64,000 nucleotides of DNA from Winogradskyella marina (lineage in GTDB: Bacteria; Bacteroidota; Bacteroidia; Flavobacteriales; Flavobacteriaceae). This document shows positions 1 to 64,000 of this stretch, piece after piece (the stretch's first letter is position 1; each line of letters opens with the position of its first letter). Under the pieces are notes generated by a model. It worked only from the letters and a program-made list of their open reading frames with translations, had not been told where the DNA came from and did not search any database. The position numbers and the translations under genes were made by a program. The stretch is taken from assembly GCF_015645385.1 (NCBI RefSeq), contig NZ_JADOET010000001.1, positions 124,001 to 188,000 of the forward strand, written 5' to 3'.

Positions 1-75
1 TGTTTAACATAAATAGTTTAAAATTTCAACTGTACTTTGCGTTACAATTGTTACAATGCTTAACTAATAAAATTT

Positions 76-83
76 TATCTTTG
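76..83 (+). promoter_or_regulatory. Bacteroidota -10 box for the DUF983 gene
   Basis: TATCTTTG matches the Bacteroidota sigma-A -10 consensus TAnnTTTG and lies about 35 bases before the ATG at 119. No TTTG box is seen at the ideal upstream distance, so the call rests on the -10 box alone. Confidence 0.5.
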
Positions 84-118
84 CATGGTTATAATTCGCA
101 AAAATAAAGGTTTTAGTT

Positions 119-520
119 ATGATTAGAAAAGGAATGAAACTTTATAGTATACTTTTTGGTGTATGTCCTAAATGTCACCAAGAATCTATGTATCAAAACA
201 AAAACCCTTATGCGATTACTGAAGTCATAAAAATGAACGAGACCTGCTCCCACTGTAATACAAAATATCAGATTGAGCCTTCCTTTTTCTATGGGTCTAT
301 GTATGTGAGTTATGCTGTTGGTATTGCTTTTGCCGTAGCCGCGTTTATAATTAGTTATAACATTTTAGGATCTTCGCTTATTACTGCATTTGTTGCTATT
401 ATGGCTACCTTAATTGGGCTTTTCCCTGTAATAATGCGTCTATCTCGAAATATTTGGATTAATATCTTTATGAGTTATGATAAAGAATTAGCTGAGAAAA
501 GTACAAAGGCAGAATCCTAA
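119..520 (+). CDS. DUF983 family membrane protein
   Basis: The 133-residue protein has two CxxC pairs in its N-terminal part (CPKC near residue 17, CSHC near residue 42), consistent with a small zinc-ribbon-like head. Two hydrophobic segments follow (about residues 60-85 and 88-105). This layout is typical of DUF983 proteins, which are common in Bacteroidota and have no established function. It ends 45 bases from the convergent FAD oxidoreductase gene. The start is supported by the TATCTTTG box upstream. The family call is firm; a role in metal binding at the membrane is only inference. Confidence 0.8.
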   Translation: MIRKGMKLYSILFGVCPKCHQESMYQNKNPYAITEVIKMNETCSHCNTKYQIEPSFFYGSMYVSYAVGIAFAVAAFIISYNILGSSLITAFVAIMATLIGLFPVIMRLSRNIWINIFMSYDKELAEKSTKAES

Positions 521-564
521 AATTGAATGAACCACGTGACTAAAAATCGCTCTTCTATTTAGTT

Positions 565-1614
565 CTATTTTTCATTAAATCTGTTGATATCAATTTCAGA
601 ATCTAAAGATTCATTCGTTTCAATTAACTTAAAAAGTTGCTTAGACACATAAGGTGCTATCATAACTCCTCGTGTTCCTAACCCATTTAACACATATAAG
701 TTGTTATGCTTAAAATGTCTTCCCACTAAAGGTCTTCTATCTTTAACGGTTGGTCTTACTCCTGCAATATGACCTACGACTTCGAAATTACATGTTAAAA
801 ATTTTCCCAGTTTCAATAGCAACTCTTCTTTTGCTTTTTCTGTAGGCACATTAGACTTATCGTTATTATCATAAGTTGCACCTACATTATACAAATCATT
901 TCCAAGTGGAATAACAAAAACTGAAGATTTAATGGCGTAATCAATTTTTAAATCTGGTGCTTTTATCGTTAAAATTTCACCTTTAGAACCTGTAAGAGGA
1001 AGGTGATTAAAATATGGGTTCTGTTTCACACCAAAGCCTTCTGCAAAAACAATTTGATTCGTTTTTAAATTTTCATAATGAATGGCATCATTTTCAAACT
1101 GTATGTTGTTATAAACAAATGATGTTTCAAACAGACTGTTATTGGATTTTAAAAACGCTTTATAATTTAGGATTAATGTTTCGGTATCAATTCGGCCTGC
1201 GTGTAACACTTCACCAAACCCAAAATTCGCATCAATATATTCAGACGAATTTTTAATCAAATTTGTAGATAGAAAAGGCTCTAATGACGGCTTATCTGAG
1301 GCTGTAAACCATTTATTTTGTTCTTCTATTGATATGAAACGTCTTAAGATGGAGAGTTCATAATCTATTTTAATCTTTAATTCGTTTTCAATTTTAGAAT
1401 ATAAAGGACGGGCTAAGGCTAACTGTTCTTTTGCTTTCCAAACCTTTGAAAATCGCTTAAGTATAACAGGATTATATAACCCGGCTGCTACTATAGATGA
1501 TTTTTGTGAGCTATCATCAAACACAACAAATGTTTTATTGTGTACACGCAATTCTTCACAAAATGCTATACTAGCTAATCCACAACCTACTATGATATAA
1601 TCTACTTCCTTCAT
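565..1614 (-). CDS. FAD-dependent oxidoreductase (DAO/GlpO-like)
   Basis: The N-terminus carries a dinucleotide-binding beta-alpha-beta unit (DYIIVGCGLAS, residues 5-15), and near the C-terminus a segment with GVRPTVKDRRPLVG is typical of D-amino-acid-oxidase-type flavoproteins. At 349 residues it fits a soluble DAO-family enzyme. The substrate cannot be read from sequence. It is downstream of gldN on the same strand, but a strong terminator after gldN (1714-1749) suggests it is transcribed separately. The beta-alpha-beta motif reads GCGLAS rather than the textbook GxGxxG, which is tolerated in the family. Confidence 0.8.
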   Translation of the reverse strand: MKEVDYIIVGCGLASIAFCEELRVHNKTFVVFDDSSQKSSIVAAGLYNPVILKRFSKVWKAKEQLALARPLYSKIENELKIKIDYELSILRRFISIEEQNKWFTASDKPSLEPFLSTNLIKNSSEYIDANFGFGEVLHAGRIDTETLILNYKAFLKSNNSLFETSFVYNNIQFENDAIHYENLKTNQIVFAEGFGVKQNPYFNHLPLTGSKGEILTIKAPDLKIDYAIKSSVFVIPLGNDLYNVGATYDNNDKSNVPTEKAKEELLLKLGKFLTCNFEVVGHIAGVRPTVKDRRPLVGRHFKHNNLYVLNGLGTRGVMIAPYVSKQLFKLIETNESLDSEIDINRFNEK

Positions 1615-1713
1615 TTTTTTAACATTATCACAAAAGTAAATAAATCTATATTCCTAACGTCGCAAGGCGCAAATTATGTTTGGAGCAATCATAATATCCC
1701 AAACATTTCGATA

Positions 1714-1749
1714 TAAAAAAAACGCCCACTTAAAAAGTGAGCGTTTATA
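1714..1749 (-). terminator. Terminator after gldN
   Basis: An inverted repeat (AAACGC..CACTT / AAGTG.GCGTTT) is followed on the minus strand by a run of T. It lies just past the gldN stop and would end the gldKLMN transcript. Confidence 0.8.
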
Positions 1750-1769
1750 TTGTTTTATGTTGAAGCTAA

Positions 1770-2681
1770 TTAGTAACTCCACATATCTTGTTCAAAGTTT
1801 CTGATTTTATCTTTGATTCGTTCTGATTCTAAAAGTTGCATTAATGCATTTTCAGCCACATACTCTTTTACTTCTCTATCACCATAAACATTTTCTTCTT
1901 TGTAGATAATACCACTAAAGCGTCTGCTATTTAATAAATGATCGAAAGATAAAGGCACTGCGCTATTCTTATTATTGAAAGCTTTAGCCTCATGAAGAAT
2001 ATCTCTTATTTCTGGAAAAAACACCCAATACAAACCAATTGGTTCTTTATTCATTTCATCATCAGAGTCAATAAAATTCACATCTGGTGCTGCAGGTGCA
2101 ATACCAAGAATACGATATTTTAATTCTCCTTGACGTTTATCAAAGTACCAAAGTCCTTTTACTAAATACGATTTAATGTCTGCTGGTCCAATCTCTCTAC
2201 GAACTTTATATTCTTCTGGTACAAGAGCCGTATCAGTAACACCTTCTGCATTCATCCAATCAATTCCTACATCAAGAACTCTTTCCATTACTAAAGCAGG
2301 TGCCAAATCTTCCATGGTACGTTCTTCAGTAAAATAGGCATCTGCATATACCTTTGGAATAGTGCCATTCTCGATATTTTCCTTTAATACCATATACAAT
2401 GATTTTCTATCATCGCCTAAGTTATCTTCAATAGGAAAGTATAACGGAAAGTTTGCACGCTCATCTAGAACAATTTTTTCCCAAGTCATTTTAGAAAACA
2501 AAATATCTCTGTCTCCGACATATCCATATTCTAAAGGCTTATCGTTATCTAGAAGTAACTGCGCTTCAGTTTTCATACCAATTTCTTCTGGTATTTTTGC
2601 ATTTAGGATATTAGCCTGAGCAAACATACTGTTTGCGGCTAAAACACCTATTCCTATACATAAAAAGCTTTTTAAATTCAT
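1770..2681 (-). CDS. gldN: Gliding motility / T9SS protein GldN
   Basis: The 303-residue protein starts with a signal peptide (MNLKSFLCIGIGVLAANSMFAQA). It matches GldN/PorN, the periplasmic partner of the GldK outer-membrane lipoprotein that together form the ring of the type IX secretion system. Recognition rests on the overall sequence (for example the segment around WYFDKRQGELKYRILGIAP) and on its place as the last gene of gldKLMN. Length is close to that of known GldN. It follows gldM by 51 bases, so co-transcription is likely. Confidence 0.95.
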   Translation of the reverse strand: MNLKSFLCIGIGVLAANSMFAQANILNAKIPEEIGMKTEAQLLLDNDKPLEYGYVGDRDILFSKMTWEKIVLDERANFPLYFPIEDNLGDDRKSLYMVLKENIENGTIPKVYADAYFTEERTMEDLAPALVMERVLDVGIDWMNAEGVTDTALVPEEYKVRREIGPADIKSYLVKGLWYFDKRQGELKYRILGIAPAAPDVNFIDSDDEMNKEPIGLYWVFFPEIRDILHEAKAFNNKNSAVPLSFDHLLNSRRFSGIIYKEENVYGDREVKEYVAENALMQLLESERIKDKIRNFEQDMWSY

Positions 2682-2732
2682 CTTGTCGTTTATTATAATT
2701 TGGGATTTTCTTTTTAACTGCGATTAATTATC

Positions 2733-4304
2733 TTAGTTAGATACCTCAATTGTTACAGGAGATACACCCTTTAGATTATAACTAGAATTTCCAGTTATCT
2801 TCGCTTTAATATTAAAAATTGTAACTACATCACCAGTACGTGCTCTACCAATTGCTGCTTTAGCTTGACTGTTCATTTTAGTACCAGCAACATTTACTGT
2901 AGGCTGACCCGGAACTTTAACTTGGAATGATGTTACATTAATTGGTAAATCAAATACAAAGTCGTCTAACTTAGCACCAACAGTACCAATTTCTATATTT
3001 CTTTTTGGTAATCTTACCATACCATCTTGTCCTGAAATAGTACCAGTTGGCTTTGGAATATCTTTAATTCTAAAGGTTTTTTGATCACTAGCAGGTGAAC
3101 CATCGTCTAAAGTAGCAGTCACATTAATTGTTACTTCTCTACCAGTACCTGGATTCATAACATATTTTCCACCACTACCTGCAGGTGATAGTCCAGCACC
3201 TGAAGCTCTTACTTTATTGTCTGGTACACCAGCAAAAGAAATAGTCATTGGGTTAGCAACACCACGATAAACAACGTTCATCTTATCTGCAGAAATTGTT
3301 GCAGAATTTGGTCTTGGTACAACCACATAGTTTGCTTTAATTGGAATTTTTAACTCTTCATTGTTTTCAATAAAAGTAAACTCACCATTAATTTCATGTT
3401 CACCAACATTACCAACATTAAAACCTAATGTTGCAGCACCTGTAGAATCAATTGCTTCACTTAGGTTAACCTCTTGTCCTTGAACCGTTAATGCTGTTGG
3501 CGGTACATTAGCATACTTACCAATTACAACTCTACCTTGAAACTGCTCTCCTGCAAAAAATGCAGACTTATCAGCTAATACAATGGCTTGATAGTTATTA
3601 AGTGTTGTCGCTTCAGAAACGATATTACCTAGAAATAAACTAAACATATCAGACTCTGTAACTCTAACATCATTCTGTAATGCTGTTAACTTAGTATAAG
3701 ATGCAATCGCTGGGTAACCTTGAAAGTTATAGTTTAACCAATCGATTTTTTTACCATCTTTATTCTCTTCTTGTGCTGTACTGAATGTTTTTTCAAAAGC
3801 TTCAGCTCTACCTCTATAGCTCTCATCTTTAGCTAAGATATCATTGATTGCACTTTTGTACTGGTTTAAATTCGCCATTACTTCTTCGCCTTTTTTAGTA
3901 AGACGATCTCCTGTAAACCAAGCTTCATCAAGAATATCGGTTTTATCCATAGCTTCGAAAGGTAATTTACCGTTCTCATCTAATTCATATTCACCAGTTT
4001 CGATAATATCTCTTTTAAGGGACTCAAGATAAGTAAAGAACTTATCAGATGCGATTTTCACCTGTTGTGCTCTTGCCGCTGAAGCCTTAAATGCTTCAGG
4101 GTTTTCTTCTCCTTTTCTTTCTAGTTCGGCCAACAACATATCATTTCGTTCTGCCGTAGATTCATTCGCATCAGCAAATTTTGCTTCCATTAACCCAAAT
4201 GCAGATAATACTTCTTTAGACATATTCATTGCCATCATAGCAATAAATACTAAGTACATTAAGTTAATCATTTTTTGCCTTGCGGATAGTTTTCCTCCTG
4301 CCAT
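2733..4304 (-). CDS. gldM: Gliding motility / T9SS motor protein GldM
   Basis: The 523-residue protein has one N-terminal membrane helix (about residues 11-32, MINLMYLVFIAMMAMNM) and a large periplasmic part that in the family folds into four domains reaching the GldKN ring. With GldL it forms the proton-driven rotary motor of type IX secretion and gliding. The periplasmic region contains Ig-like stretches with NPMTISFAGVPDN typical of GldM/PorM D2-D4 domains. It lies between gldL and gldN, 50 bases from each. Confidence 0.96.
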   Translation of the reverse strand: MAGGKLSARQKMINLMYLVFIAMMAMNMSKEVLSAFGLMEAKFADANESTAERNDMLLAELERKGEENPEAFKASAARAQQVKIASDKFFTYLESLKRDIIETGEYELDENGKLPFEAMDKTDILDEAWFTGDRLTKKGEEVMANLNQYKSAINDILAKDESYRGRAEAFEKTFSTAQEENKDGKKIDWLNYNFQGYPAIASYTKLTALQNDVRVTESDMFSLFLGNIVSEATTLNNYQAIVLADKSAFFAGEQFQGRVVIGKYANVPPTALTVQGQEVNLSEAIDSTGAATLGFNVGNVGEHEINGEFTFIENNEELKIPIKANYVVVPRPNSATISADKMNVVYRGVANPMTISFAGVPDNKVRASGAGLSPAGSGGKYVMNPGTGREVTINVTATLDDGSPASDQKTFRIKDIPKPTGTISGQDGMVRLPKRNIEIGTVGAKLDDFVFDLPINVTSFQVKVPGQPTVNVAGTKMNSQAKAAIGRARTGDVVTIFNIKAKITGNSSYNLKGVSPVTIEVSN

Positions 4305-4354
4305 TTCTAATTAGTTTTTAATTGTTAATAATTAATTTTGATTATAAAAACCAA

Positions 4355-4990
4355 TTAGTTTTTGTTCATTGCAGATAGCATACCACCATACACACCATTT
4401 AAAGATGATAAGTTAGAAGCTAAAGATTGCATTTGCTCTTTTAATTTAGTAGCATTTTCTACAGCTTCTTCATTAATTGCAGCTTGACGGTTTGCACTAT
4501 CCATTTGTACTTTATAAAGGCTATTTAAAGACTCCATTTGAGCTGCCGCTAAAGACATTTCTTCACTGTATTTCTTTTGTGCTGCCATTGAATCAACAGT
4601 TGGAGAGATTCCTTTTGCTGCTCCTTCAAAGTTTTTAATGCTATCTCCTAAGCTTGCCATAAGCGCACCATCAATTTTAGCATCTTTTAATAAGTTGTCT
4701 AATTTTTTAGATAACATTCCTTCAGCATCTTTTGGTGCCTCAACAGCTTTCTTTTTTGCTCCTAAGGTTTGTCCACCAGCTAATTCTGGATATACAAGTG
4801 ACCAATCTAAGTCGTCTCCTTGCTTTTCAAATGCTGAAATTGTAAATACTAAAGCTTCAACAATCATACCTATAGTTAAAATAAGGGATGCATAAGGCCA
4901 GTGCTGAATTTTAAATAACGCTCCAAGGATTACAATTGCAGCTCCAAGTCCGTAGACCATATTCATTGTTGATAATTTCTTTTGTGCCAT
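4355..4990 (-). CDS. gldL: Gliding motility / T9SS motor protein GldL
   Basis: The 211-residue inner-membrane protein has two N-terminal helices (about residues 12-26 and 34-54) and a cytoplasmic coiled-coil-rich tail. A glutamate inside the second helix (E45, in IVEALVFTISAF) corresponds to the conserved membrane acidic residue thought to couple proton flow to GldLM rotation. H30 sits in the loop between the helices. Genes on both sides are gldK and gldM, as in other Flavobacteriaceae. The C-terminal tail contains many Ala, Gln and Ser residues and ends near a predicted coil. Confidence 0.95.
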   Translation of the reverse strand: MAQKKLSTMNMVYGLGAAIVILGALFKIQHWPYASLILTIGMIVEALVFTISAFEKQGDDLDWSLVYPELAGGQTLGAKKKAVEAPKDAEGMLSKKLDNLLKDAKIDGALMASLGDSIKNFEGAAKGISPTVDSMAAQKKYSEEMSLAAAQMESLNSLYKVQMDSANRQAAINEEAVENATKLKEQMQSLASNLSSLNGVYGGMLSAMNKN

Positions 4991-5073
4991 GATTTTTAAG
5001 TTTTTGTTTTCAAATGAGCTTGGTTAATTAATACTCATTTAGGATTAATATTTAGTTTTAAGTTAAGTTTAGG

Positions 5074-6426
5074 TTAATTTGTTGCTGCGTTTTTAGTGAC
5101 TTCAGTTCCCATATAATCTTGAACTGTTCTAAATCCGATATAGCTTCTTGCAGAATCTGCATATTCATAATCTCTAGAGCTTACTTGTAAGAAATAAGCA
5201 ACATCTTTCCAAGATCCACCTCTTACTACTTTACGAGCATTATCAGGATCGTTTACATTAGGATTAATTGATGAAGCATATTCATATGATGCAGGATCGT
5301 AAGAACCATTTACCCATTCTGAAACATTACCTGCCATATTATACAAGTTGAAATCATTAGGATCGTAAGCATCTGCTTCTACAGTATATAATGCCTGATC
5401 TGCAGCATAATCTCCACGTAATGGTTTAAAGTTTGCCATAAAACAACCTCTGTCGTTTTTAGTATATGGTCCACCCCAAGGATACGATGCTCCTTGTAAA
5501 CCTCCACGTGCAGCATATTCCCACTCTGCTTCAGATGGTAATCTGTATGAGTTTACTGGTTGTCTACCTCTCTTCTTTCTATCGGCATTGTGATATAACG
5601 TTCTCCACTGACAGAACGCTTGCGCTTGCTTCCAAGATACACCTACAACCGGATAATCTCCATAAGCATCATGCCAAAAATAATCGTTATGCATTGGTTC
5701 ATTATAAGAATATGCGAAATCTCTAATCCAAGCTGTTGTATCTGGATATACTTCAACTTCTTGCTGAACTACAACCTCAGATCGCTTTAACCCTCTATTT
5801 TTAGCGGCTTTTTGAATATCCATATAGGTATACTGGAACTTAAATTGCTTTACATCCCAAGTACGTTGACCATTATATGACTCTTCTAATGGTAAGTACA
5901 TACCATCCATTACCTCAGCATACAATTCATCTGGATAGTCATCCGTGCTAAAGTGTAAATCTACGTCTCTATTAATTTTTCTTTGCTGATTACCATAGGT
6001 ATTCACCATGTAGCTTTCGTAAGCGTTAAGATTTTCTGGATCTGCGTCTACATATGCAAATTCACCAATATCTCCATTTCCTGGTGTTTTACCCTCTAAG
6101 TCAGCCATCTCAGCTAATTTTAATCTTAGAGTAGAATCTCTTACCCACTCTACAAATTGACGATACTCGCTATTTGTAATCTCAGTTTCATCCATGTAAA
6201 ATGCACGAACTGTTGCTGTTCTTGTTGGGGCATCTTGTACTCCAGCTAAATCATCATCTGATTTACCCATAATAAAAGCACCTCCAGGTACCAAGGTCAT
6301 TCCATAGGGCTTTTCCGGGTGCCATTTTTTACCTTGTACACCAACCAATTGTCCACGATCACCAGAATTACAACTGGCTACCATAACTAGTACTGTGGTT
6401 AGTAAAATAAACTTCTTAATATTCAT
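5074..6426 (-). CDS. gldK: Gliding motility / T9SS lipoprotein GldK
   Basis: The 450-residue protein begins with a lipoprotein signal (LVMVASC, lipidated Cys near residue 19). The rest shows the formylglycine-generating-enzyme/sulfatase-modifying fold: MTLVPGGAFIMG near residue 45, then YRLPSEAEWEYAARGG, NMAGNVSEWV and VRGGSWKD near the end. In GldK/PorK this fold is structural, forming the outer-membrane ring with GldN. It is the first gene of gldKLMN, 84 bases before gldL. The paralog gldJ is not in this window. Confidence 0.95.
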   Translation of the reverse strand: MNIKKFILLTTVLVMVASCNSGDRGQLVGVQGKKWHPEKPYGMTLVPGGAFIMGKSDDDLAGVQDAPTRTATVRAFYMDETEITNSEYRQFVEWVRDSTLRLKLAEMADLEGKTPGNGDIGEFAYVDADPENLNAYESYMVNTYGNQQRKINRDVDLHFSTDDYPDELYAEVMDGMYLPLEESYNGQRTWDVKQFKFQYTYMDIQKAAKNRGLKRSEVVVQQEVEVYPDTTAWIRDFAYSYNEPMHNDYFWHDAYGDYPVVGVSWKQAQAFCQWRTLYHNADRKKRGRQPVNSYRLPSEAEWEYAARGGLQGASYPWGGPYTKNDRGCFMANFKPLRGDYAADQALYTVEADAYDPNDFNLYNMAGNVSEWVNGSYDPASYEYASSINPNVNDPDNARKVVRGGSWKDVAYFLQVSSRDYEYADSARSYIGFRTVQDYMGTEVTKNAATN

Positions 6427-6585
6427 AGTAACTCTAGGTTAAATTAGTCCTTATTATTTTTGAGGTCGTAAACATATTTATATATTTCCGAATAAACAAC
6501 TTTTTTTCTCTTTTTTTTACACTTCACCCTTAAAATAAGCATTTCGTCGATTAAACTTATGTTAAAATCCGATAAAATGCGCATT

Positions 6586-7758
6586 TCAAAAGCTATTCTT
6601 CCTGTAAGCTTTATACCAGCGTTCTGGTATTTCACCTTGAGTTGCATGCACATAATCGGAATGCATGCATGGTAATAACGTATGCTTTTTTAATTTATTA
6701 TTAACGTTTGGCAAAAACGGAATCTCTATCCACCAACGACCTGTTTTTAAACTCTTATAAAATATTAATTCATCATTATCAACTAATACATTATACTTTT
6801 GGTAATGGTTTTCATTTTTAAAATCGTCATCTTTCACTCTACAATTAACTCCTTCTATAAAGTACCATATCATTTGTGCTACCAACATTGCGGTTGCACT
6901 ATCATTCTTAGATACGTTATATTCATAAATACCAAAAGAAGTGACCTTATTACTTATACCAGCATATCTACTAATAGCACATATTTCTTTTCCTGAAAAA
7001 CCATTTGGTGAATATTTCTGATTTTCACTTACCTCAGCAGCTCTAACTGATTTTAAATCTACTGAAACAATATGCGCATCTCGCATTAACGGTTCTACTC
7101 TACTTATGTCTCCAGAAATCTCTCCTAATCGGTAGGCCTCAAAGTACAGCTTTTCTATGAGATCTATTTCTTCTTGGGAGTTAAAGTATGTTTGATATCC
7201 TATTGTTGTGTAATTAAACAAATTATAGGGCTCTTCTACAATGACTTTACCCACATAACTATTATTCTTTATAGGAAGGTTGGCATCACCTAAATCAAAA
7301 TTTGTATCTACACTTACAACGTTAACCATTGGTAGAATAGAATCGTACGCACGGTAATTGGCATACGTTAAATCTTGACTTCCTCCCAACACAATAGGTA
7401 TAATACCTTTTTCTACCAAAACAGTAATTGCAGTGCGAATTGCAAAATAAGTATCTTCAACTGTTTCGCCTGGTTCAATATCACCAAGGTCTGCTATTGT
7501 AGTATGCCAATTTCCAGGAAATAGCGTATAAAGTGTTTTTCGAATCGTATCGAAATTAATAGGAGCACCTATATAATTAACATCATTTCTATTTTCTTGA
7601 ACTCCGATAATCGCCATTTGAACGTTTTCCAAATCTGGAATTCCGTTTTGACGCGAATGAACCTTGATTTTTTTTCCTAGCGCTTGTTGCGCTGTTAGTT
7701 CGTTATGAGCTAAAATCGCATCTGAAACAGGCGTAAGGAAATTAAAATTCATACTCAA
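6586..7758 (-). CDS. Ureohydrolase-fold protein (annotated as formimidoylglutamase family), metal ligands altered
   Basis: The 390-residue protein has the order of motifs of the arginase/agmatinase/formimidoylglutamase family, but key manganese ligands differ. The GGxH motif reads GGSQD (residues 125-129), DAHxD reads DTNFD (151-155), and SxDxDxxDP reads SVDLKSVRA (232-240). So two motif histidines and at least one aspartate are missing, and ordinary ureohydrolase catalysis looks unlikely. No hutHUI genes are nearby. The gene starts one base after the topA stop and precedes gldK. A structural or regulatory role is possible but unsupported by direct evidence. Confidence 0.75.
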   Translation of the reverse strand: MSMNFNFLTPVSDAILAHNELTAQQALGKKIKVHSRQNGIPDLENVQMAIIGVQENRNDVNYIGAPINFDTIRKTLYTLFPGNWHTTIADLGDIEPGETVEDTYFAIRTAITVLVEKGIIPIVLGGSQDLTYANYRAYDSILPMVNVVSVDTNFDLGDANLPIKNNSYVGKVIVEEPYNLFNYTTIGYQTYFNSQEEIDLIEKLYFEAYRLGEISGDISRVEPLMRDAHIVSVDLKSVRAAEVSENQKYSPNGFSGKEICAISRYAGISNKVTSFGIYEYNVSKNDSATAMLVAQMIWYFIEGVNCRVKDDDFKNENHYQKYNVLVDNDELIFYKSLKTGRWWIEIPFLPNVNNKLKKHTLLPCMHSDYVHATQGEIPERWYKAYRKNSF

Positions 7759-10290
7759 TTACTTCTTTTTTGTGGTCGTTTTTTTCTTTGTAGCCGTCTT
7801 CTTCTTTGTTGCTTTCTTTTTGGTAGTTTTCTTCTTTGGCGCATTTTTTTCGAGAATGCCCAATGCTTTCTCTAGCGTCATTTTACTCACATCTACCGTT
7901 TTGGCTAACTCTACTTTTTGTTTACCCTTAATAATGTTATGTCTTCCCCAACGTGCTTTCTCTACTCTTACACCTTCATCTTCCCAGTTATGAATAACCT
8001 TATCAATTTCTTTTTGTATCTTTTCTTCGATCAAAGTTACAATGTCTTCTTCAGATAAATTATCCCAATCGTACTTTTTATTCACATTTATAAACATATT
8101 GTTCCATTTTATAAATGGCCCAAAACGTCCTTTACCTTTGGTAACCTCTAAATCTTTATACATATATATAGGAGCATCTGCTAATTCTTTCTCCTTAATA
8201 TATATCATTGCTTCATCCATATCAACACTCAACGGATCTACTCCTTTTGGAAGCGATACAAACTTTTTCCCAAAACGAACATAAGGTCCAAAACGACCGT
8301 TGTTAACTTCTACTTCTTCCTCTTTATAATGTCCAAGTGCTTTTGGAAGCTTAAATAAATCCATAGCCTCTTCATACGTAATGGAATTTAATTGTTGGTC
8401 TGGCGATAATGACGCAAACTTTGGTTTTTCCTCCTCGTCTTGAACACCAAGCTGAACCATAGGTCCAAACTTCCCTAAACGCACACTAACTTGTCTACCT
8501 GTTTTTGGATCTGTACCTAAAATACGTTCTCCAGACTCGCGTTCAGCATTTTCTTGCACATCTTCAACTTGTGGATGAAAGCCTTTATAGAAATCTTTCA
8601 TCATTTCTCGCCAATCTTCTTTTCCTTCCGCAATATCATCAAACTTATCTTCTACTTTAGCAGTAAAGTTGTAATCTAATATGCTTTCAAAATGATTCAC
8701 TAAGAAATCAGTAACAATCATACCAATATCTGTTGGTACCAATTTACCTTTATTAGAACCTGTTTGTTCTGATAGTGTATTATCTTTTATCTTTTGATCT
8801 TCAAAAACTAATTGCTTGTATGTTCTCTGGTCACCTTCATGCGTTCCTTTTTCAATATAGTTCCTATTCTGAATGGTAGAAATTGTTGGTGCATACGTTG
8901 ACGGACGACCAATACCTAATTCTTCTAATTGCTTTACTAATGAGGCTTCAGTAAATCTTGCCGGAGGTCTTGTAAAACGTTCGGTTGCTGTAATATATTT
9001 ATTTTGAAGTGCCTCACCTACTTTTAAATCTGGCAAAATACCTTCTTGCTCAGTATCTTCATCATCGGTTCCTTCTAAATAGACTTTAAGGAATCCTTCA
9101 AATGTTATGATTTCACCATTTGCAGTGAATTGCTCACTAATCTTATTTTCTGCATTAATCTGAATTTTAAGGTTGGTACGTTCCAATTTTGCATCACTCA
9201 TTTGAGATGCAATAGCTCGTTTCCAGATTAAATCGTACAATCTTGCCTGATCGCGCTCTGCATTAACGGTATGATTTGAAAAATCTGTTGGTCTAATTGC
9301 TTCGTGTGCTTCTTGTGCTCCTTTAGATTTTCCTTTATAATTTTTTGGGTTACTAAACTTAGAACCATAGGCCGAAATAATTTCGTTCTCCGCTCCTTTT
9401 TTAGCTTCATCAGATAAATTAACACTATCTGTTCTCATATAAGTAATAAGACCAGCTTCGTACAAACGTTGTGCATTTTGCATCGTTCTACTCACAGAAA
9501 ATCCTAATTTACGTGACGCTTCTTGCTGAAGTGTTGACGTTGTAAATGGCGCAGCAGGTGATTTTTTTGCTGGTTTCTTTTGTAAATCTGAAACTTCGTA
9601 AGATGCTCCTATATTATCATTTAAAAATTTTAAGGCTTCTTTTTCTGAACTAAAATTCTTAGGTAATTTTGCTTTGAATGAATTGCCGTTTTCATTTGTA
9701 AACTCTGCATCTACTCTATACGATGCTTTTGCTTCAAAAGCTTGTACAGCGCGTTCACGTTCTACAATTAAACGTACAGAAACCGACTGTACACGACCAG
9801 CAGATAAGCCACCTTTCACTTTTCTCCATAAAACCGGAGATAATTCATAACCTACAATACGGTCTAAAACACGTCTTGCTTGTTGTGCATCTACTAAGTT
9901 ATAATCTATACTCCTTGGATTTTCAATGGCTTTATTAATCGCGCTTTTAGTAATCTCATGAAATACAATTCGCTTCGTTTTATCTTTATCTAATTTTAAA
10001 GTTTCTGCCAAATGCCAAGCAATAGCCTCTCCTTCCCGATCCTCATCACTCGCTAACCATACAATATCCGCTTTTTTTGCTAATTCTTTTAGTTTTTTAA
10101 CGACATCCTTTTTATCCTTAGACACCTGATAATTAGGCATAAAGTCTCCTTCGACATCTACCCCTAATTCTTTGGATGGTAAATCTGCAATGTGTCCAAA
10201 ACTGGACTCCACTTTAAAATCTTTACCTAAAAATTTTTCAATAGTTTTAGCCTTTGCAGGTGACTCAACAATAACGAGATTTTTTGACAT
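7759..10290 (-). CDS. topA: DNA topoisomerase I
   Basis: This is a type IA topoisomerase of 843 residues that relaxes negative supercoils. The Toprim domain opens the protein (LVIVESPAKAKTIEKFLG, then SDEDREGEAIAWHL), the active-site tyrosine lies in GLITYMRTDSVNLS, and three C-terminal topo_C-type repeats contain FGPxV/I motifs (FGPMVQLG, FGPYVRFG, FGPFIKW). Zinc-finger cysteines found in the Escherichia coli enzyme are absent. The last 25 residues are a Lys/Thr tail of KKxT repeats, a DNA-binding tail seen in many Bacteroidota topoisomerases. The next gene begins directly at its stop, so the two are probably co-transcribed. Confidence 0.97.
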   Translation of the reverse strand: MSKNLVIVESPAKAKTIEKFLGKDFKVESSFGHIADLPSKELGVDVEGDFMPNYQVSKDKKDVVKKLKELAKKADIVWLASDEDREGEAIAWHLAETLKLDKDKTKRIVFHEITKSAINKAIENPRSIDYNLVDAQQARRVLDRIVGYELSPVLWRKVKGGLSAGRVQSVSVRLIVERERAVQAFEAKASYRVDAEFTNENGNSFKAKLPKNFSSEKEALKFLNDNIGASYEVSDLQKKPAKKSPAAPFTTSTLQQEASRKLGFSVSRTMQNAQRLYEAGLITYMRTDSVNLSDEAKKGAENEIISAYGSKFSNPKNYKGKSKGAQEAHEAIRPTDFSNHTVNAERDQARLYDLIWKRAIASQMSDAKLERTNLKIQINAENKISEQFTANGEIITFEGFLKVYLEGTDDEDTEQEGILPDLKVGEALQNKYITATERFTRPPARFTEASLVKQLEELGIGRPSTYAPTISTIQNRNYIEKGTHEGDQRTYKQLVFEDQKIKDNTLSEQTGSNKGKLVPTDIGMIVTDFLVNHFESILDYNFTAKVEDKFDDIAEGKEDWREMMKDFYKGFHPQVEDVQENAERESGERILGTDPKTGRQVSVRLGKFGPMVQLGVQDEEEKPKFASLSPDQQLNSITYEEAMDLFKLPKALGHYKEEEVEVNNGRFGPYVRFGKKFVSLPKGVDPLSVDMDEAMIYIKEKELADAPIYMYKDLEVTKGKGRFGPFIKWNNMFINVNKKYDWDNLSEEDIVTLIEEKIQKEIDKVIHNWEDEGVRVEKARWGRHNIIKGKQKVELAKTVDVSKMTLEKALGILEKNAPKKKTTKKKATKKKTATKKKTTTKKK

Positions 10291-10309
10291 TCTTAAAATT
10301 TTGCGTTTA

Positions 10310-10317
10310 CAAATGTA
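10310..10317 (-). promoter_or_regulatory. Bacteroidota -10 box for topA
   Basis: On the minus strand the sequence reads TACATTTG, matching TAnnTTTG, 20 bases before the topA start. A TTTG lies further upstream but at a short spacing of about 16 bases. Confidence 0.45.
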
Positions 10318-10393
10318 TGTGAAAATTAAGATACAAACCTAATTTGGTCGTAAATACCATACATTTTAACGCAATTAAATGAATGTAAAACAC

Positions 10394-10424
10394 AGAAAAA
10401 GCCTTACGATTTGCAAGGCTTTTA
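10394..10424 (-). terminator. Terminator after the small lipoprotein gene
   Basis: A hairpin with arms AAAAGCCTT and AAGGCTTTT is followed on the minus strand by a short T-rich run. It lies downstream of the stop at 10451. Confidence 0.6.
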
Positions 10425-10450
10425 GGATTAAAAAAAATATTTAATCTTAT

Positions 10451-10885
10451 TTAATAGACATATAAAATAGGTTCTGATAAACCTTCAATGTTTAACAAAA
10501 CTTCATTTGAGCCATCTACCTGTAACTGTGTTAAATTAAATGGCTCCGTTTTTTCTATAACTGTTAAGCAGTCTTCATTATTAGTAAGTGTCAGTTTCAA
10601 ATAACGTTGTGGCGGCATCGACTCAGCAATATTTTCTGAATCTATTAACGATAAATCCCAAGAACTACCATCGCAGCCACTTGAACTGATATTAAACACT
10701 AAACAATGACCATATAAGTTAACATCTAATACATCATAATGCTCCGATTCTGCATTGTCATATGTTTCATTATTACTTACGACCACTAATCCACATGATT
10801 TCGTTGACAAATCATCTTCATCACATTGAAAATTCAGCAACAATAAACAAAACAAAGAAAATACTGTGATTTTTTTCAAACTCAT
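10451..10885 (-). CDS. Hypothetical lipoprotein
   Basis: I do not recognise a family. The 144-residue product starts with a lipoprotein signal (LFCLLLLNFQC, Cys near residue 21) followed by acidic residues, so it is likely anchored to a membrane, probably the outer one. Three further cysteines (in SCGLVV, HCLVF and GCDGS) and one late Cys (DCLTV) could form disulfides. The gene has its own downstream hairpin and a gap of 43 bases from the upstream membrane-protein gene, with which it may be co-transcribed. Confidence 0.65.
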   Translation of the reverse strand: MSLKKITVFSLFCLLLLNFQCDEDDLSTKSCGLVVVSNNETYDNAESEHYDVLDVNLYGHCLVFNISSSGCDGSSWDLSLIDSENIAESMPPQRYLKLTLTNNEDCLTVIEKTEPFNLTQLQVDGSNEVLLNIEGLSEPILYVY

Positions 10886-10928
10886 AAAACTGTTTCTTTA
10901 TAGATGCATAATTTGATAAAGGGTTGCG

Positions 10929-11717
10929 TTAAAAGGTAGATAATTGCTCAATTCGCCTCATTTGATCATTGTCATTATCAAACCCAACCACGTCCTTATA
11001 AATAAAATAAGATGGCAACTGAACAAACGACGTTGTGACGTAGACACCAAAACCACACATTAAAAAACCAATTACTATTGCTAAAAACCCAGAGATAAAC
11101 ATAAGACCGAAAGCAAGCAACCATTTTTTATTACCGAGATCAAACCCCAATTTAATGATTTCCGATATGGATAAATCTGGATTAAAAGCATAGACAATAA
11201 CGACAAAAGATAGTGGCACTATGACGTATAGAATGGGTAGAAAACATAACATAGCCGCTAAAAGCGAAATGCCTGAATACGCAACTCCCAACTTAATCGT
11301 TTTAACTAAATACGGTTTTTTGAAGAAATAAAAATAATCTTCTTTACCTAGTTGTTCTAAGTCTTTAAGTTGACATATACGATAAAATGCTGCTTTTAAT
11401 CCAAGCCCAATGGCACTCATGGCTACTATCATAAAAGCATAAACTAACACAACCACAATAACCATAACAACACTCATACCTGTGTGACCATAAGAATCAT
11501 AATTACTATCAAAAGTAAAAGCACTAACAAAACCAAAGAACAATAGCGGTATATAAACAATCATTATTACTGGTATGGCCAACACCATATTTAATAGTAA
11601 AATCACCAAGCCTTGTACCCAAACTTTTTTAAACAACGCTATAGATTGATTAAATATAAGCCCAAAGTCTAAAGCATTCGCATCGTCAATTCGACCTTTA
11701 ATTTCTGTACTATTCAT
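10929..11717 (-). CDS. Hypothetical polytopic membrane protein
   Basis: The 262-residue protein has about five or six hydrophobic stretches (roughly residues 35-60, 82-108, 140-160, 160-178, 200-225). The soluble N-terminus is short (MNSTEIKGRIDDANALDFG). The architecture, with helix-rich repeats each preceded by an amphipathic stretch, resembles the DUF975 / GDPD-membrane-domain type of integral membrane protein common in Bacteroidota, but I cannot place it firmly. The neighbouring lipoprotein lies 43 bases downstream, and the miaB promoter lies divergently upstream. Confidence 0.65.
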   Translation of the reverse strand: MNSTEIKGRIDDANALDFGLIFNQSIALFKKVWVQGLVILLLNMVLAIPVIMIVYIPLLFFGFVSAFTFDSNYDSYGHTGMSVVMVIVVVLVYAFMIVAMSAIGLGLKAAFYRICQLKDLEQLGKEDYFYFFKKPYLVKTIKLGVAYSGISLLAAMLCFLPILYVIVPLSFVVIVYAFNPDLSISEIIKLGFDLGNKKWLLAFGLMFISGFLAIVIGFLMCGFGVYVTTSFVQLPSYFIYKDVVGFDNDNDQMRRIEQLSTF

Positions 11718-11824
11718 TTTTATTTATTTGGTTAGTTCTCCAAAAGAAATCTATTTTCTTTACATATTCAAAAAAACTTTAGCCTTACGACTTTTAAGGT
11801 TTAATAAAACATTATAACTGCCAC

Positions 11825-11857
11825 TTTGTCACAATCAATAAAATAGTATTACCTTTG
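11825..11857 (+). promoter_or_regulatory. Bacteroidota promoter of miaB
   Basis: TTTG at 11825-11828 and TACCTTTG at 11850-11857 are separated by 21 bases, a good match to the Bacteroidota TTTG/TAnnTTTG promoter. The miaB start at 11895 follows after a leader of roughly 30 bases. Confidence 0.75.
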
Positions 11858-11894
11858 CATGCTTATTGAGATTTAGAAGTATTCACTATAACTG

Positions 11895-13340
11895 ATGGAA
11901 AAAATAATAGACGAAAATAAACAAGGAGAAACCCTAGTCATAGACAAAAAAGAAGGCAACCAACGCAAACTATTCATTGAGAGTTACGGCTGTGCAATGA
12001 ATTTTAGTGACAGCGAAATTGTAGCTTCCATTCTTTCTGAACAAGGTTTCAACACAACACAAACCCTTGAAGAAGCAGATCTTGTTTTAGTTAACACCTG
12101 CTCTATTAGAGATAAAGCAGAGCAAACCGTTAGAAAGCGATTGCAAGAATATAATGCTGTAAAGCGTATTAACCCAAAAATGAAAGTTGGTGTTTTGGGC
12201 TGTATGGCAGAACGTCTAAAAACGAAATTTTTAGATGAAGAGAAAATCGTGGATTTGGTTGTAGGACCAGATGCTTACAAGGATTTACCTAATTTGCTTG
12301 CCGAAGTTGAAGAAGGAAGAGACGCCATTAACGTTATTCTTTCTAAAGAAGAAACTTATGGAGATATTTCACCCGTAAGGCTTAACACCAATGGCATAAC
12401 GGCTTTTGTTTCAATAACTCGTGGTTGTGATAATATGTGTACGTTCTGTGTTGTTCCATTTACACGTGGAAGAGAACGTAGTAGAGATCCACAAAGTATT
12501 ATTGAAGAAGTTAATGATTTATGGTCTAAAGGGTTTAGAGAAATCACCCTTCTAGGACAAAACGTAGATAGTTATCTTTGGTACGGAGGAGGCTTGAAAA
12601 AAGATTTTAATAACGCTTCTGATCTTCAAAAAGCTACAGCTGTAAATTTTGCTAAACTTTTAGAGTTGTGTGCTAAGGCTCAGCCAAAAATGAGAATCCG
12701 ATTTTCTACGTCTAATCCACAAGATTTTACCATGGATGTTATTGAAACCATGGCGAAGTACGATAATATATGTAAACACATTCATTTACCTGTACAAAGC
12801 GGAAGCGATCGTATTTTAAAAGAAATGAATCGTTTGCACACGCGTGAGGAATATTTTGAAATTATCGATAATATAAAACGATTAATTCCTGAATGCTCAA
12901 TCAGTGTAGATTTAATCGCTGGTTTTCCAACAGAAACAGAAGAAGATCATCAAGACACCTTATCTTTAATGGAATATGTAAAATATAATTTTGGTTATAT
13001 GTTTACCTATTCTGAACGTCCTGGAACATTAGCTGGTCGTAAAATGGAAGATGATGTCCCAGAAAAAATTAAAAAACGTCGACTAAGCGAAATTATTCAA
13101 TTAGAACGTAAGTATAGTGCGATGAATACTAGATCTCACCTTAATAAAACGGTAGAAGTCTTAATTGAAAAGGCCTCAAAAAAATCGGATTTAGAATGGT
13201 CTGGAAGAACCTCAGACAATACGGTTGCTGTTTTTCCTAAAGAACATTATAAAGTTGGAGATTTTGTTAATGTGTTAATTACAGATTGCACAAGTGCTAC
13301 GCTTATTGGAAAAGCCGTAGGTTATTCAAAAAACAATTAA
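11895..13340 (+). CDS. miaB: tRNA-2-methylthio-N6-dimethylallyladenosine synthase
   Basis: MiaB adds a methylthio group to i6A37 of tRNAs reading UNN codons. The 481-residue protein has the N-terminal methylthiotransferase domain with three cluster-binding cysteines (YGCAMN, NTCSIR, LGCMAER), the radical SAM triad CDNMCTFC near residue 180, and a C-terminal TRAM domain (VEVLIEKASKK to VNVLITDCTSATLIG). Length fits the family. The start gives an extra 25-30 residues before the conserved domain, as in other Flavobacteriaceae. It heads a long co-directional run ending with groEL. Confidence 0.96.
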   Translation: MEKIIDENKQGETLVIDKKEGNQRKLFIESYGCAMNFSDSEIVASILSEQGFNTTQTLEEADLVLVNTCSIRDKAEQTVRKRLQEYNAVKRINPKMKVGVLGCMAERLKTKFLDEEKIVDLVVGPDAYKDLPNLLAEVEEGRDAINVILSKEETYGDISPVRLNTNGITAFVSITRGCDNMCTFCVVPFTRGRERSRDPQSIIEEVNDLWSKGFREITLLGQNVDSYLWYGGGLKKDFNNASDLQKATAVNFAKLLELCAKAQPKMRIRFSTSNPQDFTMDVIETMAKYDNICKHIHLPVQSGSDRILKEMNRLHTREEYFEIIDNIKRLIPECSISVDLIAGFPTETEEDHQDTLSLMEYVKYNFGYMFTYSERPGTLAGRKMEDDVPEKIKKRRLSEIIQLERKYSAMNTRSHLNKTVEVLIEKASKKSDLEWSGRTSDNTVAVFPKEHYKVGDFVNVLITDCTSATLIGKAVGYSKNN

Positions 13341-13341
13341 C

Positions 13342-14202
13342 ATGAAATACACGTTTTATATCGTATTATTTGCAGTTTTATTTTCATGTAACTCTGATGA
13401 CATTCAAGATTCTGAAAATGAAACTCCAAACACGCTAATTATAAAACACATTAAAGATATTGGAGACAATAATGAGCGTAATTTTTATTTCGATATAAAC
13501 GGAAGGTTAGATTCTATAACAGATACTAGTGCGCTTTCTGCGTATAATTATATTCTGTCTAAATTTGAATATTCAAACGACGATAAATTAATAAGTTCTT
13601 ATCATACCTATGGGACTGAAGAATCATTTGCAGACCTAACCTATACTGGTACTGATATTTCTAATTATCACTATGTCACATTTGGTTATCAAACGGATGC
13701 TAACATTATCATAGATAATAACACCATTAATTATAATGACCTATTAGAATCAGGTATAGAAGAAGATGATTTAAATATTCAATGGACATTTAGTTTAGAT
13801 AATTTAAAGTATTTAATACAAAAGAAGTCCACCTTGATAAACAATGATAACTCGGTATGGAATATAACAGATTATGAATATGATGCCAATTTCAACATGA
13901 TTGAAAGTCATACCACCATAAATTTTGGTTCTCAAGCTGATTACAGCACTACTTTTACGTATGACGATAAAAAAAATCCGATTGCTGAAACTATGGACAA
14001 TTACAAATTAGCACTTTACTTTATGGATGACTATAACATTGTAGACATGTCACCAAATAATGTGTTAAGTAAAACCGATGCTCAAGGGGTCACAGACGTG
14101 TATACTTATATTTACAACAATGATAATTATCCTGTTTCTGCAACAATTACGAATACAGTTACAGGCGAAGTTACAAACACAATAACCTATTCGTATTACT
14201 AG
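13342..14202 (+). CDS. Hypothetical lipoprotein (YD-repeat-like), paralog of the next gene
   Basis: The gene begins one base after the miaB stop, so it is almost certainly co-transcribed. The 286-residue product has a lipoprotein signal (LFAVLFSCNSDD, Cys near residue 16) and then a beta-rich body with repeating Y-D/T-Y segments such as YEYDANFNMIES and FTYDDKKNP. The second half resembles the downstream lipoprotein (FTYDDKKNP versus YQFDDKSNP, followed by a similar NYKL/NYIL stretch). Function is unknown. A cell-surface location is inferred from the lipobox. Confidence 0.7.
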   Translation: MKYTFYIVLFAVLFSCNSDDIQDSENETPNTLIIKHIKDIGDNNERNFYFDINGRLDSITDTSALSAYNYILSKFEYSNDDKLISSYHTYGTEESFADLTYTGTDISNYHYVTFGYQTDANIIIDNNTINYNDLLESGIEEDDLNIQWTFSLDNLKYLIQKKSTLINNDNSVWNITDYEYDANFNMIESHTTINFGSQADYSTTFTYDDKKNPIAETMDNYKLALYFMDDYNIVDMSPNNVLSKTDAQGVTDVYTYIYNNDNYPVSATITNTVTGEVTNTITYSYY

Positions 14203-14284
14203 CTTCAAGACATAACTGAATAATTTAGAAAACTATTTAATTGATAGGTTATTCGAAATAAAAAAGAGATTACCAACAACTAAA

Positions 14285-14302
14285 TTCTCATAGCTATGAG
14301 AA
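14285..14302 (+). promoter_or_regulatory. Perfect 18-base palindrome upstream of a lipoprotein gene
   Basis: TTCTCATAGCTATGAGAA is a perfect palindrome about 20 bases before the ATG at 14322. It could be an operator or an RNA hairpin in the leader. No T-run follows, so it is not a classical terminator. Confidence 0.45.
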
Positions 14303-14321
14303 GTAAAAAAATAAAACATCA

Positions 14322-15251
14322 ATGAAAAAATTAGCCTTAATATTATTCACGTTAACTTTAATTACCTCTTGTAATATTGAGCCTTTAGACTCGGCTTACA
14401 ACCAAGAAGGAGGTGGTAACCAAGGAGGAGGTAGCGAGAGCGCTGACTTATCCATGTCGGTTTATGAATTAGATACAAAGATTAATGTGGTGTTTTTTGG
14501 AGCTCCTATTGAAACGATTACCAATTCAGAATTACATATTTCTAATAATAAAATTGCATCTGGAACCAACGCATTATCTGCTAATGGAAGCCCATTTGAA
14601 AACGAAGATGTCATTATAACCCGAAATAGTTCAGGACAAATTATTAACGATAAATCTGTAAATTCAGCAGGAGTTACTACAAACGAAACTGTTATAACCT
14701 ACACCAATGGAGTTGTTTCTAATATAACATATGATTATTATGATAACGACGAAGACGATTACAACTACAACTTCACATACGACGGAAACATAATTACAAG
14801 AACAGAACCTGGCTCTACTATTTCTACGCAATTTACAGTAGACGGACAAGATCGTGTTATTAAAAAAGAATCGTTTGATGGCGAATTTTCTATTCAGACT
14901 GAAACAGTTGCTTACAATGCCGCAGGTAATATTACTAGTAGCACAACTACTGGTGAAACACAAAGCAATACAACGTATCAGTTTGACGATAAATCAAACC
15001 CATTACAAGTCATTTATGAAGACAATTACATTTTAACCTTTTTGAAGGATGATTATTCAGATGAAATTGGAGGTCAAATTGCACAATTTCTTTCTACAAA
15101 CAATTGGAATGGAGCTTCATTCAATGGTACAGCGTTTAATTTTGATTTAGAATACAATACTGTAGGCAGAATAAAAAGTAGAGATATCGCTTATAATTTC
15201 GGCCCTGAATTATCTTTTGAGTTCAACGAAGTATTTTCATATATTAATTAA
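14322..15251 (+). CDS. Hypothetical lipoprotein, paralog of the preceding gene
   Basis: The 309-residue product has a lipoprotein signal (LTLITSCNIEP, Cys near residue 17), a Gly-rich linker (EGGGNQGGGS) and a beta-rich body with repeated Tyr/Asp/Thr segments (YDYYDNDEDDYNYNFTYDG, YQFDDKSNP). It appears distantly related to the lipoprotein just upstream, so the pair probably arose by duplication. The stop is two bases before the sigma-54 activator. Codons are AT-rich like the neighbours. I do not recognise a named family; a DUF4595-like beta repeat is possible. Confidence 0.7.
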   Translation: MKKLALILFTLTLITSCNIEPLDSAYNQEGGGNQGGGSESADLSMSVYELDTKINVVFFGAPIETITNSELHISNNKIASGTNALSANGSPFENEDVIITRNSSGQIINDKSVNSAGVTTNETVITYTNGVVSNITYDYYDNDEDDYNYNFTYDGNIITRTEPGSTISTQFTVDGQDRVIKKESFDGEFSIQTETVAYNAAGNITSSTTTGETQSNTTYQFDDKSNPLQVIYEDNYILTFLKDDYSDEIGGQIAQFLSTNNWNGASFNGTAFNFDLEYNTVGRIKSRDIAYNFGPELSFEFNEVFSYIN

Positions 15252-15253
15252 AG

Positions 15254-16519
15254 ATGGAATCTATACAAGCCATAAAACAACGTTTCGGTATTATAGGAAA
15301 CGACCCTAAACTTAATCGTTCTATTGAGAAAGCGATTCAGGTTGCACCTACTGATATTTCGGTTTTAGTAACAGGAGAAAGTGGTGTAGGAAAAGAGAGT
15401 ATCCCAAAAATAATACACCAATTATCGCACAGAAAACACGGTAAATATATTGCAGTAAACTGTGGTGCTATTCCAGAAGGCACCATTGATAGTGAGCTAT
15501 TTGGACACGAAAAAGGAGCCTTTACAGGAGCTACATCAACACGTTCTGGGTATTTTGAAGTTGCAGATGAAGGTACCATTTTTTTAGATGAAGTGGGTGA
15601 ATTACCATTAACAACCCAAGTGCGTTTATTACGTGTCTTAGAGAATGGAGAGTTTATTAAAGTAGGTTCTAGTAAGGTTCAAAAAACCAATGTTAGAATT
15701 GTGGCAGCGACAAATATTAATATGTTTGAAGCTATTAAAAAAGAAAAATTCAGGGAAGATTTATATTACAGACTAAGTACTGTTGAAATTAACTTACCAC
15801 CTTTAAGAGATCGTAAAGACGATATTCATTTGTTATTCAGAAAATTTGCCAGTGATTTTGCATTAAAATATAAGATGCCAACGGTTAAATTAACTGATGA
15901 CGCCATTAGCTTACTAGTAAAATATAGGTGGAATGGAAATATTAGACAATTACGAAATGTGGCAGAACAAGTTTCTGTTTTAGAGCAAGATCGTACTATA
16001 AACGGTAATACAATTCAGAATTATTTACCTAACACTGGCAGTAATTTACCAGCCATAGTGAATACGTCTAAATCTGAAAGTGATTTTAGTAGTGAACGTG
16101 AAATTTTATACAAAGTTTTATTTGACATGAAAGGAGATCTCAGCGATCTTAAAAAACTCACCATGGAGCTCATGAAAAAAGGAAGTAATTCCGATGTTCA
16201 AAAAGACAACGAGCATTTAATTCAGAAAATATATGGCGAAGATAAGGATGAAGCGTTTGAAGCTGCAGTTGAAGATTTAGAAATATTATCAATTCCAGAA
16301 CACAAAGAAACTATAGAAGAAATTGAGCCCGAAACGGAAGACAAATATCATTTTGCTGAAGAAATTGAAGAAGAGGAAACCTTATCTTTACACGATAAAG
16401 AATTAGAGTTAATTAAAAAATCATTAGAACGCCATAGCGGAAAACGTAAATTAGCTGCCGCAGAATTAGGCATTAGTGAACGAACACTCTACAGAAAAAT
16501 TAAACAATTTGATCTTTAA
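15254..16519 (+). CDS. Sigma-54 interaction domain transcriptional activator without receiver domain
   Basis: The 421-residue protein starts almost directly with the AAA+ central domain: Walker A GESGVGKE near residue 40, the sigma-54 contact loop GAFTGAT near residue 85, and Walker B TIFLDEVGE. There is no N-terminal receiver, GAF or PAS sensor. A long acidic linker (EIEPETEDKYHFAEEIEEEE) precedes a C-terminal Fis-type helix-turn-helix (GKRKLAAAELGISERTLYRKIKQF). The promoters it controls are not evident. Its place between miaB and lptE-secG-groESL is typical of Flavobacteriaceae. Confidence 0.92.
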   Translation: MESIQAIKQRFGIIGNDPKLNRSIEKAIQVAPTDISVLVTGESGVGKESIPKIIHQLSHRKHGKYIAVNCGAIPEGTIDSELFGHEKGAFTGATSTRSGYFEVADEGTIFLDEVGELPLTTQVRLLRVLENGEFIKVGSSKVQKTNVRIVAATNINMFEAIKKEKFREDLYYRLSTVEINLPPLRDRKDDIHLLFRKFASDFALKYKMPTVKLTDDAISLLVKYRWNGNIRQLRNVAEQVSVLEQDRTINGNTIQNYLPNTGSNLPAIVNTSKSESDFSSEREILYKVLFDMKGDLSDLKKLTMELMKKGSNSDVQKDNEHLIQKIYGEDKDEAFEAAVEDLEILSIPEHKETIEEIEPETEDKYHFAEEIEEEETLSLHDKELELIKKSLERHSGKRKLAAAELGISERTLYRKIKQFDL

Positions 16520-16596
16520 GAAAAGTTTATGACAGCAACAATAAGATTAAAATCTTTTTGAAGTTGATAACTCTAAAGAAACCAAATATCTATTAA

Positions 16597-17100
16597 ATGA
16601 ACGCATTCAAATATCTTTTTATAATTGCAATTTGCCTTTTATCCTTTGGTTGTAAGGTGAACTATTCTTTTACAGGAATTACAGAAACACCAGAAACATT
16701 TCAGGTTAATTTCTTTCAGAATAATGCCGATTTGGTAGAACCTGGTTTGGATAGAGACTTTACAAATGCACTTGAAGTCCGTATAGTCAACCAAACGAGT
16801 GCTAACCTGGTAACTTCAGGAGGAGAAGTGATCTATGAAGGTGAAATTGTAGAATACCGCATTTCACCAATGACCGCAACTGCTGAGAATACAGCGGCTC
16901 AAAACAGATTAACTATAAGTGTCAATGTACGTTATATTAACACTAAAGATGAAGAAAAAGATTTGGAGCAACGTTTTTCCTTTTTTTATGATTATCCTGC
17001 AGCAGCACAGCTTTCTGGAAGCATAAAAGACACTGCTTTCGATGAAATTTTAGAACGACTCACACAAGACATTCTCAACGCTACATTAGCAGATTGGTAA
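16597..17100 (+). CDS. lptE: LptE family outer-membrane LPS assembly lipoprotein
   Basis: The 167-residue protein has a lipoprotein signal (ICLLSFGCKVNYSFTG, Cys near residue 19) followed by the Bacteroidota LptE-like (LptE/RlpB) domain, with VNFFQNNADLVEPGLDRDFTNAL in the middle. In the family it plugs the LptD barrel and helps insert lipopolysaccharide into the outer leaflet. lptD is not in this window. It is followed four bases later by a TPR protein gene. Confidence 0.82.
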   Translation: MNAFKYLFIIAICLLSFGCKVNYSFTGITETPETFQVNFFQNNADLVEPGLDRDFTNALEVRIVNQTSANLVTSGGEVIYEGEIVEYRISPMTATAENTAAQNRLTISVNVRYINTKDEEKDLEQRFSFFYDYPAAAQLSGSIKDTAFDEILERLTQDILNATLADW

Positions 17101-17104
17101 AACT

Positions 17105-18067
17105 ATGCAGCTTCAAGACCTTACATATTTATTACAACACCCAGAAGCCATTACAGCATCTCAGACCGAAACGCTTTCTTCGGCAATTAAAGAGTATCCT
17201 TATTTTCAACCTTTAAGAGCTTTATACCTTAAAGGCTTAAAACAGAAAGAAAGTTATAAATACAATAATGCTTTAAAAATCACAGCTGCTCATACTACAG
17301 ATCGCAGTGTGCTTTTCGAATATATTACGTCGGCTGTTTTCAATCAAAATGAAATATCTGAACAAATAAAACAGAATACAGAATATATAAAAGCTATAGA
17401 AGTTAATGAAGTAGATGATATTTCTGTTAATAAAAGCGTTACTATAGATGATGCTTTAAAAGAACACATTAAGGCAACAGAAGGTGTTTTAGATCCAGGA
17501 CTATTTGAGGTAAAACCATTACCAAAACCTCGATTAGAACCAAAAATTGAAGATTCAATTATTGCTGTTGATGTTAAAAACATAACACCAGAAAAAGAAC
17601 TCGAAATTGGGAAACCTTTAGAATTTGATAAAACTGAAAATCATTCATTTACAGAATGGCTAAAAATTACGAGTTTTAAACCTATAAACAGAGATAAAAA
17701 TGAAGCTAAAGTTGATTCAGAACTAGAATCTGAAACAGAAATTGAGGCAGAAAATGACGTTTCAAAACCCGAAACCGAATCTCCACTTGACAAAAAACTA
17801 GCTCTTATAGATAAGTTTATAACCGAAAACCCAAAGATTAAACCCATCTCTGACAACACACCAAAGCCTAAGCTAGTTAACAATGACAACGCTATTTCAG
17901 ACAGTTTAATGACTGAAACTTTGGCACGAATATATTTAGAACAAAAAAACTATGATAAGGCAATTCAATCTTACAAAATTTTAAGTTTGAAATATCCAGA
18001 AAAAAGTAGTTTCTTTGCACACCAAATAAAATTGGTACAAGAGTTAAAAGATAATAATACAAAATAA
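17105..18067 (+). CDS. Hypothetical protein with C-terminal TPR-like segment
   Basis: The 320-residue cytoplasmic-looking protein has no signal peptide. The N-terminal part (DLTYLLQHPEAITASQTETLSSAIKEYPYFQPLRALYLKGLK) and the C-terminal segment (ETLARIYLEQKNYDKAIQSYKILSLKYPEKSSFFAHQI) look like TPR helices, joined by a long charged region rich in Glu and Lys. It is encoded between lptE and secG with spacings of four bases and one base, so it is part of that operon. Its role is unknown; a scaffold function is only inference. Confidence 0.7.
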   Translation: MQLQDLTYLLQHPEAITASQTETLSSAIKEYPYFQPLRALYLKGLKQKESYKYNNALKITAAHTTDRSVLFEYITSAVFNQNEISEQIKQNTEYIKAIEVNEVDDISVNKSVTIDDALKEHIKATEGVLDPGLFEVKPLPKPRLEPKIEDSIIAVDVKNITPEKELEIGKPLEFDKTENHSFTEWLKITSFKPINRDKNEAKVDSELESETEIEAENDVSKPETESPLDKKLALIDKFITENPKIKPISDNTPKPKLVNNDNAISDSLMTETLARIYLEQKNYDKAIQSYKILSLKYPEKSSFFAHQIKLVQELKDNNTK

Positions 18068-18068
18068 A

Positions 18069-18419
18069 ATGAGTGCATTTTCAATTTTTCTAATACTAAT
18101 CGTAATCGTTGCCTTCTTACTTGTTATAGTAATTATGGTACAAAACCCTAAAGGCGGAGGATTATCATCATCTTTTGGTGGTGGTGGCACACAGCAAATG
18201 GGTGGAGTTCAAAAAACTGGTGACTTTTTAGATAAGAGTACATGGTTTTTAGCAACAGCATTAATCGTTTTAATCTTAGCATCTAATTTAACCATTAATT
18301 CTGGTGGAAACATCGAATCTAAGGCTTACGATGCAGACGAAACAACAGAAATGCCAATGTCGACTCCAGCACCTACAACTAACGATGCAGGAACCTCAGA
18401 AGATACATCAGGACAATAA
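18069..18419 (+). CDS. secG: Preprotein translocase subunit SecG
   Basis: The 116-residue protein has the SecG layout: a first membrane helix (about residues 3-24), a Gly-rich loop with QNPKGGGLSSSFGGGG, a second helix (about residues 53-75) and a hydrophilic tail. It is an accessory subunit of the SecYEG channel in the inner membrane. The tail (about 40 residues rich in Thr, Glu, Pro) is longer than in Escherichia coli. It is followed by a strong terminator. Confidence 0.92.
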   Translation: MSAFSIFLILIVIVAFLLVIVIMVQNPKGGGLSSSFGGGGTQQMGGVQKTGDFLDKSTWFLATALIVLILASNLTINSGGNIESKAYDADETTEMPMSTPAPTTNDAGTSEDTSGQ

Positions 18420-18443
18420 CGAGGTTATTTCCATAAATACATG

Positions 18444-18473
18444 AAGCCAACTTTTTTAAGTTGGCTTTTTTTA
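18444..18473 (+). terminator. Rho-independent terminator after secG
   Basis: Arms AGCCAACTT and AAGTTGGCT enclose a four-base loop and are followed by a T-run. This separates the miaB-secG transcript from groESL. Confidence 0.9.
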
Positions 18474-18496
18474 TTCTATAACGTTCGACAATTAGG

Positions 18497-18515
18497 GTCT
18501 GAAACTTTGTCAGAC
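18497..18515 (+). promoter_or_regulatory. Inverted repeat upstream of groES
   Basis: GTCTGA and TCAGAC form a perfect 6-base inverted repeat with a 7-base spacer about 90 bases before the groES start. No CIRCE element (TTAGCACTC-N9-GAGTGCTAA) is seen in the gap. It may be an operator, but this is inference. Confidence 0.4.
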
Positions 18516-18605
18516 TTTCTGCCTTGGCATAATTTTCGAACTAAACCAACCTGCCTGTCAAAGGACAGTAGCATTAATAATTAAACAACTAAAAACATAT
18601 AACAA

Positions 18606-18881
18606 ATGGGCTTAAACATTAAACCATTAGCAGACCGTGTTCTTGTAGAACCAAAGGAAGCTGAAACTAAAACAGCTTCAGGTATTATTATTCCAGATAA
18701 TGCAAAAGAAAAACCACAAAAAGGAACTGTAATTGCCATTGGTAATGGTAAAAAAGACGAACCTTTAACGGTAAAGGTTGGTGACACTGTTCTCTATGGA
18801 AAATACGGAGGCACTGAGCTTAAGTTAGAAGGCAAAGATTATTTAATGATGCGTGAGAGCGATATTCTTGCAATTATTTAA
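18606..18881 (+). CDS. groES: Co-chaperonin GroES
   Basis: The 91-residue protein is a standard 10-kDa chaperonin: it opens with [12 protein letters not shown], has the mobile-loop region around [18 protein letters not shown] and ends with the [14 protein letters not shown] strand. It caps the GroEL folding chamber. groEL follows, but the gap of about 105 bases is filled by an inserted palindromic repeat. Confidence 0.97.
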
Positions 18882-18900
18882 CCATAACAAACTTAAATTC

Positions 18901-20621
<1,721 letters not shown>

Positions 20622-20693
20622 TTTGTATAGAACAAACACATAAATTATATACTGGTACAAGTAACATCAGTGTGTATAACACTATAACGTTAA

Positions 20694-20724
20694 AAAAGCC
20701 TTTGATTTTCATCAAAGGCTTTTG
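20694..20724 (+). terminator. Terminator after groEL
   Basis: Arms AAAGCCTTTGAT and ATCAAAGGCTTT with a four-base loop, followed by a T-rich run. Confidence 0.88.
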
Positions 20725-20755
20725 TTTTAATTAGAAGTTATAAAGCACACTACAT

Positions 20756-20791
20756 AAAAAAAAAGCCCGAATTGTCATTCGGGCTTTCTTA
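20756..20791 (-). terminator. Terminator after the HMA-domain gene
   Basis: Arms AAAGCCCGAAT and ATTCGGGCTTT. The long T-run lies on the minus-strand side, so it mainly serves the gene ending at 20820. Confidence 0.85.
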
Positions 20792-20819
20792 ATTATTTTA
20801 TGACCTATCTAAAATAATT

Positions 20820-21194
20820 TTATTGACCGTCTTCTTTCTCCTCGACGTCATGGTCTTTTCTAACTTGTTCATCGCGATACTTACAACAAGCGTGTATTGA
20901 ATTGTATTGTTCTTCTGTAGCTTTAATTTCTTTGGTGTCATGACCAACAGAAGCTACCTTTTTAGAAATAGTTTTTAAATTCGTTTTACGTTCATCAAAA
21001 ATAAGTTTCAACTCATGTGTGCTGATTGTCCACACAGCAGATTTTACACCTTTGGTTCTAATCGCTGCTTTTTCAATGCGCTCTTTACACATACCACAAA
21101 CACCATCAACTTCTATTGTCGCTTTTTTGTTTTTGTCTTGTGCAAATGCTAGTGTAGTTACTAATAATGTAAAGATTAAAATTACGTTTTTCAT
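20820..21194 (-). CDS. Secreted heavy-metal-associated (HMA) domain protein
   Basis: The 124-residue protein has a signal peptide (LIFTLLVTTLAFAQ) and then one HMA fold with the metal-binding motif GVCGMCKERIEKA (CxxC near residues 33-36). A second potential thiol site, HACCKYRDEQ, lies near the C-terminus. It resembles MerP-like periplasmic carriers of copper or related soft metals. It is followed on the same strand, upstream-to-downstream, by the TonB receptor gene at 21290, suggesting one metal-handling unit. The metal is not determined. Confidence 0.82.
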   Translation of the reverse strand: MKNVILIFTLLVTTLAFAQDKNKKATIEVDGVCGMCKERIEKAAIRTKGVKSAVWTISTHELKLIFDERKTNLKTISKKVASVGHDTKEIKATEEQYNSIHACCKYRDEQVRKDHDVEEKEDGQ

Positions 21195-21205
21195 ATTATT
21201 TGATT

Positions 21206-21230
21206 TTTGTCATTCCTGCCAAAGCAGAAA
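21206..21230. repeat. Half copy of the TGTCATTCC palindromic repeat
   Basis: A single hairpin beginning TGTCATTCCTGC with arm AGCAG matches the right half of the element at 18901-18975. It sits in the leader of the HMA gene. Confidence 0.55.
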
Positions 21231-21289
21231 TCTATTTGTTTACAATTAAATTTTTCTATTTATTAAATGACTGTGCTGGTAAGAATTGG

Positions 21290-23524
21290 TTACTTTATCC
21301 TAAAACGCAATCCTGCATAATACATACTGCCAAAAATTGGACCGTACACAAAATTACTATCAAAATTTGAGCCAAATGGATTATCTGCGCCTATTACAGG
21401 ATTGTCTTGACGCACATTAGTCACATTTTCTCCTCCTAAATATACTTCAAATTTTGGAGAAAATACTTTAGTGACTTGTAAATTCAACGTTCCTACCGTT
21501 GGTGTTTCGTCTGGCAATTGATATTGCGGCGCACTTAAATCTGTACTCGGAAAACGTTGCGCACTTAACCAATTATAGGTCGCATCAAATTTCCACTGCG
21601 AATTATTCTTTATTTCCGTTTCATAAGATGCATTAGTAAATAAGCGATGCTTTGGCACTAGTGGTTTTTCTAATTGACCAGATTCATAATCAGTTTGTAT
21701 GTCATAATACTTATATGCCATTCGTAAATCAAAATGCTCAAAAGCGTTATAATTAAATTCAAACTGAAAACTATTAGCATAGCTATCTCCTTCTAAATTA
21801 TAAAAGTTAACTTCAAAGGGGTTTTCCCAATCGACCACCACTTGATTCTGAAAATCAGTCCTATAAAAATCGAAAGTAACATCTGCTTTTCTATCAAATA
21901 GGTTAAAGCCTTGCAAATAGCTTATTCCATAATTCCATGCAATTTCAGGATCTAACCCATAAACTTTTCCGCCTGAATTTAATATGTTGATTTGTCTAGA
22001 GCTCGCAAACATATTTTGGTTTTCAGCAAAAATATTAGCACTTCGTTTTCCTCTTCCTATTGAGAATCTTAACGCTGATTTCTCCCAAGGTGTATAACGC
22101 AAATGGAAACGAGGTGTTACAAAAAAGCCTAATCTATTGTGCTGATCGGCTCGTATGCCAGCTGTCATTGTTAAATCATCTAAGTTATCGAAAGCATACT
22201 CAAAAAATCCACCTACGGAATTTTCTGTACGTTCATAATCCGTTGTATTCACCAATTCATCAAAATGATCGTAAGTAAAACTCAAACCTGTCTTGACTTT
22301 ATGACGCGAATCTGAAATAATAGAACTATAAATTACATTAGAATAAAAACTATTATGCTGAATATCATATTGATTCAATCCAAAATACGAATCTTGTTCA
22401 TGATGACTAAACGCCATTTGAACTCCAAGGTTTTGATATGGAATTTCCGGATTAACATAACCTAATTTTGTTGTCAATTCAAAACGTTCAGAATTTATTT
22501 CGCTTCCCCAAGCATTAGTTGTTCCACTATCCGTATCCGGATCAAAATCGACTTCACCTGCCTGTTTTTCATCATTTAGGTATTTCAAATTAATGAAGGT
22601 AACAATGCCTTTTTCAGGGTTGGTATATTGCCAACGGTTCATAACATTAATCTGATTGTAAAGTGGCATATCTAAAAACCCGTCGTCATTAACATCGTGC
22701 TTTTCTTGATGCGTATTACCATGCAAGTACAAACCTGTACTCCACTTCTCAGACACTTTAGTATTAAAATGCGTGTTTAGCTCTAACCGCTCGCTAGAAG
22801 CTCCATAAAGATTTACAAAAAGTTTATCATCGGTTGAAGGTTTAACAAGTTCGGCATTTATTTGACCAGCAATACTCTCAAAACCATTAACCACACTTCC
22901 TGTTCCTTTGGTAATCTGAATACTTTCTACCCAAGTACCAGGAATAAAACTTAAACCATAAGCCTGAGATGCGCCTCTAATAGCAGGAATATTCTCCGTT
23001 GCAATCAAAATATACGGAGAGGTTAAACCCAACATCTTTATTTGTCGTGTTCCTGTAACCGCATCAGCAAAATTAACATCAATAGATGGGTTGGTTTCAA
23101 AGCTTTCTGCCAAGTTACAGCAAGCCGCTTTTAGCAGCTCATCACTAGTAACTGTAAATGTATTGGCGGCTTTTAAGTAGGATTTTTGGGTTGCTTGATT
23201 TCGCGATGTGATTTCTACAGCATCTAACTCATCGCTAGCTTGAAGCACATGTTTTATGTGCTTGTTTTTATTAACTATTAACGTATCTGTTTTAAAGCCT
23301 ACATAACTAATAACTAACTCGTTATATGAAAACTTATATGGTAATGTAAATGTGCCGTCTTCAGCTGTAATTGCTCCGATTGAGGAATCTAACCAGTAAA
23401 CATTTGCACCAGGTAATGGCATTTCTTTTCCGCTGCTAGTTTCTAAAACAACGCCTTTTAATTGGTCTTGTGCTGATAACATAAGCGACAAGAACAAGAA
23501 TTTAATAACTAAATATCTTTTCAT
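21290..23524 (-). CDS. TonB-dependent receptor, probably for a metal complex
   Basis: The 744-residue outer-membrane receptor has a signal peptide, an N-terminal CarboxypepD_reg-like domain (LKGVVLETSSGKEMPLPGANVYW), a plug domain (around IQITKGTGSVVNGFESIAGQINAEL) and a C-terminal barrel ending in GLRFRIK. The plug starts with an unusual Cys pair (KAACCNLAESFETNPSIDV, near residue 135), which fits soft-metal binding. Neighbours are an HMA protein and an HYC_CC_PP protein, which supports copper or a similar metal as cargo by inference. It is shorter than SusC-type receptors. Confidence 0.88.
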   Translation of the reverse strand: MKRYLVIKFLFLSLMLSAQDQLKGVVLETSSGKEMPLPGANVYWLDSSIGAITAEDGTFTLPYKFSYNELVISYVGFKTDTLIVNKNKHIKHVLQASDELDAVEITSRNQATQKSYLKAANTFTVTSDELLKAACCNLAESFETNPSIDVNFADAVTGTRQIKMLGLTSPYILIATENIPAIRGASQAYGLSFIPGTWVESIQITKGTGSVVNGFESIAGQINAELVKPSTDDKLFVNLYGASSERLELNTHFNTKVSEKWSTGLYLHGNTHQEKHDVNDDGFLDMPLYNQINVMNRWQYTNPEKGIVTFINLKYLNDEKQAGEVDFDPDTDSGTTNAWGSEINSERFELTTKLGYVNPEIPYQNLGVQMAFSHHEQDSYFGLNQYDIQHNSFYSNVIYSSIISDSRHKVKTGLSFTYDHFDELVNTTDYERTENSVGGFFEYAFDNLDDLTMTAGIRADQHNRLGFFVTPRFHLRYTPWEKSALRFSIGRGKRSANIFAENQNMFASSRQINILNSGGKVYGLDPEIAWNYGISYLQGFNLFDRKADVTFDFYRTDFQNQVVVDWENPFEVNFYNLEGDSYANSFQFEFNYNAFEHFDLRMAYKYYDIQTDYESGQLEKPLVPKHRLFTNASYETEIKNNSQWKFDATYNWLSAQRFPSTDLSAPQYQLPDETPTVGTLNLQVTKVFSPKFEVYLGGENVTNVRQDNPVIGADNPFGSNFDSNFVYGPIFGSMYYAGLRFRIK

Positions 23525-23598
23525 TTGTTTGATTTATAAGTATAACTTAATCGTGCATAAACTGCACTATTTTAATGTTTCAAAAAGTTATATCTAAA

Positions 23599-24021
23599 TC
23601 AAATTAGGTAAGTTTCATCTAGGACTTGTATATCCTTGATGAGTAGCGGTGAAACATAATCTTTGTGAGGAATGACTTGATTTGATACGTCTTCAAAAAG
23701 ATTAAGGTAAGAATAGCTATAAGCTATTAAAACGTGTTGTTGAATAACCTCAAAGTCTTCAAACGATGTAATGATTATTTCAGAAAGTCCTTCAATAACA
23801 TCAATTTCATCTTTACAACAATCGTTTATAATGGTCTTTGATTCATTCAAATCATCATTGATAGCAATATCATCTTCGCACTTTTCAGATTCTGAAAATA
23901 TAGCAACATCAATTAAAACATCACCACAAAAGTGTTTTTCTATGGTTAATGATAAGGTTGATAACAACACCAATAACGATAGGACTACAGAAAATGTTTT
24001 ATATGTGTATGAAAATTTCAC
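23599..24021 (-). CDS. HYC_CC_PP family small secreted protein
   Basis: The 140-residue protein has an N-terminal hydrophobic signal (FSVVLSLLVLLSTLSLTIEKHFCGD). It then has the spaced cysteine signature that names the family: a HxC motif (HFC, near residue 31), a lone Cys (EKCEDD), and a CC pair (NDCCKDEI). These proteins usually lie beside TonB receptors and HMA proteins, as here, so a role in sensing or binding metal in the envelope is likely but unproven. It has about 75 bases to the receptor start. Confidence 0.75.
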   Translation of the reverse strand: MKFSYTYKTFSVVLSLLVLLSTLSLTIEKHFCGDVLIDVAIFSESEKCEDDIAINDDLNESKTIINDCCKDEIDVIEGLSEIIITSFEDFEVIQQHVLIAYSYSYLNLFEDVSNQVIPHKDYVSPLLIKDIQVLDETYLI

Positions 24022-24071
24022 GATGCAAAGCTACAAAATTATTAAATTCTCAGCATATGATTTAATAACAT

Positions 24072-24500
24072 TTAACGATTTAGCTTATGGTAATAAAAAG
24101 CTGGCAAAAGCAAAATTAACCCAATTGGCTGAATTAAAAAGCGTCTAATATTAAAAAACAAGTAGTAATCTTCTTGCTTAGGATTTATTACAAAATATAA
24201 AAAAGGAATGAGTAATAAAACATACGCTATGGAAAATATTAAAACCGAAAACTTAACAATGCTTTTATCTTTAAAGATGATGTATAAAATACCTAAAGAA
24301 ATCACAGTATTTAAAACAAATCGCAATGTTGTATACAACACAAGTTTAGCAATTTCTCGTCTTGGGCTATCCATATATAAATAGTCATTTTCAAAGAACG
24401 ACAAATATGGGTCGTAAAATAGAATGTTTTCAAAAGCTCTTATTAAAATTAAAAGCAAGATCAGAATTCCAACTATTATATAGGAGACTATTTTACTCAT
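24072..24500 (-). CDS. Exosortase F-associated membrane protein
   Basis: The 142-residue protein has four hydrophobic segments and matches the exosortase F system-associated family, with the early FYDPYLSFFENDYL segment and the LRFVLNTVISLGILY helix. The gene overlaps the xrtF gene by eight bases, giving translational coupling. Its biochemical role is unknown. Its only known partner is XrtF, with which it forms a two-gene unit in Flavobacteriia. Confidence 0.85.
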   Translation of the reverse strand: MSKIVSYIIVGILILLLILIRAFENILFYDPYLSFFENDYLYMDSPRREIAKLVLYTTLRFVLNTVISLGILYIIFKDKSIVKFSVLIFSIAYVLLLIPFLYFVINPKQEDYYLFFNIRRFLIQPIGLILLLPAFYYHKLNR

Positions 24501-25044
24501 TTTGATTCAACTTTTTAGAAAATCGATTCACCCAAACCATCCAAAGCAGAAAAACAGTACCATAAATTATCAATGGGAAAATTACAGAATGTAGAATTTC
24601 TCTTCTCCATGGATAATGATAAAGTCCTATGGATAAAATTACAATCCTAATTAAATTGAATGCATAAATAATTATACTACCTGCTAAGCCATATAATACG
24701 GTAGTTTTAATTTTACCTGCAAAAGCAATTATAAAAGACAAAAACAAAATAATGACGCTTATGGCATTACAGCCTTCAATAACTCGTGCCAAGTACTTTC
24801 CGTTAATAATCAGTTTCATTGACGGTTCATTAGGATGTGGCATAATACGAGACTCATAACCCAAACCATTTAATAAAACATTGGTTTGTTCTGCCACTAA
24901 ATGGGTTAAGTAATCCGGATAAAAGTGAGAACCATCTGACACATTTAAATAGAGATTATAACCTATAGTTAAAACACCATAAACAATCAAAAAAGTGACT
25001 ATAAAACGAATTACAGATTTATATTTTACTAAAAGTGCCTTCAA
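24493..25044 (-). CDS. xrtF: Exosortase family protein XrtF
   Basis: The 183-residue integral membrane protease/transpeptidase carries the exosortase triad: Cys in EGCNAISVI (C92), Arg in NLIRIVILS (R133) and His in LHSVIFPLII (H152). The family cleaves a C-terminal sorting signal from exported proteins. XrtF is the short form seen in Flavobacteriia. No protein with an obvious cognate C-terminal signal is found in this window, so its substrates lie elsewhere. It begins 53 bases away from the divergent fRMsr gene. Confidence 0.9.
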   Translation of the reverse strand: MKALLVKYKSVIRFIVTFLIVYGVLTIGYNLYLNVSDGSHFYPDYLTHLVAEQTNVLLNGLGYESRIMPHPNEPSMKLIINGKYLARVIEGCNAISVIILFLSFIIAFAGKIKTTVLYGLAGSIIIYAFNLIRIVILSIGLYHYPWRREILHSVIFPLIIYGTVFLLWMVWVNRFSKKLNQNE

Positions 25045-25109
25045 AAGTTTCTAATGTTAGTTTGGTGTTAAATTTATAAAAACAGTATTTTAAAACAGTG
25101 TATTTTAGA

Positions 25110-25117
25110 TACTTTTG
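25110..25117 (+). promoter_or_regulatory. Bacteroidota -10 box for the GAF-domain gene
   Basis: TACTTTTG matches TAnnTTTG and lies 20 bases before the ATG at 25137. The in-frame ATG at 25098 would start upstream of the box, so the 25137 start is preferred. Confidence 0.65.
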
Positions 25118-25136
25118 CAAAAAGTTTTTTACACCT

Positions 25137-25595
25137 ATGAATTTACAAGAGTTAAAGCCCGAAATAAAATCTATTATTGAACAGAGTAACCTTTCTGTAG
25201 ATCAACGTTTATTAAAAATTTGTGAAACTCTAGAAGCTAATATAAGTTATTATAATTGGGTTGGGTTTTACTTTAAAAACGGAGACAAAAACGAATTAAA
25301 ATTAGGCCCTTACGTTGGTGAGCCAACAGATCATACTATAATACCGTTTGGTAAAGGTATTTGCGGACAAGTTGCCATTAGTAACAAAAACTTTGTAGTG
25401 CCAGATGTGGCTGCACAAGATAATTATATTGCGTGTAGTATAACCGTTAAGGCAGAAATTGTAATTCCTATCTTTGTGAATGATGAAAATATAGGTCAAA
25501 TTGATATAGACTCTAACACTCCTGACCCATTTACTGAAGCAGATGAACGATTTTTAGAATTTGTGTGCAAAAAAGTAGCTAGTATACTCAACTAA
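25137..25595 (+). CDS. GAF domain protein, free methionine-(R)-sulfoxide reductase
   Basis: The product is a single GAF domain of about 152 residues (MNLQELKPEIKSII). It has the fRMsr cysteines GKGICGQVA and NYIACS, followed by EIVIPIFVNDENIGQIDIDS. It reduces free methionine-R-sulfoxide. The family name msrC is often used, but I leave the symbol blank as paralogy is possible. The start is chosen from the promoter box at 25110. It faces xrtF divergently and the permease gene at 25629 convergently. Confidence 0.85.
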   Translation: MNLQELKPEIKSIIEQSNLSVDQRLLKICETLEANISYYNWVGFYFKNGDKNELKLGPYVGEPTDHTIIPFGKGICGQVAISNKNFVVPDVAAQDNYIACSITVKAEIVIPIFVNDENIGQIDIDSNTPDPFTEADERFLEFVCKKVASILN

Positions 25596-25628
25596 AAGTA
25601 CTCAGATTACTTTTGTTAAAAGGAAAAA

Positions 25629-26882
25629 CTACATTCCTGTACGTATCGCTTCTACAGGATCTAAGCGTGAAGCCGATAATGCAGGAATAACACCTGATAT
25701 TAAGCCTATTATTGAAGATATAAAAAATCCAAGAGCCATATTTTGAGGCGATAGTACAAATTCAAATTCCTCTACAGCACTACTTCCTATTATAGTTCCT
25801 ATCCATACTAAAACCAAACCTACTAAGCCGCCAACTACAGCAAGAATAACAGCTTCAAATAGAAACTGAAACAATATAAACTTATTCTTAGCACCTAATG
25901 ATTTCTGTATTCCTATCAGATTCGTTCGTTCTTTAACGCTTACAAACATAATATTGGCAATTCCGAAACCACCTACTAAAAGTGAAAAACCACTAATAAC
26001 CCAACCTATTAGATTTAAACTACCTATTATAGTATCAATAACATCTTGAAATCCGGACAAAACACTGATAAAAAATGTGTCAATTTCATCAGGTTTCAAA
26101 CCTCGTTTAGTTCGCATTACTTGTGTGATTTCGGCTTTTACCCCTTCAACATCAGCACCTTTTTCTGGTTTAATGATTACAATATATTTCATAAAAGGGT
26201 TATTATCGCCATATCGATTTCTCACATAATTAGCTGGAAGAAATATTGAAACATCATTACTATCTCCAAACAAACCAGACCCCTCTTTTTTAACAACTCC
26301 GATAACGGTAAACTTCTGACCATACAAGCGTACTTTTTTACCGATGGGTTCTAACTCACCAAAAAGAGATTTTGCAATTTCTGATCCTATAACGACAACA
26401 GGTCGACCAGAATTAGATTCAGACTCGTTGTAAAAACGCCCCTTTTCAAATTCCATAACTTGTATATCAATAAACTCATGTGAAACTACAACCGTATTTA
26501 CACTGCTTACCAATTCAGATTCGTACCTAATATTTTCGCGTTTTACAAACAACTGTAATGCTACATGCTCCGCTTCTGCAACAGACGATTTTATACTTCT
26601 ATATTCATTAAAAGAGACCTCATCAAAAGTTTCTCTTTGCCAACGCGGCACGTCTGTTGGACCAAAAGACATATTCGCTAAATACATGGTATTACTGTCT
26701 AAAGAACTCAGTTGACCTTGTATCGTTTTGTCTAATGAATCAACCGCAGCTAAAACAGCTATAATAGAAAATATCCCAACTGTAACACCTAAAAGTGATA
26801 AGAATGTCCTTAGTTTATTGGTGCGAAGCGCATTTATCGCGAATGAAAAACTCTCTTTTAATAAACGTAAATAGACCAGCAT
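25629..26882 (-). CDS. MacB/FtsX-type ABC transporter permease
   Basis: The 417-residue protein has one N-terminal membrane helix (about residues 23-45), a large periplasmic MacB_PCD domain and three C-terminal helices of the FtsX fold, ending with the hallmark SGVIPALSASRLDPVEAIR. Such permeases pair with an ATPase and a membrane-fusion protein, usually for efflux or mechanotransmission. Neither partner is adjacent here, so it may be an orphan subunit. A function in drug or lipoprotein export cannot be chosen from sequence. Confidence 0.9.
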   Translation of the reverse strand: MLVYLRLLKESFSFAINALRTNKLRTFLSLLGVTVGIFSIIAVLAAVDSLDKTIQGQLSSLDSNTMYLANMSFGPTDVPRWQRETFDEVSFNEYRSIKSSVAEAEHVALQLFVKRENIRYESELVSSVNTVVVSHEFIDIQVMEFEKGRFYNESESNSGRPVVVIGSEIAKSLFGELEPIGKKVRLYGQKFTVIGVVKKEGSGLFGDSNDVSIFLPANYVRNRYGDNNPFMKYIVIIKPEKGADVEGVKAEITQVMRTKRGLKPDEIDTFFISVLSGFQDVIDTIIGSLNLIGWVISGFSLLVGGFGIANIMFVSVKERTNLIGIQKSLGAKNKFILFQFLFEAVILAVVGGLVGLVLVWIGTIIGSSAVEEFEFVLSPQNMALGFFISSIIGLISGVIPALSASRLDPVEAIRTGM

Positions 26883-26992
26883 GCAAGGTTTGTTTTATAA
26901 CATTTTAAAGATAGGACGTTTTCAACAATATATTGTTACAAAAAACTTAAAGAAACTCATTTTTGGATTAAGTTTTTCTTTTTGAATATGCG

Positions 26993-27000
26993 TACTTTTG
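26993..27000 (+). promoter_or_regulatory. Bacteroidota -10 box for purH
   Basis: TACTTTTG matches TAnnTTTG and lies 27 bases before the purH ATG at 27027. It overlaps an upstream in-frame ATG (26982), which argues against that start. Confidence 0.65.
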
Positions 27001-27026
27001 CAGCATCAAAAACACAACACAACATT

Positions 27027-28556
27027 ATGAGCAACAAAACCATTTCATCGGCACTAATTTCGGTATTTAGTAAAGATGGATTAGCACCTATCGTAAAAAA
27101 ATTAAACGACCTCAACGTTACGATATATTCCACAGGAGGAACAGAAAAATTTATTAAAGACTTAGGTATCGACGTCGTACCTGTAGAAGACGTAACGTCT
27201 TATCCTTCAATTCTTGGTGGACGTGTAAAAACGTTACACCCAAAAGTTTTTGGCGGTATCTTAAATCGTCAAAACCACGATGGTGATGTTGCTGAGCTAA
27301 AAGAATTTGACATTCCGCAAATCGATGTGGTTATTGTTGATTTATATCCGTTTGAAAAAACAGTTGCTTCTGGAGCAAGCAATCAAGATATTATTGAAAA
27401 AATTGATATTGGTGGTATTTCTTTGATTAGAGCTGCAGCTAAAAATTATGCTGATGTCACTTGCGTTTCTTCAGTAGATGATTATGCTGAATTTTTAGAA
27501 TTATTAGAATCTAAAAATGGTGAAACTTCTGAAGAAGACAGAAAGCAATTTGCAGCGAAAGCGTTTAATGTATCGTCACATTATGATTCTGCAATCTTTA
27601 ATTACTTCAACAAAAACCAAGAAATTCCATCTTTAAAAATTTCAGAAAACAACGGAAAGGTATTGCGTTATGGTGAAAACCCACATCAAAAAGGCTTTTT
27701 CTTCGGTGATTTTGATGAAATTTTCACAAAACTACATGGTAAAGAATTAAGCTACAATAATCTTTTAGACGTAGATGCAGCCGTTAATTTAATGTTAGAA
27801 TTTAAAAACGACGCACCAACATTTGCCGTATTAAAACACAACAACGCATGTGGATTAGCACAACGCGATACATTACATCAAGCTTATGTAGATGCTTTAG
27901 CAGGTGATCCTGTTTCTGCTTTTGGCGGAGTGTTAATCAGTAATTCAGAAATTGATGTAGCCACTGCTGAAGAAATTCATAAACTATTCTGTGAAGTTGT
28001 TATTGCACCTTCTTTTTCTGCAGAAGCCTTAGACATTTTAAAAGGAAAGAAAAATAGAATCCTTTTAATTTTGAATGATATTGAAATGCCACAAACCAAC
28101 GTTAGAAGTTGCTTAAATGGTGTTTTAGTTCAAGATAGAAATAACGTAACAGACACACTTGAAGGTTTAAAACCGGTAACAAATAAAACGGCAACTACTG
28201 AAGAGCTAGACGATTTAATATTTGCTTCAAAAATCTGTAAGCACACAAAATCTAATACCATTGTTCTTGTTAAAGGCAAACAATTATGTGCAAGTGGCAC
28301 AGGACAAACAAGTCGTGTTGATGCTTTAAACCAAGCGATTCACAAAGCGCAATCTTTTAAATTTGATTTAAACGGAGCCGTTATGGCAAGTGATGCCTTT
28401 TTTCCATTTCCAGATTGTGTAGAAATTGCGGATAATGCAGGAATTACAGCTGTAATTCAACCAGGAGGCTCAATAAAAGACCAACTAAGTATTGATTATT
28501 GTAACGACAATAATGTGGCTATGGTAATGACAGGAACACGTCATTTTAAACATTAG
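27027..28556 (+). CDS. purH: Bifunctional AICAR transformylase / IMP cyclohydrolase
   Basis: The roughly 509-residue enzyme performs the last two steps of IMP synthesis. The N-terminal MGS-like domain starts at MSNKTISSALISVFSKDGL with LGGRVKTLHPKVFGGIL, and the AICAR transformylase domain contains VLKHNNACGLA and the ending SIDYCNDNNVAMVMTGTRHFKH. I place the start at 27027 because the upstream ATG lies before the -10 box. It is a single-gene unit closed by a terminator at 28570. Confidence 0.96.
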   Translation: MSNKTISSALISVFSKDGLAPIVKKLNDLNVTIYSTGGTEKFIKDLGIDVVPVEDVTSYPSILGGRVKTLHPKVFGGILNRQNHDGDVAELKEFDIPQIDVVIVDLYPFEKTVASGASNQDIIEKIDIGGISLIRAAAKNYADVTCVSSVDDYAEFLELLESKNGETSEEDRKQFAAKAFNVSSHYDSAIFNYFNKNQEIPSLKISENNGKVLRYGENPHQKGFFFGDFDEIFTKLHGKELSYNNLLDVDAAVNLMLEFKNDAPTFAVLKHNNACGLAQRDTLHQAYVDALAGDPVSAFGGVLISNSEIDVATAEEIHKLFCEVVIAPSFSAEALDILKGKKNRILLILNDIEMPQTNVRSCLNGVLVQDRNNVTDTLEGLKPVTNKTATTEELDDLIFASKICKHTKSNTIVLVKGKQLCASGTGQTSRVDALNQAIHKAQSFKFDLNGAVMASDAFFPFPDCVEIADNAGITAVIQPGGSIKDQLSIDYCNDNNVAMVMTGTRHFKH

Positions 28557-28569
28557 AACCGTCATTTGA

Positions 28570-28620
28570 GAACCCAAAATTGAGATGTAAATCATCTTAA
28601 TTTTGGGTTCTTTTTTTTTG
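28570..28620 (+). terminator. Terminator after purH
   Basis: A long hairpin (GAACCCAAAATT..AGATG / CATCT..AATTTTGGGTTC) followed by a run of nine T. Confidence 0.9.
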
Positions 28621-28781
28621 CCAAAGTCCTCATCTCATTTATTTTATTATTAATGAGTAAGAAAAAATAAAAAAAATTCAGCAATAAACATCTTTAAACA
28701 TATAAATAACGTATATTTTACTACTTTTACAGATAGTCTTAAGAATTACACACGAACAACCCAAATAATTAAGAATAGCGC

Positions 28782-29810
28782 ATGGGATTTTTTGATTTCC
28801 TAACGGAAGAAATAGCCATAGATTTAGGAACCGCAAATACACTGATAATACACAATGACAAAGTTGTTGTTGACAATCCATCGATAGTAGCAAGAGACCG
28901 CATAAGCGGAAAAATCATAGCCGTTGGTAAAGAAGCCAACATGATGCAAGGAAAAACACACGAAAACATTAAAACAATTCGTCCATTAAAAGATGGTGTA
29001 ATTGCTGATTTTGATGCTTCTGAGCAAATGATTAGTATGTTTATAAAAAACATTCCTGCATTGAAAAAGAAATTTTTCAATCCGGCTTTACGTATGGTGG
29101 TTTGTATTCCTTCTGGTATTACCGAAGTTGAAATGCGAGCAGTAAAAGAATCTTGTGAGCGTGTAAACGGTAAAGAAGTCTATTTAATTCACGAACCAAT
29201 GGCAGCAGCAATTGGTATTGGTGTAGATATTATGCAGCCAAAAGGAAATATGATTGTAGATATAGGTGGTGGAACTACCGAAATCGCAGTAATTGCTCTT
29301 GGAGGTATTGTTTGTGACAAATCTGTAAAAGTTGCAGGAGATGTTTTTACAAATGATATTATCTATTACATGCGTACGCAACACAATTTATATGTTGGGG
29401 ATAGAACGGCTGAAAAAATAAAAATCCAAATTGGTGCAGCAACTGAAGATTTAGAATTACCGCCAGAGGATATGAGTGTTCAAGGTCGTGATTTATTAAC
29501 AGGAAAACCTAAACAAGTTCAGATTTCGTTTCGCGAAATTGCAAAAGCTTTAGATAAATCTATTTTACGTATTGAAGATTCTGTAATGGAAACGTTATCT
29601 CAAACTCCTCCAGAATTAGCTGCTGATATTTATAACACAGGTATCTATTTAGCAGGTGGAGGCTCAATGTTAAGAGGATTAGATAAGCGTTTATCTCAAA
29701 AAACGGACTTACCAGTGTACATTGCTGAAGATCCGTTAAGAGCTGTAGTTAGAGGTACTGGTATTGTGCTTAAAAACTTACCTAAATACAAAAGCATATT
29801 GATTAAATAA
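28782..29810 (+). CDS. mreB: Rod shape-determining actin homolog MreB
   Basis: The 342-residue protein is the bacterial actin that guides cell-wall synthesis. It has the phosphate-binding motif IDLGTANTLI near residue 13, the second phosphate motif MIVDIGGGTTEIAVI, and the adenosine motif IYLAGGGSMLRGL. It forms membrane-associated filaments. It opens the mreBCD-mrdA-rodA operon, with mreC ten bases downstream. Confidence 0.96.
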   Translation: MGFFDFLTEEIAIDLGTANTLIIHNDKVVVDNPSIVARDRISGKIIAVGKEANMMQGKTHENIKTIRPLKDGVIADFDASEQMISMFIKNIPALKKKFFNPALRMVVCIPSGITEVEMRAVKESCERVNGKEVYLIHEPMAAAIGIGVDIMQPKGNMIVDIGGGTTEIAVIALGGIVCDKSVKVAGDVFTNDIIYYMRTQHNLYVGDRTAEKIKIQIGAATEDLELPPEDMSVQGRDLLTGKPKQVQISFREIAKALDKSILRIEDSVMETLSQTPPELAADIYNTGIYLAGGGSMLRGLDKRLSQKTDLPVYIAEDPLRAVVRGTGIVLKNLPKYKSILIK

Positions 29811-29820
29811 GCCATAAATA

Positions 29821-30642
29821 ATGCAACAAATTATTAATTTTGTTATAAGAAACAAAACATTTCTGTTGTTTTTATTGCTTTTTAGTATTGCTTTTGCTTT
29901 AACCATTCAATCGCATTCTTATCACAGAAGTAAATTCATTAATTCTGCCAATTTTTTAACTGGTGGAGTGTATGGAACAATGAATTCTGTAGATCAATAT
30001 TTCGATTTAAAAACAACCAATGATATTCTGTCTGAAGAAAATAGACTTCTAAGAGAACAGCTTTTTAATACTGCTGGTATTGAGGACTCAACATATATAG
30101 ACAGTTCGTATTCAAAAGGGCTCTACCGAGTTACAATTGCAGAACTTTATAAAAACAGTTACTCTTTATCTCACAATATTCTTACTTTAAACAAAGGTAA
30201 AAACGATAGTATTAAGCAAGATTTTGGTGTAATGACGTCCAATGGCATAATTGGTATTATCGATAATACGTCTAACAACTATTCTACAGTATTATCTATT
30301 TTAAATGTAAAAAGCCAGATTAATGCTAAAATTAAAACTACGAATCATATTGGCTCTTTAACTTGGGATGGCAAATCTCCTGTTTATGTTCAGTTAGAAG
30401 ATGTATCGCAATTTGCACCTGTAAAAGTTGGAGACACTATTGAAACGGGTGGTGAATCATCAATTTTCCCAAAAGGCATTGGCATTGGTACAATTACTAG
30501 TTTTGAAACCGATATTAGTGGAGATACCTACACCATACAAGTAAAATTGTTTAATGACATGACTAACATCGGAACCGTTTATATTTTAGAAAACTTAGAC
30601 CGTACCGAAATTCAATCCTTAGAAAATAAAAGTAATGAATAG
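29821..30642 (+). CDS. mreC: Rod shape-determining protein MreC
   Basis: The 273-residue protein has one membrane helix (about residues 12-30), a periplasmic coiled coil (around LKTTNDILSEENRLLREQLF), and the double beta-barrel MreC domain (VMTSNGIIGIIDNTSNNYSTVLSILN). It links MreB to the PBP2-RodA complex. The stop overlaps the mreD start by eight bases. Confidence 0.94.
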   Translation: MQQIINFVIRNKTFLLFLLLFSIAFALTIQSHSYHRSKFINSANFLTGGVYGTMNSVDQYFDLKTTNDILSEENRLLREQLFNTAGIEDSTYIDSSYSKGLYRVTIAELYKNSYSLSHNILTLNKGKNDSIKQDFGVMTSNGIIGIIDNTSNNYSTVLSILNVKSQINAKIKTTNHIGSLTWDGKSPVYVQLEDVSQFAPVKVGDTIETGGESSIFPKGIGIGTITSFETDISGDTYTIQVKLFNDMTNIGTVYILENLDRTEIQSLENKSNE

Positions 30643-31141
30643 TATTGCTGGTATCAATCTCACACGATTTATTCTACTACTATTAGTACAAGTGGTCATA
30701 TGTAATCATATCGACTTTTTAGGGTATATAAATCCTTATATCTATATCATTTTCATCTTTCTATTTCCGATTAGAGAAGAACGATTAGCGCTTTTAATTG
30801 TTAGCTTTTTACTAGGCTTGCTTGTGGATTTATTCTCAGATTCTGGAGGAGTACATGCTGCAGCCGCAGTAAGTTTGGCTTATATTAGACCTATACTTTT
30901 AAAAAGCTCATTTGGAATGTTATACGAGCACCACAGTATAAAGTTTAGCACGACAGATATTGGTAGCTTAATTACTTATATTTCATTAGGAACTGTTATT
31001 CATCATTTAGTTTTATTTTCTCTAGAAATATTTAACATTTCCAACATACTAATAACCTTAAAAAAGACGTTATTTTCTAGTATCTTCACGACACTTCTAA
31101 GTGTATTGATAATAATTTTATTTAGCCGAAACCGAAAATGA
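30635..31141 (+). CDS. mreD: Rod shape-determining protein MreD
   Basis: The 168-residue protein is a polytopic inner-membrane component of the elongasome with about five helices and the conserved FLLGLLVDLFSDSGGVHAAA segment. It overlaps mreC at its start and mrdA at its end (ATGA), so the operon is translationally coupled. Confidence 0.9.
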   Translation: MNSIAGINLTRFILLLLVQVVICNHIDFLGYINPYIYIIFIFLFPIREERLALLIVSFLLGLLVDLFSDSGGVHAAAAVSLAYIRPILLKSSFGMLYEHHSIKFSTTDIGSLITYISLGTVIHHLVLFSLEIFNISNILITLKKTLFSSIFTTLLSVLIIILFSRNRK

Positions 31142-33090
31142 GAAAACTGCTTTTATTAACAACTGTGATCTTTGTTGGTCTTGTTTTTATTGCGCGTTTG
31201 TTTTATCTTCAGGTCTATGATAATGACGCCTACAATGTTTTTGAAGACAATGCCATTAGAAAGGAATACCATTACCCTAAACGTGGTTACGTCTACGATC
31301 GAAATGGGAAATTATTAGTTGCCAACCAACCGTCTTACGATGTTATGGTAATTCCTAGAGAAGTGGCTCCGTTAGATTCTTTGGAAATTCAAGAATTTTG
31401 TAATCTTCTAAAAATTACACGAGAGGATTACGATAGTAAATTAGAAAAAGCCACGCATTACTCTCCTAGACTTCCTTCTCCGTTTGTACCACAACTTTCA
31501 AAAAGAGATTATGCTGTTCTTCAAGAAAAAATGAGAAAATTTGAAGGTTTTTATATTCAGAAACGTTCACTGAGATCATACCAAACAAATATTGGTGCTA
31601 ACGTACTTGGTGACCTTGGAGAGGTTAATCGTAAAACTATTGTAAACGACCCTTATTATTCGCTAGGAGACCTTATTGGAAAACAAGGCATTGAGAAAAC
31701 CTACGAAAACACCTTAAGAGGAGTTAAAGGTATAAAATTCATTCAAAAAAATCGATTTAATAAAAACATTGGGCCTTTTAAAGAAGGGACACTAGATACC
31801 TTGCCTCAACCAGGAAAAGACATCACAATTACTATCGATTCAGAGTTACAAGCCTACGGAGAATTGTTAATGAAGCATAAACGTGGAGGTATCGTTGCCA
31901 TTGACCCAAGTAGTGGTGAAATTCTCGCCATGGTCACAGGTCCAAGTTACAATCCTAACTTATTAGTGGGAAGAGAGCGTAATAAAAACTTTTCAAGCTT
32001 ATTCCTAGACAAAGTAAACAAACCAACGTTCGATAGAGGTTTACAAGCTCAATATCCACCTGGATCACCATTTAAAGTCATCAATGCACTTATTGGGTTA
32101 CAAGAAGAAGTTGTTACAGTTAACGAAACATTTCCATGCAGAATGGGGTATTATTATGGTAGTAGAAAACTTACAGGTTGTCACTACCACAGAAGCCCAA
32201 TAGCTATGAATGATGGTATCGCTCAATCGTGTAATGCTTATTTTATAAATGTTTATCGCCGTGTTGTTGATAAATATGATGATGTAGGAGAAGGAATGAA
32301 TATTTGGGCAGAGCACGCAAAAAGTTTTGGCTTAGGTAATTACTTGAATAACGATTTATCTGTTGGACAACCAGGTAGAATTCCTGATGGTGATTACTAC
32401 GATAGAGCATACGGAGACAATCGTTGGGGATCCACCTATATTGTGTCTAATGCTATTGGCCAAGGAGAAGTTGAAGCAACGCCAATTCAACTAGCCAATA
32501 TGGTGGCTGCTATCGGGAATCGAGGGTATTATTATACACCTCATATTATTAAAAATATTGAAGGTGATACTATTCCTAAAAAGTACAAAACACCTAAATA
32601 CACCACAATAGACAAACGTCATTTTGAACCAGTAGTACAGGGTATGTTTGATGTTTATAACAATGGAACAGCCCGATATCTTCAAGTTCCAGATATTGAA
32701 ATCTGTGGAAAAACAGGTACGGCAGAAAACTTTACAAGAATAGACAGCGTTAAAACGCAACTTACCGACCACTCCATATTTGTCGCTTTTGCACCAAAAG
32801 ACAACCCAAAAATAGCCCTTGCCGTTTTTGTTGAAAATGGATATTGGGGCAGTCGTTTTGCTGGCCGAATGGCAAGTTTAATGATTGAAAAACACATTAA
32901 AGGCCATATTACAAGAACCGATTTAGAGCGATGGATTTTAACGCATAGTTTAGAAAATGAATACAAAAAACCGTATTCTGGAGAACCCTTTAAAATTAAC
33001 GGTGAAACAACACTTCAGGTAATTGAAAATTACGCTACAGAAGAAAATTATCCAGTAGCAACCCAAAACGAAAGTGACGTTAAATTATAA
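31138..33090 (+). CDS. mrdA: Penicillin-binding protein 2 (elongasome transpeptidase)
   Basis: The 650-residue class B PBP has one N-terminal membrane helix, a PBP dimer domain and a transpeptidase domain with the three motifs SxxK (GSPFKV, Ser near 310), SxN (QSCNAYF) and KTG (CGKTGTAEN, near residue 525). It cross-links peptidoglycan during side-wall growth with RodA as the glycosyltransferase partner, which is encoded six bases downstream. Confidence 0.95.
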   Translation: MRKLLLLTTVIFVGLVFIARLFYLQVYDNDAYNVFEDNAIRKEYHYPKRGYVYDRNGKLLVANQPSYDVMVIPREVAPLDSLEIQEFCNLLKITREDYDSKLEKATHYSPRLPSPFVPQLSKRDYAVLQEKMRKFEGFYIQKRSLRSYQTNIGANVLGDLGEVNRKTIVNDPYYSLGDLIGKQGIEKTYENTLRGVKGIKFIQKNRFNKNIGPFKEGTLDTLPQPGKDITITIDSELQAYGELLMKHKRGGIVAIDPSSGEILAMVTGPSYNPNLLVGRERNKNFSSLFLDKVNKPTFDRGLQAQYPPGSPFKVINALIGLQEEVVTVNETFPCRMGYYYGSRKLTGCHYHRSPIAMNDGIAQSCNAYFINVYRRVVDKYDDVGEGMNIWAEHAKSFGLGNYLNNDLSVGQPGRIPDGDYYDRAYGDNRWGSTYIVSNAIGQGEVEATPIQLANMVAAIGNRGYYYTPHIIKNIEGDTIPKKYKTPKYTTIDKRHFEPVVQGMFDVYNNGTARYLQVPDIEICGKTGTAENFTRIDSVKTQLTDHSIFVAFAPKDNPKIALAVFVENGYWGSRFAGRMASLMIEKHIKGHITRTDLERWILTHSLENEYKKPYSGEPFKINGETTLQVIENYATEENYPVATQNESDVKL

Positions 33091-33096
33091 TTTTTC

Positions 33097-34377
33097 ATGT
33101 TAAGAGAAAACCAAAGACATTTTAAGTTTGATTGGATTACCATCATTCTATTTTTACTATTACTTGCTTTTGGGTACCTTAATATTTTATCGGCTTCTCA
33201 TGTTGGAGAAATTACCAGTTATTTTGATACGAGTCAACTCTACGGTAAGCACCTCATATTTATTGGTCTAACCTTCTTACTTATTGTGATAATTCTTTCC
33301 TTAGAAGCTAAGTTTTACGAACAGTTTGCCAGTATAATTTACATCATCGCCATGTTGTCCTTAATTGGCTTATTTATCTTTGGAAAGGATGTTAATGGAG
33401 CACGCTCATGGTATGGTATTGGTAGCATGACCATACAACCTAGTGAATTTGCTAAGTTTGCCACTGCATTAGCGGTAGCTAGATATATTAGTGACTTACA
33501 AACTAACATGACAACCATTAAAGATCAGCTTAAGGTTGCCCCTATTATTCTTATTCCTGCCATACTTATTTTACTTCAAAATGATGCCGGAAGTACCATT
33601 GTTTATTTAGCATTTTTCTTTGTTTTTTATCGTGAAGGCTTACAACAAGTATACTTAATTATCGCTTTATCCCTAATTGTATTAGCCGTTTTAGCACTAA
33701 AATTTGGCATAATTATAACAGCCATTGTGGCTACTATAATTCTTACGAGTCTCTATTTTATTAGAAAGAAAAAAAGAGGTTCCATCATACAGTATATTGT
33801 TATACTTCTAGTCTCTTTAGCATTCTCTTACGGTGTAAAGTTGTTTTATGAACATGGCTTAAAAGCACATCAGCAGAATAGAATTAGTCTTTGGTTGCGA
33901 TTAGAAAAAGATCCAGCCAAACTAGAACGTATGAAAAAAGCAGAAGCTTATAACCTTATTCAATCTGAACAAGCTATTAGTTCTGGTGGTTTTTCAGGAA
34001 AAGGCTTTTTACAAGGCACGAGGACCACAGGTAAGTTTGTACCCGAACAACATACCGATTATATCTTTAGTACTGTAGGTGAGGAATGGGGATTTTTAGG
34101 CACGAGCTTTGTGGTAATCATTTTTGTACTCCTCATTCTTAGGGTTTTATACTTAGCTGAAGGTCAAAAGTCACAGTTTAGTCGTGTGTATGGTTATGGA
34201 GTTGCGTCTATTCTATTTGTGCATTTTACGATAAATATTGGAATGGTTATGGGCTTAATCCCAACAGTTGGTATCCCACTACCCTTCTTTAGTTATGGTG
34301 GCTCCGGACTTTGGGGCTTTACTATTTTGCTGTTTATTTTTGTGAAGCTAGATAGTAATAAGATTAATGAGTGGTAG
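33097..34377 (+). CDS. rodA: Peptidoglycan glycosyltransferase RodA
   Basis: The 426-residue SEDS-family membrane protein polymerises lipid II in the elongasome. It has about ten helices, the conserved GARSWYGIGSMTIQPSEFAKFA segment and the C-terminal PTVGIPLPFFSYGGSG signature. It partners with the PBP2 encoded just upstream. The C-terminus overlaps the start region of the next small gene. Confidence 0.95.
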   Translation: MLRENQRHFKFDWITIILFLLLLAFGYLNILSASHVGEITSYFDTSQLYGKHLIFIGLTFLLIVIILSLEAKFYEQFASIIYIIAMLSLIGLFIFGKDVNGARSWYGIGSMTIQPSEFAKFATALAVARYISDLQTNMTTIKDQLKVAPIILIPAILILLQNDAGSTIVYLAFFFVFYREGLQQVYLIIALSLIVLAVLALKFGIIITAIVATIILTSLYFIRKKKRGSIIQYIVILLVSLAFSYGVKLFYEHGLKAHQQNRISLWLRLEKDPAKLERMKKAEAYNLIQSEQAISSGGFSGKGFLQGTRTTGKFVPEQHTDYIFSTVGEEWGFLGTSFVVIIFVLLILRVLYLAEGQKSQFSRVYGYGVASILFVHFTINIGMVMGLIPTVGIPLPFFSYGGSGLWGFTILLFIFVKLDSNKINEW

Positions 34378-34381
34378 ATGT

Positions 34382-34729
34382 ATGAAACTTGATGAACCAA
34401 TTACAAAACCATTCTTCTTTGTACTCTTTGGATTAATTGTTTTGGGTTCTCTTATTTTTCAACTAAATGCTTATTATGAAAAGACAGAAATAAAAAAACA
34501 TAAAATAGAAGTCATTGGTAAAGTGATAGACCAATATCGAAACAGCAAATCAGCGAGACATATTAGATATGAATACACTTTTGAAGGTAGAACATACGAA
34601 GACACAAAAGCACTTGGTAATAATTCTAAAAATTATTTAAATAAATATTTTAAAGTCAATATTTCTGAAGCAAAGCCAGACTTTAGTATTATTTTGCTAG
34701 ATGAAGAAATTATTATACCAGCAAACTAA
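34382..34729 (+). CDS. Hypothetical membrane protein, DUF3592-like
   Basis: The 115-residue product has one N-terminal helix (FFFVLFGLIVLGSLIFQLNAYY) and a beta-strand region with VIGKVIDQYRNSKSARHIRYEYTFEGRTYED, similar in layout to DUF3592 proteins. I choose the ATG at 34382, since the alternative at 34367 lies inside rodA. It is directly after the shape operon, but no link to cell shape is known. Confidence 0.55.
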   Translation: MKLDEPITKPFFFVLFGLIVLGSLIFQLNAYYEKTEIKKHKIEVIGKVIDQYRNSKSARHIRYEYTFEGRTYEDTKALGNNSKNYLNKYFKVNISEAKPDFSIILLDEEIIIPAN

Positions 34730-34761
34730 AACCTACTAGGTTTTAAAAACCTAGTAGGTTT
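34728..34761. repeat. Palindromic repeat acting as a bidirectional terminator
   Basis: Arms AAACCTACTAGGTTTT and AAAACCTAGTAGGTTT form a long perfect hairpin between two convergent genes, the small membrane protein and valS. An imperfect relative lies at 53027-53059, again between convergent genes. Confidence 0.75.
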
Positions 34762-34774
34762 GGAATTAAATATT

Positions 34775-37405
34775 CTACTTCAAACTTGTTAAACTCGCTT
34801 GAATTGTTTCAATCTTAGCTAAGGCATCTGCTTCTTTTTTCTTTTCAGCAGCTACAACTTGCTCCGGTGCTCCTGCTACGAAACGCTCGTTAGACAATTT
34901 CTTTTGAACTGATTTTAAGAACCCTTCTGTATATTTTAATTCTTCCGTTAGTTTTGTAATCTCAGCCTCAACATCTATACTACCTTCCATCGGAATAAAA
35001 TACTCATTCGATTTTACGCGATAGGTTAAAGCACCTTCTACAGGTTCCTTCACATAATCAAAGCTTTCTAAGTTACCTAGTTTAGCAATTACAGCATCAA
35101 ACGTAGTAGATGCATTTTCGTTATTAACCACTGAAAATCCAATGGCATCCTTAAACGCTATGTTCTTTTGTTTTCTAATGTTTCTAATTCCTGAAATTAC
35201 CTCTGATGCAAAATCAAACTCTGATATTAATGTGGTATTAATCGGTTTTGCTTCTGGCCACTTTGCAACAATTAAGGCATCTTCTGGAGAACGCTCTTTA
35301 ATATATTGCCATATATCTTCCGTTAAGAAGGGCATAAAAGGGTGAACTATTTTTAAATTATCTTCAAAAATAGACATCACTTTCTCATAGGTTGTTCTAT
35401 CTATAGGTTGTTGATAAGCCGGTTTTACCATTTCTAACATCCAACCACAAAAATCATCGTAAATCAACTTGTAAATTGACATTAGTGCATCACTTAGTCT
35501 GTATTTACTAAAATGATCTTCTATTTCTACCAGTACAGACTGAAATTTAGCTTCGTACCATTCTAAAGCAATCTTACTAGAGTTTGGTTGTTCAATATCT
35601 GCTACCTCCCAAAGATTCGTTAACTGAAAAGCATTCCATATTTTATGACCAAAACCTTTACCTTGTTGACATAAGGCTTCATCAAACATTAAATCGTTTC
35701 CGGCAGCAGAACTTAATAGTAACCCTACTCGTACTCCATCCGCTGTATATTCTTCAATAAGTTTTAAAGCATCGGGTGAATTACCAAGAGATTTAGACAT
35801 TTTTCGTCTTTGCTTATCTCTAACTAACCCTGTTAAATACACATTTTCAAAAGGCCTTTCGTCTTTATATTCATAACCAGCAATAATCATTCGCGCTACC
35901 CAGAAAAATAAAATATCTGGTCCAGTTACTAAATCGTTTGTTGGATAATAATATTTTATTTCTTCATTTTCAGGGTTTCTAATACCATCGAACACGCTCA
36001 TTGGCCATAGCCATGAACTAAACCAAGTATCTAGTGCGTCTGTGTCTTGAGTTAAGTCTGAAGCTTGAAGCTCGGAGTTAGAAGTTTTTACTCTTGCAAG
36101 CTTAATCGCTTCCTCAATACTTTCTGCAACCACAAAATCTTCTTTCCCATCGCCATAGAAATACGCAGGAATTTGTTGTCCCCAAAGTAACTGACGTGAG
36201 ATATTCCAATCGCGAATATTCTCCATCCAATGTCTGTACGTATTTTCAAATTTCTTAGGAAACAATTTTACATCACCTGTTTTTAAAACGGCATCAATAG
36301 CTGGTTTGGCTAAATCTTCCATTTTTAAGAACCATTGGTCGCTTAATCTCGGTTCGATTACTGCTTTTGTACGTTCAGAAGTTCCGACTTTATTAACGTG
36401 GCTCTCAGTTTTAACCAAAATACCAGCTTCTTCTAATTCTTTAACGATTCCTTTTCTTACGACAAAACGATCTTGACCTTCGTAATGCATTCCGAAACTA
36501 TTCAAACTCGCATCAGCATTAAAAATATCAACCACTTCTAGTTGGTGTCTATCCCCTAAAACTTTATCATTTTCATCGTGAGCAGGAGTTACTTTAAGAC
36601 AACCAGTTCCAAATTCAATATCGACATACTCATCTTCAATAATAGGAATAACACGTCCACAAATAGGAACAATCGCTTTTTTACCTTTTAAATGCGTGAA
36701 TCGTTCATCATTTGGGTTGATACAAATCGCTGTATCACCAAAAATGGTTTCTGGTCGTGTAGTTGCTATGGTTAATTTTTCATCGCTTCCTTCAACTTTA
36801 TATTCTAAATAATATAATAAGCCTTGTTTTTCTACATGAATGACTTCCTCGTCTGATAAGGTCGTTTTAGCTTCAGGATCCCAGTTAACCATTCGGTAAC
36901 CTCTATAAATAAGGCCTTTGTTATATAAATCTACAAATACCTTTATTACCGCTTCAGACATATCGTCATCCATTGTAAACTTCGTACGATCCCAATCACA
37001 AGAACAGCCTAATTTTTTAAGTTGCTCTAAGATGACTCCTCCATATTCATCAGTCCATTCCCATGCATGCTCTAAAAATTCTGCACGCGACAAATCATTT
37101 TTATCAATACCTTGTTCCTTCAACTTGGCAACAACCTTAGCTTCTGTGGCAATTGAAGCATGATCCGTACCAGGAACCCAACACGCATTTTTACCCAATA
37201 AACGTGCACGACGAATTAAAACATCTTGAATCGTGTTATTCAACATATGTCCCATGTGTAACACTCCAGTTACATTTGGTGGAGGAATTACAATGGTGTA
37301 TGGTTCTCTTTCGTCTGGTGTAGAGTGAAAATAATTGTGCTGCATCCAGTAGTTGTACCATTTATTTTCAACTGAAGATGCATTATATTTAGATGGAATT
37401 TCCAT
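34775..37405 (-). CDS. valS: Valyl-tRNA synthetase
   Basis: The 876-residue class I synthetase charges tRNA-Val. It has the HIGH-type motif [17 protein letters not shown] near residue 45, the editing domain, the KMSKS motif in [13 protein letters not shown], the anticodon-binding domain and a C-terminal coiled coil ([26 protein letters not shown]). Length fits bacterial ValS. It stands alone, with a -10 box on the minus strand at 37445. Confidence 0.97.
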
Positions 37406-37444
37406 ATTTTGGTATTGTTTTTGTAATACTTAGATTATAACGAG

Positions 37445-37452
37445 CAAAAGTA
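37445..37452 (-). promoter_or_regulatory. Bacteroidota -10 box for valS
   Basis: The minus strand reads TACTTTTG, 40 bases before the valS start, matching TAnnTTTG. Confidence 0.55.
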
Positions 37453-37598
37453 CTTATAATTCCTTTTTCGAAAAATTATTAGTGTAAGAATGTGAGGTAA
37501 TAAGCCAAAATTTCTGTTAAATGGAGTGTATTACATCTAATAAATTTTGATTGAAAGGAAAAAGTAAGTAGTTTTGAATTATCAATTTTAAAAATAAA

Positions 37599-38027
37599 AT
37601 GATGAAAAATTTAATAGCAGTATTATTTGTAGGACTAATGAGCGTTGGTGCTTTTGCACAAGAGAAAGTTGCAAAAATAGAGTTTAAGACAGATGTTATA
37701 GACTACGGTACCATTGAAAAAGGTGCTGATGGAGTAAGAACATTTGAGTTTACCAATACAGGTGATGCTCCTTTGGTTATCTCTAATGTAAAATCGACTT
37801 GCGGTTGTACAGTACCTAAAAAACCTAAAGGACCAATTATGCCAGGTGAAACAGGGGAAATCGAAGTAAAATACGACACAAAAAGAGTCAACCCTATTAG
37901 AAAGACAATTACTGTTTTTTCTAATGCTGAAACACCAACAGTAGCATTAAAAATAAAAGGATTAGTAGTTGACCCTAATAAGACTAGTGTTTTAGAAAAG
38001 AAAAGTAAAAGTATGCTTGAGCAATAA
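37599..38027 (+). CDS. DUF1573 family secreted protein
   Basis: The 142-residue protein has a signal peptide (AVLFVGLMSVGAFAQE) and one DUF1573 domain of Ig/ASPM-SPD-2-Hydin-like type (DYGTIEKGADGVRTFEFTNTGDAPLVISNVKSTCGCTVPKKP). The CGC motif is typical of the family. It is likely periplasmic or surface-exposed. Function is unknown. The unit is closed by a terminator at 38053. Confidence 0.88.
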   Translation: MMKNLIAVLFVGLMSVGAFAQEKVAKIEFKTDVIDYGTIEKGADGVRTFEFTNTGDAPLVISNVKSTCGCTVPKKPKGPIMPGETGEIEVKYDTKRVNPIRKTITVFSNAETPTVALKIKGLVVDPNKTSVLEKKSKSMLEQ

Positions 38028-38052
38028 TCTAGTATATTAATAATAGATAAAA

Positions 38053-38087
38053 GATGAGCTTTCAATTTGAGAGCTCATTTTTTTATG
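38053..38087 (+). terminator. Terminator after the DUF1573 gene
   Basis: Arms ATGAGCT..TCAA and TTGA..AGCTCAT followed by a run of seven T. Confidence 0.85.
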
Positions 38088-38145
38088 TATTTTTTCTATT
38101 AACCTTAAGAATTTTCAGAACTTAGCAATTTAAAACTAATACCAC

Positions 38146-39336
38146 ATGCCAACAATATCAAACAAAGGCATCCAGATGCCAGAATCACCAATTAGAAAAT
38201 TGGTTCCTTACGCAGAAGAAGCTCAAAAAAAAGGAAAAAACATTTACTACCTAAACATAGGTCAACCAGATATAAAAACTCCGCAAGTAGCTCTCGATGC
38301 TATTAAAAATGCAACTATAGAAACATTAGCATATAGTAGATCTGAAGGTTCTGAAAGCTACAGAATAAAAATTGCAGATTATTACAAACGCAATTCTATT
38401 TCGGTTTCGCATGACGACATTATTGTAACCACAGGAGGAAGTGAAGCTCTTTTATTTGCTTTTGGTAGCATTATGGACGTCGGTGACGAAGTTATAATTC
38501 CTGAGCCTTTTTATGCTAATTACAATGGGTTTTCAACAGCTTCTGGTGTGAATGTTGTGCCTGTAATTTCTAAAATTGAAGATAATTTTGCACTGCCTCC
38601 AATTGATGAGTTTGAAAAATTAATAACGCCAAAAACAAAGGCTATTTTAATTTGTAATCCAGGTAATCCAACTGGATATTTATATTCTAAGGAAGAAATA
38701 AAACAACTTGCTGCTATAGTTAAAAAGCACGATTTATTTTTAATAGCTGACGAAGTTTATAGAGAGTTTGTTTACGATGGCATTGAACATTATTCTGTTC
38801 TCCAAGAGCCAGGATTAGAAGAACACGCTATAGTTATTGATTCCGTATCGAAACGTTATAGTATGTGTGGTGCACGTATTGGTTATTTAGTATCGAAAAA
38901 TAAAGACTTCATAAAAACAGCTTTAAAATTTGCTCAAGCAAGATTGAGTCCACCGACTTTAGCACAAATTGCAAGCGAAGCTGCTTTAGACACGCCTCAA
39001 AGTTATTTTGATGATGTAAAAGAAGAATATGTAAAACGTAGAAACACAGTAATTTCGGCCTTAGAAAAAATTGAAGGTGTAAAAGTCGCTAAACCTAATG
39101 GAGCGTTTTACTGTATTGCAGAATTACCGGTTAAAAACTCTGATAATTTTGCAAAGTGGCTATTAGAATCCTTTGATGATAACGGCAATACCGTAATGGT
39201 AGCTCCTGCTGCTGGGTTTTATTCTACTCCTGGTGTTGGACTCAACCAAATACGAATCGCTTATGTGTTAAATAATGAGAGTTTAACAATTGCCGTAAAT
39301 ATTCTAGAAAAAGCATTAAAGGCATATAAAGACTAA
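38146..39336 (+). CDS. PLP-dependent class I aminotransferase
   Basis: The 396-residue fold type I enzyme has the class I/II aminotransferase signature, with NPGNPTGYLYS near residue 175 and the PLP lysine in SVSKRYSMCGARIGY near residue 240. The family includes aspartate and aromatic aminotransferases; the substrate cannot be chosen. The gene overlaps murB by one base at TAATG, so both are co-translated. The link to murB is common in Flavobacteriaceae. Confidence 0.88.
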   Translation: MPTISNKGIQMPESPIRKLVPYAEEAQKKGKNIYYLNIGQPDIKTPQVALDAIKNATIETLAYSRSEGSESYRIKIADYYKRNSISVSHDDIIVTTGGSEALLFAFGSIMDVGDEVIIPEPFYANYNGFSTASGVNVVPVISKIEDNFALPPIDEFEKLITPKTKAILICNPGNPTGYLYSKEEIKQLAAIVKKHDLFLIADEVYREFVYDGIEHYSVLQEPGLEEHAIVIDSVSKRYSMCGARIGYLVSKNKDFIKTALKFAQARLSPPTLAQIASEAALDTPQSYFDDVKEEYVKRRNTVISALEKIEGVKVAKPNGAFYCIAELPVKNSDNFAKWLLESFDDNGNTVMVAPAAGFYSTPGVGLNQIRIAYVLNNESLTIAVNILEKALKAYKD

Positions 39337-40349
39337 TGACTATTATTAACAATGCTTCTCTAAAGTCGTTTAACACTTTTGGTATCGATGCTAAGGCGCA
39401 GTCTTATTGTGATATTAACGACCTTGACACGCTTTATAATGTTTTAAAAAAGCATTACAAAACGCCATTATTTGTTTTAGGTGGAGGAAGCAATATGTTA
39501 TTAACTAAAGATATTGAAGCCTTGGTGCTTCATATTAACCTAAAAGGCATAGAAATCGTTAGTGACACTGATAACTCAGTTATTATTAAAGCAATGGCTG
39601 GTGAAAACTGGCATAATTTTGTCCTTTGGTGTTTGGAACACAATTATGGAGGTATTGAAAATTTATCTTTAATTCCTGGTAATATAGGTACAGCTCCTAT
39701 TCAAAATATTGGGGCATATGGAGTTGAGCTTAAAGATGTTTTTGTGAGTTGTGAAGCCATAAAAATCGATGATCAGTCCGTAAAAACATTTACAAATTCT
39801 GATTGCAACTTTGGCTATAGAGAGTCTATTTTTAAACAAGGCTTAAAAAATCAATACATCATTACAAGTGTTAACCTTAAACTTACCAAGACCAAACATC
39901 AATTACACACGGATTATGGTGTTATAAGAAACGAATTAGATGCTAATAGTATAAAAGCACCAACGATTCAAGACGTTTCAAATGCTGTAATTGCTATTAG
40001 ACAAAGTAAACTGCCAGACCCAAATGAGATTGGTAATAGTGGTAGTTTTTTTAAAAACCCTATTATTTCGGCTGAAGAATTTAGTGAATTAGAATGCAAT
40101 TTTCCAGATGTGCCTTCTTATAAAATATCAGATGAAGCTATAAAAGTACCTGCAGGATGGCTTATTGAAAAAGCTGGATTTAAAGGAAAGCGATTTAATG
40201 ATTATGGTGTCCACAATAAACAAGCCTTAGTTTTAGTTAATTACGGCAATGCCAGCGGGAAGGAAATTTTTGACTTAGCACAATTAATTCAAAAAACAGT
40301 AAAACGAATATTTAATATTAGAATAGAAACTGAAGTAAATATTATATAA
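39336..40349 (+). CDS. murB: UDP-N-acetylenolpyruvoylglucosamine reductase
   Basis: The 337-residue FAD enzyme makes UDP-MurNAc for peptidoglycan. It has the FAD-binding stretch PLFVLGGGSNMLL near residue 48, GIENLSLIPGNIGTAPIQNIGAYGVE, and the catalytic Ser in GNSGSFFKNP. It is a type I MurB by length, similar to the Escherichia coli enzyme. It ends before a terminator at 40352. Confidence 0.95.
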   Translation: MTIINNASLKSFNTFGIDAKAQSYCDINDLDTLYNVLKKHYKTPLFVLGGGSNMLLTKDIEALVLHINLKGIEIVSDTDNSVIIKAMAGENWHNFVLWCLEHNYGGIENLSLIPGNIGTAPIQNIGAYGVELKDVFVSCEAIKIDDQSVKTFTNSDCNFGYRESIFKQGLKNQYIITSVNLKLTKTKHQLHTDYGVIRNELDANSIKAPTIQDVSNAVIAIRQSKLPDPNEIGNSGSFFKNPIISAEEFSELECNFPDVPSYKISDEAIKVPAGWLIEKAGFKGKRFNDYGVHNKQALVLVNYGNASGKEIFDLAQLIQKTVKRIFNIRIETEVNII

Positions 40350-40351
40350 AG

Positions 40352-40383
40352 CAAAAGTCACAATTTTGAATTGTGACTTTTGA
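40352..40383 (+). terminator. Terminator after murB
   Basis: Arms AAAAGTCACAATT and AATTGTGACTTTT with a three-base loop. Confidence 0.8.
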
Positions 40384-40544
40384 ATTTAGAATAATTCTTT
40401 TGAAAATGCTATTAATCAACCTCTTATGAAGAAAAAATCATTCTAATAGTATATATTAAGCACCTATATGGTGTATTTAAGTATATTTACGTTCAGAAAC
40501 CTGATTTAGACTATTTAACCTACAAAAAACAATACTTTAACACT

Positions 40545-41078
40545 TTGAGTATAACACCTACAGAAAAAAAAATCATTGAATATCTCCAACAAGGAGATAA
40601 ACGCGCTTTGAATTTGCTTTATGACAATTATTCCAATAGTCTTTATGGTGTTATTTTAAAAATAACAGTGAATGAAGAAGTTGCACAAGACGCGTTACAA
40701 GAAACCTTTGTAAAAGTGTGGAAAAACGCTTCAAAGTACGATGCTTCCAAAGCTAAACTCTTTACTTGGTTATTTCGTATTGCTAGAAATACAGCCATTG
40801 ATAAACTGCGTAGTTTTAATAACCGATACCATAAAGAAGTCCAAATTGACACTTCTAACGTATATATATTACCAACAACAAACTTTAACCAAGATGTCAT
40901 GGACATCAAAGAACATGTTGGGAGACTAGAAGAAAAATATCAAATTGTGTTAGATGCCTTGTTTTTTCAAGGGATGACGCAACAAGAAGCCAGCGACGAA
41001 TTAGATATTCCACTTGGCACAGTTAAGTCTAGATTAAAAATAGGATTAAGAGAACTGAAAAAGGTTTACAATCCATAA
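40545..41078 (+). CDS. ECF RNA polymerase sigma factor
   Basis: The 177-residue sigma-70 family factor has region 2 (LYDNYSNSLYGVILKI to LFTWLFRIARNTAIDKLRSF) and region 4 (LDALFFQGMTQQEASDELDIPLGTVKSRLKIGLRELKKVY). The start codon in this reading is TTG; no ATG lies nearby in frame, so it is either TTG or a start further upstream. The anti-sigma gene follows 11 bases later. The regulon is unknown. Confidence 0.9.
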   Translation: MSITPTEKKIIEYLQQGDKRALNLLYDNYSNSLYGVILKITVNEEVAQDALQETFVKVWKNASKYDASKAKLFTWLFRIARNTAIDKLRSFNNRYHKEVQIDTSNVYILPTTNFNQDVMDIKEHVGRLEEKYQIVLDALFFQGMTQQEASDELDIPLGTVKSRLKIGLRELKKVYNP

Positions 41079-41089
41079 ATTATTTGATC

Positions 41090-41881
41090 ATGGAAAAAAA
41101 ATTACAACACTTTTTAAATTCTGACCTACTTAATAAGTATTTGGTTGGAGACATTTCTTTGGAAGAATCCAAAGAAGTAGAACACTTCATTTCTAAGTAT
41201 CCAGAAGCAGCTCAGGCTTATGAAAAGCTTCAAGATAATTTAGAGATTATTGCAAAAGCAGGTGCTGTAGATGTACCAAAGAATAGTTTAGAAGACATTT
41301 TAGACGCCTTAGAAGAAACAAATGACACTAAAGTAATTCAGTTAGTACAAGACAGAAAAACACCTTGGTACAGTATTGCAGCAAGTGCAGCAGCTATTTT
41401 ATTTGCAGCGACTTCGTTTATGCTCTATCAAAAAAACATTGAATTGAATAGCGAAAACAATGTTGTAGTTGATGAGATTTATGACTTACGCAGCGATATT
41501 GAAAATAACAATTCAAAATTAGATGAATTATCTAGAGAGTTGCTAAAACTCAACAATCCAGATTCTAAGAAGTATGTTATTAACGGTAACGATCGTGCTA
41601 AGAATCTTAAAACGGTAGCCTACATTAACCCTATTGAGAAAACCTCTATGATTGATGTAATTACTTTACCTCAATTACCAAAAGAGCAGGAGTACCAAAT
41701 TTGGGCTGAGTTGCAAGATAGAATGGTTAATCTAGGTATTTTAGATGAATCTGACCGTAAGTTAAAGCAGATCCCTTATATGGAAGATGCATTAGCACTT
41801 AGTATTAAAATTGGCAAAAAAGACAATGCCAAAGAAAATGACACAGAAGTTGCTGAAATTTCATTAAAAGATAAGCAATAA
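41090..41881 (+). CDS. Anti-sigma factor with RskA-like C-terminal domain
   Basis: The 263-residue protein has a cytoplasmic N-terminus with an anti-sigma fold (NKYLVGDISLEESKEVEHFISKYPEAAQAYEKL), one membrane helix (about residues 98-115, SIAASAAAILFAATSFML), a coiled stretch and a periplasmic RskA-type domain (YINPIEKTSMIDVITLPQLPKEQEYQIWAEL). It should hold the upstream ECF factor inactive. The ATG at 41090 is chosen over the TTG six bases earlier. Confidence 0.85.
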   Translation: MEKKLQHFLNSDLLNKYLVGDISLEESKEVEHFISKYPEAAQAYEKLQDNLEIIAKAGAVDVPKNSLEDILDALEETNDTKVIQLVQDRKTPWYSIAASAAAILFAATSFMLYQKNIELNSENNVVVDEIYDLRSDIENNNSKLDELSRELLKLNNPDSKKYVINGNDRAKNLKTVAYINPIEKTSMIDVITLPQLPKEQEYQIWAELQDRMVNLGILDESDRKLKQIPYMEDALALSIKIGKKDNAKENDTEVAEISLKDKQ

Positions 41882-41893
41882 GGTAATTACCAT

Positions 41894-41933
41894 AAAAAAA
41901 AGAGGCACAGTTTAAACTGTGCCTCTTTTTTTA
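41894..41933. terminator. Bidirectional terminator between anti-sigma gene and aquaporin gene
   Basis: A perfect hairpin AAAGAGGCACAGTTT / AAACTGTGCCTCTTT has an A-run on the left and a T-run on the right, so it can end transcripts from both sides. Confidence 0.9.
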
Positions 41934-41953
41934 TACTTGAAATTTAAAAAAGT

Positions 41954-42640
41954 TTACTCTTTTTCAAAAAATGATTTATGGATAATACCACCAATAACAG
42001 CACCCACTATAGGAGCTACCCAAAACAACCATACTTGAGACATATACGCTCCTTCTGCAAATATAGCCTGACTTAATGATCTTGCCGGATTTACAGATGT
42101 ATTTGTAATAGGAATACTAATTAAGTGAATTAAGGTTAAGGCTAATCCAATAGCAATAGGAGCGAAACCTTTAGGAGCTCTAACGTTTGTACTACCTAAA
42201 ATAACAATTAAAAAGAATGCCGTTAAAACCACTTCAGCGACTAATGCAGACATCATACTAAATCCTCCTGGCGACAAATTATCATAGCCATTAGCAGCAA
42301 ATCCTCCTACTCCATTAAAATCTGCTTTACCAGAAACTATAAGATATAGCACACCTGCAGCTGCAACAGCTCCAATAACTTGAGCAATAATATATCCCAA
42401 TAAATCTTTAGCTTCAAACTTTCCTCCAGCCCAAAGCCCAATAGATACAGCCGGATTAAAATGACCACCTGAAATGTGACCTACAGCAAAAGCCATTGTT
42501 AATACTGTAAGACCAAATGCCAAAGCAACTCCTAGAAATCCAATTCCTAATTCAGGAAATCCTGCAGCAAAAATTGCACTACCACAACCTCCAAATACAA
42601 GCCAAAACGTTCCGAAGAACTCTGCGAATAATTTTTTCAT
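41954..42640 (-). CDS. aqpZ: Aquaporin Z-like MIP channel
   Basis: The 228-residue protein has six membrane helices and two half-helices with the NPA motifs [11 protein letters not shown] (near residue 62) and [11 protein letters not shown] (near residue 183). The NPAR of the second motif is typical of water-selective aquaporins. It is a single gene on the minus strand, with a bidirectional terminator at its end. Confidence 0.94.
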
Positions 42641-42744
42641 AATTCTTAAATTAATTAGTTAGTAAAAATATGTATTAGCAGTATGACACATAATCAACAA
42701 GTTAAGTCACATCGAAATGAGTAAGAAAATAAATGTAAAAGCAC

Positions 42745-42752
42745 TATCTTTG
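42745..42752 (+). promoter_or_regulatory. Bacteroidota -10 box upstream of the small Cys-rich gene
   Basis: TATCTTTG matches TAnnTTTG about 100 bases before the ATG at 42854; the leader would be long. Confidence 0.5.
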
Positions 42753-42853
42753 CATTCCATTTAAGTGAAACATCTTAACATTCAATACTTGTTTACTAAA
42801 GGAATTGTTATAGATGTTCCATCTGGCAATTAAAAAATAACAGACAAAAACAG

Positions 42854-43057
42854 ATGAAATTACTACTACTTACATTAGGATTATTAGCTCTTGCAGTGGC
42901 CGGAATAGCCATTAAAATATGGGCAAAAAAAGACGGTAAATTTGCAGGTACTTGTGCAAGCCAAAACCCTATGCTTAATAAAGAAGGTGAAGCTTGTGGG
43001 TTTTGCGGAAAATCACCAGAAGAATATAAAGACTGTAGCGAACCTCAACATTCATAA
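42854..43057 (+). CDS. Small membrane-anchored Cys-rich protein
   Basis: The 67-residue protein has one N-terminal helix (LLLLTLGLLALAVAGIAIKIW) and a soluble tail with four cysteines (GTCASQNP, ACGFCGKS, KDCSEP). The tail could bind a metal or form disulfides. I know no function. It is followed six bases later by a glycosyltransferase gene and is probably co-transcribed with it. A similar small protein with this Cys pattern is frequent in Flavobacteriaceae and is often labelled membrane or secreted protein. Confidence 0.65.
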   Translation: MKLLLLTLGLLALAVAGIAIKIWAKKDGKFAGTCASQNPMLNKEGEACGFCGKSPEEYKDCSEPQHS

Positions 43058-43063
43058 GCATTA

Positions 43064-44176
43064 ATGGTATTTCCCTCAATGCTATTTTATGCATTTATTG
43101 CAGTTGTTAGTATTCAAATAACATATTACCTTAGTTTTCTATTTTCTTTTAGTATTAAACGTGCCGAAACACGACTAAAAAAGCACATCCCAATATCTAT
43201 AATTATCTGTGCTAAAAATGAATCTGAGAATCTAAAGAAAAATATTCCGTCCATATTAAGCCAAGCTTATTCAAATTTCGAAATTGTTTTAGTCAACGAT
43301 AGTTCGTACGACGACACATTAGAAACAATGAAATCTTTTGATGCGGAAAACACCAACATTAAACTTGTTGATGTAAAATCTAATGAAGCTTTTTGGGGAA
43401 ATAAAAAATACGCACTTACTTTAGGCATAAAAGCTTCTAAACATGATTTTTTAGTGTTTACAGATGCCGATTGTTCACCGAATTCTGATCAATGGTTGGC
43501 ACAAATAAGCAGTCATTTTTCAAATGAAAATTCTATTGTTTTAGGTTATGGAGCTTATTCTAAAAAGAAGTTTTCAATCTTAAATAAGCTTATAAGATTT
43601 GAAACTGTAATGACAGCCTTACAGTATTTCTCCTATACCAAAATGGGAATACCATATATGGGAGTTGGTCGTAATATGGCTTATAGAAAAGAGTTGTTTT
43701 TCAATAATAATGGTTTTAACAACCATATGTCTATCAAATCTGGTGATGATGATTTATTTATAAATGAAGTCGCAAATGCGTCTAACACATCAATTTGTTT
43801 TACAAATGACAGTTTTACAATTTCAGAACCGAAAACATCTTTTAAAGCATGGATTCTTCAAAAACGAAGACATATTAGTACCGCTAAATTTTACAAATTA
43901 AAGCATCAATATTTATTAGGGCTATTTTATATTACCAATTTACTATTTTGGATTTTAGGTAGTTCTTTACTAATTATAGGGTTTTCATGGCCTTGGATTG
44001 TTGCATTAATTAGTTTACGCTTTATAATTCAATGGTTATGCTTTGGGTTTACCGCAAAAAAGTTTAAAGAATCAGACCTCATTCTATTTATGCCAATTTT
44101 AGAATTATTTCTCATTACTACACAATTAAGTATCTTTATAGCTAATCTGATATCTAAGCCAAAGCATTGGAAGTAA
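43064..44176 (+). CDS. Family 2 glycosyltransferase, membrane-bound
   Basis: The 370-residue protein has a membrane helix at the N-terminus (about residues 3-25), a GT-A domain with SIIICAKNESENLKKNI and the metal-binding motif DADCSP, a QxxRW-like region (QKRRHISTAK), and three helices at the C-terminus. It probably builds an envelope polysaccharide or glycolipid; the donor and acceptor are unknown. The ECF sigma gene starts ten bases before its stop. Confidence 0.88.
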   Translation: MVFPSMLFYAFIAVVSIQITYYLSFLFSFSIKRAETRLKKHIPISIIICAKNESENLKKNIPSILSQAYSNFEIVLVNDSSYDDTLETMKSFDAENTNIKLVDVKSNEAFWGNKKYALTLGIKASKHDFLVFTDADCSPNSDQWLAQISSHFSNENSIVLGYGAYSKKKFSILNKLIRFETVMTALQYFSYTKMGIPYMGVGRNMAYRKELFFNNNGFNNHMSIKSGDDDLFINEVANASNTSICFTNDSFTISEPKTSFKAWILQKRRHISTAKFYKLKHQYLLGLFYITNLLFWILGSSLLIIGFSWPWIVALISLRFIIQWLCFGFTAKKFKESDLILFMPILELFLITTQLSIFIANLISKPKHWK

Positions 44177-44712
44177 AAGAAGCCATAAATAAAGCGAAAA
44201 ACAATAATCAAATAGCATTCAATTTTTTGCTAGACACATATTGGAGTGATGTTTATGCGTTTCAACTTAAACGTACCATGAATGAAAATGATGCTGAAGA
44301 CATTACCATACAGACATTTTCTAAAGCATTCGATAAGATTGACACCTATAATGACGCTTATAAGTTTAAAACATGGTTGATTACTATTTCAAAAAATATT
44401 CATATTGATCTAGTTAGAAAACAGAAAAACACAATTAACAACACCTCTAAGGACAACGAATACCGTTATTTAGATATTGTTGACAATTCACCTACACCTG
44501 AAGATAAGATTATCACTGAGCAAAACCTTGCAAATCTTTTACGTGACATCAAAAAATTAAAACCACATTATCAGGAAATTATTAATTTACGGTATTTTCA
44601 AGAATTGAGTTACAAAGAAATATCTATTGAGCTTAACGAGCCCATTAACAACGTGAAAGTAAAACTTTTGAGAGCCAAGAAATTATTAGCCGAAATTATA
44701 GTTAAAAGCTAA
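44167..44712 (+). CDS. ECF RNA polymerase sigma factor, overlapping the glycosyltransferase gene
   Basis: The 181-residue sigma factor has region 2 (FLLDTYWSDVYAFQLKRTMNENDAEDITIQTFSKAF) and region 4 (HYQEIINLRYFQELSYKEISIELNEPINNVKVKLLRAKKLL). The start codon is TTG inside the glycosyltransferase gene. The stop overlaps an ATG (TAATG) that begins a decayed reading frame, suggesting that the sigma gene once had a coupled downstream partner, now broken. No anti-sigma gene is adjacent. Confidence 0.85.
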   Translation: MEVKEAINKAKNNNQIAFNFLLDTYWSDVYAFQLKRTMNENDAEDITIQTFSKAFDKIDTYNDAYKFKTWLITISKNIHIDLVRKQKNTINNTSKDNEYRYLDIVDNSPTPEDKIITEQNLANLLRDIKKLKPHYQEIINLRYFQELSYKEISIELNEPINNVKVKLLRAKKLLAEIIVKS

Positions 44713-45053
44713 TGTCTTCAACTTTCAAAAACTAGGTCTCCGTTTATTATTTGCCGCTGTTGTAATTGGTGTTTCGTACTTAGTAGAATTTACAAGAGTT
44801 AGAGCAGATTTTAATCTTAACAATCCGTACCAAATAATCTATTTGGCATTTGCTCCGTAAATGGGTTTATTGATTAACATTGCGACTATCGATTTATTTC
44901 TTCAACACCTTTTTTGCCATTATCAACTATACATTAATTTCTGGTAAATACACCCCAAAAAGCAAGAGACCTCGTTTAAAACTTCATATTTTATCCAGGC
45001 TAAAAATCATTTTTATCAGTGGCTTTAGCATCTGGCATCTCTCAATTCAATAA
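44712..45053 (+). pseudogene. Decayed gene for a small membrane protein
   Basis: This gap has no intact gene, but conceptual translation across lesions gives a continuous product of about 113 residues. It begins MSSTFKKLGLRLLF after restoring one A near 44730. It runs through helices AAVVIGVSYLVEF and IYLAFAP and hits an in-frame TAA at 44858. It then needs a second frame correction in a T-run near 44897 before DLFFNTFFAIINYTLISGKYTPKSKRP, ending at 45053. The ATG overlaps the sigma-gene stop. The family is unknown to me. Confidence 0.65.
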
Positions 45054-45075
45054 CCTATCTTTATTATTTACTTTG

Positions 45076-45083
45076 TATCTTTG
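45076..45083 (+). promoter_or_regulatory. Bacteroidota -10 box for lipA
   Basis: TATCTTTG matches TAnnTTTG, 22 bases before the lipA ATG at 45105. Confidence 0.6.
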
Positions 45084-45104
45084 TGACTTGAAATTGATAA
45101 TTGC

Positions 45105-45977
45105 ATGGAAACGAAAGTTGCTTCAAATATTTTACCAGAAAGAAAGCCAAAATGGTTAAGAGTAAAATTACCTACAGGCAAAAAATATACAGAACTTAGA
45201 ACCTTAGTTGACAAGTATAAATTAAATACAATTTGTACGTCGGGAAGTTGTCCTAATATGGGAGAATGCTGGGGCGAAGGTACAGCTACGTTTATGATTT
45301 TAGGAAATGTATGTACACGTTCTTGTGGATTTTGTGGTGTAAAAACAGGTCGACCAGAAACAGTTGATTGGGATGAACCAGAAAAAGTGGCTCGGTCCAT
45401 AAAACTAATGCAAATTAAACATGCTGTTTTAACCAGTGTTGATAGAGATGACTTAAAAGACATGGGAAGCATTATGTGGGCAGAAACCGTAAAAGCTGTA
45501 AGACGGATGAATCCTGAAACCACGCTTGAAACACTTATTCCAGATTTTCAAGGTGTTGAAAAACACATTGACCGGATTATTGATGTCGCGCCAGAAGTAG
45601 TATCTCATAATATTGAAACCGTGAGAAGATTAACCCGAGAGGTGAGAATACAAGCAAAGTACGATCGTAGTCTAGGCGTTTTAAAATACTTAAAAGCACA
45701 AGGGCAACGCAGAACTAAATCTGGTATTATGTTGGGTTTGGGAGAAGAACGCGAAGAAGTCATTCAAACACTTCACGATTTAAGAGCTCATGATGTCGAC
45801 GTTGTTACGATTGGTCAGTATTTACAACCGAGCAAAAAGCACTTACCTGTAAAGCAATTTATAAACCCTGATCAGTTTGATGAATATAAAGCTATTGGTT
45901 TAGAACTAGGCTTTAGACATGTAGAAAGTAGTGCATTAGTTAGATCTTCGTACAAAGCACAAAAACATATTAACTAA
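45105..45977 (+). CDS. lipA: Lipoyl synthase
   Basis: The 290-residue radical SAM enzyme inserts two sulfurs into the octanoyl group of E2 and GcvH proteins. It has both cluster motifs: the auxiliary cluster [13 protein letters not shown] near residue 45 and the radical [11 protein letters not shown] near residue 70, plus the C-terminal [11 protein letters not shown]. The stop overlaps the first base of gap, giving a TAATG junction. Confidence 0.96.
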
Positions 45978-46993
45978 TGATAACTATAGCCATAAACGGA
46001 TTTGGCAGAATTGGCCGACGTGTATTTAGACTAGCTTTAAAGCATCCACAAATTCGTGTCGTTGGAATAAATGATTTGGCTGATACCAGAACTTTAAGTC
46101 ATTTATTAAAATATGATAGTATTCATGGCGTTTTAACAGACACCATTTCTTTCGACGAACATCATTTAATTGTTAATGGAGACCCCATTCCTCTATATGG
46201 AGAATCACATCCCAAAAATATTAATTGGTCGCAAGTACAACCCGATTTTGTAATAGAATCCACAGGAAAGTTCAAAACCAAAGCAGAACTTCAACACCAT
46301 ATTACAAATGGAGCAAAACGCGTTATTTTATCTGTTCCGCCGTTAGAAGACGATATTAAAACTATTGTATTAGGCGTTAACGATCAAACTATAGATGGTA
46401 CAGAAACCATATTGTCAAACGCTTCTTGTACAACTAATAATGCAGCACCAATGATTGCATTAATAAAAGAACATCTTGGCATTAAACAAGCCTACATAAC
46501 AACTATTCATTCTTACACAACAGATCAAAGTCTGCACGATCAACCTCATAAAGATTTAAGACGTGCAAGAGCTGCAGGACAATCTATTGTGCCAACTACA
46601 ACAGGAGCAGCAAAAGCATTGACAAAAATATTTCCTGATTTATCTGATGTTATAGGTGGTTGTGGCATTAGAGTTCCTGTTGCAAACGGCTCATTAACAG
46701 ACATTACAATAAATGTTGAACAACCAACAACGATTAAAAAAGTTAACGAAATATTTAAAAATGCAGCCAATAATGGCCTAAAAGGAATTATTGAATATAC
46801 CGAAGACCCAATTGTATCTATAGATATTGTTGGAAACCCAAGCTCATGTATCTTTGATGCGCAAATGACTTCTGTTATAGGAAACATGGTAAAAATAGTC
46901 GGTTGGTACGATAATGAAACTGGTTATAGTTCAAGAATTTTAGATTTAATTTGCGATTTATCGAACAAACAATCACTTTTATCGAATAAATAA
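45977..46993 (+). CDS. gap: Type I glyceraldehyde-3-phosphate dehydrogenase
   Basis: The 338-residue enzyme has the NAD-binding start INGFGRIGRRVFRLA, the catalytic cysteine in SNASCTTN near residue 152, and the C-terminal WYDNETGYSSR. The position after the first beta-strand (GINDL) suggests NAD use. The gene overlaps the lipA stop by one base, an unusual pairing of central carbon metabolism and cofactor synthesis. A second gap copy may exist elsewhere. Confidence 0.93.
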   Translation: MITIAINGFGRIGRRVFRLALKHPQIRVVGINDLADTRTLSHLLKYDSIHGVLTDTISFDEHHLIVNGDPIPLYGESHPKNINWSQVQPDFVIESTGKFKTKAELQHHITNGAKRVILSVPPLEDDIKTIVLGVNDQTIDGTETILSNASCTTNNAAPMIALIKEHLGIKQAYITTIHSYTTDQSLHDQPHKDLRRARAAGQSIVPTTTGAAKALTKIFPDLSDVIGGCGIRVPVANGSLTDITINVEQPTTIKKVNEIFKNAANNGLKGIIEYTEDPIVSIDIVGNPSSCIFDAQMTSVIGNMVKIVGWYDNETGYSSRILDLICDLSNKQSLLSNK

Positions 46994-46994
46994 T

Positions 46995-47002
46995 TATATT
47001 TG
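46995..47002 (+). promoter_or_regulatory. Bacteroidota -10 box for the hybrid kinase gene
   Basis: TATATTTG matches TAnnTTTG, 22 bases before the ATG at 47024. Confidence 0.55.
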
Positions 47003-47023
47003 TTCAAACCTAAAGTGAGCTGA

Positions 47024-49264
47024 ATGTCCCAGATCAAATATTACATATTTGTTTTTTTAGCATGTTTTTGTAGTCTTATTTTTGCACAAGAAGCCAGTGT
47101 AGAAGATGAAGACATTCTGTCTTTGAGGCTTAATGAACATATAAATCAAGCAAAATTAGACAGTGATCGAGGCAAGTATTATAGTGCTAAAGACAACCTT
47201 GTAAAAGCCTTAGATATTGCAGTAACAATTGACGATAAATCTAGCCAAGGTAAAACGCATACCAAAATCGCCAAAGTTCAGTTTTTAGTTGGAGAGGAAG
47301 ATCAAGCTACGATTTCTCTTAGTAAAGCAATAAAAATTCAACGCGAAATTGATGATTATGGCAATCTTGCCATTACCTATAATATAAAAGGCGTCATTTT
47401 AAGTACAAAACAAGAATACGACAAAGCTTTAGTGTATTTCAAATCGGCAAGAAACCTTTTTGAGCAAGTAGATTTAGAAGAATATGTCTCAGAAGTTACA
47501 CTGAACGAAGCTAAAGCTCTTATTGCACAAAAAAATTATGAAGATGCTAAATCAAAGCTCGAAAGAACCATAATAATAGCTAAGAAGTACGACCAAAAGC
47601 GTCGTCTGAGTAGTGCTTTGATTCAAAGCGGAAAAGTATATAGTGCACTTCATAATACAAAAATAGCTTTAGCACAAACGGAAGAAGGTTTAACTATTGC
47701 ACAGTCACAAAAGTTAATAGAAAATATAAATGAAGCCTTTGTAACCTTAAGTGATATTCACGAACAAAATGGAAGCTATAAAAGTGCTCATGAATACATT
47801 AAAAAGCATATTCATTTATCAGACTCTATACTAAATGTAAAACGAGAAAATATAACAACAAGTATATCTGGTGAATCTATCAGCAATTACAAGGATGCCG
47901 AAAATGCGCAGTTAAAAGCACAAATAGACGAAGTAAGTGCAGAAAGTGCATTTACCAGAATAACTACAATATTAAGTATTGCATTAATAACAATTTTATC
48001 GTTGTTAACCTTATCGCTGTATAAAAACAATAATATTAGGTTGAACACCAACACTATGCTTCACAAAAAGAATGATGAACTTATTGTTGCAAAAGAAAAA
48101 GCAGAATTAGCCTCTAAAACAAAAGCTAACTTCTTATCTACCGTTACACATGAGTTGCGTACACCGTTGTATGCTGTAACAGGACTTACTAATATGTTAT
48201 TGGATGAAGATCCAAAAGAACATCAAGTGCCACACTTAAAATCCTTAAAGTTTTCTGGAGATTACCTATTAACCTTTATCAACGATATTCTTCAAATTAA
48301 TAAAATTGAAGCCAATAAAGTTGAAATTGACCCAGAACATTTTAATCTTAAAAACAAATTAGAAAATGTTATCTCGGCACTTAGCAATTCTGCTAAGGAT
48401 CAGAATACTAATATTCATTTAGAATATGAAAAAGGGTTACCAGAAACATTTGTTGGTGACCAATTAAAAATTTCCCAAATCTTAATTAACCTACTTGGAA
48501 ATGCTATTAAATTCACAAAAGATGGAGACATCTGGGTGAGAGCTTGTAAAGTTGATCTAAAAGACAACATGTACAAGCTACGCTTCGAAATTGAAGATAA
48601 TGGCATAGGTATTACAAAAGAAAAACAAGACCACATGTTTGAGAGTTTCTCTCAAGGTTCTGTACAGATTAACAGAAAGTATGGAGGTACTGGTTTAGGT
48701 TTATCTATTGTAAAAGGACTAATTCAAATCCTTAAAGGAACAATTCATTTAAAGAGTGAGCTTGGTAAAGGCACAACATTCTATTTTGAAATTCCTTTAG
48801 AGTATGATGAAGTGGTCGACAAAACCGAAGTAGAAGAAGTTAATAAAGCAAATAAGATGGAAGGATTGGATTTAAGCAAGGTTAAGATTCTCATTGTAGA
48901 AGACAACAAAATCAATCAAATGATTACTAAGAAGATTCTGAATAAAATGGATCTTTATTGTGACGTTGTAGACAATGGTGAAGCTGCAGTTGAACAAGTG
49001 CAGAACACAACATACGATGTCGTTTTAATGGATATTCATATGCCAGGTATAAGTGGATTAGAAGCCACAAAAATCATTAGAACTTTCGATAAAGAACTCA
49101 CCATATTTGCCCTAACAGCTGTAACGTTAGAAGATAAAATGCATGAGTTTGGTGACGCTGGTTTTGACGATATTATTTCTAAACCATTCAAGCAAGAAGA
49201 TTTTGAAGACAAATTACACGCAGCACTTTCTGGAGAAAAGATAGTCTCTAGTTTCTTTAGTTAA
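47024..49264 (+). CDS. TPR-containing hybrid sensor histidine kinase/response regulator
   Basis: The 746-residue protein has a signal peptide and a periplasmic TPR region (residues about 30-270, repeats such as LAITYNIKGVILSTKQEYDKALVYFKSA). One membrane helix follows near residue 320, then HisKA with the H-box THELRTPLYAV and HATPase_c (LINLLGNAIKFTKDG). A C-terminal receiver domain carries the phospho-Asp in DVVLMDIHMPG. It lacks an HTH, so its output goes to a separate partner. It ends tail to tail with lpxK, overlapping by eight bases. Confidence 0.93.
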   Translation: MSQIKYYIFVFLACFCSLIFAQEASVEDEDILSLRLNEHINQAKLDSDRGKYYSAKDNLVKALDIAVTIDDKSSQGKTHTKIAKVQFLVGEEDQATISLSKAIKIQREIDDYGNLAITYNIKGVILSTKQEYDKALVYFKSARNLFEQVDLEEYVSEVTLNEAKALIAQKNYEDAKSKLERTIIIAKKYDQKRRLSSALIQSGKVYSALHNTKIALAQTEEGLTIAQSQKLIENINEAFVTLSDIHEQNGSYKSAHEYIKKHIHLSDSILNVKRENITTSISGESISNYKDAENAQLKAQIDEVSAESAFTRITTILSIALITILSLLTLSLYKNNNIRLNTNTMLHKKNDELIVAKEKAELASKTKANFLSTVTHELRTPLYAVTGLTNMLLDEDPKEHQVPHLKSLKFSGDYLLTFINDILQINKIEANKVEIDPEHFNLKNKLENVISALSNSAKDQNTNIHLEYEKGLPETFVGDQLKISQILINLLGNAIKFTKDGDIWVRACKVDLKDNMYKLRFEIEDNGIGITKEKQDHMFESFSQGSVQINRKYGGTGLGLSIVKGLIQILKGTIHLKSELGKGTTFYFEIPLEYDEVVDKTEVEEVNKANKMEGLDLSKVKILIVEDNKINQMITKKILNKMDLYCDVVDNGEAAVEQVQNTTYDVVLMDIHMPGISGLEATKIIRTFDKELTIFALTAVTLEDKMHEFGDAGFDDIISKPFKQEDFEDKLHAALSGEKIVSSFFS

Positions 49265-50255
49265 CAAACGCTTTAACGGCTGCATTAAATTGTGCCGCAT
49301 TATCTATTTTTAATTCAATAGGTAAAAAGAACAACTTATCTTTTAAACTTCCATAACTGCTTAATCTTACATAATCTTTTTCAGTTGTAATTATCAATGA
49401 TTTTGAATTCAATTTTTCAATATCAGACGCTCTAAAATTATAATGATCACCAAATTCCAAATGATCAAACTTTAAGCCTTTTTCTACTAAAAAACGAACC
49501 AATGGTTGTGCATTAGCTATTCCTGTAACTAAAGTAAATTTTGGTAGTGTACTTAGCTCTAAAGCAGCTGATTCTGATACTACATTTTTAGCATAATCAA
49601 CATAACTAAAAAATACTGCCTGATTATCTTTAATACGTAACTTAGAAGCAATTTTAATCTTTTCTGCAGCCGAAATATCTTTATGACACTTTGTGACCAC
49701 AATTAAATCTGCGCGGTTTGCACCAGACCTTGGCTCTCTTAAATTACCCGATGGCAACACAATATCTTTATAATAAAGGTTGTTATATGCGGTTAACAGA
49801 ATATTGAATCCTGCCTTTACTTTTCTGTGTTGAAAAGCATCATCCAATAAAATAACATCGGGCTGATCATCTAAGGTCATAAGTTCTGCAATTCCATTTT
49901 GCCTATCAGCATCAACTGCAACAGTAAGGTCATTAAATTTTCTATGAAACTGAAAAGGTTCGTCGCCAATAGTATCTGCATTTGCCTTGTCGTCTGCTAA
50001 AATAAAACCATTCGTTTTACGCTTATAACCTCTGCTTAATGTGGCCAGTGATTTCTCGTCTTTTAACAAGCGAATTAAATACTCTATCATTGGTGTTTTT
50101 CCCGTTCCACCTGTACTAAGGTTTCCAACGCAAATCACAGGAAAATCATATGACTGAGACGGTTTTACTCCAACATCGTACAACCAATTACGTAACCTAG
50201 TGATTAGGTAATAAATTGGCACAATAGGAAACAATATGATGCGGATAATCTTCAC
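49257..50255 (-). CDS. lpxK: Tetraacyldisaccharide 4'-kinase
   Basis: The 332-residue inner-membrane kinase adds the 4'-phosphate of lipid A. It has the Walker A GNLSTGGTGKTPMIEYLI near residue 45, preceded by an N-terminal membrane-associated helix (IIRIILFPIVPIYYLI), and the DDAFQHRKVKAGFNI motif typical of LpxK. It is a single gene between a convergent kinase gene and a divergent Nif3 gene. Confidence 0.94.
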   Translation of the reverse strand: MKIIRIILFPIVPIYYLITRLRNWLYDVGVKPSQSYDFPVICVGNLSTGGTGKTPMIEYLIRLLKDEKSLATLSRGYKRKTNGFILADDKANADTIGDEPFQFHRKFNDLTVAVDADRQNGIAELMTLDDQPDVILLDDAFQHRKVKAGFNILLTAYNNLYYKDIVLPSGNLREPRSGANRADLIVVTKCHKDISAAEKIKIASKLRIKDNQAVFFSYVDYAKNVVSESAALELSTLPKFTLVTGIANAQPLVRFLVEKGLKFDHLEFGDHYNFRASDIEKLNSKSLIITTEKDYVRLSSYGSLKDKLFFLPIELKIDNAAQFNAAVKAFVN

Positions 50256-50271
50256 GGTTACTAAATTATAT

Positions 50272-50279
50272 TATTTTTG
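50272..50279 (+). promoter_or_regulatory. Bacteroidota -10 box for the Nif3 gene
   Basis: TATTTTTG matches TAnnTTTG, 17 bases before the ATG at 50296. Confidence 0.55.
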
Positions 50280-50295
50280 AAACAAATATACACTT

Positions 50296-51390
50296 ATGAT
50301 TATACAAGACGTAATTAATCACTTGCACAACTTAGCACCTTTAGCTTATGCTGAAGATTTTGACAACGTAGGACTTTTAGTTGGAGATAAAAATCAAGAG
50401 GTTTCAGGTATTCTTGTGACATTAGATACACTCGAAACTGTTGTTGATGAAGCTATTGAGACTAATTGCAATCTTATTGTAAGCTTCCACCCTATTATCT
50501 TTTCAGGCTTAAAAAAATTAACCGGAAAAACATATGTAGAGCGTGTGGTTATAAAAGCGATTCAACATAATATTGCTATATTTTCTATTCATACGGCTTT
50601 AGACAATGCGTTTCAAGGGGTTAATTCTATTATATGTGATCAATTAGGATTAACGAATAAAAAGATTCTCATACCACAATCTGGTACCATTAAAAAATTA
50701 CAAACCTATGTTCCAAAAGTAAATGCAGAAGCCTTAAGAACGGCCTTGTTTAATGCTGGAGCAGGAAATATTGGCAATTACGAATCGTGTAGTTTTAATG
50801 TTGAAGGAGAAGGTACTTACTTAGGAAATGAAAATTCTAATCCTGTTATTGGTACAAAAGGTGAGTTACATACTGAAAAAGAAGTCGCCATTTCTGTAAC
50901 TTTCAAAAAACATTTAGAACCAAACCTATTACAAGCGCTTTTTGATGCACATCCTTATGAAGAAGTTGCTTATGAAATTTCGACCTTAGAAAACACCAAT
51001 CAACATATCGGTATAGGTATGATTGGCGAGCTAAATGACGCTATGAATACAGAGGATTGTCTTAATTTTATAAAAAACAAAATGAATACAGATTGTATTA
51101 GGTATTCAAAATCATTAAATAAACCGATTAAACGCATTGCGGTTTTAGGTGGCTCAGGTAGTTTTGCTATTTCGGCTGCAAAAGCGGCCAATGCTGATAT
51201 TTTAGTCACAGCCGACTTAAAATATCATGATTTTTTTAGAGCCGAAAACGACCTTATTTTGGCAGATATTGGACATTATGAAAGCGAACAGTTCACAAAA
51301 TCGTTTTTAGTAGACTATCTCTCAAAAAAAATCACTAATTTTGCAATCATTTTATCAAAGACAAATACAAATCCGATAAAGTATTTATAA
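50296..51390 (+). CDS. Nif3-like dinuclear metal center protein
   Basis: The 364-residue protein has the Nif3/NGG1p-interacting family features: NVGLLVGD near residue 25, the metal site ISFHPIIF..KKLTGKTY type motif, and the late GHYESEQF. It has the insertion of about 130 residues (PII-like domain, residues about 135-235) found in many bacterial members. The family forms metal-binding hexamers; the enzyme activity, if any, is unknown. It is followed two bases later by the coiled-coil gene. Confidence 0.88.
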   Translation: MIIQDVINHLHNLAPLAYAEDFDNVGLLVGDKNQEVSGILVTLDTLETVVDEAIETNCNLIVSFHPIIFSGLKKLTGKTYVERVVIKAIQHNIAIFSIHTALDNAFQGVNSIICDQLGLTNKKILIPQSGTIKKLQTYVPKVNAEALRTALFNAGAGNIGNYESCSFNVEGEGTYLGNENSNPVIGTKGELHTEKEVAISVTFKKHLEPNLLQALFDAHPYEEVAYEISTLENTNQHIGIGMIGELNDAMNTEDCLNFIKNKMNTDCIRYSKSLNKPIKRIAVLGGSGSFAISAAKAANADILVTADLKYHDFFRAENDLILADIGHYESEQFTKSFLVDYLSKKITNFAIILSKTNTNPIKYL

Positions 51391-51392
51391 TT

Positions 51393-52178
51393 ATGGCAAA
51401 AAAAGCTGAAGTTTCTGTTGAAGAGCGATTAAGAACACTATATGATTTACAATTAATTGACTCTAGAGTAGACGAAATAAGAAATGTCAGAGGAGAACTT
51501 CCATTAGAAGTTAGAGATTTAGAAGACGAAGTTGAAGGGCTTAACTTAAGAATGGATAAGCTAAATGATAGCCTAACTATTATTGATGAAGAGATTAAGG
51601 CTAAGAAAAACTTAATCGAAGAAGCTAAGACTTTAATCAAAAAATATAGTGAGCAGCAGAAAAATGTTAGAAATAACAGAGAATACAACTCACTAACTAA
51701 AGAAGTTGAATTTCAAGAGTTAGAAATTCAATTGGCAGAAAAGCACATTAAAGAATTTAAAGTTCAGATAGAGCAGAAAAAAGAAGTTATTTCTGAAACT
51801 AAAGAGCGTTTAAAAGATCGTACTGCACACTTAAAGCACAAAAAAGGTGAGCTTAACGAAATCTTAAAGGAAACTGAAAAAGAAGAAGAAGCTCTTAACA
51901 ACGAATCTGAAAAGTATCAAAAGAAAATTGATGACCGTTTAGTTAAAGCATACCTCAGAATTAGAAACAACGTTAAAAATGGTTTAGCTGTTGTTGCTAT
52001 TGAGCGTGGTGCTTCTGGTGGTTCTTTCTTTACGATTCCACCTCAAATACAAGTAGAAATTGCTTCTCGTAAAAAAGTAATTACTGACGAACATAGTGGT
52101 CGTATTCTTGTAGATGCTGATTTAGCAGAAGAAGAAAAAGTAAAAATGAATAAATTATTTACTAAACTTAGTAAGTAA
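51393..52178 (+). CDS. Coiled-coil protein of the C4-type zinc ribbon (zf-RING_7) family with the four cysteines lost
   Basis: The 261-residue protein has a long antiparallel coiled coil (about residues 35-180, KLNDSLTIIDEEIKAKKN, NNREYNSLTKEVEFQELEIQLAEKHI) and a C-terminal segment matching the zinc-ribbon end of the family. The expected CxxC pairs are replaced: RGASGGSFFTIPP (Ser208, Ser211) and TDEHSGRIL (Asp232, Ser235). So it probably does not bind zinc there, although the surrounding fold (TIPPQIQVEI, RKKVITDEHSGRILVD) is retained. It is co-transcribed with the Nif3 gene, a conserved pairing. Confidence 0.85.
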   Translation: MAKKAEVSVEERLRTLYDLQLIDSRVDEIRNVRGELPLEVRDLEDEVEGLNLRMDKLNDSLTIIDEEIKAKKNLIEEAKTLIKKYSEQQKNVRNNREYNSLTKEVEFQELEIQLAEKHIKEFKVQIEQKKEVISETKERLKDRTAHLKHKKGELNEILKETEKEEEALNNESEKYQKKIDDRLVKAYLRIRNNVKNGLAVVAIERGASGGSFFTIPPQIQVEIASRKKVITDEHSGRILVDADLAEEEKVKMNKLFTKLSK

Positions 52179-52200
52179 GCATTCAATACATAATATATCT

Positions 52201-52230
52201 AAGCCTTTGCATTTGCAAGGGCTTTTTTTA
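52201..52230 (+). terminator. Terminator after the coiled-coil gene
   Basis: Arms AAGCC.TTGC and GCAAGGGCTT with a short loop and a T-run. Confidence 0.75.
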
Positions 52231-52285
52231 TTTATGTTAATTTTAGAATAGTTGGCTTTAAGGATTTGTATCTTATTACGACTAT

Positions 52286-52301
52286 TAAAAAAAAAAAAAA
52301 T
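52286..52301. repeat. Long A homopolymer upstream of msrA
   Basis: An uninterrupted run of about 14 to 16 A lies about 50 bases before the msrA start. Such runs are prone to slippage and may alter promoter spacing; that is inference. Confidence 0.5.
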
Positions 52302-52349
52302 CAAACTCAGGGTTGTAATGAATAAGACCCTGAAACAAACTCAACATAA

Positions 52350-53012
52350 ATGAAAAAATTGCTCAGCATAATTGCACTTACTGTATTATTCAATTGCCAT
52401 AACCAAGCACAAACAAATCCTAAACAACAAGCTGTTATTGATGCAGAACCTGTTGTAGTTCCATTAAAAGATGGCAAAGCCAGAGCATATTTTGCAAGTG
52501 GTTGTTTTTGGTGTGTTGAAGCCATTTACGAAAGCGTGAAAGGTGTTGAAGAATCTATTTCAGGATATGCAGGTGGATTTACAGAAAACCCAACCTACGA
52601 ACAAAGCAACACAGGACGAACAGGACATGCCGAAGCTGTCGAAATTATTTACGACCCTGAAGTGGTTAGTTTTTCGACCTTAGTCGATGTGTATTTTGGA
52701 TCTCAAAACCCAACTCAAGTAAACGGTCAAGGTCCAGATCATGGCTCACAATATCGTTCTATTATCTTTTATCAAAACGAGGAACAAAAGAAAATCATTG
52801 AAGAAAAAAAAGCAGCACTATCTAAAAGCTTAGATGCAACTATTGCTGCTGAAGTATATCCATTTCAAAAGTTTTGGGTTGGTGAAGATTACCATCAAAA
52901 TTATGAGCGTAGAAACCCCAATAATGGTTACATTAGAAATGTATCTATTCCAAGGCTAAACCGATTTAAAGCTAAATTTCCTGAATTGTTAAAGGATGAT
53001 GAGAAGCATTAA
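52350..53012 (+). CDS. msrA: Peptide-methionine (S)-S-oxide reductase, exported
   Basis: The 220-residue protein has a lipoprotein-like signal (LSIIALTVLFNCHNQA, Cys near residue 16) followed by MsrA with the catalytic motif GCFWCVEAIYESVKGV. It then has YAGGFTENPTYEQ, GHAEAVEIIYDPEVV and HGSQYRSIIFY. It repairs methionine-S-sulfoxide in proteins, here probably in the periplasm or at the outer membrane. It stands alone, ending before a palindromic repeat. Confidence 0.93.
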   Translation: MKKLLSIIALTVLFNCHNQAQTNPKQQAVIDAEPVVVPLKDGKARAYFASGCFWCVEAIYESVKGVEESISGYAGGFTENPTYEQSNTGRTGHAEAVEIIYDPEVVSFSTLVDVYFGSQNPTQVNGQGPDHGSQYRSIIFYQNEEQKKIIEEKKAALSKSLDATIAAEVYPFQKFWVGEDYHQNYERRNPNNGYIRNVSIPRLNRFKAKFPELLKDDEKH

Positions 53013-53026
53013 TATAACCGTAATAG

Positions 53027-53059
53027 CCCTATCAGGTTTTTAAAACTTGACAGGTTTGT
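53027..53059. repeat. Imperfect palindromic repeat between convergent genes
   Basis: Arms around CCTATCAGGTTTT and AAAACTTGACAGG followed by T-rich sequence. It resembles the hairpin at 34728-34761 and likely ends transcripts of msrA and the methyltransferase gene. Confidence 0.6.
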
Positions 53060-53061
53060 TT

Positions 53062-53862
53062 TTATAATTTTGTTGCCTTCAACTCAAAAATTATTGGAAA
53101 CAATTGATTCTTAATGGTATACATTCCTGCTTCCGTTCTTATTAAATCTGGAAACACATCATATGGACTTTCATCATATTCATTGAGGTAATCGATTTGT
53201 AATCCGGCTTCAATTAGAGCATTAACAACGTCGCTTAATCCATGATTCCAACCATATTCCTTACTCACCATTTTTGAAGTTTGATTAGCATAAGTCCCTT
53301 CATACTCCTCATAAATCACCTCATCTTGACTGTAATGATATTTCATTTCGGCTTTGCCATTTGTATAATCAAACATCCAAGCGATAGGGTGAAATTCTAC
53401 AATATAAAACATCCCACCAACTTTTAAACGTTCAGCAATCATTTTTGCCCAAGGTTTTAAATCAGGTAACCAACCAATGGTTCCGTAACTTGTAAATACA
53501 ATATCGAACGTTTCCTTAATATGTTCTGAAGTATCTAAAACATTACAACACACAAACTCAGCATCAAGCTGTAATTCTTTATTTAATTGTTGGGCTAATT
53601 TTACACCTTCATCACTTAAATCTACACCTACACACTTTGCGCCCATTCTACTCCAACTCAGGGTATCTTGACCAAAATGACATTGTAAATGCAGTAACGA
53701 TTTACCTTTTACATCACCTAAAGCCTTCAATTCATAAGGCATCAATGATGTTTTCCCCTTTTTAAAAGCCTCTAAATTATACATATCACTATGTGCATGT
53801 ATGGCTACTTTTTTGTTCCAAGTAGCTCTATTAACTTCAAAATAGTTAGGCTTGTCTTTCAT
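53062..53862 (-). CDS. Class I SAM-dependent methyltransferase
   Basis: The 266-residue cytoplasmic enzyme has the Rossmann SAM-binding motif GKSLLHLQCHFGQDTL near residue 53, and the acidic end of strand 2 (GVDLSDEGV). The motif 4 region reads DIVFTSYGTIGWLPD. The substrate is unknown. Its unusual QCHFGQD glycine-poor loop is common in this subfamily. Confidence 0.85.
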   Translation of the reverse strand: MKDKPNYFEVNRATWNKKVAIHAHSDMYNLEAFKKGKTSLMPYELKALGDVKGKSLLHLQCHFGQDTLSWSRMGAKCVGVDLSDEGVKLAQQLNKELQLDAEFVCCNVLDTSEHIKETFDIVFTSYGTIGWLPDLKPWAKMIAERLKVGGMFYIVEFHPIAWMFDYTNGKAEMKYHYSQDEVIYEEYEGTYANQTSKMVSKEYGWNHGLSDVVNALIEAGLQIDYLNEYDESPYDVFPDLIRTEAGMYTIKNQLFPIIFELKATKL

Positions 53863-53904
53863 GGTTGGTTAATTTAGCCTGCAAATTACTATAACTTTTT
53901 TAAT

Positions 53905-54603
53905 ATGAAATCAATATATCTTAGTCTCATTTGTTTACTTCTTGTTTCAAATTGTAAATCTGACCAACAAAAAACGTCAAAAGAAAACCATAAAGAAGAG
54001 TTTAAAGAATTATCTATCGCAGAAAAAATTGCCAACGCACATGGTTTTGAACAATGGCAAAATGTCTCAGAAGTAAAATTTACCTTTCAAGTAAATAGAG
54101 ATTCTGTTCAAGGAAAAGGTCGTTCATGGACATGGAATCCTAAAGAAAATAAAGTAAAAATGTCAACTAGTGAAACACCCATTGCATATGTTAGACATAA
54201 AATAGACAGCAGTTACATCAGTACTGATAAGGCATTTATTAATGATAAATTCTGGCTACTTGTACCCTTTCAACTGGTATGGGATTCAACAGCAACGATA
54301 TCAGAACCAAAATTTGTAACATCCCCAATTTATAATAAAACCCTAAAATTAATAACGTTAACATATCCTCAGAAAGGCGGTTATACTCCTGGCGATGCTT
54401 ATGACATATATTACGACGACGATTATATAATCCGAGAATGGGCTTATAGAAAAGGAAACTCTGAAGAACCATCACTAAGCACAACGTTTGAAAACTACAA
54501 CGATTACAACGGTATTAAAATAGCTACAGACCATAAAATGGAAGGTGGTAATTGGAATCTAAATTTTACAGCTGTTAAGATTACTTTGGACGACCAGAAA
54601 TAA
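53905..54603 (+). CDS. Hypothetical lipoprotein
   Basis: The 232-residue product has a lipoprotein signal (SLICLLLVSNCKSDQQ, Cys near residue 17) and a beta-rich body with the segments FTFQVNRDSVQGKGRSWTWNPKENKV and ITLTYPQKGGYTPGDAYDIYYDDDYIIREW. The layout resembles lipoproteins of the LolA/LolB-like superfold in Bacteroidota, but I cannot assign it. It is transcribed divergently from the methyltransferase, 42 bases away. Confidence 0.7.
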   Translation: MKSIYLSLICLLLVSNCKSDQQKTSKENHKEEFKELSIAEKIANAHGFEQWQNVSEVKFTFQVNRDSVQGKGRSWTWNPKENKVKMSTSETPIAYVRHKIDSSYISTDKAFINDKFWLLVPFQLVWDSTATISEPKFVTSPIYNKTLKLITLTYPQKGGYTPGDAYDIYYDDDYIIREWAYRKGNSEEPSLSTTFENYNDYNGIKIATDHKMEGGNWNLNFTAVKITLDDQK

Positions 54604-54699
54604 GACCGTATTTTCGTAACCTATAATGTAAGATTCACGTACAGAGTTTCACTTTGATACGTATAGCTTACATTTTCCGCCTTAGGGCGTCTATATATA

Positions 54700-54738
54700 C
54701 AAAACACTTTAGCTATTCTGTTAAAGTGTTTTTTTAGT
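54700..54738. terminator. Bidirectional terminator between lipoprotein and histidine kinase genes
   Basis: Arms AAAACACTTTA and TAAAGTGTTTT with a ten-base loop, followed by T-run; A-run on the other side is short. Confidence 0.75.
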
Positions 54739-56127
54739 TTAATTATTTTCAGAGGTATTTGAAATGTAAAACCTAAAAGAGGTCCCAACACCTATTTCAC
54801 TTTCTAAAACTAAACGTCCACCTAACATTTCAACATACGCTTTTGAAATAGACAATCCAATACCAGATCCATGAAGTGCTTCTCTGTTACCAACATCTAC
54901 TTGATAAAAAGGATTAAAAATAGTTTCTTTTTTATCTTCCGGAATTCCTACACCCGTGTCTTTTATTAAAAACTCTATTTGAGACGCATTAGAATTCACA
55001 TTGCAGTGAAGTAAAATACTATCGCCTTTTGAAGTATATTTTATGGCATTTTCTATTAAATGCTTAAGTACAGCTGTAAGTTTTTCTCTATCTGACTTTA
55101 TGAGTTGTTCTTTTTTCGGAATCTGATTATTCAAAGTAAATTGAACGTTCTTTAATTCTGCTTCATGTAAAAACACTTTATACAAACCTTCAATAATATC
55201 ATTAACATTAAACACGGTGTTTTTAACGGTCATTAGACCCGTTTCAATTTTAGATATGTTTAAAATGTCTGTAATAACATCGAGTAACTCATTACCACTA
55301 CCTTCAATTACTTTAACATACTCTTGGTATTCCTCATCTTGTTTATGATATTCTTTTAAAAGTTCCGCACTACCCAAAATACCATACATTGGTGTTCTAA
55401 TTTCATGGCTCATATTGGTTAAAAAAGCAGATTTTAATTGATCGGATTCCTCTGCTCGCTCTTTAGCAAGAACTACATTTTTATGCTTTTCCAAAAGTTC
55501 TTCCTGTAATTGGTGTTCTTTTAAAAGTGCGTTATGCAAATGGTCTATTAAAAATGAAACCGAAAAAACAGTCCCTAAAATAAATAGGATATTATTTATA
55601 AATACAATTAATAATACATTAAATAGTTCATCTTTAAATATGGGAAATTCAAAAATTTTAAAATAATGGAAGACAAGAATTAACGCATAGCAAATACTCG
55701 AAACCAACACCGTAAACATACCCGCTTTCTTACCACTGTACAGCGTAACTAAAACACAAACCATAAATAACAGGAGTCCACTACTACTTTTTAATCCAAT
55801 AGAAGCAGTTAATGCAAATGCTAGTATAAATAAGTTTATAGAAAACAGGGTTTTCTTAGTGTTAATACTGAGTTTATTATTAAAAAACAGAAAACAAATT
55901 ACAGCGATAGCAGCTGTATCTAAATAAAACACAAACCATTTTTCTAAAATTATAACAGTTATCGCAGTAGAAATATAGGAAAAAACACCTATCGGCAACA
56001 AGATGATCAATATAGAAACAAATAGTTTATTTCTGAAATATGATAATTCATCTTGTCCTTCTTCTTTAGAGAAGTGACTGTATTTAATATACCAGTGATG
56101 ATATGAATACCAAAGGTTCTTCAGCAT
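54739..56127 (-). CDS. Membrane sensor histidine kinase
   Basis: The 462-residue protein has about six N-terminal helices (residues about 30-200), a coil, HisKA with the H-box TNMSHEIRTPMYGIL, and HATPase_c with an N-box (AVLKHLIENAIKYTSKGD), the G1 box DTGVGIPEDKK and the G2 box HGSGIGLSISKAYVEML. It has no receiver domain and no adjacent regulator. It is transcribed divergently from kynU, so the two may share control, but there is no proof of it. Confidence 0.9.
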   Translation of the reverse strand: MLKNLWYSYHHWYIKYSHFSKEEGQDELSYFRNKLFVSILIILLPIGVFSYISTAITVIILEKWFVFYLDTAAIAVICFLFFNNKLSINTKKTLFSINLFILAFALTASIGLKSSSGLLLFMVCVLVTLYSGKKAGMFTVLVSSICYALILVFHYFKIFEFPIFKDELFNVLLIVFINNILFILGTVFSVSFLIDHLHNALLKEHQLQEELLEKHKNVVLAKERAEESDQLKSAFLTNMSHEIRTPMYGILGSAELLKEYHKQDEEYQEYVKVIEGSGNELLDVITDILNISKIETGLMTVKNTVFNVNDIIEGLYKVFLHEAELKNVQFTLNNQIPKKEQLIKSDREKLTAVLKHLIENAIKYTSKGDSILLHCNVNSNASQIEFLIKDTGVGIPEDKKETIFNPFYQVDVGNREALHGSGIGLSISKAYVEMLGGRLVLESEIGVGTSFRFYISNTSENN

Positions 56128-56258
56128 ATATAATTTGTTCGGTTGATTGATTACAATAAATCTACTCAGAAAAAATCAATTATACCAATTATTTCTTCTG
56201 AATTAATTATATTAAAATGACAGCTTAGATACATAATTAAAATATCATTTAATTATGC

Positions 56259-56266
56259 TATTTTTG
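56259..56266 (+). promoter_or_regulatory. Bacteroidota -10 box for kynU
   Basis: TATTTTTG matches TAnnTTTG. The in-frame ATG at 56255 lies before and overlapping the box, so translation more likely starts downstream, at the TTG at 56291. Confidence 0.55.
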
Positions 56267-56290
56267 TTACAATCCGAAAAACATCTTACT

Positions 56291-57565
56291 TTGTCCAACT
56301 ACAAACATGGTCTTGATTACGCAAAACAACAAGACGAAATAGACGAATTATCTCAGTACAGAAATCAGTTTCACATTCCAAAAGACACCGATGGAAACGA
56401 CCTTATTTACCTCTGTGGAAATTCACTTGGATTGCAACCAAAATCAACCAAAGCATACATCAATCAAGAATTAGAAGATTGGGCAAACCTTGGTGTTGAA
56501 GGTCATACGAATGCCAAAAATCCTTGGTTGCCTTATCATGAATTTCTTACAGAAGCAACCGCGAAATTAGTTGGTGCAAAACCGATTGAAGTTGTAACAA
56601 TGAATTCCTTAACGGCCAATCTTCATTTTATGATGGCCTCGTTTTATAAACCGACCAAGGAACGTTATAAAATTTTAATTGAAAGTGATGCCTTTCCTTC
56701 TGATAAGTATGCTGTAGAATCGCAATTAAGACATCACGGTTATGATGATAAAGAAGGTTTAATCCTTTGGAAACCTAGAGAAGACGAAGAGTTATTACGT
56801 TACGAAGATTTAGAAAAAATCCTAGAAGCACACGGAAATGAGATTGCGCTTATAATGGTTGGAGGCGTGAATTACTATACTGGCCAGTTTTTCGATTTTA
56901 AACGCATTACTGATTTAGGTCATAATTATGGTTGTAAAGTAGGATTTGATTGTGCACATGGAGCAGGAAACGTGAATTTAGATTTACACAATTCGGGAGC
57001 CGATTTTGCAGTTTGGTGTACGTATAAGTATATGAATTCAGGACCAGGAAGTTTATCGGGTTGTTTTGTTCACGAAAAACATGCTTACGATAAAAACCTC
57101 AACCGATTTACAGGTTGGTGGAGTCATAATAAATCTACACGTTTTAATATGCGGCATGAATTTGATGTATTACCTGGTGCCGAAGGTTGGCAACTCAGTA
57201 ACCCACCAATTTTATCCATGGCTGCAATTAAAGCCTCATTAGATATGTTCAATGAAGTAGGTATTGAAAAGCTAACTAACAAATCGAAAAAGCTTACTGG
57301 TTATTTCGAATTTTTATTAAAACAGTTAGGAGAAGATACCATTAGAATCATCACACCAGAAAGTCCTGATGAGCGTGGTTGTCAGCTATCAATTCAGGTT
57401 TTGAATGCTGACAAATCCTTACATGATAAATTAACCGAAGCCGGAGTCATTAGCGATTGGCGAGAACCAGATGTCATTAGATGCGCACCAGTTCCTTTGT
57501 ATAATTCATTTGAAGATGTGTATTTGATGGTTGAAAAGATGAAAACTATTTTAAATAAAAACTAA
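56291..57565 (+). CDS. kynU: Kynureninase
   Basis: The PLP enzyme cleaves kynurenine (or 3-hydroxykynurenine) to anthranilate or 3-hydroxyanthranilate and alanine. Recognition features are YRNQFHIPKD, the segment VGFDCAHGAGNVNLDLHNSGADFAVWCTYKYMNSGPGS with the PLP lysine in TYKYMN, and RFTGWWSHNKSTRFNM. The start is uncertain. An ATG at 56255 gives 436 residues, but a -10 box overlaps it, so I use the TTG at 56291 (424 residues), which matches where homologs begin (LSNYKHGLDYAKQQD). It opens the kynurenine cluster. Confidence 0.93.
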   Translation: MSNYKHGLDYAKQQDEIDELSQYRNQFHIPKDTDGNDLIYLCGNSLGLQPKSTKAYINQELEDWANLGVEGHTNAKNPWLPYHEFLTEATAKLVGAKPIEVVTMNSLTANLHFMMASFYKPTKERYKILIESDAFPSDKYAVESQLRHHGYDDKEGLILWKPREDEELLRYEDLEKILEAHGNEIALIMVGGVNYYTGQFFDFKRITDLGHNYGCKVGFDCAHGAGNVNLDLHNSGADFAVWCTYKYMNSGPGSLSGCFVHEKHAYDKNLNRFTGWWSHNKSTRFNMRHEFDVLPGAEGWQLSNPPILSMAAIKASLDMFNEVGIEKLTNKSKKLTGYFEFLLKQLGEDTIRIITPESPDERGCQLSIQVLNADKSLHDKLTEAGVISDWREPDVIRCAPVPLYNSFEDVYLMVEKMKTILNKN

Positions 57566-57571
57566 ATGTCA

Positions 57572-57591
57572 CCTCGAGCGCAGTCGAGAGG
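57572..57591. repeat. Palindromic repeat, copy A (CC/GG variant)
   Basis: The copy reads CC-TCGA-GCGCAG-TCGA-GA-GG. Its partner B lies head to head after a nine-base spacer. Compared with copies B, C and D the outer pair is CC/GG in place of GG/CC, so base pairing is kept. Confidence 0.85.
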
Positions 57592-57600
57592 TTTTATTTA

Positions 57601-57620
57601 GGTCTCGACTGCGCTCGACC
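57601..57620. repeat. Palindromic repeat, copy B
   Basis: The copy reads GG-TC-TCGA-CTGCGC-TCGA-CC and continues into CAGACAAA. It is identical to copy D (61665-61684) including flanks, and is the inverted form of copy C. With copy A it makes a palindrome between kynU and kmo. Confidence 0.85.
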
Positions 57621-57626
57621 AGACAA

Positions 57627-59033
57627 ATGAATATGAGTAACAAACAACAAAACATACTAATCATAGGAGCAGGACTTTGCGGAAGCCTTTTAGCACTGCG
57701 ACTAGGACAAAGAGGCTACAACGTAACCGTTTACGAAATGCGTCCAGATCTAAGAACCACAGACATATCAGCTGGTCGATCTATAAATTTAGCCTTTTCA
57801 GATCGCGGCAACAAAGCCATGAAACTCGTTGGCATAGAAGACAAAGTAAAGGCACTCTGCATTCCAATGAAGGGTAGGATGTTGCATGACAAAGAAGGTA
57901 ACACCATTCTGTCTAATTACAGCGGAAGAGATTACGAATACATCAATTCTATATCGAGAGGCGAGCTCAACAGTTTACTATTAAACGAAGCTGAAAAACA
58001 CGACAATGTTACCATTCATTTCAACAAAAAATGTCAATCCGTTGATTTTGAAAAAACCACAGCTCTATTCAAAGATTACAACACAAAAGCTGAATTTGTA
58101 GAAGATGCAGACGTCATTATCGCAACTGATGGAGCAGGTTCAGCGTTACGAAAGAGTTATTATTTAGGTCAAAAATTCCTATTCAGTTTTTCACAAGATT
58201 ATTTAAGTCATGGTTATAAGGAATTGTCCTTTTTACCCACTGAAACTGGCGATTACAAAACCTACAAGAATGCTTTGCATATTTGGCCAAGAAGTAGTTT
58301 TATGTTGATTGCCTTACCAAATTTAGATGGTAGTTTTACAGTCACTTTATTTTTAAGTTATGATGAAGGAGAATACAATTTCAATAATTTAACCACACCT
58401 GAAGTGGTAACTGAATTTTTCCAAAAAGAATTCCCAGATGCTTTAGCAATTATGCCCAATTTAGTGGATGACTTTTTCGCTAACCCAACCGCTGCCTTAG
58501 GAACCGTAAAGTGTTCGCCATGGCATTACAAAGGAAACACCTTATTAATGGGAGATTCTGCACACGCCATTGTACCGTTTTATGGTCAAGGTATGAATGC
58601 CTCTTTTGAAGATGTTGTAGAATTTGATAAGGTTCTTGACCAAAATCTGGACAGTTGGGAAGAAACATTTAAAGCCTATGAGAAAAACAGGAAAAAAGAT
58701 ACAGATGCTATTGCCGATTTAGCAATTGATAATTTCCATGAAATGAAAGGTCATGTGGCGAATCCGATTTTTCAAGAAAAACGAAAAATTGAAATGGCTT
58801 TAGAAAAAGAATTCCCAGATAACTATTCCTCAAAATATAGTTTAGTTACCTTTAATGAAAACATAGGCTACAGACATGCCATGTTAAAGGGTAGAGCACA
58901 AGACAAAGCTATTTTAAACATGCTGACCGATAAAATAATCTCATCCGAAGATGATTTAAAAGAGATTTTAGAAAAAGTAATCAGAGAAACTGAGGCGATT
59001 TTAGAAGATGATAGGATTGCGGGATTACATTAG
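57627..59033 (+). CDS. kmo: Kynurenine 3-monooxygenase
   Basis: The 468-residue flavoprotein hydroxylates kynurenine to 3-hydroxykynurenine. It has the FAD fingerprint ILIIGAGLCGSLLALRL near residue 9, the motif DVIIATDGAGSALRKSY, and the second FAD motif LLMGDSAHAIVPFYGQGMNASFEDV. Two in-frame starts exist (57627 and 57633). A hydrophobic membrane anchor, as in eukaryotic KMO, is not obvious. It follows kynU across a palindromic repeat pair, and a four-copy 7-base tandem repeat begins right after its stop. Confidence 0.95.
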   Translation: MNMSNKQQNILIIGAGLCGSLLALRLGQRGYNVTVYEMRPDLRTTDISAGRSINLAFSDRGNKAMKLVGIEDKVKALCIPMKGRMLHDKEGNTILSNYSGRDYEYINSISRGELNSLLLNEAEKHDNVTIHFNKKCQSVDFEKTTALFKDYNTKAEFVEDADVIIATDGAGSALRKSYYLGQKFLFSFSQDYLSHGYKELSFLPTETGDYKTYKNALHIWPRSSFMLIALPNLDGSFTVTLFLSYDEGEYNFNNLTTPEVVTEFFQKEFPDALAIMPNLVDDFFANPTAALGTVKCSPWHYKGNTLLMGDSAHAIVPFYGQGMNASFEDVVEFDKVLDQNLDSWEETFKAYEKNRKKDTDAIADLAIDNFHEMKGHVANPIFQEKRKIEMALEKEFPDNYSSKYSLVTFNENIGYRHAMLKGRAQDKAILNMLTDKIISSEDDLKEILEKVIRETEAILEDDRIAGLH

Positions 59034-59061
59034 AGATGAGAGATGAGAGATGAGAGATGAG
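59034..59061. repeat. Tandem repeat, four copies of AGATGAG
   Basis: Four exact copies of AGATGAG follow the kmo stop directly. The copy number is a likely slippage product and may vary between strains. Confidence 0.85.
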
Positions 59062-59280
59062 AAAAATTAAATAAAATGGGATAAAAACTACATTTAACAA
59101 AAATTAATGTCCCAAGTTTCGACGCAGTCGGAAATAACGATTTTCAGAAATAATGAGCGAAGCGAAACTTCAAGGCATACAGCTACGAAAGCGAAAGGTG
59201 CTTTAGCAATTTCCTAATAAATCGTTTTGAATTTTTGGTTCGTTTTGTTTCAAGACAAAATGAACAAAAAAAATAAATTT

Positions 59281-59700
59281 ATGAGTAACGAAAACAATAA
59301 CGGAACAGGAGTAACACCAAGAGGAGCATATCCACACGTAAAACAAGTCGGCGATTTTATTTTCGTTTCAGGAACAAGTTCTCGACGACCAGATAACACA
59401 ATTGCAGGTGTAGATATTATTGATGAGATGGGAACAAAACGTTTAAACGCATATACCCAAACGCAAGAAGTCTTAAAAAACATAGAAAAGAATTTAGCCA
59501 AAGTTGGAGCTACCTTAAAAGATGTCGTTGATGTCACCTCTTTTTTAGTGAACATGAATGACTTTGCAGATTACAACAAAGCTTACGCAGAATTCTTTGA
59601 AAAAGAAACAGGTCCAACCCGAACAACCGTTGCTGTGCATCAATTACCGCATCCAGATTTGGTTGTTGAGATAAAGGTTGTGGCTTATAAAGCAAAATAA
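59281..59700 (+). CDS. RidA-family protein, probable 2-aminomuconate deaminase
   Basis: The 139-residue protein is a YjgF/YER057c/UK114 (RidA-like) trimer-forming subunit with the segments [20 protein letters not shown] and [27 protein letters not shown] near the C-terminus. In the kynurenine context, between kmo and an aldehyde dehydrogenase, it most likely hydrolyses 2-aminomuconate to 4-oxalocrotonate. General enamine/imine deamination is the alternative. The start is the ATG at 59281 after an A-rich stretch; upstream in-frame starts (59227) give an unlikely N-terminus. Confidence 0.85.
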
Positions 59701-59711
59701 AGAATCACCAT

Positions 59712-59812
59712 TGTCATTCCGACAAAGCGCAGCGACGAGGAATCACATCATGAGATTTGGCTACACCAAACTTAGATTTCTCAATCGTTCCTCATTTCGA
59801 AATGACAAAACA
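59712..59812. repeat. Composite palindromic repeat with TGTCATTYCG ends
   Basis: The left end TTGTCATTCCGA and the right end TTTCGAAATGACAA are near-inverted copies. Inner segments GAGGAATC and GATTTCTC resemble the groESL element (18901-18975), so these are probably one repeat family. It fills the gap between the RidA and dehydrogenase genes. Confidence 0.6.
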
Positions 59813-59832
59813 AGATAAATAATCGTGAATTC

Positions 59833-61275
59833 ATGATAACTATCAAAAACTACATAAACGGAAACTTCCATAACCCAATTCAAGACAATTGGATAGATAA
59901 CTACAACCCATCAGACGGAGAAATCTACGGACAAATTCCAAACTCATCAAAAGAAGATGTTGAAAATGCATACAATGCTGGAAAAACTGCATTTCCAACA
60001 TGGAGCAAAACAACGCTCGAAGAACGTAGTAGGATTCTAATTAAAATTTCAGAATTACTAGAAGCTAATTTAGACCGTTTTGCAAAAACCGAAAGTAAAG
60101 ACAACGGCAAACCTATTTCATTAGCAAAAGCTGTTGATATTCCTAGAGCCGCAAGTAACTTCCGTTTTTTCGGAAATGCGATTACCCAATTTGCAAGTGA
60201 AAGTCACGAGTCTATTGGACAACAAGCCATTAATTATACCTTACGTCAACCCATTGGTGTTGTTGGCTGTATCAGTCCTTGGAATCTTCCACTCTATTTA
60301 TTTACATGGAAAATTGCACCAGCTATTGCTGCAGGAAATTGTGTGGTAGCCAAACCGAGTGAAGTCACGCCAATGACGGCTTATTTACTTGGCGAAATTT
60401 GTAACGAAGCTGGATTACCAAAAGGTGTTTTAAATATTGTTCATGGATTAGGAACCACCACAGGACAAGCTATTATTGAACATCAAGATATTAAAGCCAT
60501 AAGTTTTACAGGCGGTACTGCCACAGGAGCACACATTGCCAAAGTCGCTGCGCCACTATTTAAAAAATTATCATTAGAATTAGGTGGAAAAAACCCAAAC
60601 ATAATTTTCGCCGATTGCGATTATGATGATATGTTAACTACAACGGTTCGTTCATCGTTTGCCAATCAAGGACAGATTTGTTTATGTGGAAGTCGAATTT
60701 TTGTGGAAGCTTCTATTTATGAAAAATTCAAAAAAGACTTTGTTCAAAAAGTACAAGCTTTAAAAGTTGGTCATCCATCTGAAGCTGATACTAATATTGG
60801 AGCTTTAGTTTCAAAACCACATCTTGAAAAAGTAAAAAATTATATCAACATTGCAAAAGCAGAAAATGGAATTGTACTTTGTGGAGGCAATGATGTTACT
60901 GTTGCAGGATTTGAAAACGGTTATTATTTAGAACCAACGGTTATCGAAGTAGAGTCTGACGACTGTAGAGTCAACCAAGAAGAAATTTTTGGACCTGTGG
61001 TTACGATTATGCCGTTCAACACAGAAGACGAGGTTTTAGAAATGGCAAACAAAGTGAAATACGGTTTATCAGCTACCTTATGGACCAACAATTTAAAACG
61101 CACCATGAAGTTAAGCAACCAATTACAAGCAGGCATTATTTGGGTAAATACGTGGATGATGCGCGATTTACGAACCCCTTTTGGAGGTGTAAAAGCGTCA
61201 GGTGTTGGTAGAGAAGGTGGATTTGAAGCCTTACGATTTTTTACGGAGGCTAAGAATGTTTGTATAAAATACTGA
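59833..61275 (+). CDS. Aldehyde dehydrogenase, probable 2-aminomuconic semialdehyde dehydrogenase
   Basis: The 480-residue NAD-dependent ALDH has the glutamate in LSLELGGKNPN near residue 253, the catalytic cysteine in FANQGQICLCGSRIF near residue 287, and the closing region PFGGVKASGVGREGG. Its place in the cluster points to oxidation of 2-aminomuconic semialdehyde to 2-aminomuconate. It is similar to betaine-aldehyde-type ALDHs, and this substrate is inferred from context only. Confidence 0.9.
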   Translation: MITIKNYINGNFHNPIQDNWIDNYNPSDGEIYGQIPNSSKEDVENAYNAGKTAFPTWSKTTLEERSRILIKISELLEANLDRFAKTESKDNGKPISLAKAVDIPRAASNFRFFGNAITQFASESHESIGQQAINYTLRQPIGVVGCISPWNLPLYLFTWKIAPAIAAGNCVVAKPSEVTPMTAYLLGEICNEAGLPKGVLNIVHGLGTTTGQAIIEHQDIKAISFTGGTATGAHIAKVAAPLFKKLSLELGGKNPNIIFADCDYDDMLTTTVRSSFANQGQICLCGSRIFVEASIYEKFKKDFVQKVQALKVGHPSEADTNIGALVSKPHLEKVKNYINIAKAENGIVLCGGNDVTVAGFENGYYLEPTVIEVESDDCRVNQEEIFGPVVTIMPFNTEDEVLEMANKVKYGLSATLWTNNLKRTMKLSNQLQAGIIWVNTWMMRDLRTPFGGVKASGVGREGGFEALRFFTEAKNVCIKY

Positions 61276-61294
61276 CAGATAAATAGTTGAATAT

Positions 61295-61322
61295 TGTCTG
61301 GTCGAGCGCAGTCGAGACCTAT
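61295..61322. repeat. Left inverted repeat of the GIY-YIG unit (copy C)
   Basis: The sequence contains GG-TCGA-GCGCAG-TCGA-GA-CC (61300-61319) with flanks TGTCT and TATT. It is the exact inverse of the right repeat (61663-61690) over about 28 bases. Confidence 0.88.
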
Positions 61323-61343
61323 TTATGAAATTCAAATTTTATT

Positions 61344-61661
61344 ATGAAACTCTATTATGTTTATATACTTCAGTGTTCAGACAATTTAACTTATACAGGT
61401 GTTACAAATAATATTTCTAGACGATTTGAAGAGCATCAAAAAGGTCTAAACAAAAATTGTTTCACTTTTAAAAGAAGACCTTTAAAACTAATATTTCACC
61501 AAGAATTTAACGATATTGAACAAGCAATATACTTTGAAAAGAAGATAAAAAAGTGGAGTGCAAAAAAGAAATATGCCTTAGCCAATGGAGAATTTGATTT
61601 GTTACAAATTTTATCAGAATGTAGAAATGCAACACATTCAAATTATAATCCTGAAAACTAA
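61344..61661 (+). CDS. GIY-YIG nuclease family protein bracketed by inverted repeats
   Basis: The 105-residue protein is one GIY-YIG domain of the UvrC-like/YhbQ group. It has the motif pair YYVYIL (residues 3-8) and YTGVTNN (17-23), the arginine in ISRRFEEH (near residue 27), and the metal-binding glutamate in AIYFEKKIKKWS. There is no DNA-binding appendage. Perfect inverted repeats lie 22 bases before its ATG and one base after its stop. The gene interrupts the kynurenine cluster between the dehydrogenase and SDR genes, and its function there is not evident. Confidence 0.85.
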   Translation: MKLYYVYILQCSDNLTYTGVTNNISRRFEEHQKGLNKNCFTFKRRPLKLIFHQEFNDIEQAIYFEKKIKKWSAKKKYALANGEFDLLQILSECRNATHSNYNPEN

Positions 61662-61662
61662 G

Positions 61663-61690
61663 TAGGTCTCGACTGCGCTCGACCAGACAA
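61663..61690. repeat. Right inverted repeat of the GIY-YIG unit (copy D)
   Basis: The sequence contains GG-TC-TCGA-CTGCGC-TCGA-CC (61665-61684) and ends in AGACAAA. It is the inverse of 61295-61322 and identical to copy B at 57599-57627. It may also act as a terminator for the nuclease gene. Confidence 0.88.
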
Positions 61691-61700
61691 AACAAATATT

Positions 61701-62483
61701 ATGAATCTAGAACTAAACAACAAATACGCACTAGTTTGTGGTAGCACAGCAGGCATAGGAAAAGCAACTGCAATGGCATTAGCTGCCGAAGGTGTACAAA
61801 TCACACTAATTGCAAGAAACGAAGACAAGCTAAAAGCGACACTTTCAGAATTACCTCAGCAACGACCACATGATTATATTGTGGCTGATTTTTCGAATCC
61901 AATGGAATTGAAGTCAAAGGTTTCAGACTATATTTCTAAACATCATGGTTTTCACATCTTAGTGAATAATACAGGTGGTCCAAAAGGTGGTCCTATTTTT
62001 TCAGCTGAAGTTGAAGAATTTGAATCAGCTTTTACACAACATTTAAAATGTAATCATGTATTAGCACAAACGGTTGTTCCTTTTATGAAGGAAGAAGGTT
62101 ATGGACGACTTGTGAATGTGATTTCAACGTCTGTAAAGCAACCTTTAGATGGTCTTGGTGTGAGTAACACCATTAGAGGAGCCGTTGCCAATTGGAGTAA
62201 AACTTTGGCTAATGAGCTTGGTCAATTTGGTATTACAGTAAACAATGTTTTACCTGGAGCTACAGGAACAGACCGACTGTCTGAAATCATAAAAAACAAA
62301 TCGGCTAAATCAGGTAAAACAGAGGAAGAATCTGCGGATGCTATGAAAAGTACTGTTCCTGCAAAACGCTTTGCGAAGCCAGAAGAATTAGCAGACGCTA
62401 TAACCTTTTTGGCAAGTGAGCGCGCTGCTTATATTAATGGTATTAATTTGCCTGTTGATGGTGGACGGACAAAATCTTTGTAA
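61701..62483 (+). CDS. SDR family oxidoreductase in the kynurenine cluster
   Basis: The 260-residue short-chain dehydrogenase has the cofactor motif GSTAGIGKATAMAL near residue 15, NNTGGPKG, the catalytic Ser in VISTSVKQPL and, in place of the usual YxxxK, a sequence SNTIRGAVANWSKTLA that lacks the Tyr. The expected active-site tyrosine thus seems replaced by Thr or another residue, so the chemistry may differ from a typical SDR. The C-terminus AYINGINLPVDGGRTKSL is standard. It precedes haaO by about 30 bases. The exact role in the pathway is unknown. Confidence 0.82.
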   Translation: MNLELNNKYALVCGSTAGIGKATAMALAAEGVQITLIARNEDKLKATLSELPQQRPHDYIVADFSNPMELKSKVSDYISKHHGFHILVNNTGGPKGGPIFSAEVEEFESAFTQHLKCNHVLAQTVVPFMKEEGYGRLVNVISTSVKQPLDGLGVSNTIRGAVANWSKTLANELGQFGITVNNVLPGATGTDRLSEIIKNKSAKSGKTEEESADAMKSTVPAKRFAKPEELADAITFLASERAAYINGINLPVDGGRTKSL

Positions 62484-62511
62484 CTTTATGACAAAAAGCA
62501 ATAATATAACC

Positions 62512-63048
62512 ATGAGCAAAATATATCCTCCCATAAATTTTAAAGCCTGGATCGAAGACAATCGTCATTTACTAAAACCACCTGTTGGTAATAAAGTGGT
62601 ATGGAAAGATGGTGATTTTATTGTAATGGTCGTCGGTGGCCCAAACAATAGAAAAGATTATCACTATAACGAAACACCAGAGTTTTTTCATCAAATTGAA
62701 GGTGATATGGTACTTAAAATCATAGACAATGGTGAACCTAAAGATATTCAAATTAAAGAAGGTGAAATTTTTCTATTACCTCCAAAAGTGCCGCATTCAC
62801 CACAGCGTGGAGCTAATACTGTCGGCTTAGTTATTGAATACCCTAGAGACAAAGGTGTACAAGATGCGTTACTTTGGTTTTGTGAAAATTGTACCACAAA
62901 ACTTTACGAAGAAGACTTTACAGTAGAAAACATTGAAACTGATATGCCTGTAATATTCGATAAATATTATGGAGATAAAGCCAAACGAGAATGTCCTAAT
63001 TGTGGCACTGTAATGGAGCCACCTAAGAAGGTGCAATTGGAAGAATAA
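62512..63048 (+). CDS. 3-hydroxyanthranilate 3,4-dioxygenase
   Basis: The 178-residue cupin opens the ring of 3-hydroxyanthranilate to give 2-amino-3-carboxymuconate semialdehyde. It has the iron-binding region YHYNETPEFFHQIEGDM and PPKVPHSPQRG, and a C-terminal rubredoxin-like metal site (CENC and ECPNCG). I choose the ATG at 62512 (MSKIYPPINFKAWIED) as in homologs. The symbols haaO or nbaC are both used. An earlier in-frame ATG at 62488 lies five bases after the SDR stop. Confidence 0.95.
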   Translation: MSKIYPPINFKAWIEDNRHLLKPPVGNKVVWKDGDFIVMVVGGPNNRKDYHYNETPEFFHQIEGDMVLKIIDNGEPKDIQIKEGEIFLLPPKVPHSPQRGANTVGLVIEYPRDKGVQDALLWFCENCTTKLYEEDFTVENIETDMPVIFDKYYGDKAKRECPNCGTVMEPPKKVQLEE

Positions 63049-63077
63049 TACAATTCTGAATTAATAAGAAGACACTT

Positions 63078-63085
63078 TATCTTTG
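63078..63085 (+). promoter_or_regulatory. Possible Bacteroidota -10 box for the ACMSD gene
   Basis: TATCTTTG matches TAnnTTTG, 65 bases before the ATG at 63150; the repeat at 63111-63140 would lie in the leader. Confidence 0.45.
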
Positions 63086-63110
63086 TAAATAAGTTAAATG
63101 AATAAAAATT

Positions 63111-63140
63111 CTGAGATGCTTTGACTGCGCTCAGCTTGAC
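63111..63140. repeat. Diverged palindromic repeat before the ACMSD gene
   Basis: The core GACTGCGCTCAG shares GACTGCGCTC with copies B and D, followed by GACA. CTGAG and CTCAG arms could pair. It is a diverged member or relative of the same family. Confidence 0.55.
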
Positions 63141-63149
63141 ATATAAAAT

Positions 63150-64000
63150 ATGACAAAACGTAAATTAAGAATCAACGGTCACTCACACCTTCTTCCCTAT
63201 CCTGAAGAAATCCCTCAGTTTATGCAAGATAAAGGTATTTTTTGGGTAGATAAAGACCGAAAATTTATGCTTCAAAAGGATTGGAATCGTCCTATTACAG
63301 ATTCTAGTTTTTTCTTAGATGAAAAGTTAGAATGGATGGAACGCAACAAGCTAGACCATGCTGTTGTTCTAAATTTATCTCAACTTTATGGCAATGGTTT
63401 AAGGGTTGAAGAAATGAAGCAAGCCTTGCGCTTTCAGAATGATTTTAATGCCAAAGTGCAACATAATCATCCGAGTAAATTTACCTGTGGTTTTGTAGTT
63501 CATCCAGGATTTGTAAGAAGTGCTTGTTGGGAAATTGAGCGTTGCGTAGAAGTTTTAGGCATGCAATTATTGTGTTTACCAACGCATTACATGGATTCTA
63601 TAGGTACTTGGCGTTGCATTTTTGATGAAGAAAATGAACCCATTTTTGAGATGGCCAACAAATATAATTTGGCTGTAGAAATCCATCCTTATGATGGCGA
63701 GAAGTTTATAAAATTAGAAAACACGTCTTGGCGTTTTCACTTAATTTGGATGTTAGCACAATGTGGAGATGCGTATCACTTTTTAACTTTAAATGGTTAC
63801 CAAGATAAATATCCAAATATGAGAACTTGTTTTGCTCATGGTGGACAATTGGCACAAATTAATTTAGGAAGACGCATCCAAGGCTTTGATGGACGACCAG
63901 ATTTATTTGAAGGTAAGAGTCACCCAAGAAAAGCCGTTGGTCATAAAAATATATTCTTTGATACCTTAGTACATGATACTGGTGGCTTAGAGCTCTTAAT
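63150..64000 (+). CDS. 2-amino-3-carboxymuconate-6-semialdehyde decarboxylase (ACMSD), cut by window end
   Basis: This frame stays open from ATG 63150 to the end, giving 283 residues of an amidohydrolase-type decarboxylase. It begins MTKRKLRINGHSHLLPYPEE, with the metal-binding HSH. The segment AVEIHPYDGEKF supplies the next histidine, and CFAHGGQLAQINLGRR another motif. It is homologous to ACMSD, which removes CO2 from the product of the dioxygenase just upstream. The C-terminus lies beyond the window. The gene starts about 100 bases after haaO. Confidence 0.93.
   Translation, partial: MTKRKLRINGHSHLLPYPEEIPQFMQDKGIFWVDKDRKFMLQKDWNRPITDSSFFLDEKLEWMERNKLDHAVVLNLSQLYGNGLRVEEMKQALRFQNDFNAKVQHNHPSKFTCGFVVHPGFVRSACWEIERCVEVLGMQLLCLPTHYMDSIGTWRCIFDEENEPIFEMANKYNLAVEIHPYDGEKFIKLENTSWRFHLIWMLAQCGDAYHFLTLNGYQDKYPNMRTCFAHGGQLAQINLGRRIQGFDGRPDLFEGKSHPRKAVGHKNIFFDTLVHDTGGLELL

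Follow-up and report, generated by a model that had tools for sequence, protein, structure and literature searches.

The question raised by this locus is whether a small GIY-YIG nuclease gene of Winogradskyella marina and the two inverted repeats that enclose it belong together, and if so, what kind of unit they form. The features concerned are collected in Table 1; "the window" is the whole stretch of DNA analysed, 64,000 nt long. A first-pass annotation, made from the sequence alone, had described exact inverted 28-base repeats on either side of the gene, the interruption of a kynurenine operon, and a layout recalling REP elements and their RAYT transposases with a GIY-YIG enzyme instead. 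The repeats held: as reverse complements the arms are identical at 28 of 28 positions (97% over 32 nt), the upstream one ending 22 nt 5' of the ATG and the downstream one beginning a single base past the stop codon. The operon held as far as its genes are concerned, the same-strand neighbours being kynurenine-pathway genes. Kynureninase and 3-hydroxyanthranilate dioxygenase scored above the NCBIfam cut-off, aldehyde dehydrogenase (ALDH), SDR and Rid genes were identified by Pfam, and a FAD-binding protein and an amidohydrolase-family protein are further neighbours. The likeness to REP/RAYT systems is supported by the association and the clade pairing described below.

Table 1. The GIY-YIG gene, its flanking repeats and related repeats (positions counted from the first base of the window)
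Feature	Position	Strand	Basis and remarks
GIY-YIG nuclease gene	61344..61661	+	105 aa; ORF and Pfam
Left repeat	61294..61321	+	28-nt arm TTGTCTGGTCGAGCGCAGTCGAGACCTA; tag TGTC 61295-61298, palindrome 61300-61319
Right repeat	61663..61690	-	Exact inverted copy; palindrome 61665-61684, minus-strand tag TGTC 61686-61689
Gene-free head-to-head dimer, same repeat family	57567..57625	.	Between kynureninase and FAD monooxygenase gene
Single related repeat GCTTTGACTGCGCTCAGCTTGACA	63118..63141	-	One copy, related to the arms

Each arm contains an imperfect palindrome, GGTC-GA-GCGCAG-TC-GA-GACC, flanked on the outside by TGTC. The W. marina genome has 20 copies of it at three or fewer mismatches and none of a reversed control pattern, and in several of the genomic variants both sides of the stem are altered together. 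Perfect identity between arms is atypical: where such repeats flank a gene on both sides (76 genes), the two stems differ in 46 cases and agree in 30. In L037, L045 and L047 a different, compensated left stem stands at the position of the window's left repeat. The window unit is unusual in that the left repeat has come to match the right.

The annotation had proposed checking whether GIY-YIG genes lie between inverted copies more often than expected by chance, and they do. Each gene was scored by the best ungapped inverted match between its own flanks, with a threshold of 14; this was reached by 101 of 142 GIY-YIG genes and by four of 248 control ORFs from these loci (at least 90 aa, not length-matched to the GIY-YIG genes), so the bracketing is not due to chance. 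When flank pairs were drawn across genes, 1192 of 4000 also reached 14; these share repeat types. By source, the proportions were 66/74 for close relatives, 19/48 for further rows from relatives at genus and order level, and 16/20 for the family-wide set. The close relatives, 79 distinct loci, were the best 80 of 141 found in genome contigs, and almost all carry titles of Flavobacteriaceae or Bacteroidota; the other sources were matches in the genomes of 40 relatives, 149 family genomes, and fetched stretches. The 170 rows assembled came to 158 after removal of 12 duplicates and to 142 usable ones, 16 being excluded from flank scoring for length, a broken frame or a missing flank, including L013 and L016 from W. 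marina itself.

A repeat of this type was found near all 75 intact-length close relatives among the 80 loci (L074, L077, L078, L085 and L091 were excluded), within 200 bp upstream or between the last 60 nt of the gene and 200 bp downstream. The nearest was of type A in 73 cases and of type B in two. For 13 of the 75, the 3' end of the reading frame contains the downstream repeat, which is translated into protein tails such as GLDSARPD. The repeat-type motifs were written after the flanks had been seen, so these label counts are not blind. W. marina itself has eight relatives of the 105-aa protein, all with palindromes on both sides that differ from gene to gene (by eye), and it encodes three long proteins with a GIY-YIG domain that have no such flanks. 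The association between repeats and GIY-YIG genes is real and general.

Some individual loci depart from the simple arrangement. L016 (G000:C8:33580-33771) is a truncated 64-aa GIY-YIG frame still enclosed by perfect 30-nt inverted copies of a different palindrome, possibly a decayed unit, an inference from its sequence only. Three tandem or near-tandem type-D GIY-YIG genes occur at L174 (G016:C56:172000-179000), and L126 and L138 (G021:C3:383093-384119) are two nearly identical type-D genes, again tandem or near-tandem. In L128, L142, L074, L078 and L226, the GIY-YIG domain opens reading frames of 417-459 aa; in L142, Pfam finds no second domain in the remaining ~350 aa.

Whether the repeats form a hairpin was judged from 152 distinct type A and B repeats, 137 of which have the tag TGTC pointing outward. 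Because the search pattern fixed the core, only the stem and the tag carry information. At the four inner positions of the outer stem, standard pairs are present in 97-98% of repeats, in several compensatory types, and at the fifth in only 42%; over all five positions 86.3% are paired, compared to a mean of 62.0% and a maximum of 65.7% in 1000 shuffles. In folding, window-type hairpins were no stabler than their shuffles (z 0.22 and 0.45), and stability was rejected as evidence for this type; its structure therefore rests on covariation. The repeat beside L015 is stabler than shuffles (z -3.9). Elsewhere in the window there are other TGTC-tagged palindromes, one facing pair at 18901-18974 and a single one at 21208, of types ATTCCGCACTTGATGCGGAAT and ATTCCTGCG..GCAGGAAT.

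Each nuclease clade goes with its own palindrome type. When repeat types are mapped onto a tree of 143 nucleases, their labels require 15 changes (the minimum is 7), compared to a mean of 57.8 when shuffled, and none of 200 shuffles was as low. The tree has limits: 16 of the 143 genes are unlabelled, the alignment has few columns, and 68 of 137 inner branches are unresolved. For the loop base, 14 changes are needed (shuffled mean 22.6, minimum 19). A confounding effect of one repeat type per genome was rejected, since several nucleases, each with a different palindrome, coexist in single genomes.

The dispersed copies also follow the resident enzyme. In 34 genomes their loop variant tracks the resident nuclease (one-sided p 0.0015): where the unit has a G loop (12 genomes), the CTCC variant makes up a median 0.88 of the copies, and where it has a C loop (22 genomes), 0.04. 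The majority variant agrees with the unit in 8/12 and 16/22 of these, respectively, and fails in 4/12 and 6/22; the count subtracts the unit's own two copies, so that in some genomes just one or two remain. In Winogradskyella, the seven genomes with a type-A nuclease carry more copies than the 18 without (one-sided p 0.02, or 0.04 when W. marina is left out). There are exceptions: G020 has 27 type-A repeats with no GIY-YIG relative detected at E 1e-8, and G012 has 23 copies and no type-A nuclease.

The enzyme is conserved. The 105-aa protein matches the GIY-YIG domain PF01541 (E 1.6e-18; 67.2 bits, cut-off 22.6), the only Pfam domains of the gene between the repeats are GIY-YIG and T5orf172, and an NCBIfam search of the protein returned no family. 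Y7, Y17, R27, H31, E65 and K76, which are taken here to be the catalytic positions of the GIY-YIG family, are invariant wherever aligned in 143 proteins. Of 13 pairs compared, two are saturated and 11 give an omega of 0.04-0.08; the nuclease is under purifying selection. The nearest solved chains are the UPF0213 proteins 1zg2 (BH0048; E 1.3e-10) and 1ywl (EF2693; E 1.8e-7), which share domain and size with the window protein but differ in being hypothetical proteins. Homing-type matches in PHROGs were weak for L015, and there were none for the window protein.

The ends of the unit are polar. In 24 of the 76 two-sided genes, a left CCTC stem is combined with a right GGTC stem, and the reverse was found in none of the 76. 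Among 17 distinct gene-free head-to-head dimers, picked from facing pairs and counted by eye, none has like stems and seven have the CCTC/GGTC pair. The dimer between the kynureninase and FAD monooxygenase genes (Table 1) has both ends exactly equal to the gene-unit ends of L043, L045, L047 and L069. Similar dimers are found in this gap in four other genomes; 30 loci were inspected, and for eight of them the computed gap was 0. By analogy, the gene-free dimer would relate to the gene unit as a MITE does to a full element.

The placement of the gene suggests long residence. Among the 75 relatives, 19 have it in this same gap, seven before the ALDH gene, seven otherwise near these genes and 42 elsewhere; in two more before ALDH (L058 and L061) the reading frames run on into the ALDH gene. 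With 19 of 75 sharing the gap, a recent insertion at this junction is unsupported. Slot labels need 15 changes on the tree compared to 29.8 when shuffled, so the place of the gene is largely inherited, and most near-identical genes are at homologous places, so inheritance is mainly vertical. The unit is an old resident of the kynurenine operon at this junction, not a fresh insertion. The proposal would have been refuted had every relative carried a fixed vertical gene here, which is not so: the gene is at this junction in five of 25 Winogradskyella genomes. As the annotation had stated, no target-site duplication could be found, the 20 gene-free Winogradskyella gaps being too diverged to show one, and no clean empty site was found in the loci compared. 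In L145, L150, L157, L160 and L163-L167, the same ALDH-SDR junction holds other inserts, of 390-540 bp, without a GIY-YIG gene; some such inserts in gene-free relatives are edged by other palindromes.

Signs of exchange between species come from a few close comparisons. In three Winogradskyella genomes (L010, L136, L123), a type-B unit lies between type I restriction and methylase genes (Pfam), with runs of extra repeats alongside. The unit of L010 is 95% identical to that of L136 or L123, the adjoining restriction gene 83%, and the edges of the conserved block fall within 2 nt of the tags, except for one edge in one pair, 10 nt outside. Silent divergence in this hsdR-hsdM gap is 0.15-0.17 for the nuclease and 1.19-1.39 for hsdR. 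For L045/L047 it is 0.018 for the nuclease and 0.454 and 0.357 for its neighbours, and in the kynurenine operon the nuclease is likewise less diverged in L045/L053, L047/L053, L070/L065 and L058/L061. Of 38 pairs, 26 have a lower divergence in the nuclease than in ALDH, and the means, 1.05 and 1.11, are close. Lower divergence of the unit is thus clear in a few close species pairs and a weak trend overall. G145 has two type-A genes, 86.5% alike, at sites without flank homology. Block identity and the G145 pair are compatible with exchange of the unit as a block, a possibility that falls short of proof of transposition.

More distant relatives bear on a known group of repeats. CGTC-tagged REPs are short palindromes, one end of which carries an unpaired tag (CGTC, or TGTC in many). 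They are mostly arranged as head-to-head dimers, often of unlike partners, and in a 2013 survey seemed to have no dedicated transposase (Di Nocera et al., 2013, PMC3733652). They include the Neisseria dRS3 sequence (CGTC-1) and Rickettsia RPE sequences, and their hosts include Azospirillum lipoferum, Sinorhizobium meliloti, Novosphingobium aromaticivorans and Neisseria (PMC3733652). A protein search with L015 returned 33 records from a plasmid collection, and the 16 loci read span Alpha-, Beta- and Gammaproteobacteria, one cyanobacterium and one cytophagian. Tagged head-to-head hairpins are present on both sides of the gene in 9/16 and on at least one side in 11/16, compared to 0 and 0.3% in shuffled flanks; when hairpins overlapping the gene end are included, the numbers are 10/16 and 11/16. 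No head-to-head tagged hairpin was found at the other five (Planktothrix, Sinorhizobium K101, Rhizobium tumorigenes, Photobacterium and Spirosoma). The loci are not all independent, two from Sphingobium being near-identical and several from Rhizobiaceae. Hosts shared with the 2013 survey are A. lipoferum, S. meliloti (hairpin on one side), N. aromaticivorans and Neisseria. The Planktothrix agardhii plasmid gene (L238), without tagged hairpins, lies between an MmeI-type restriction enzyme and the DISARM gene drmA.

The best explanation is likely to be a REPtron-like unit (probability roughly 0.72), in which a GIY-YIG enzyme replaces the HUH/tyrosine transposase (RAYT) between cognate repeats with outward tags. 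The association, the clade pairing, the covarying hairpin, the conservation of the enzyme and the same-ended dimers are shown; cleavage and transposition are inferred. That the nuclease processes the hairpin, as first suggested, is still inference, with no cleavage data. The nuclease is predicted to recognise the tag and bulged hairpin of a folded single strand, which it would nick; repair of the nick or replication would then let the unit be copied or exchanged as a block, and gene-free, MITE-like dimers would follow the same route. Several results stand against this reading: the unremarkable stability of the window hairpin, the fifth stem position, G020 and G012, and failures of the loop rule, together with mostly homologous placement, a divergence pattern in just 26 of 38 pairs, the lack of a target duplication or empty site, and 5/16 distant loci without a hairpin.

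Of the rivals, hitch-hiking, in which common intergenic repeats stand beside the gene by accident, is very unlikely and was rejected. Repeats do occur elsewhere in the operon, and other palindrome pairs are found at the junction in gene-free relatives, but accident does not account for 101/142 genes with inverted flanks as opposed to 4/248 control ORFs, for clade-specific pairing, or for the lack of such flanks at three long W. marina proteins with a GIY-YIG domain. A role like that of Ssn remains possible. In a 2025 study, the GIY-YIG family Ssn is reported to cut repeated single-stranded sites in Neisseria, and it reportedly has many homologues with sequences of their own. On this view the enzyme cuts single strands at specific, dispersed sites that control DNA uptake or recombination; the repeats next to the gene are mere target sites, and the enzyme spreads nothing. 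Besides this precedent, it is favoured by mostly vertical placement and by a GIY-YIG gene of the gonococcus that lies among CGTC-tagged hairpins and whose product shares 33% identity with the window protein across 75 residues. Alone, however, it leaves unexplained the two-sided repeats with polar ends, the same-ended gene-free dimers and the tag-bounded block identity.

Homing-like allele replacement is also conceivable, the nuclease cutting a gene-free, repeat-bearing allele and the unit being copied from a donor at the same place. It would fit the hsdR-hsdM gap (nuclease 0.15-0.17, hsdR 1.19-1.39, edges within 10 nt of the tags) and the low nuclease divergence in L045/L047, L045/L053, L070/L065 and L058/L061; GIY-YIG enzymes include homing endonucleases, and L015 has its weak PHROGs homing matches. 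However, 12 of 38 pairs do not show the pattern, 105 codons are few, and ordinary recombination between species could give the same result.

The REPtron-like reading has a bolder form, in which the partner missing from the CGTC/TGTC-tagged REP superfamily is the GIY-YIG nuclease, across a range running from Flavobacteriaceae to Alphaproteobacteria and Neisseria; this would be a second class of REPtron without HUH transposases, with dimers as MITEs and the unit exchanged between species as a tag-bounded block. Taken jointly, the balance tips slightly against all of this being correct. CGTC-tagged repeats are widespread, the enzyme, if any, that spreads them was left open in 2013 (PMC3733652), and GIY-YIG nucleases are a candidate; each is predicted to be specific for its own repeat, leaving the repeats of other clades unrecognised. 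If this is true, two unrelated nuclease folds have converged on one kind of repeat system, tag plus hairpin, and matched enzyme/site pairs, hundreds of them, would be available for the study of site-specific single-strand action.

Among known systems, TnpAREP/RAYT combines an HUH enzyme with a tag, a bulged hairpin, and co-evolution of enzyme and repeat (PMC8266576). The window unit resembles a REPtron in having a gene flanked by cognate tagged imperfect palindromes, co-evolution, dispersed copies and dimers (PMC8266576). It is read as working like one, yet is not one in two features: its enzyme is GIY-YIG and not an HUH/Y1 transposase, and its tag is TGTC and not GTAG. Ssn is reportedly also a small GIY-YIG protein tied to a repeated palindromic site, and may be the nearest precedent for the proposed activity if that report applies; it is not known to have polar unit ends or gene-free derivatives. 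No published link between GIY-YIG genes and such repeats was found in the literature searched (titles and the starts of abstracts, with subscription papers mostly outside it). What is added beyond Ssn, on the same proviso, is the CGTC-REP link, the polar-ended unit, the gene-free derivatives and block exchange. Of the CGTC-REP features, the window type meets the TGTC tag with a palindrome, the copy number (20) and the head-to-head dimers, but not the 8-9 bp stem starting with AT pairs or the CCA tail: its stem has about four outer pairs and a bulge, without the tag-adjacent AT pair that is nearly invariant in PMC3733652. Stem and tail are both met at L015 (by eye) and at most cross-phylum loci that have a repeat, and the repeats at L015 and beside the Rhizobium, Aeromonas, Azospirillum and Neisseria genes fit the CGTC-REPs directly. 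The CGTC-REP paper (PMC3733652) gives no gene partner for its repeats, whereas those in the window have a GIY-YIG gene.
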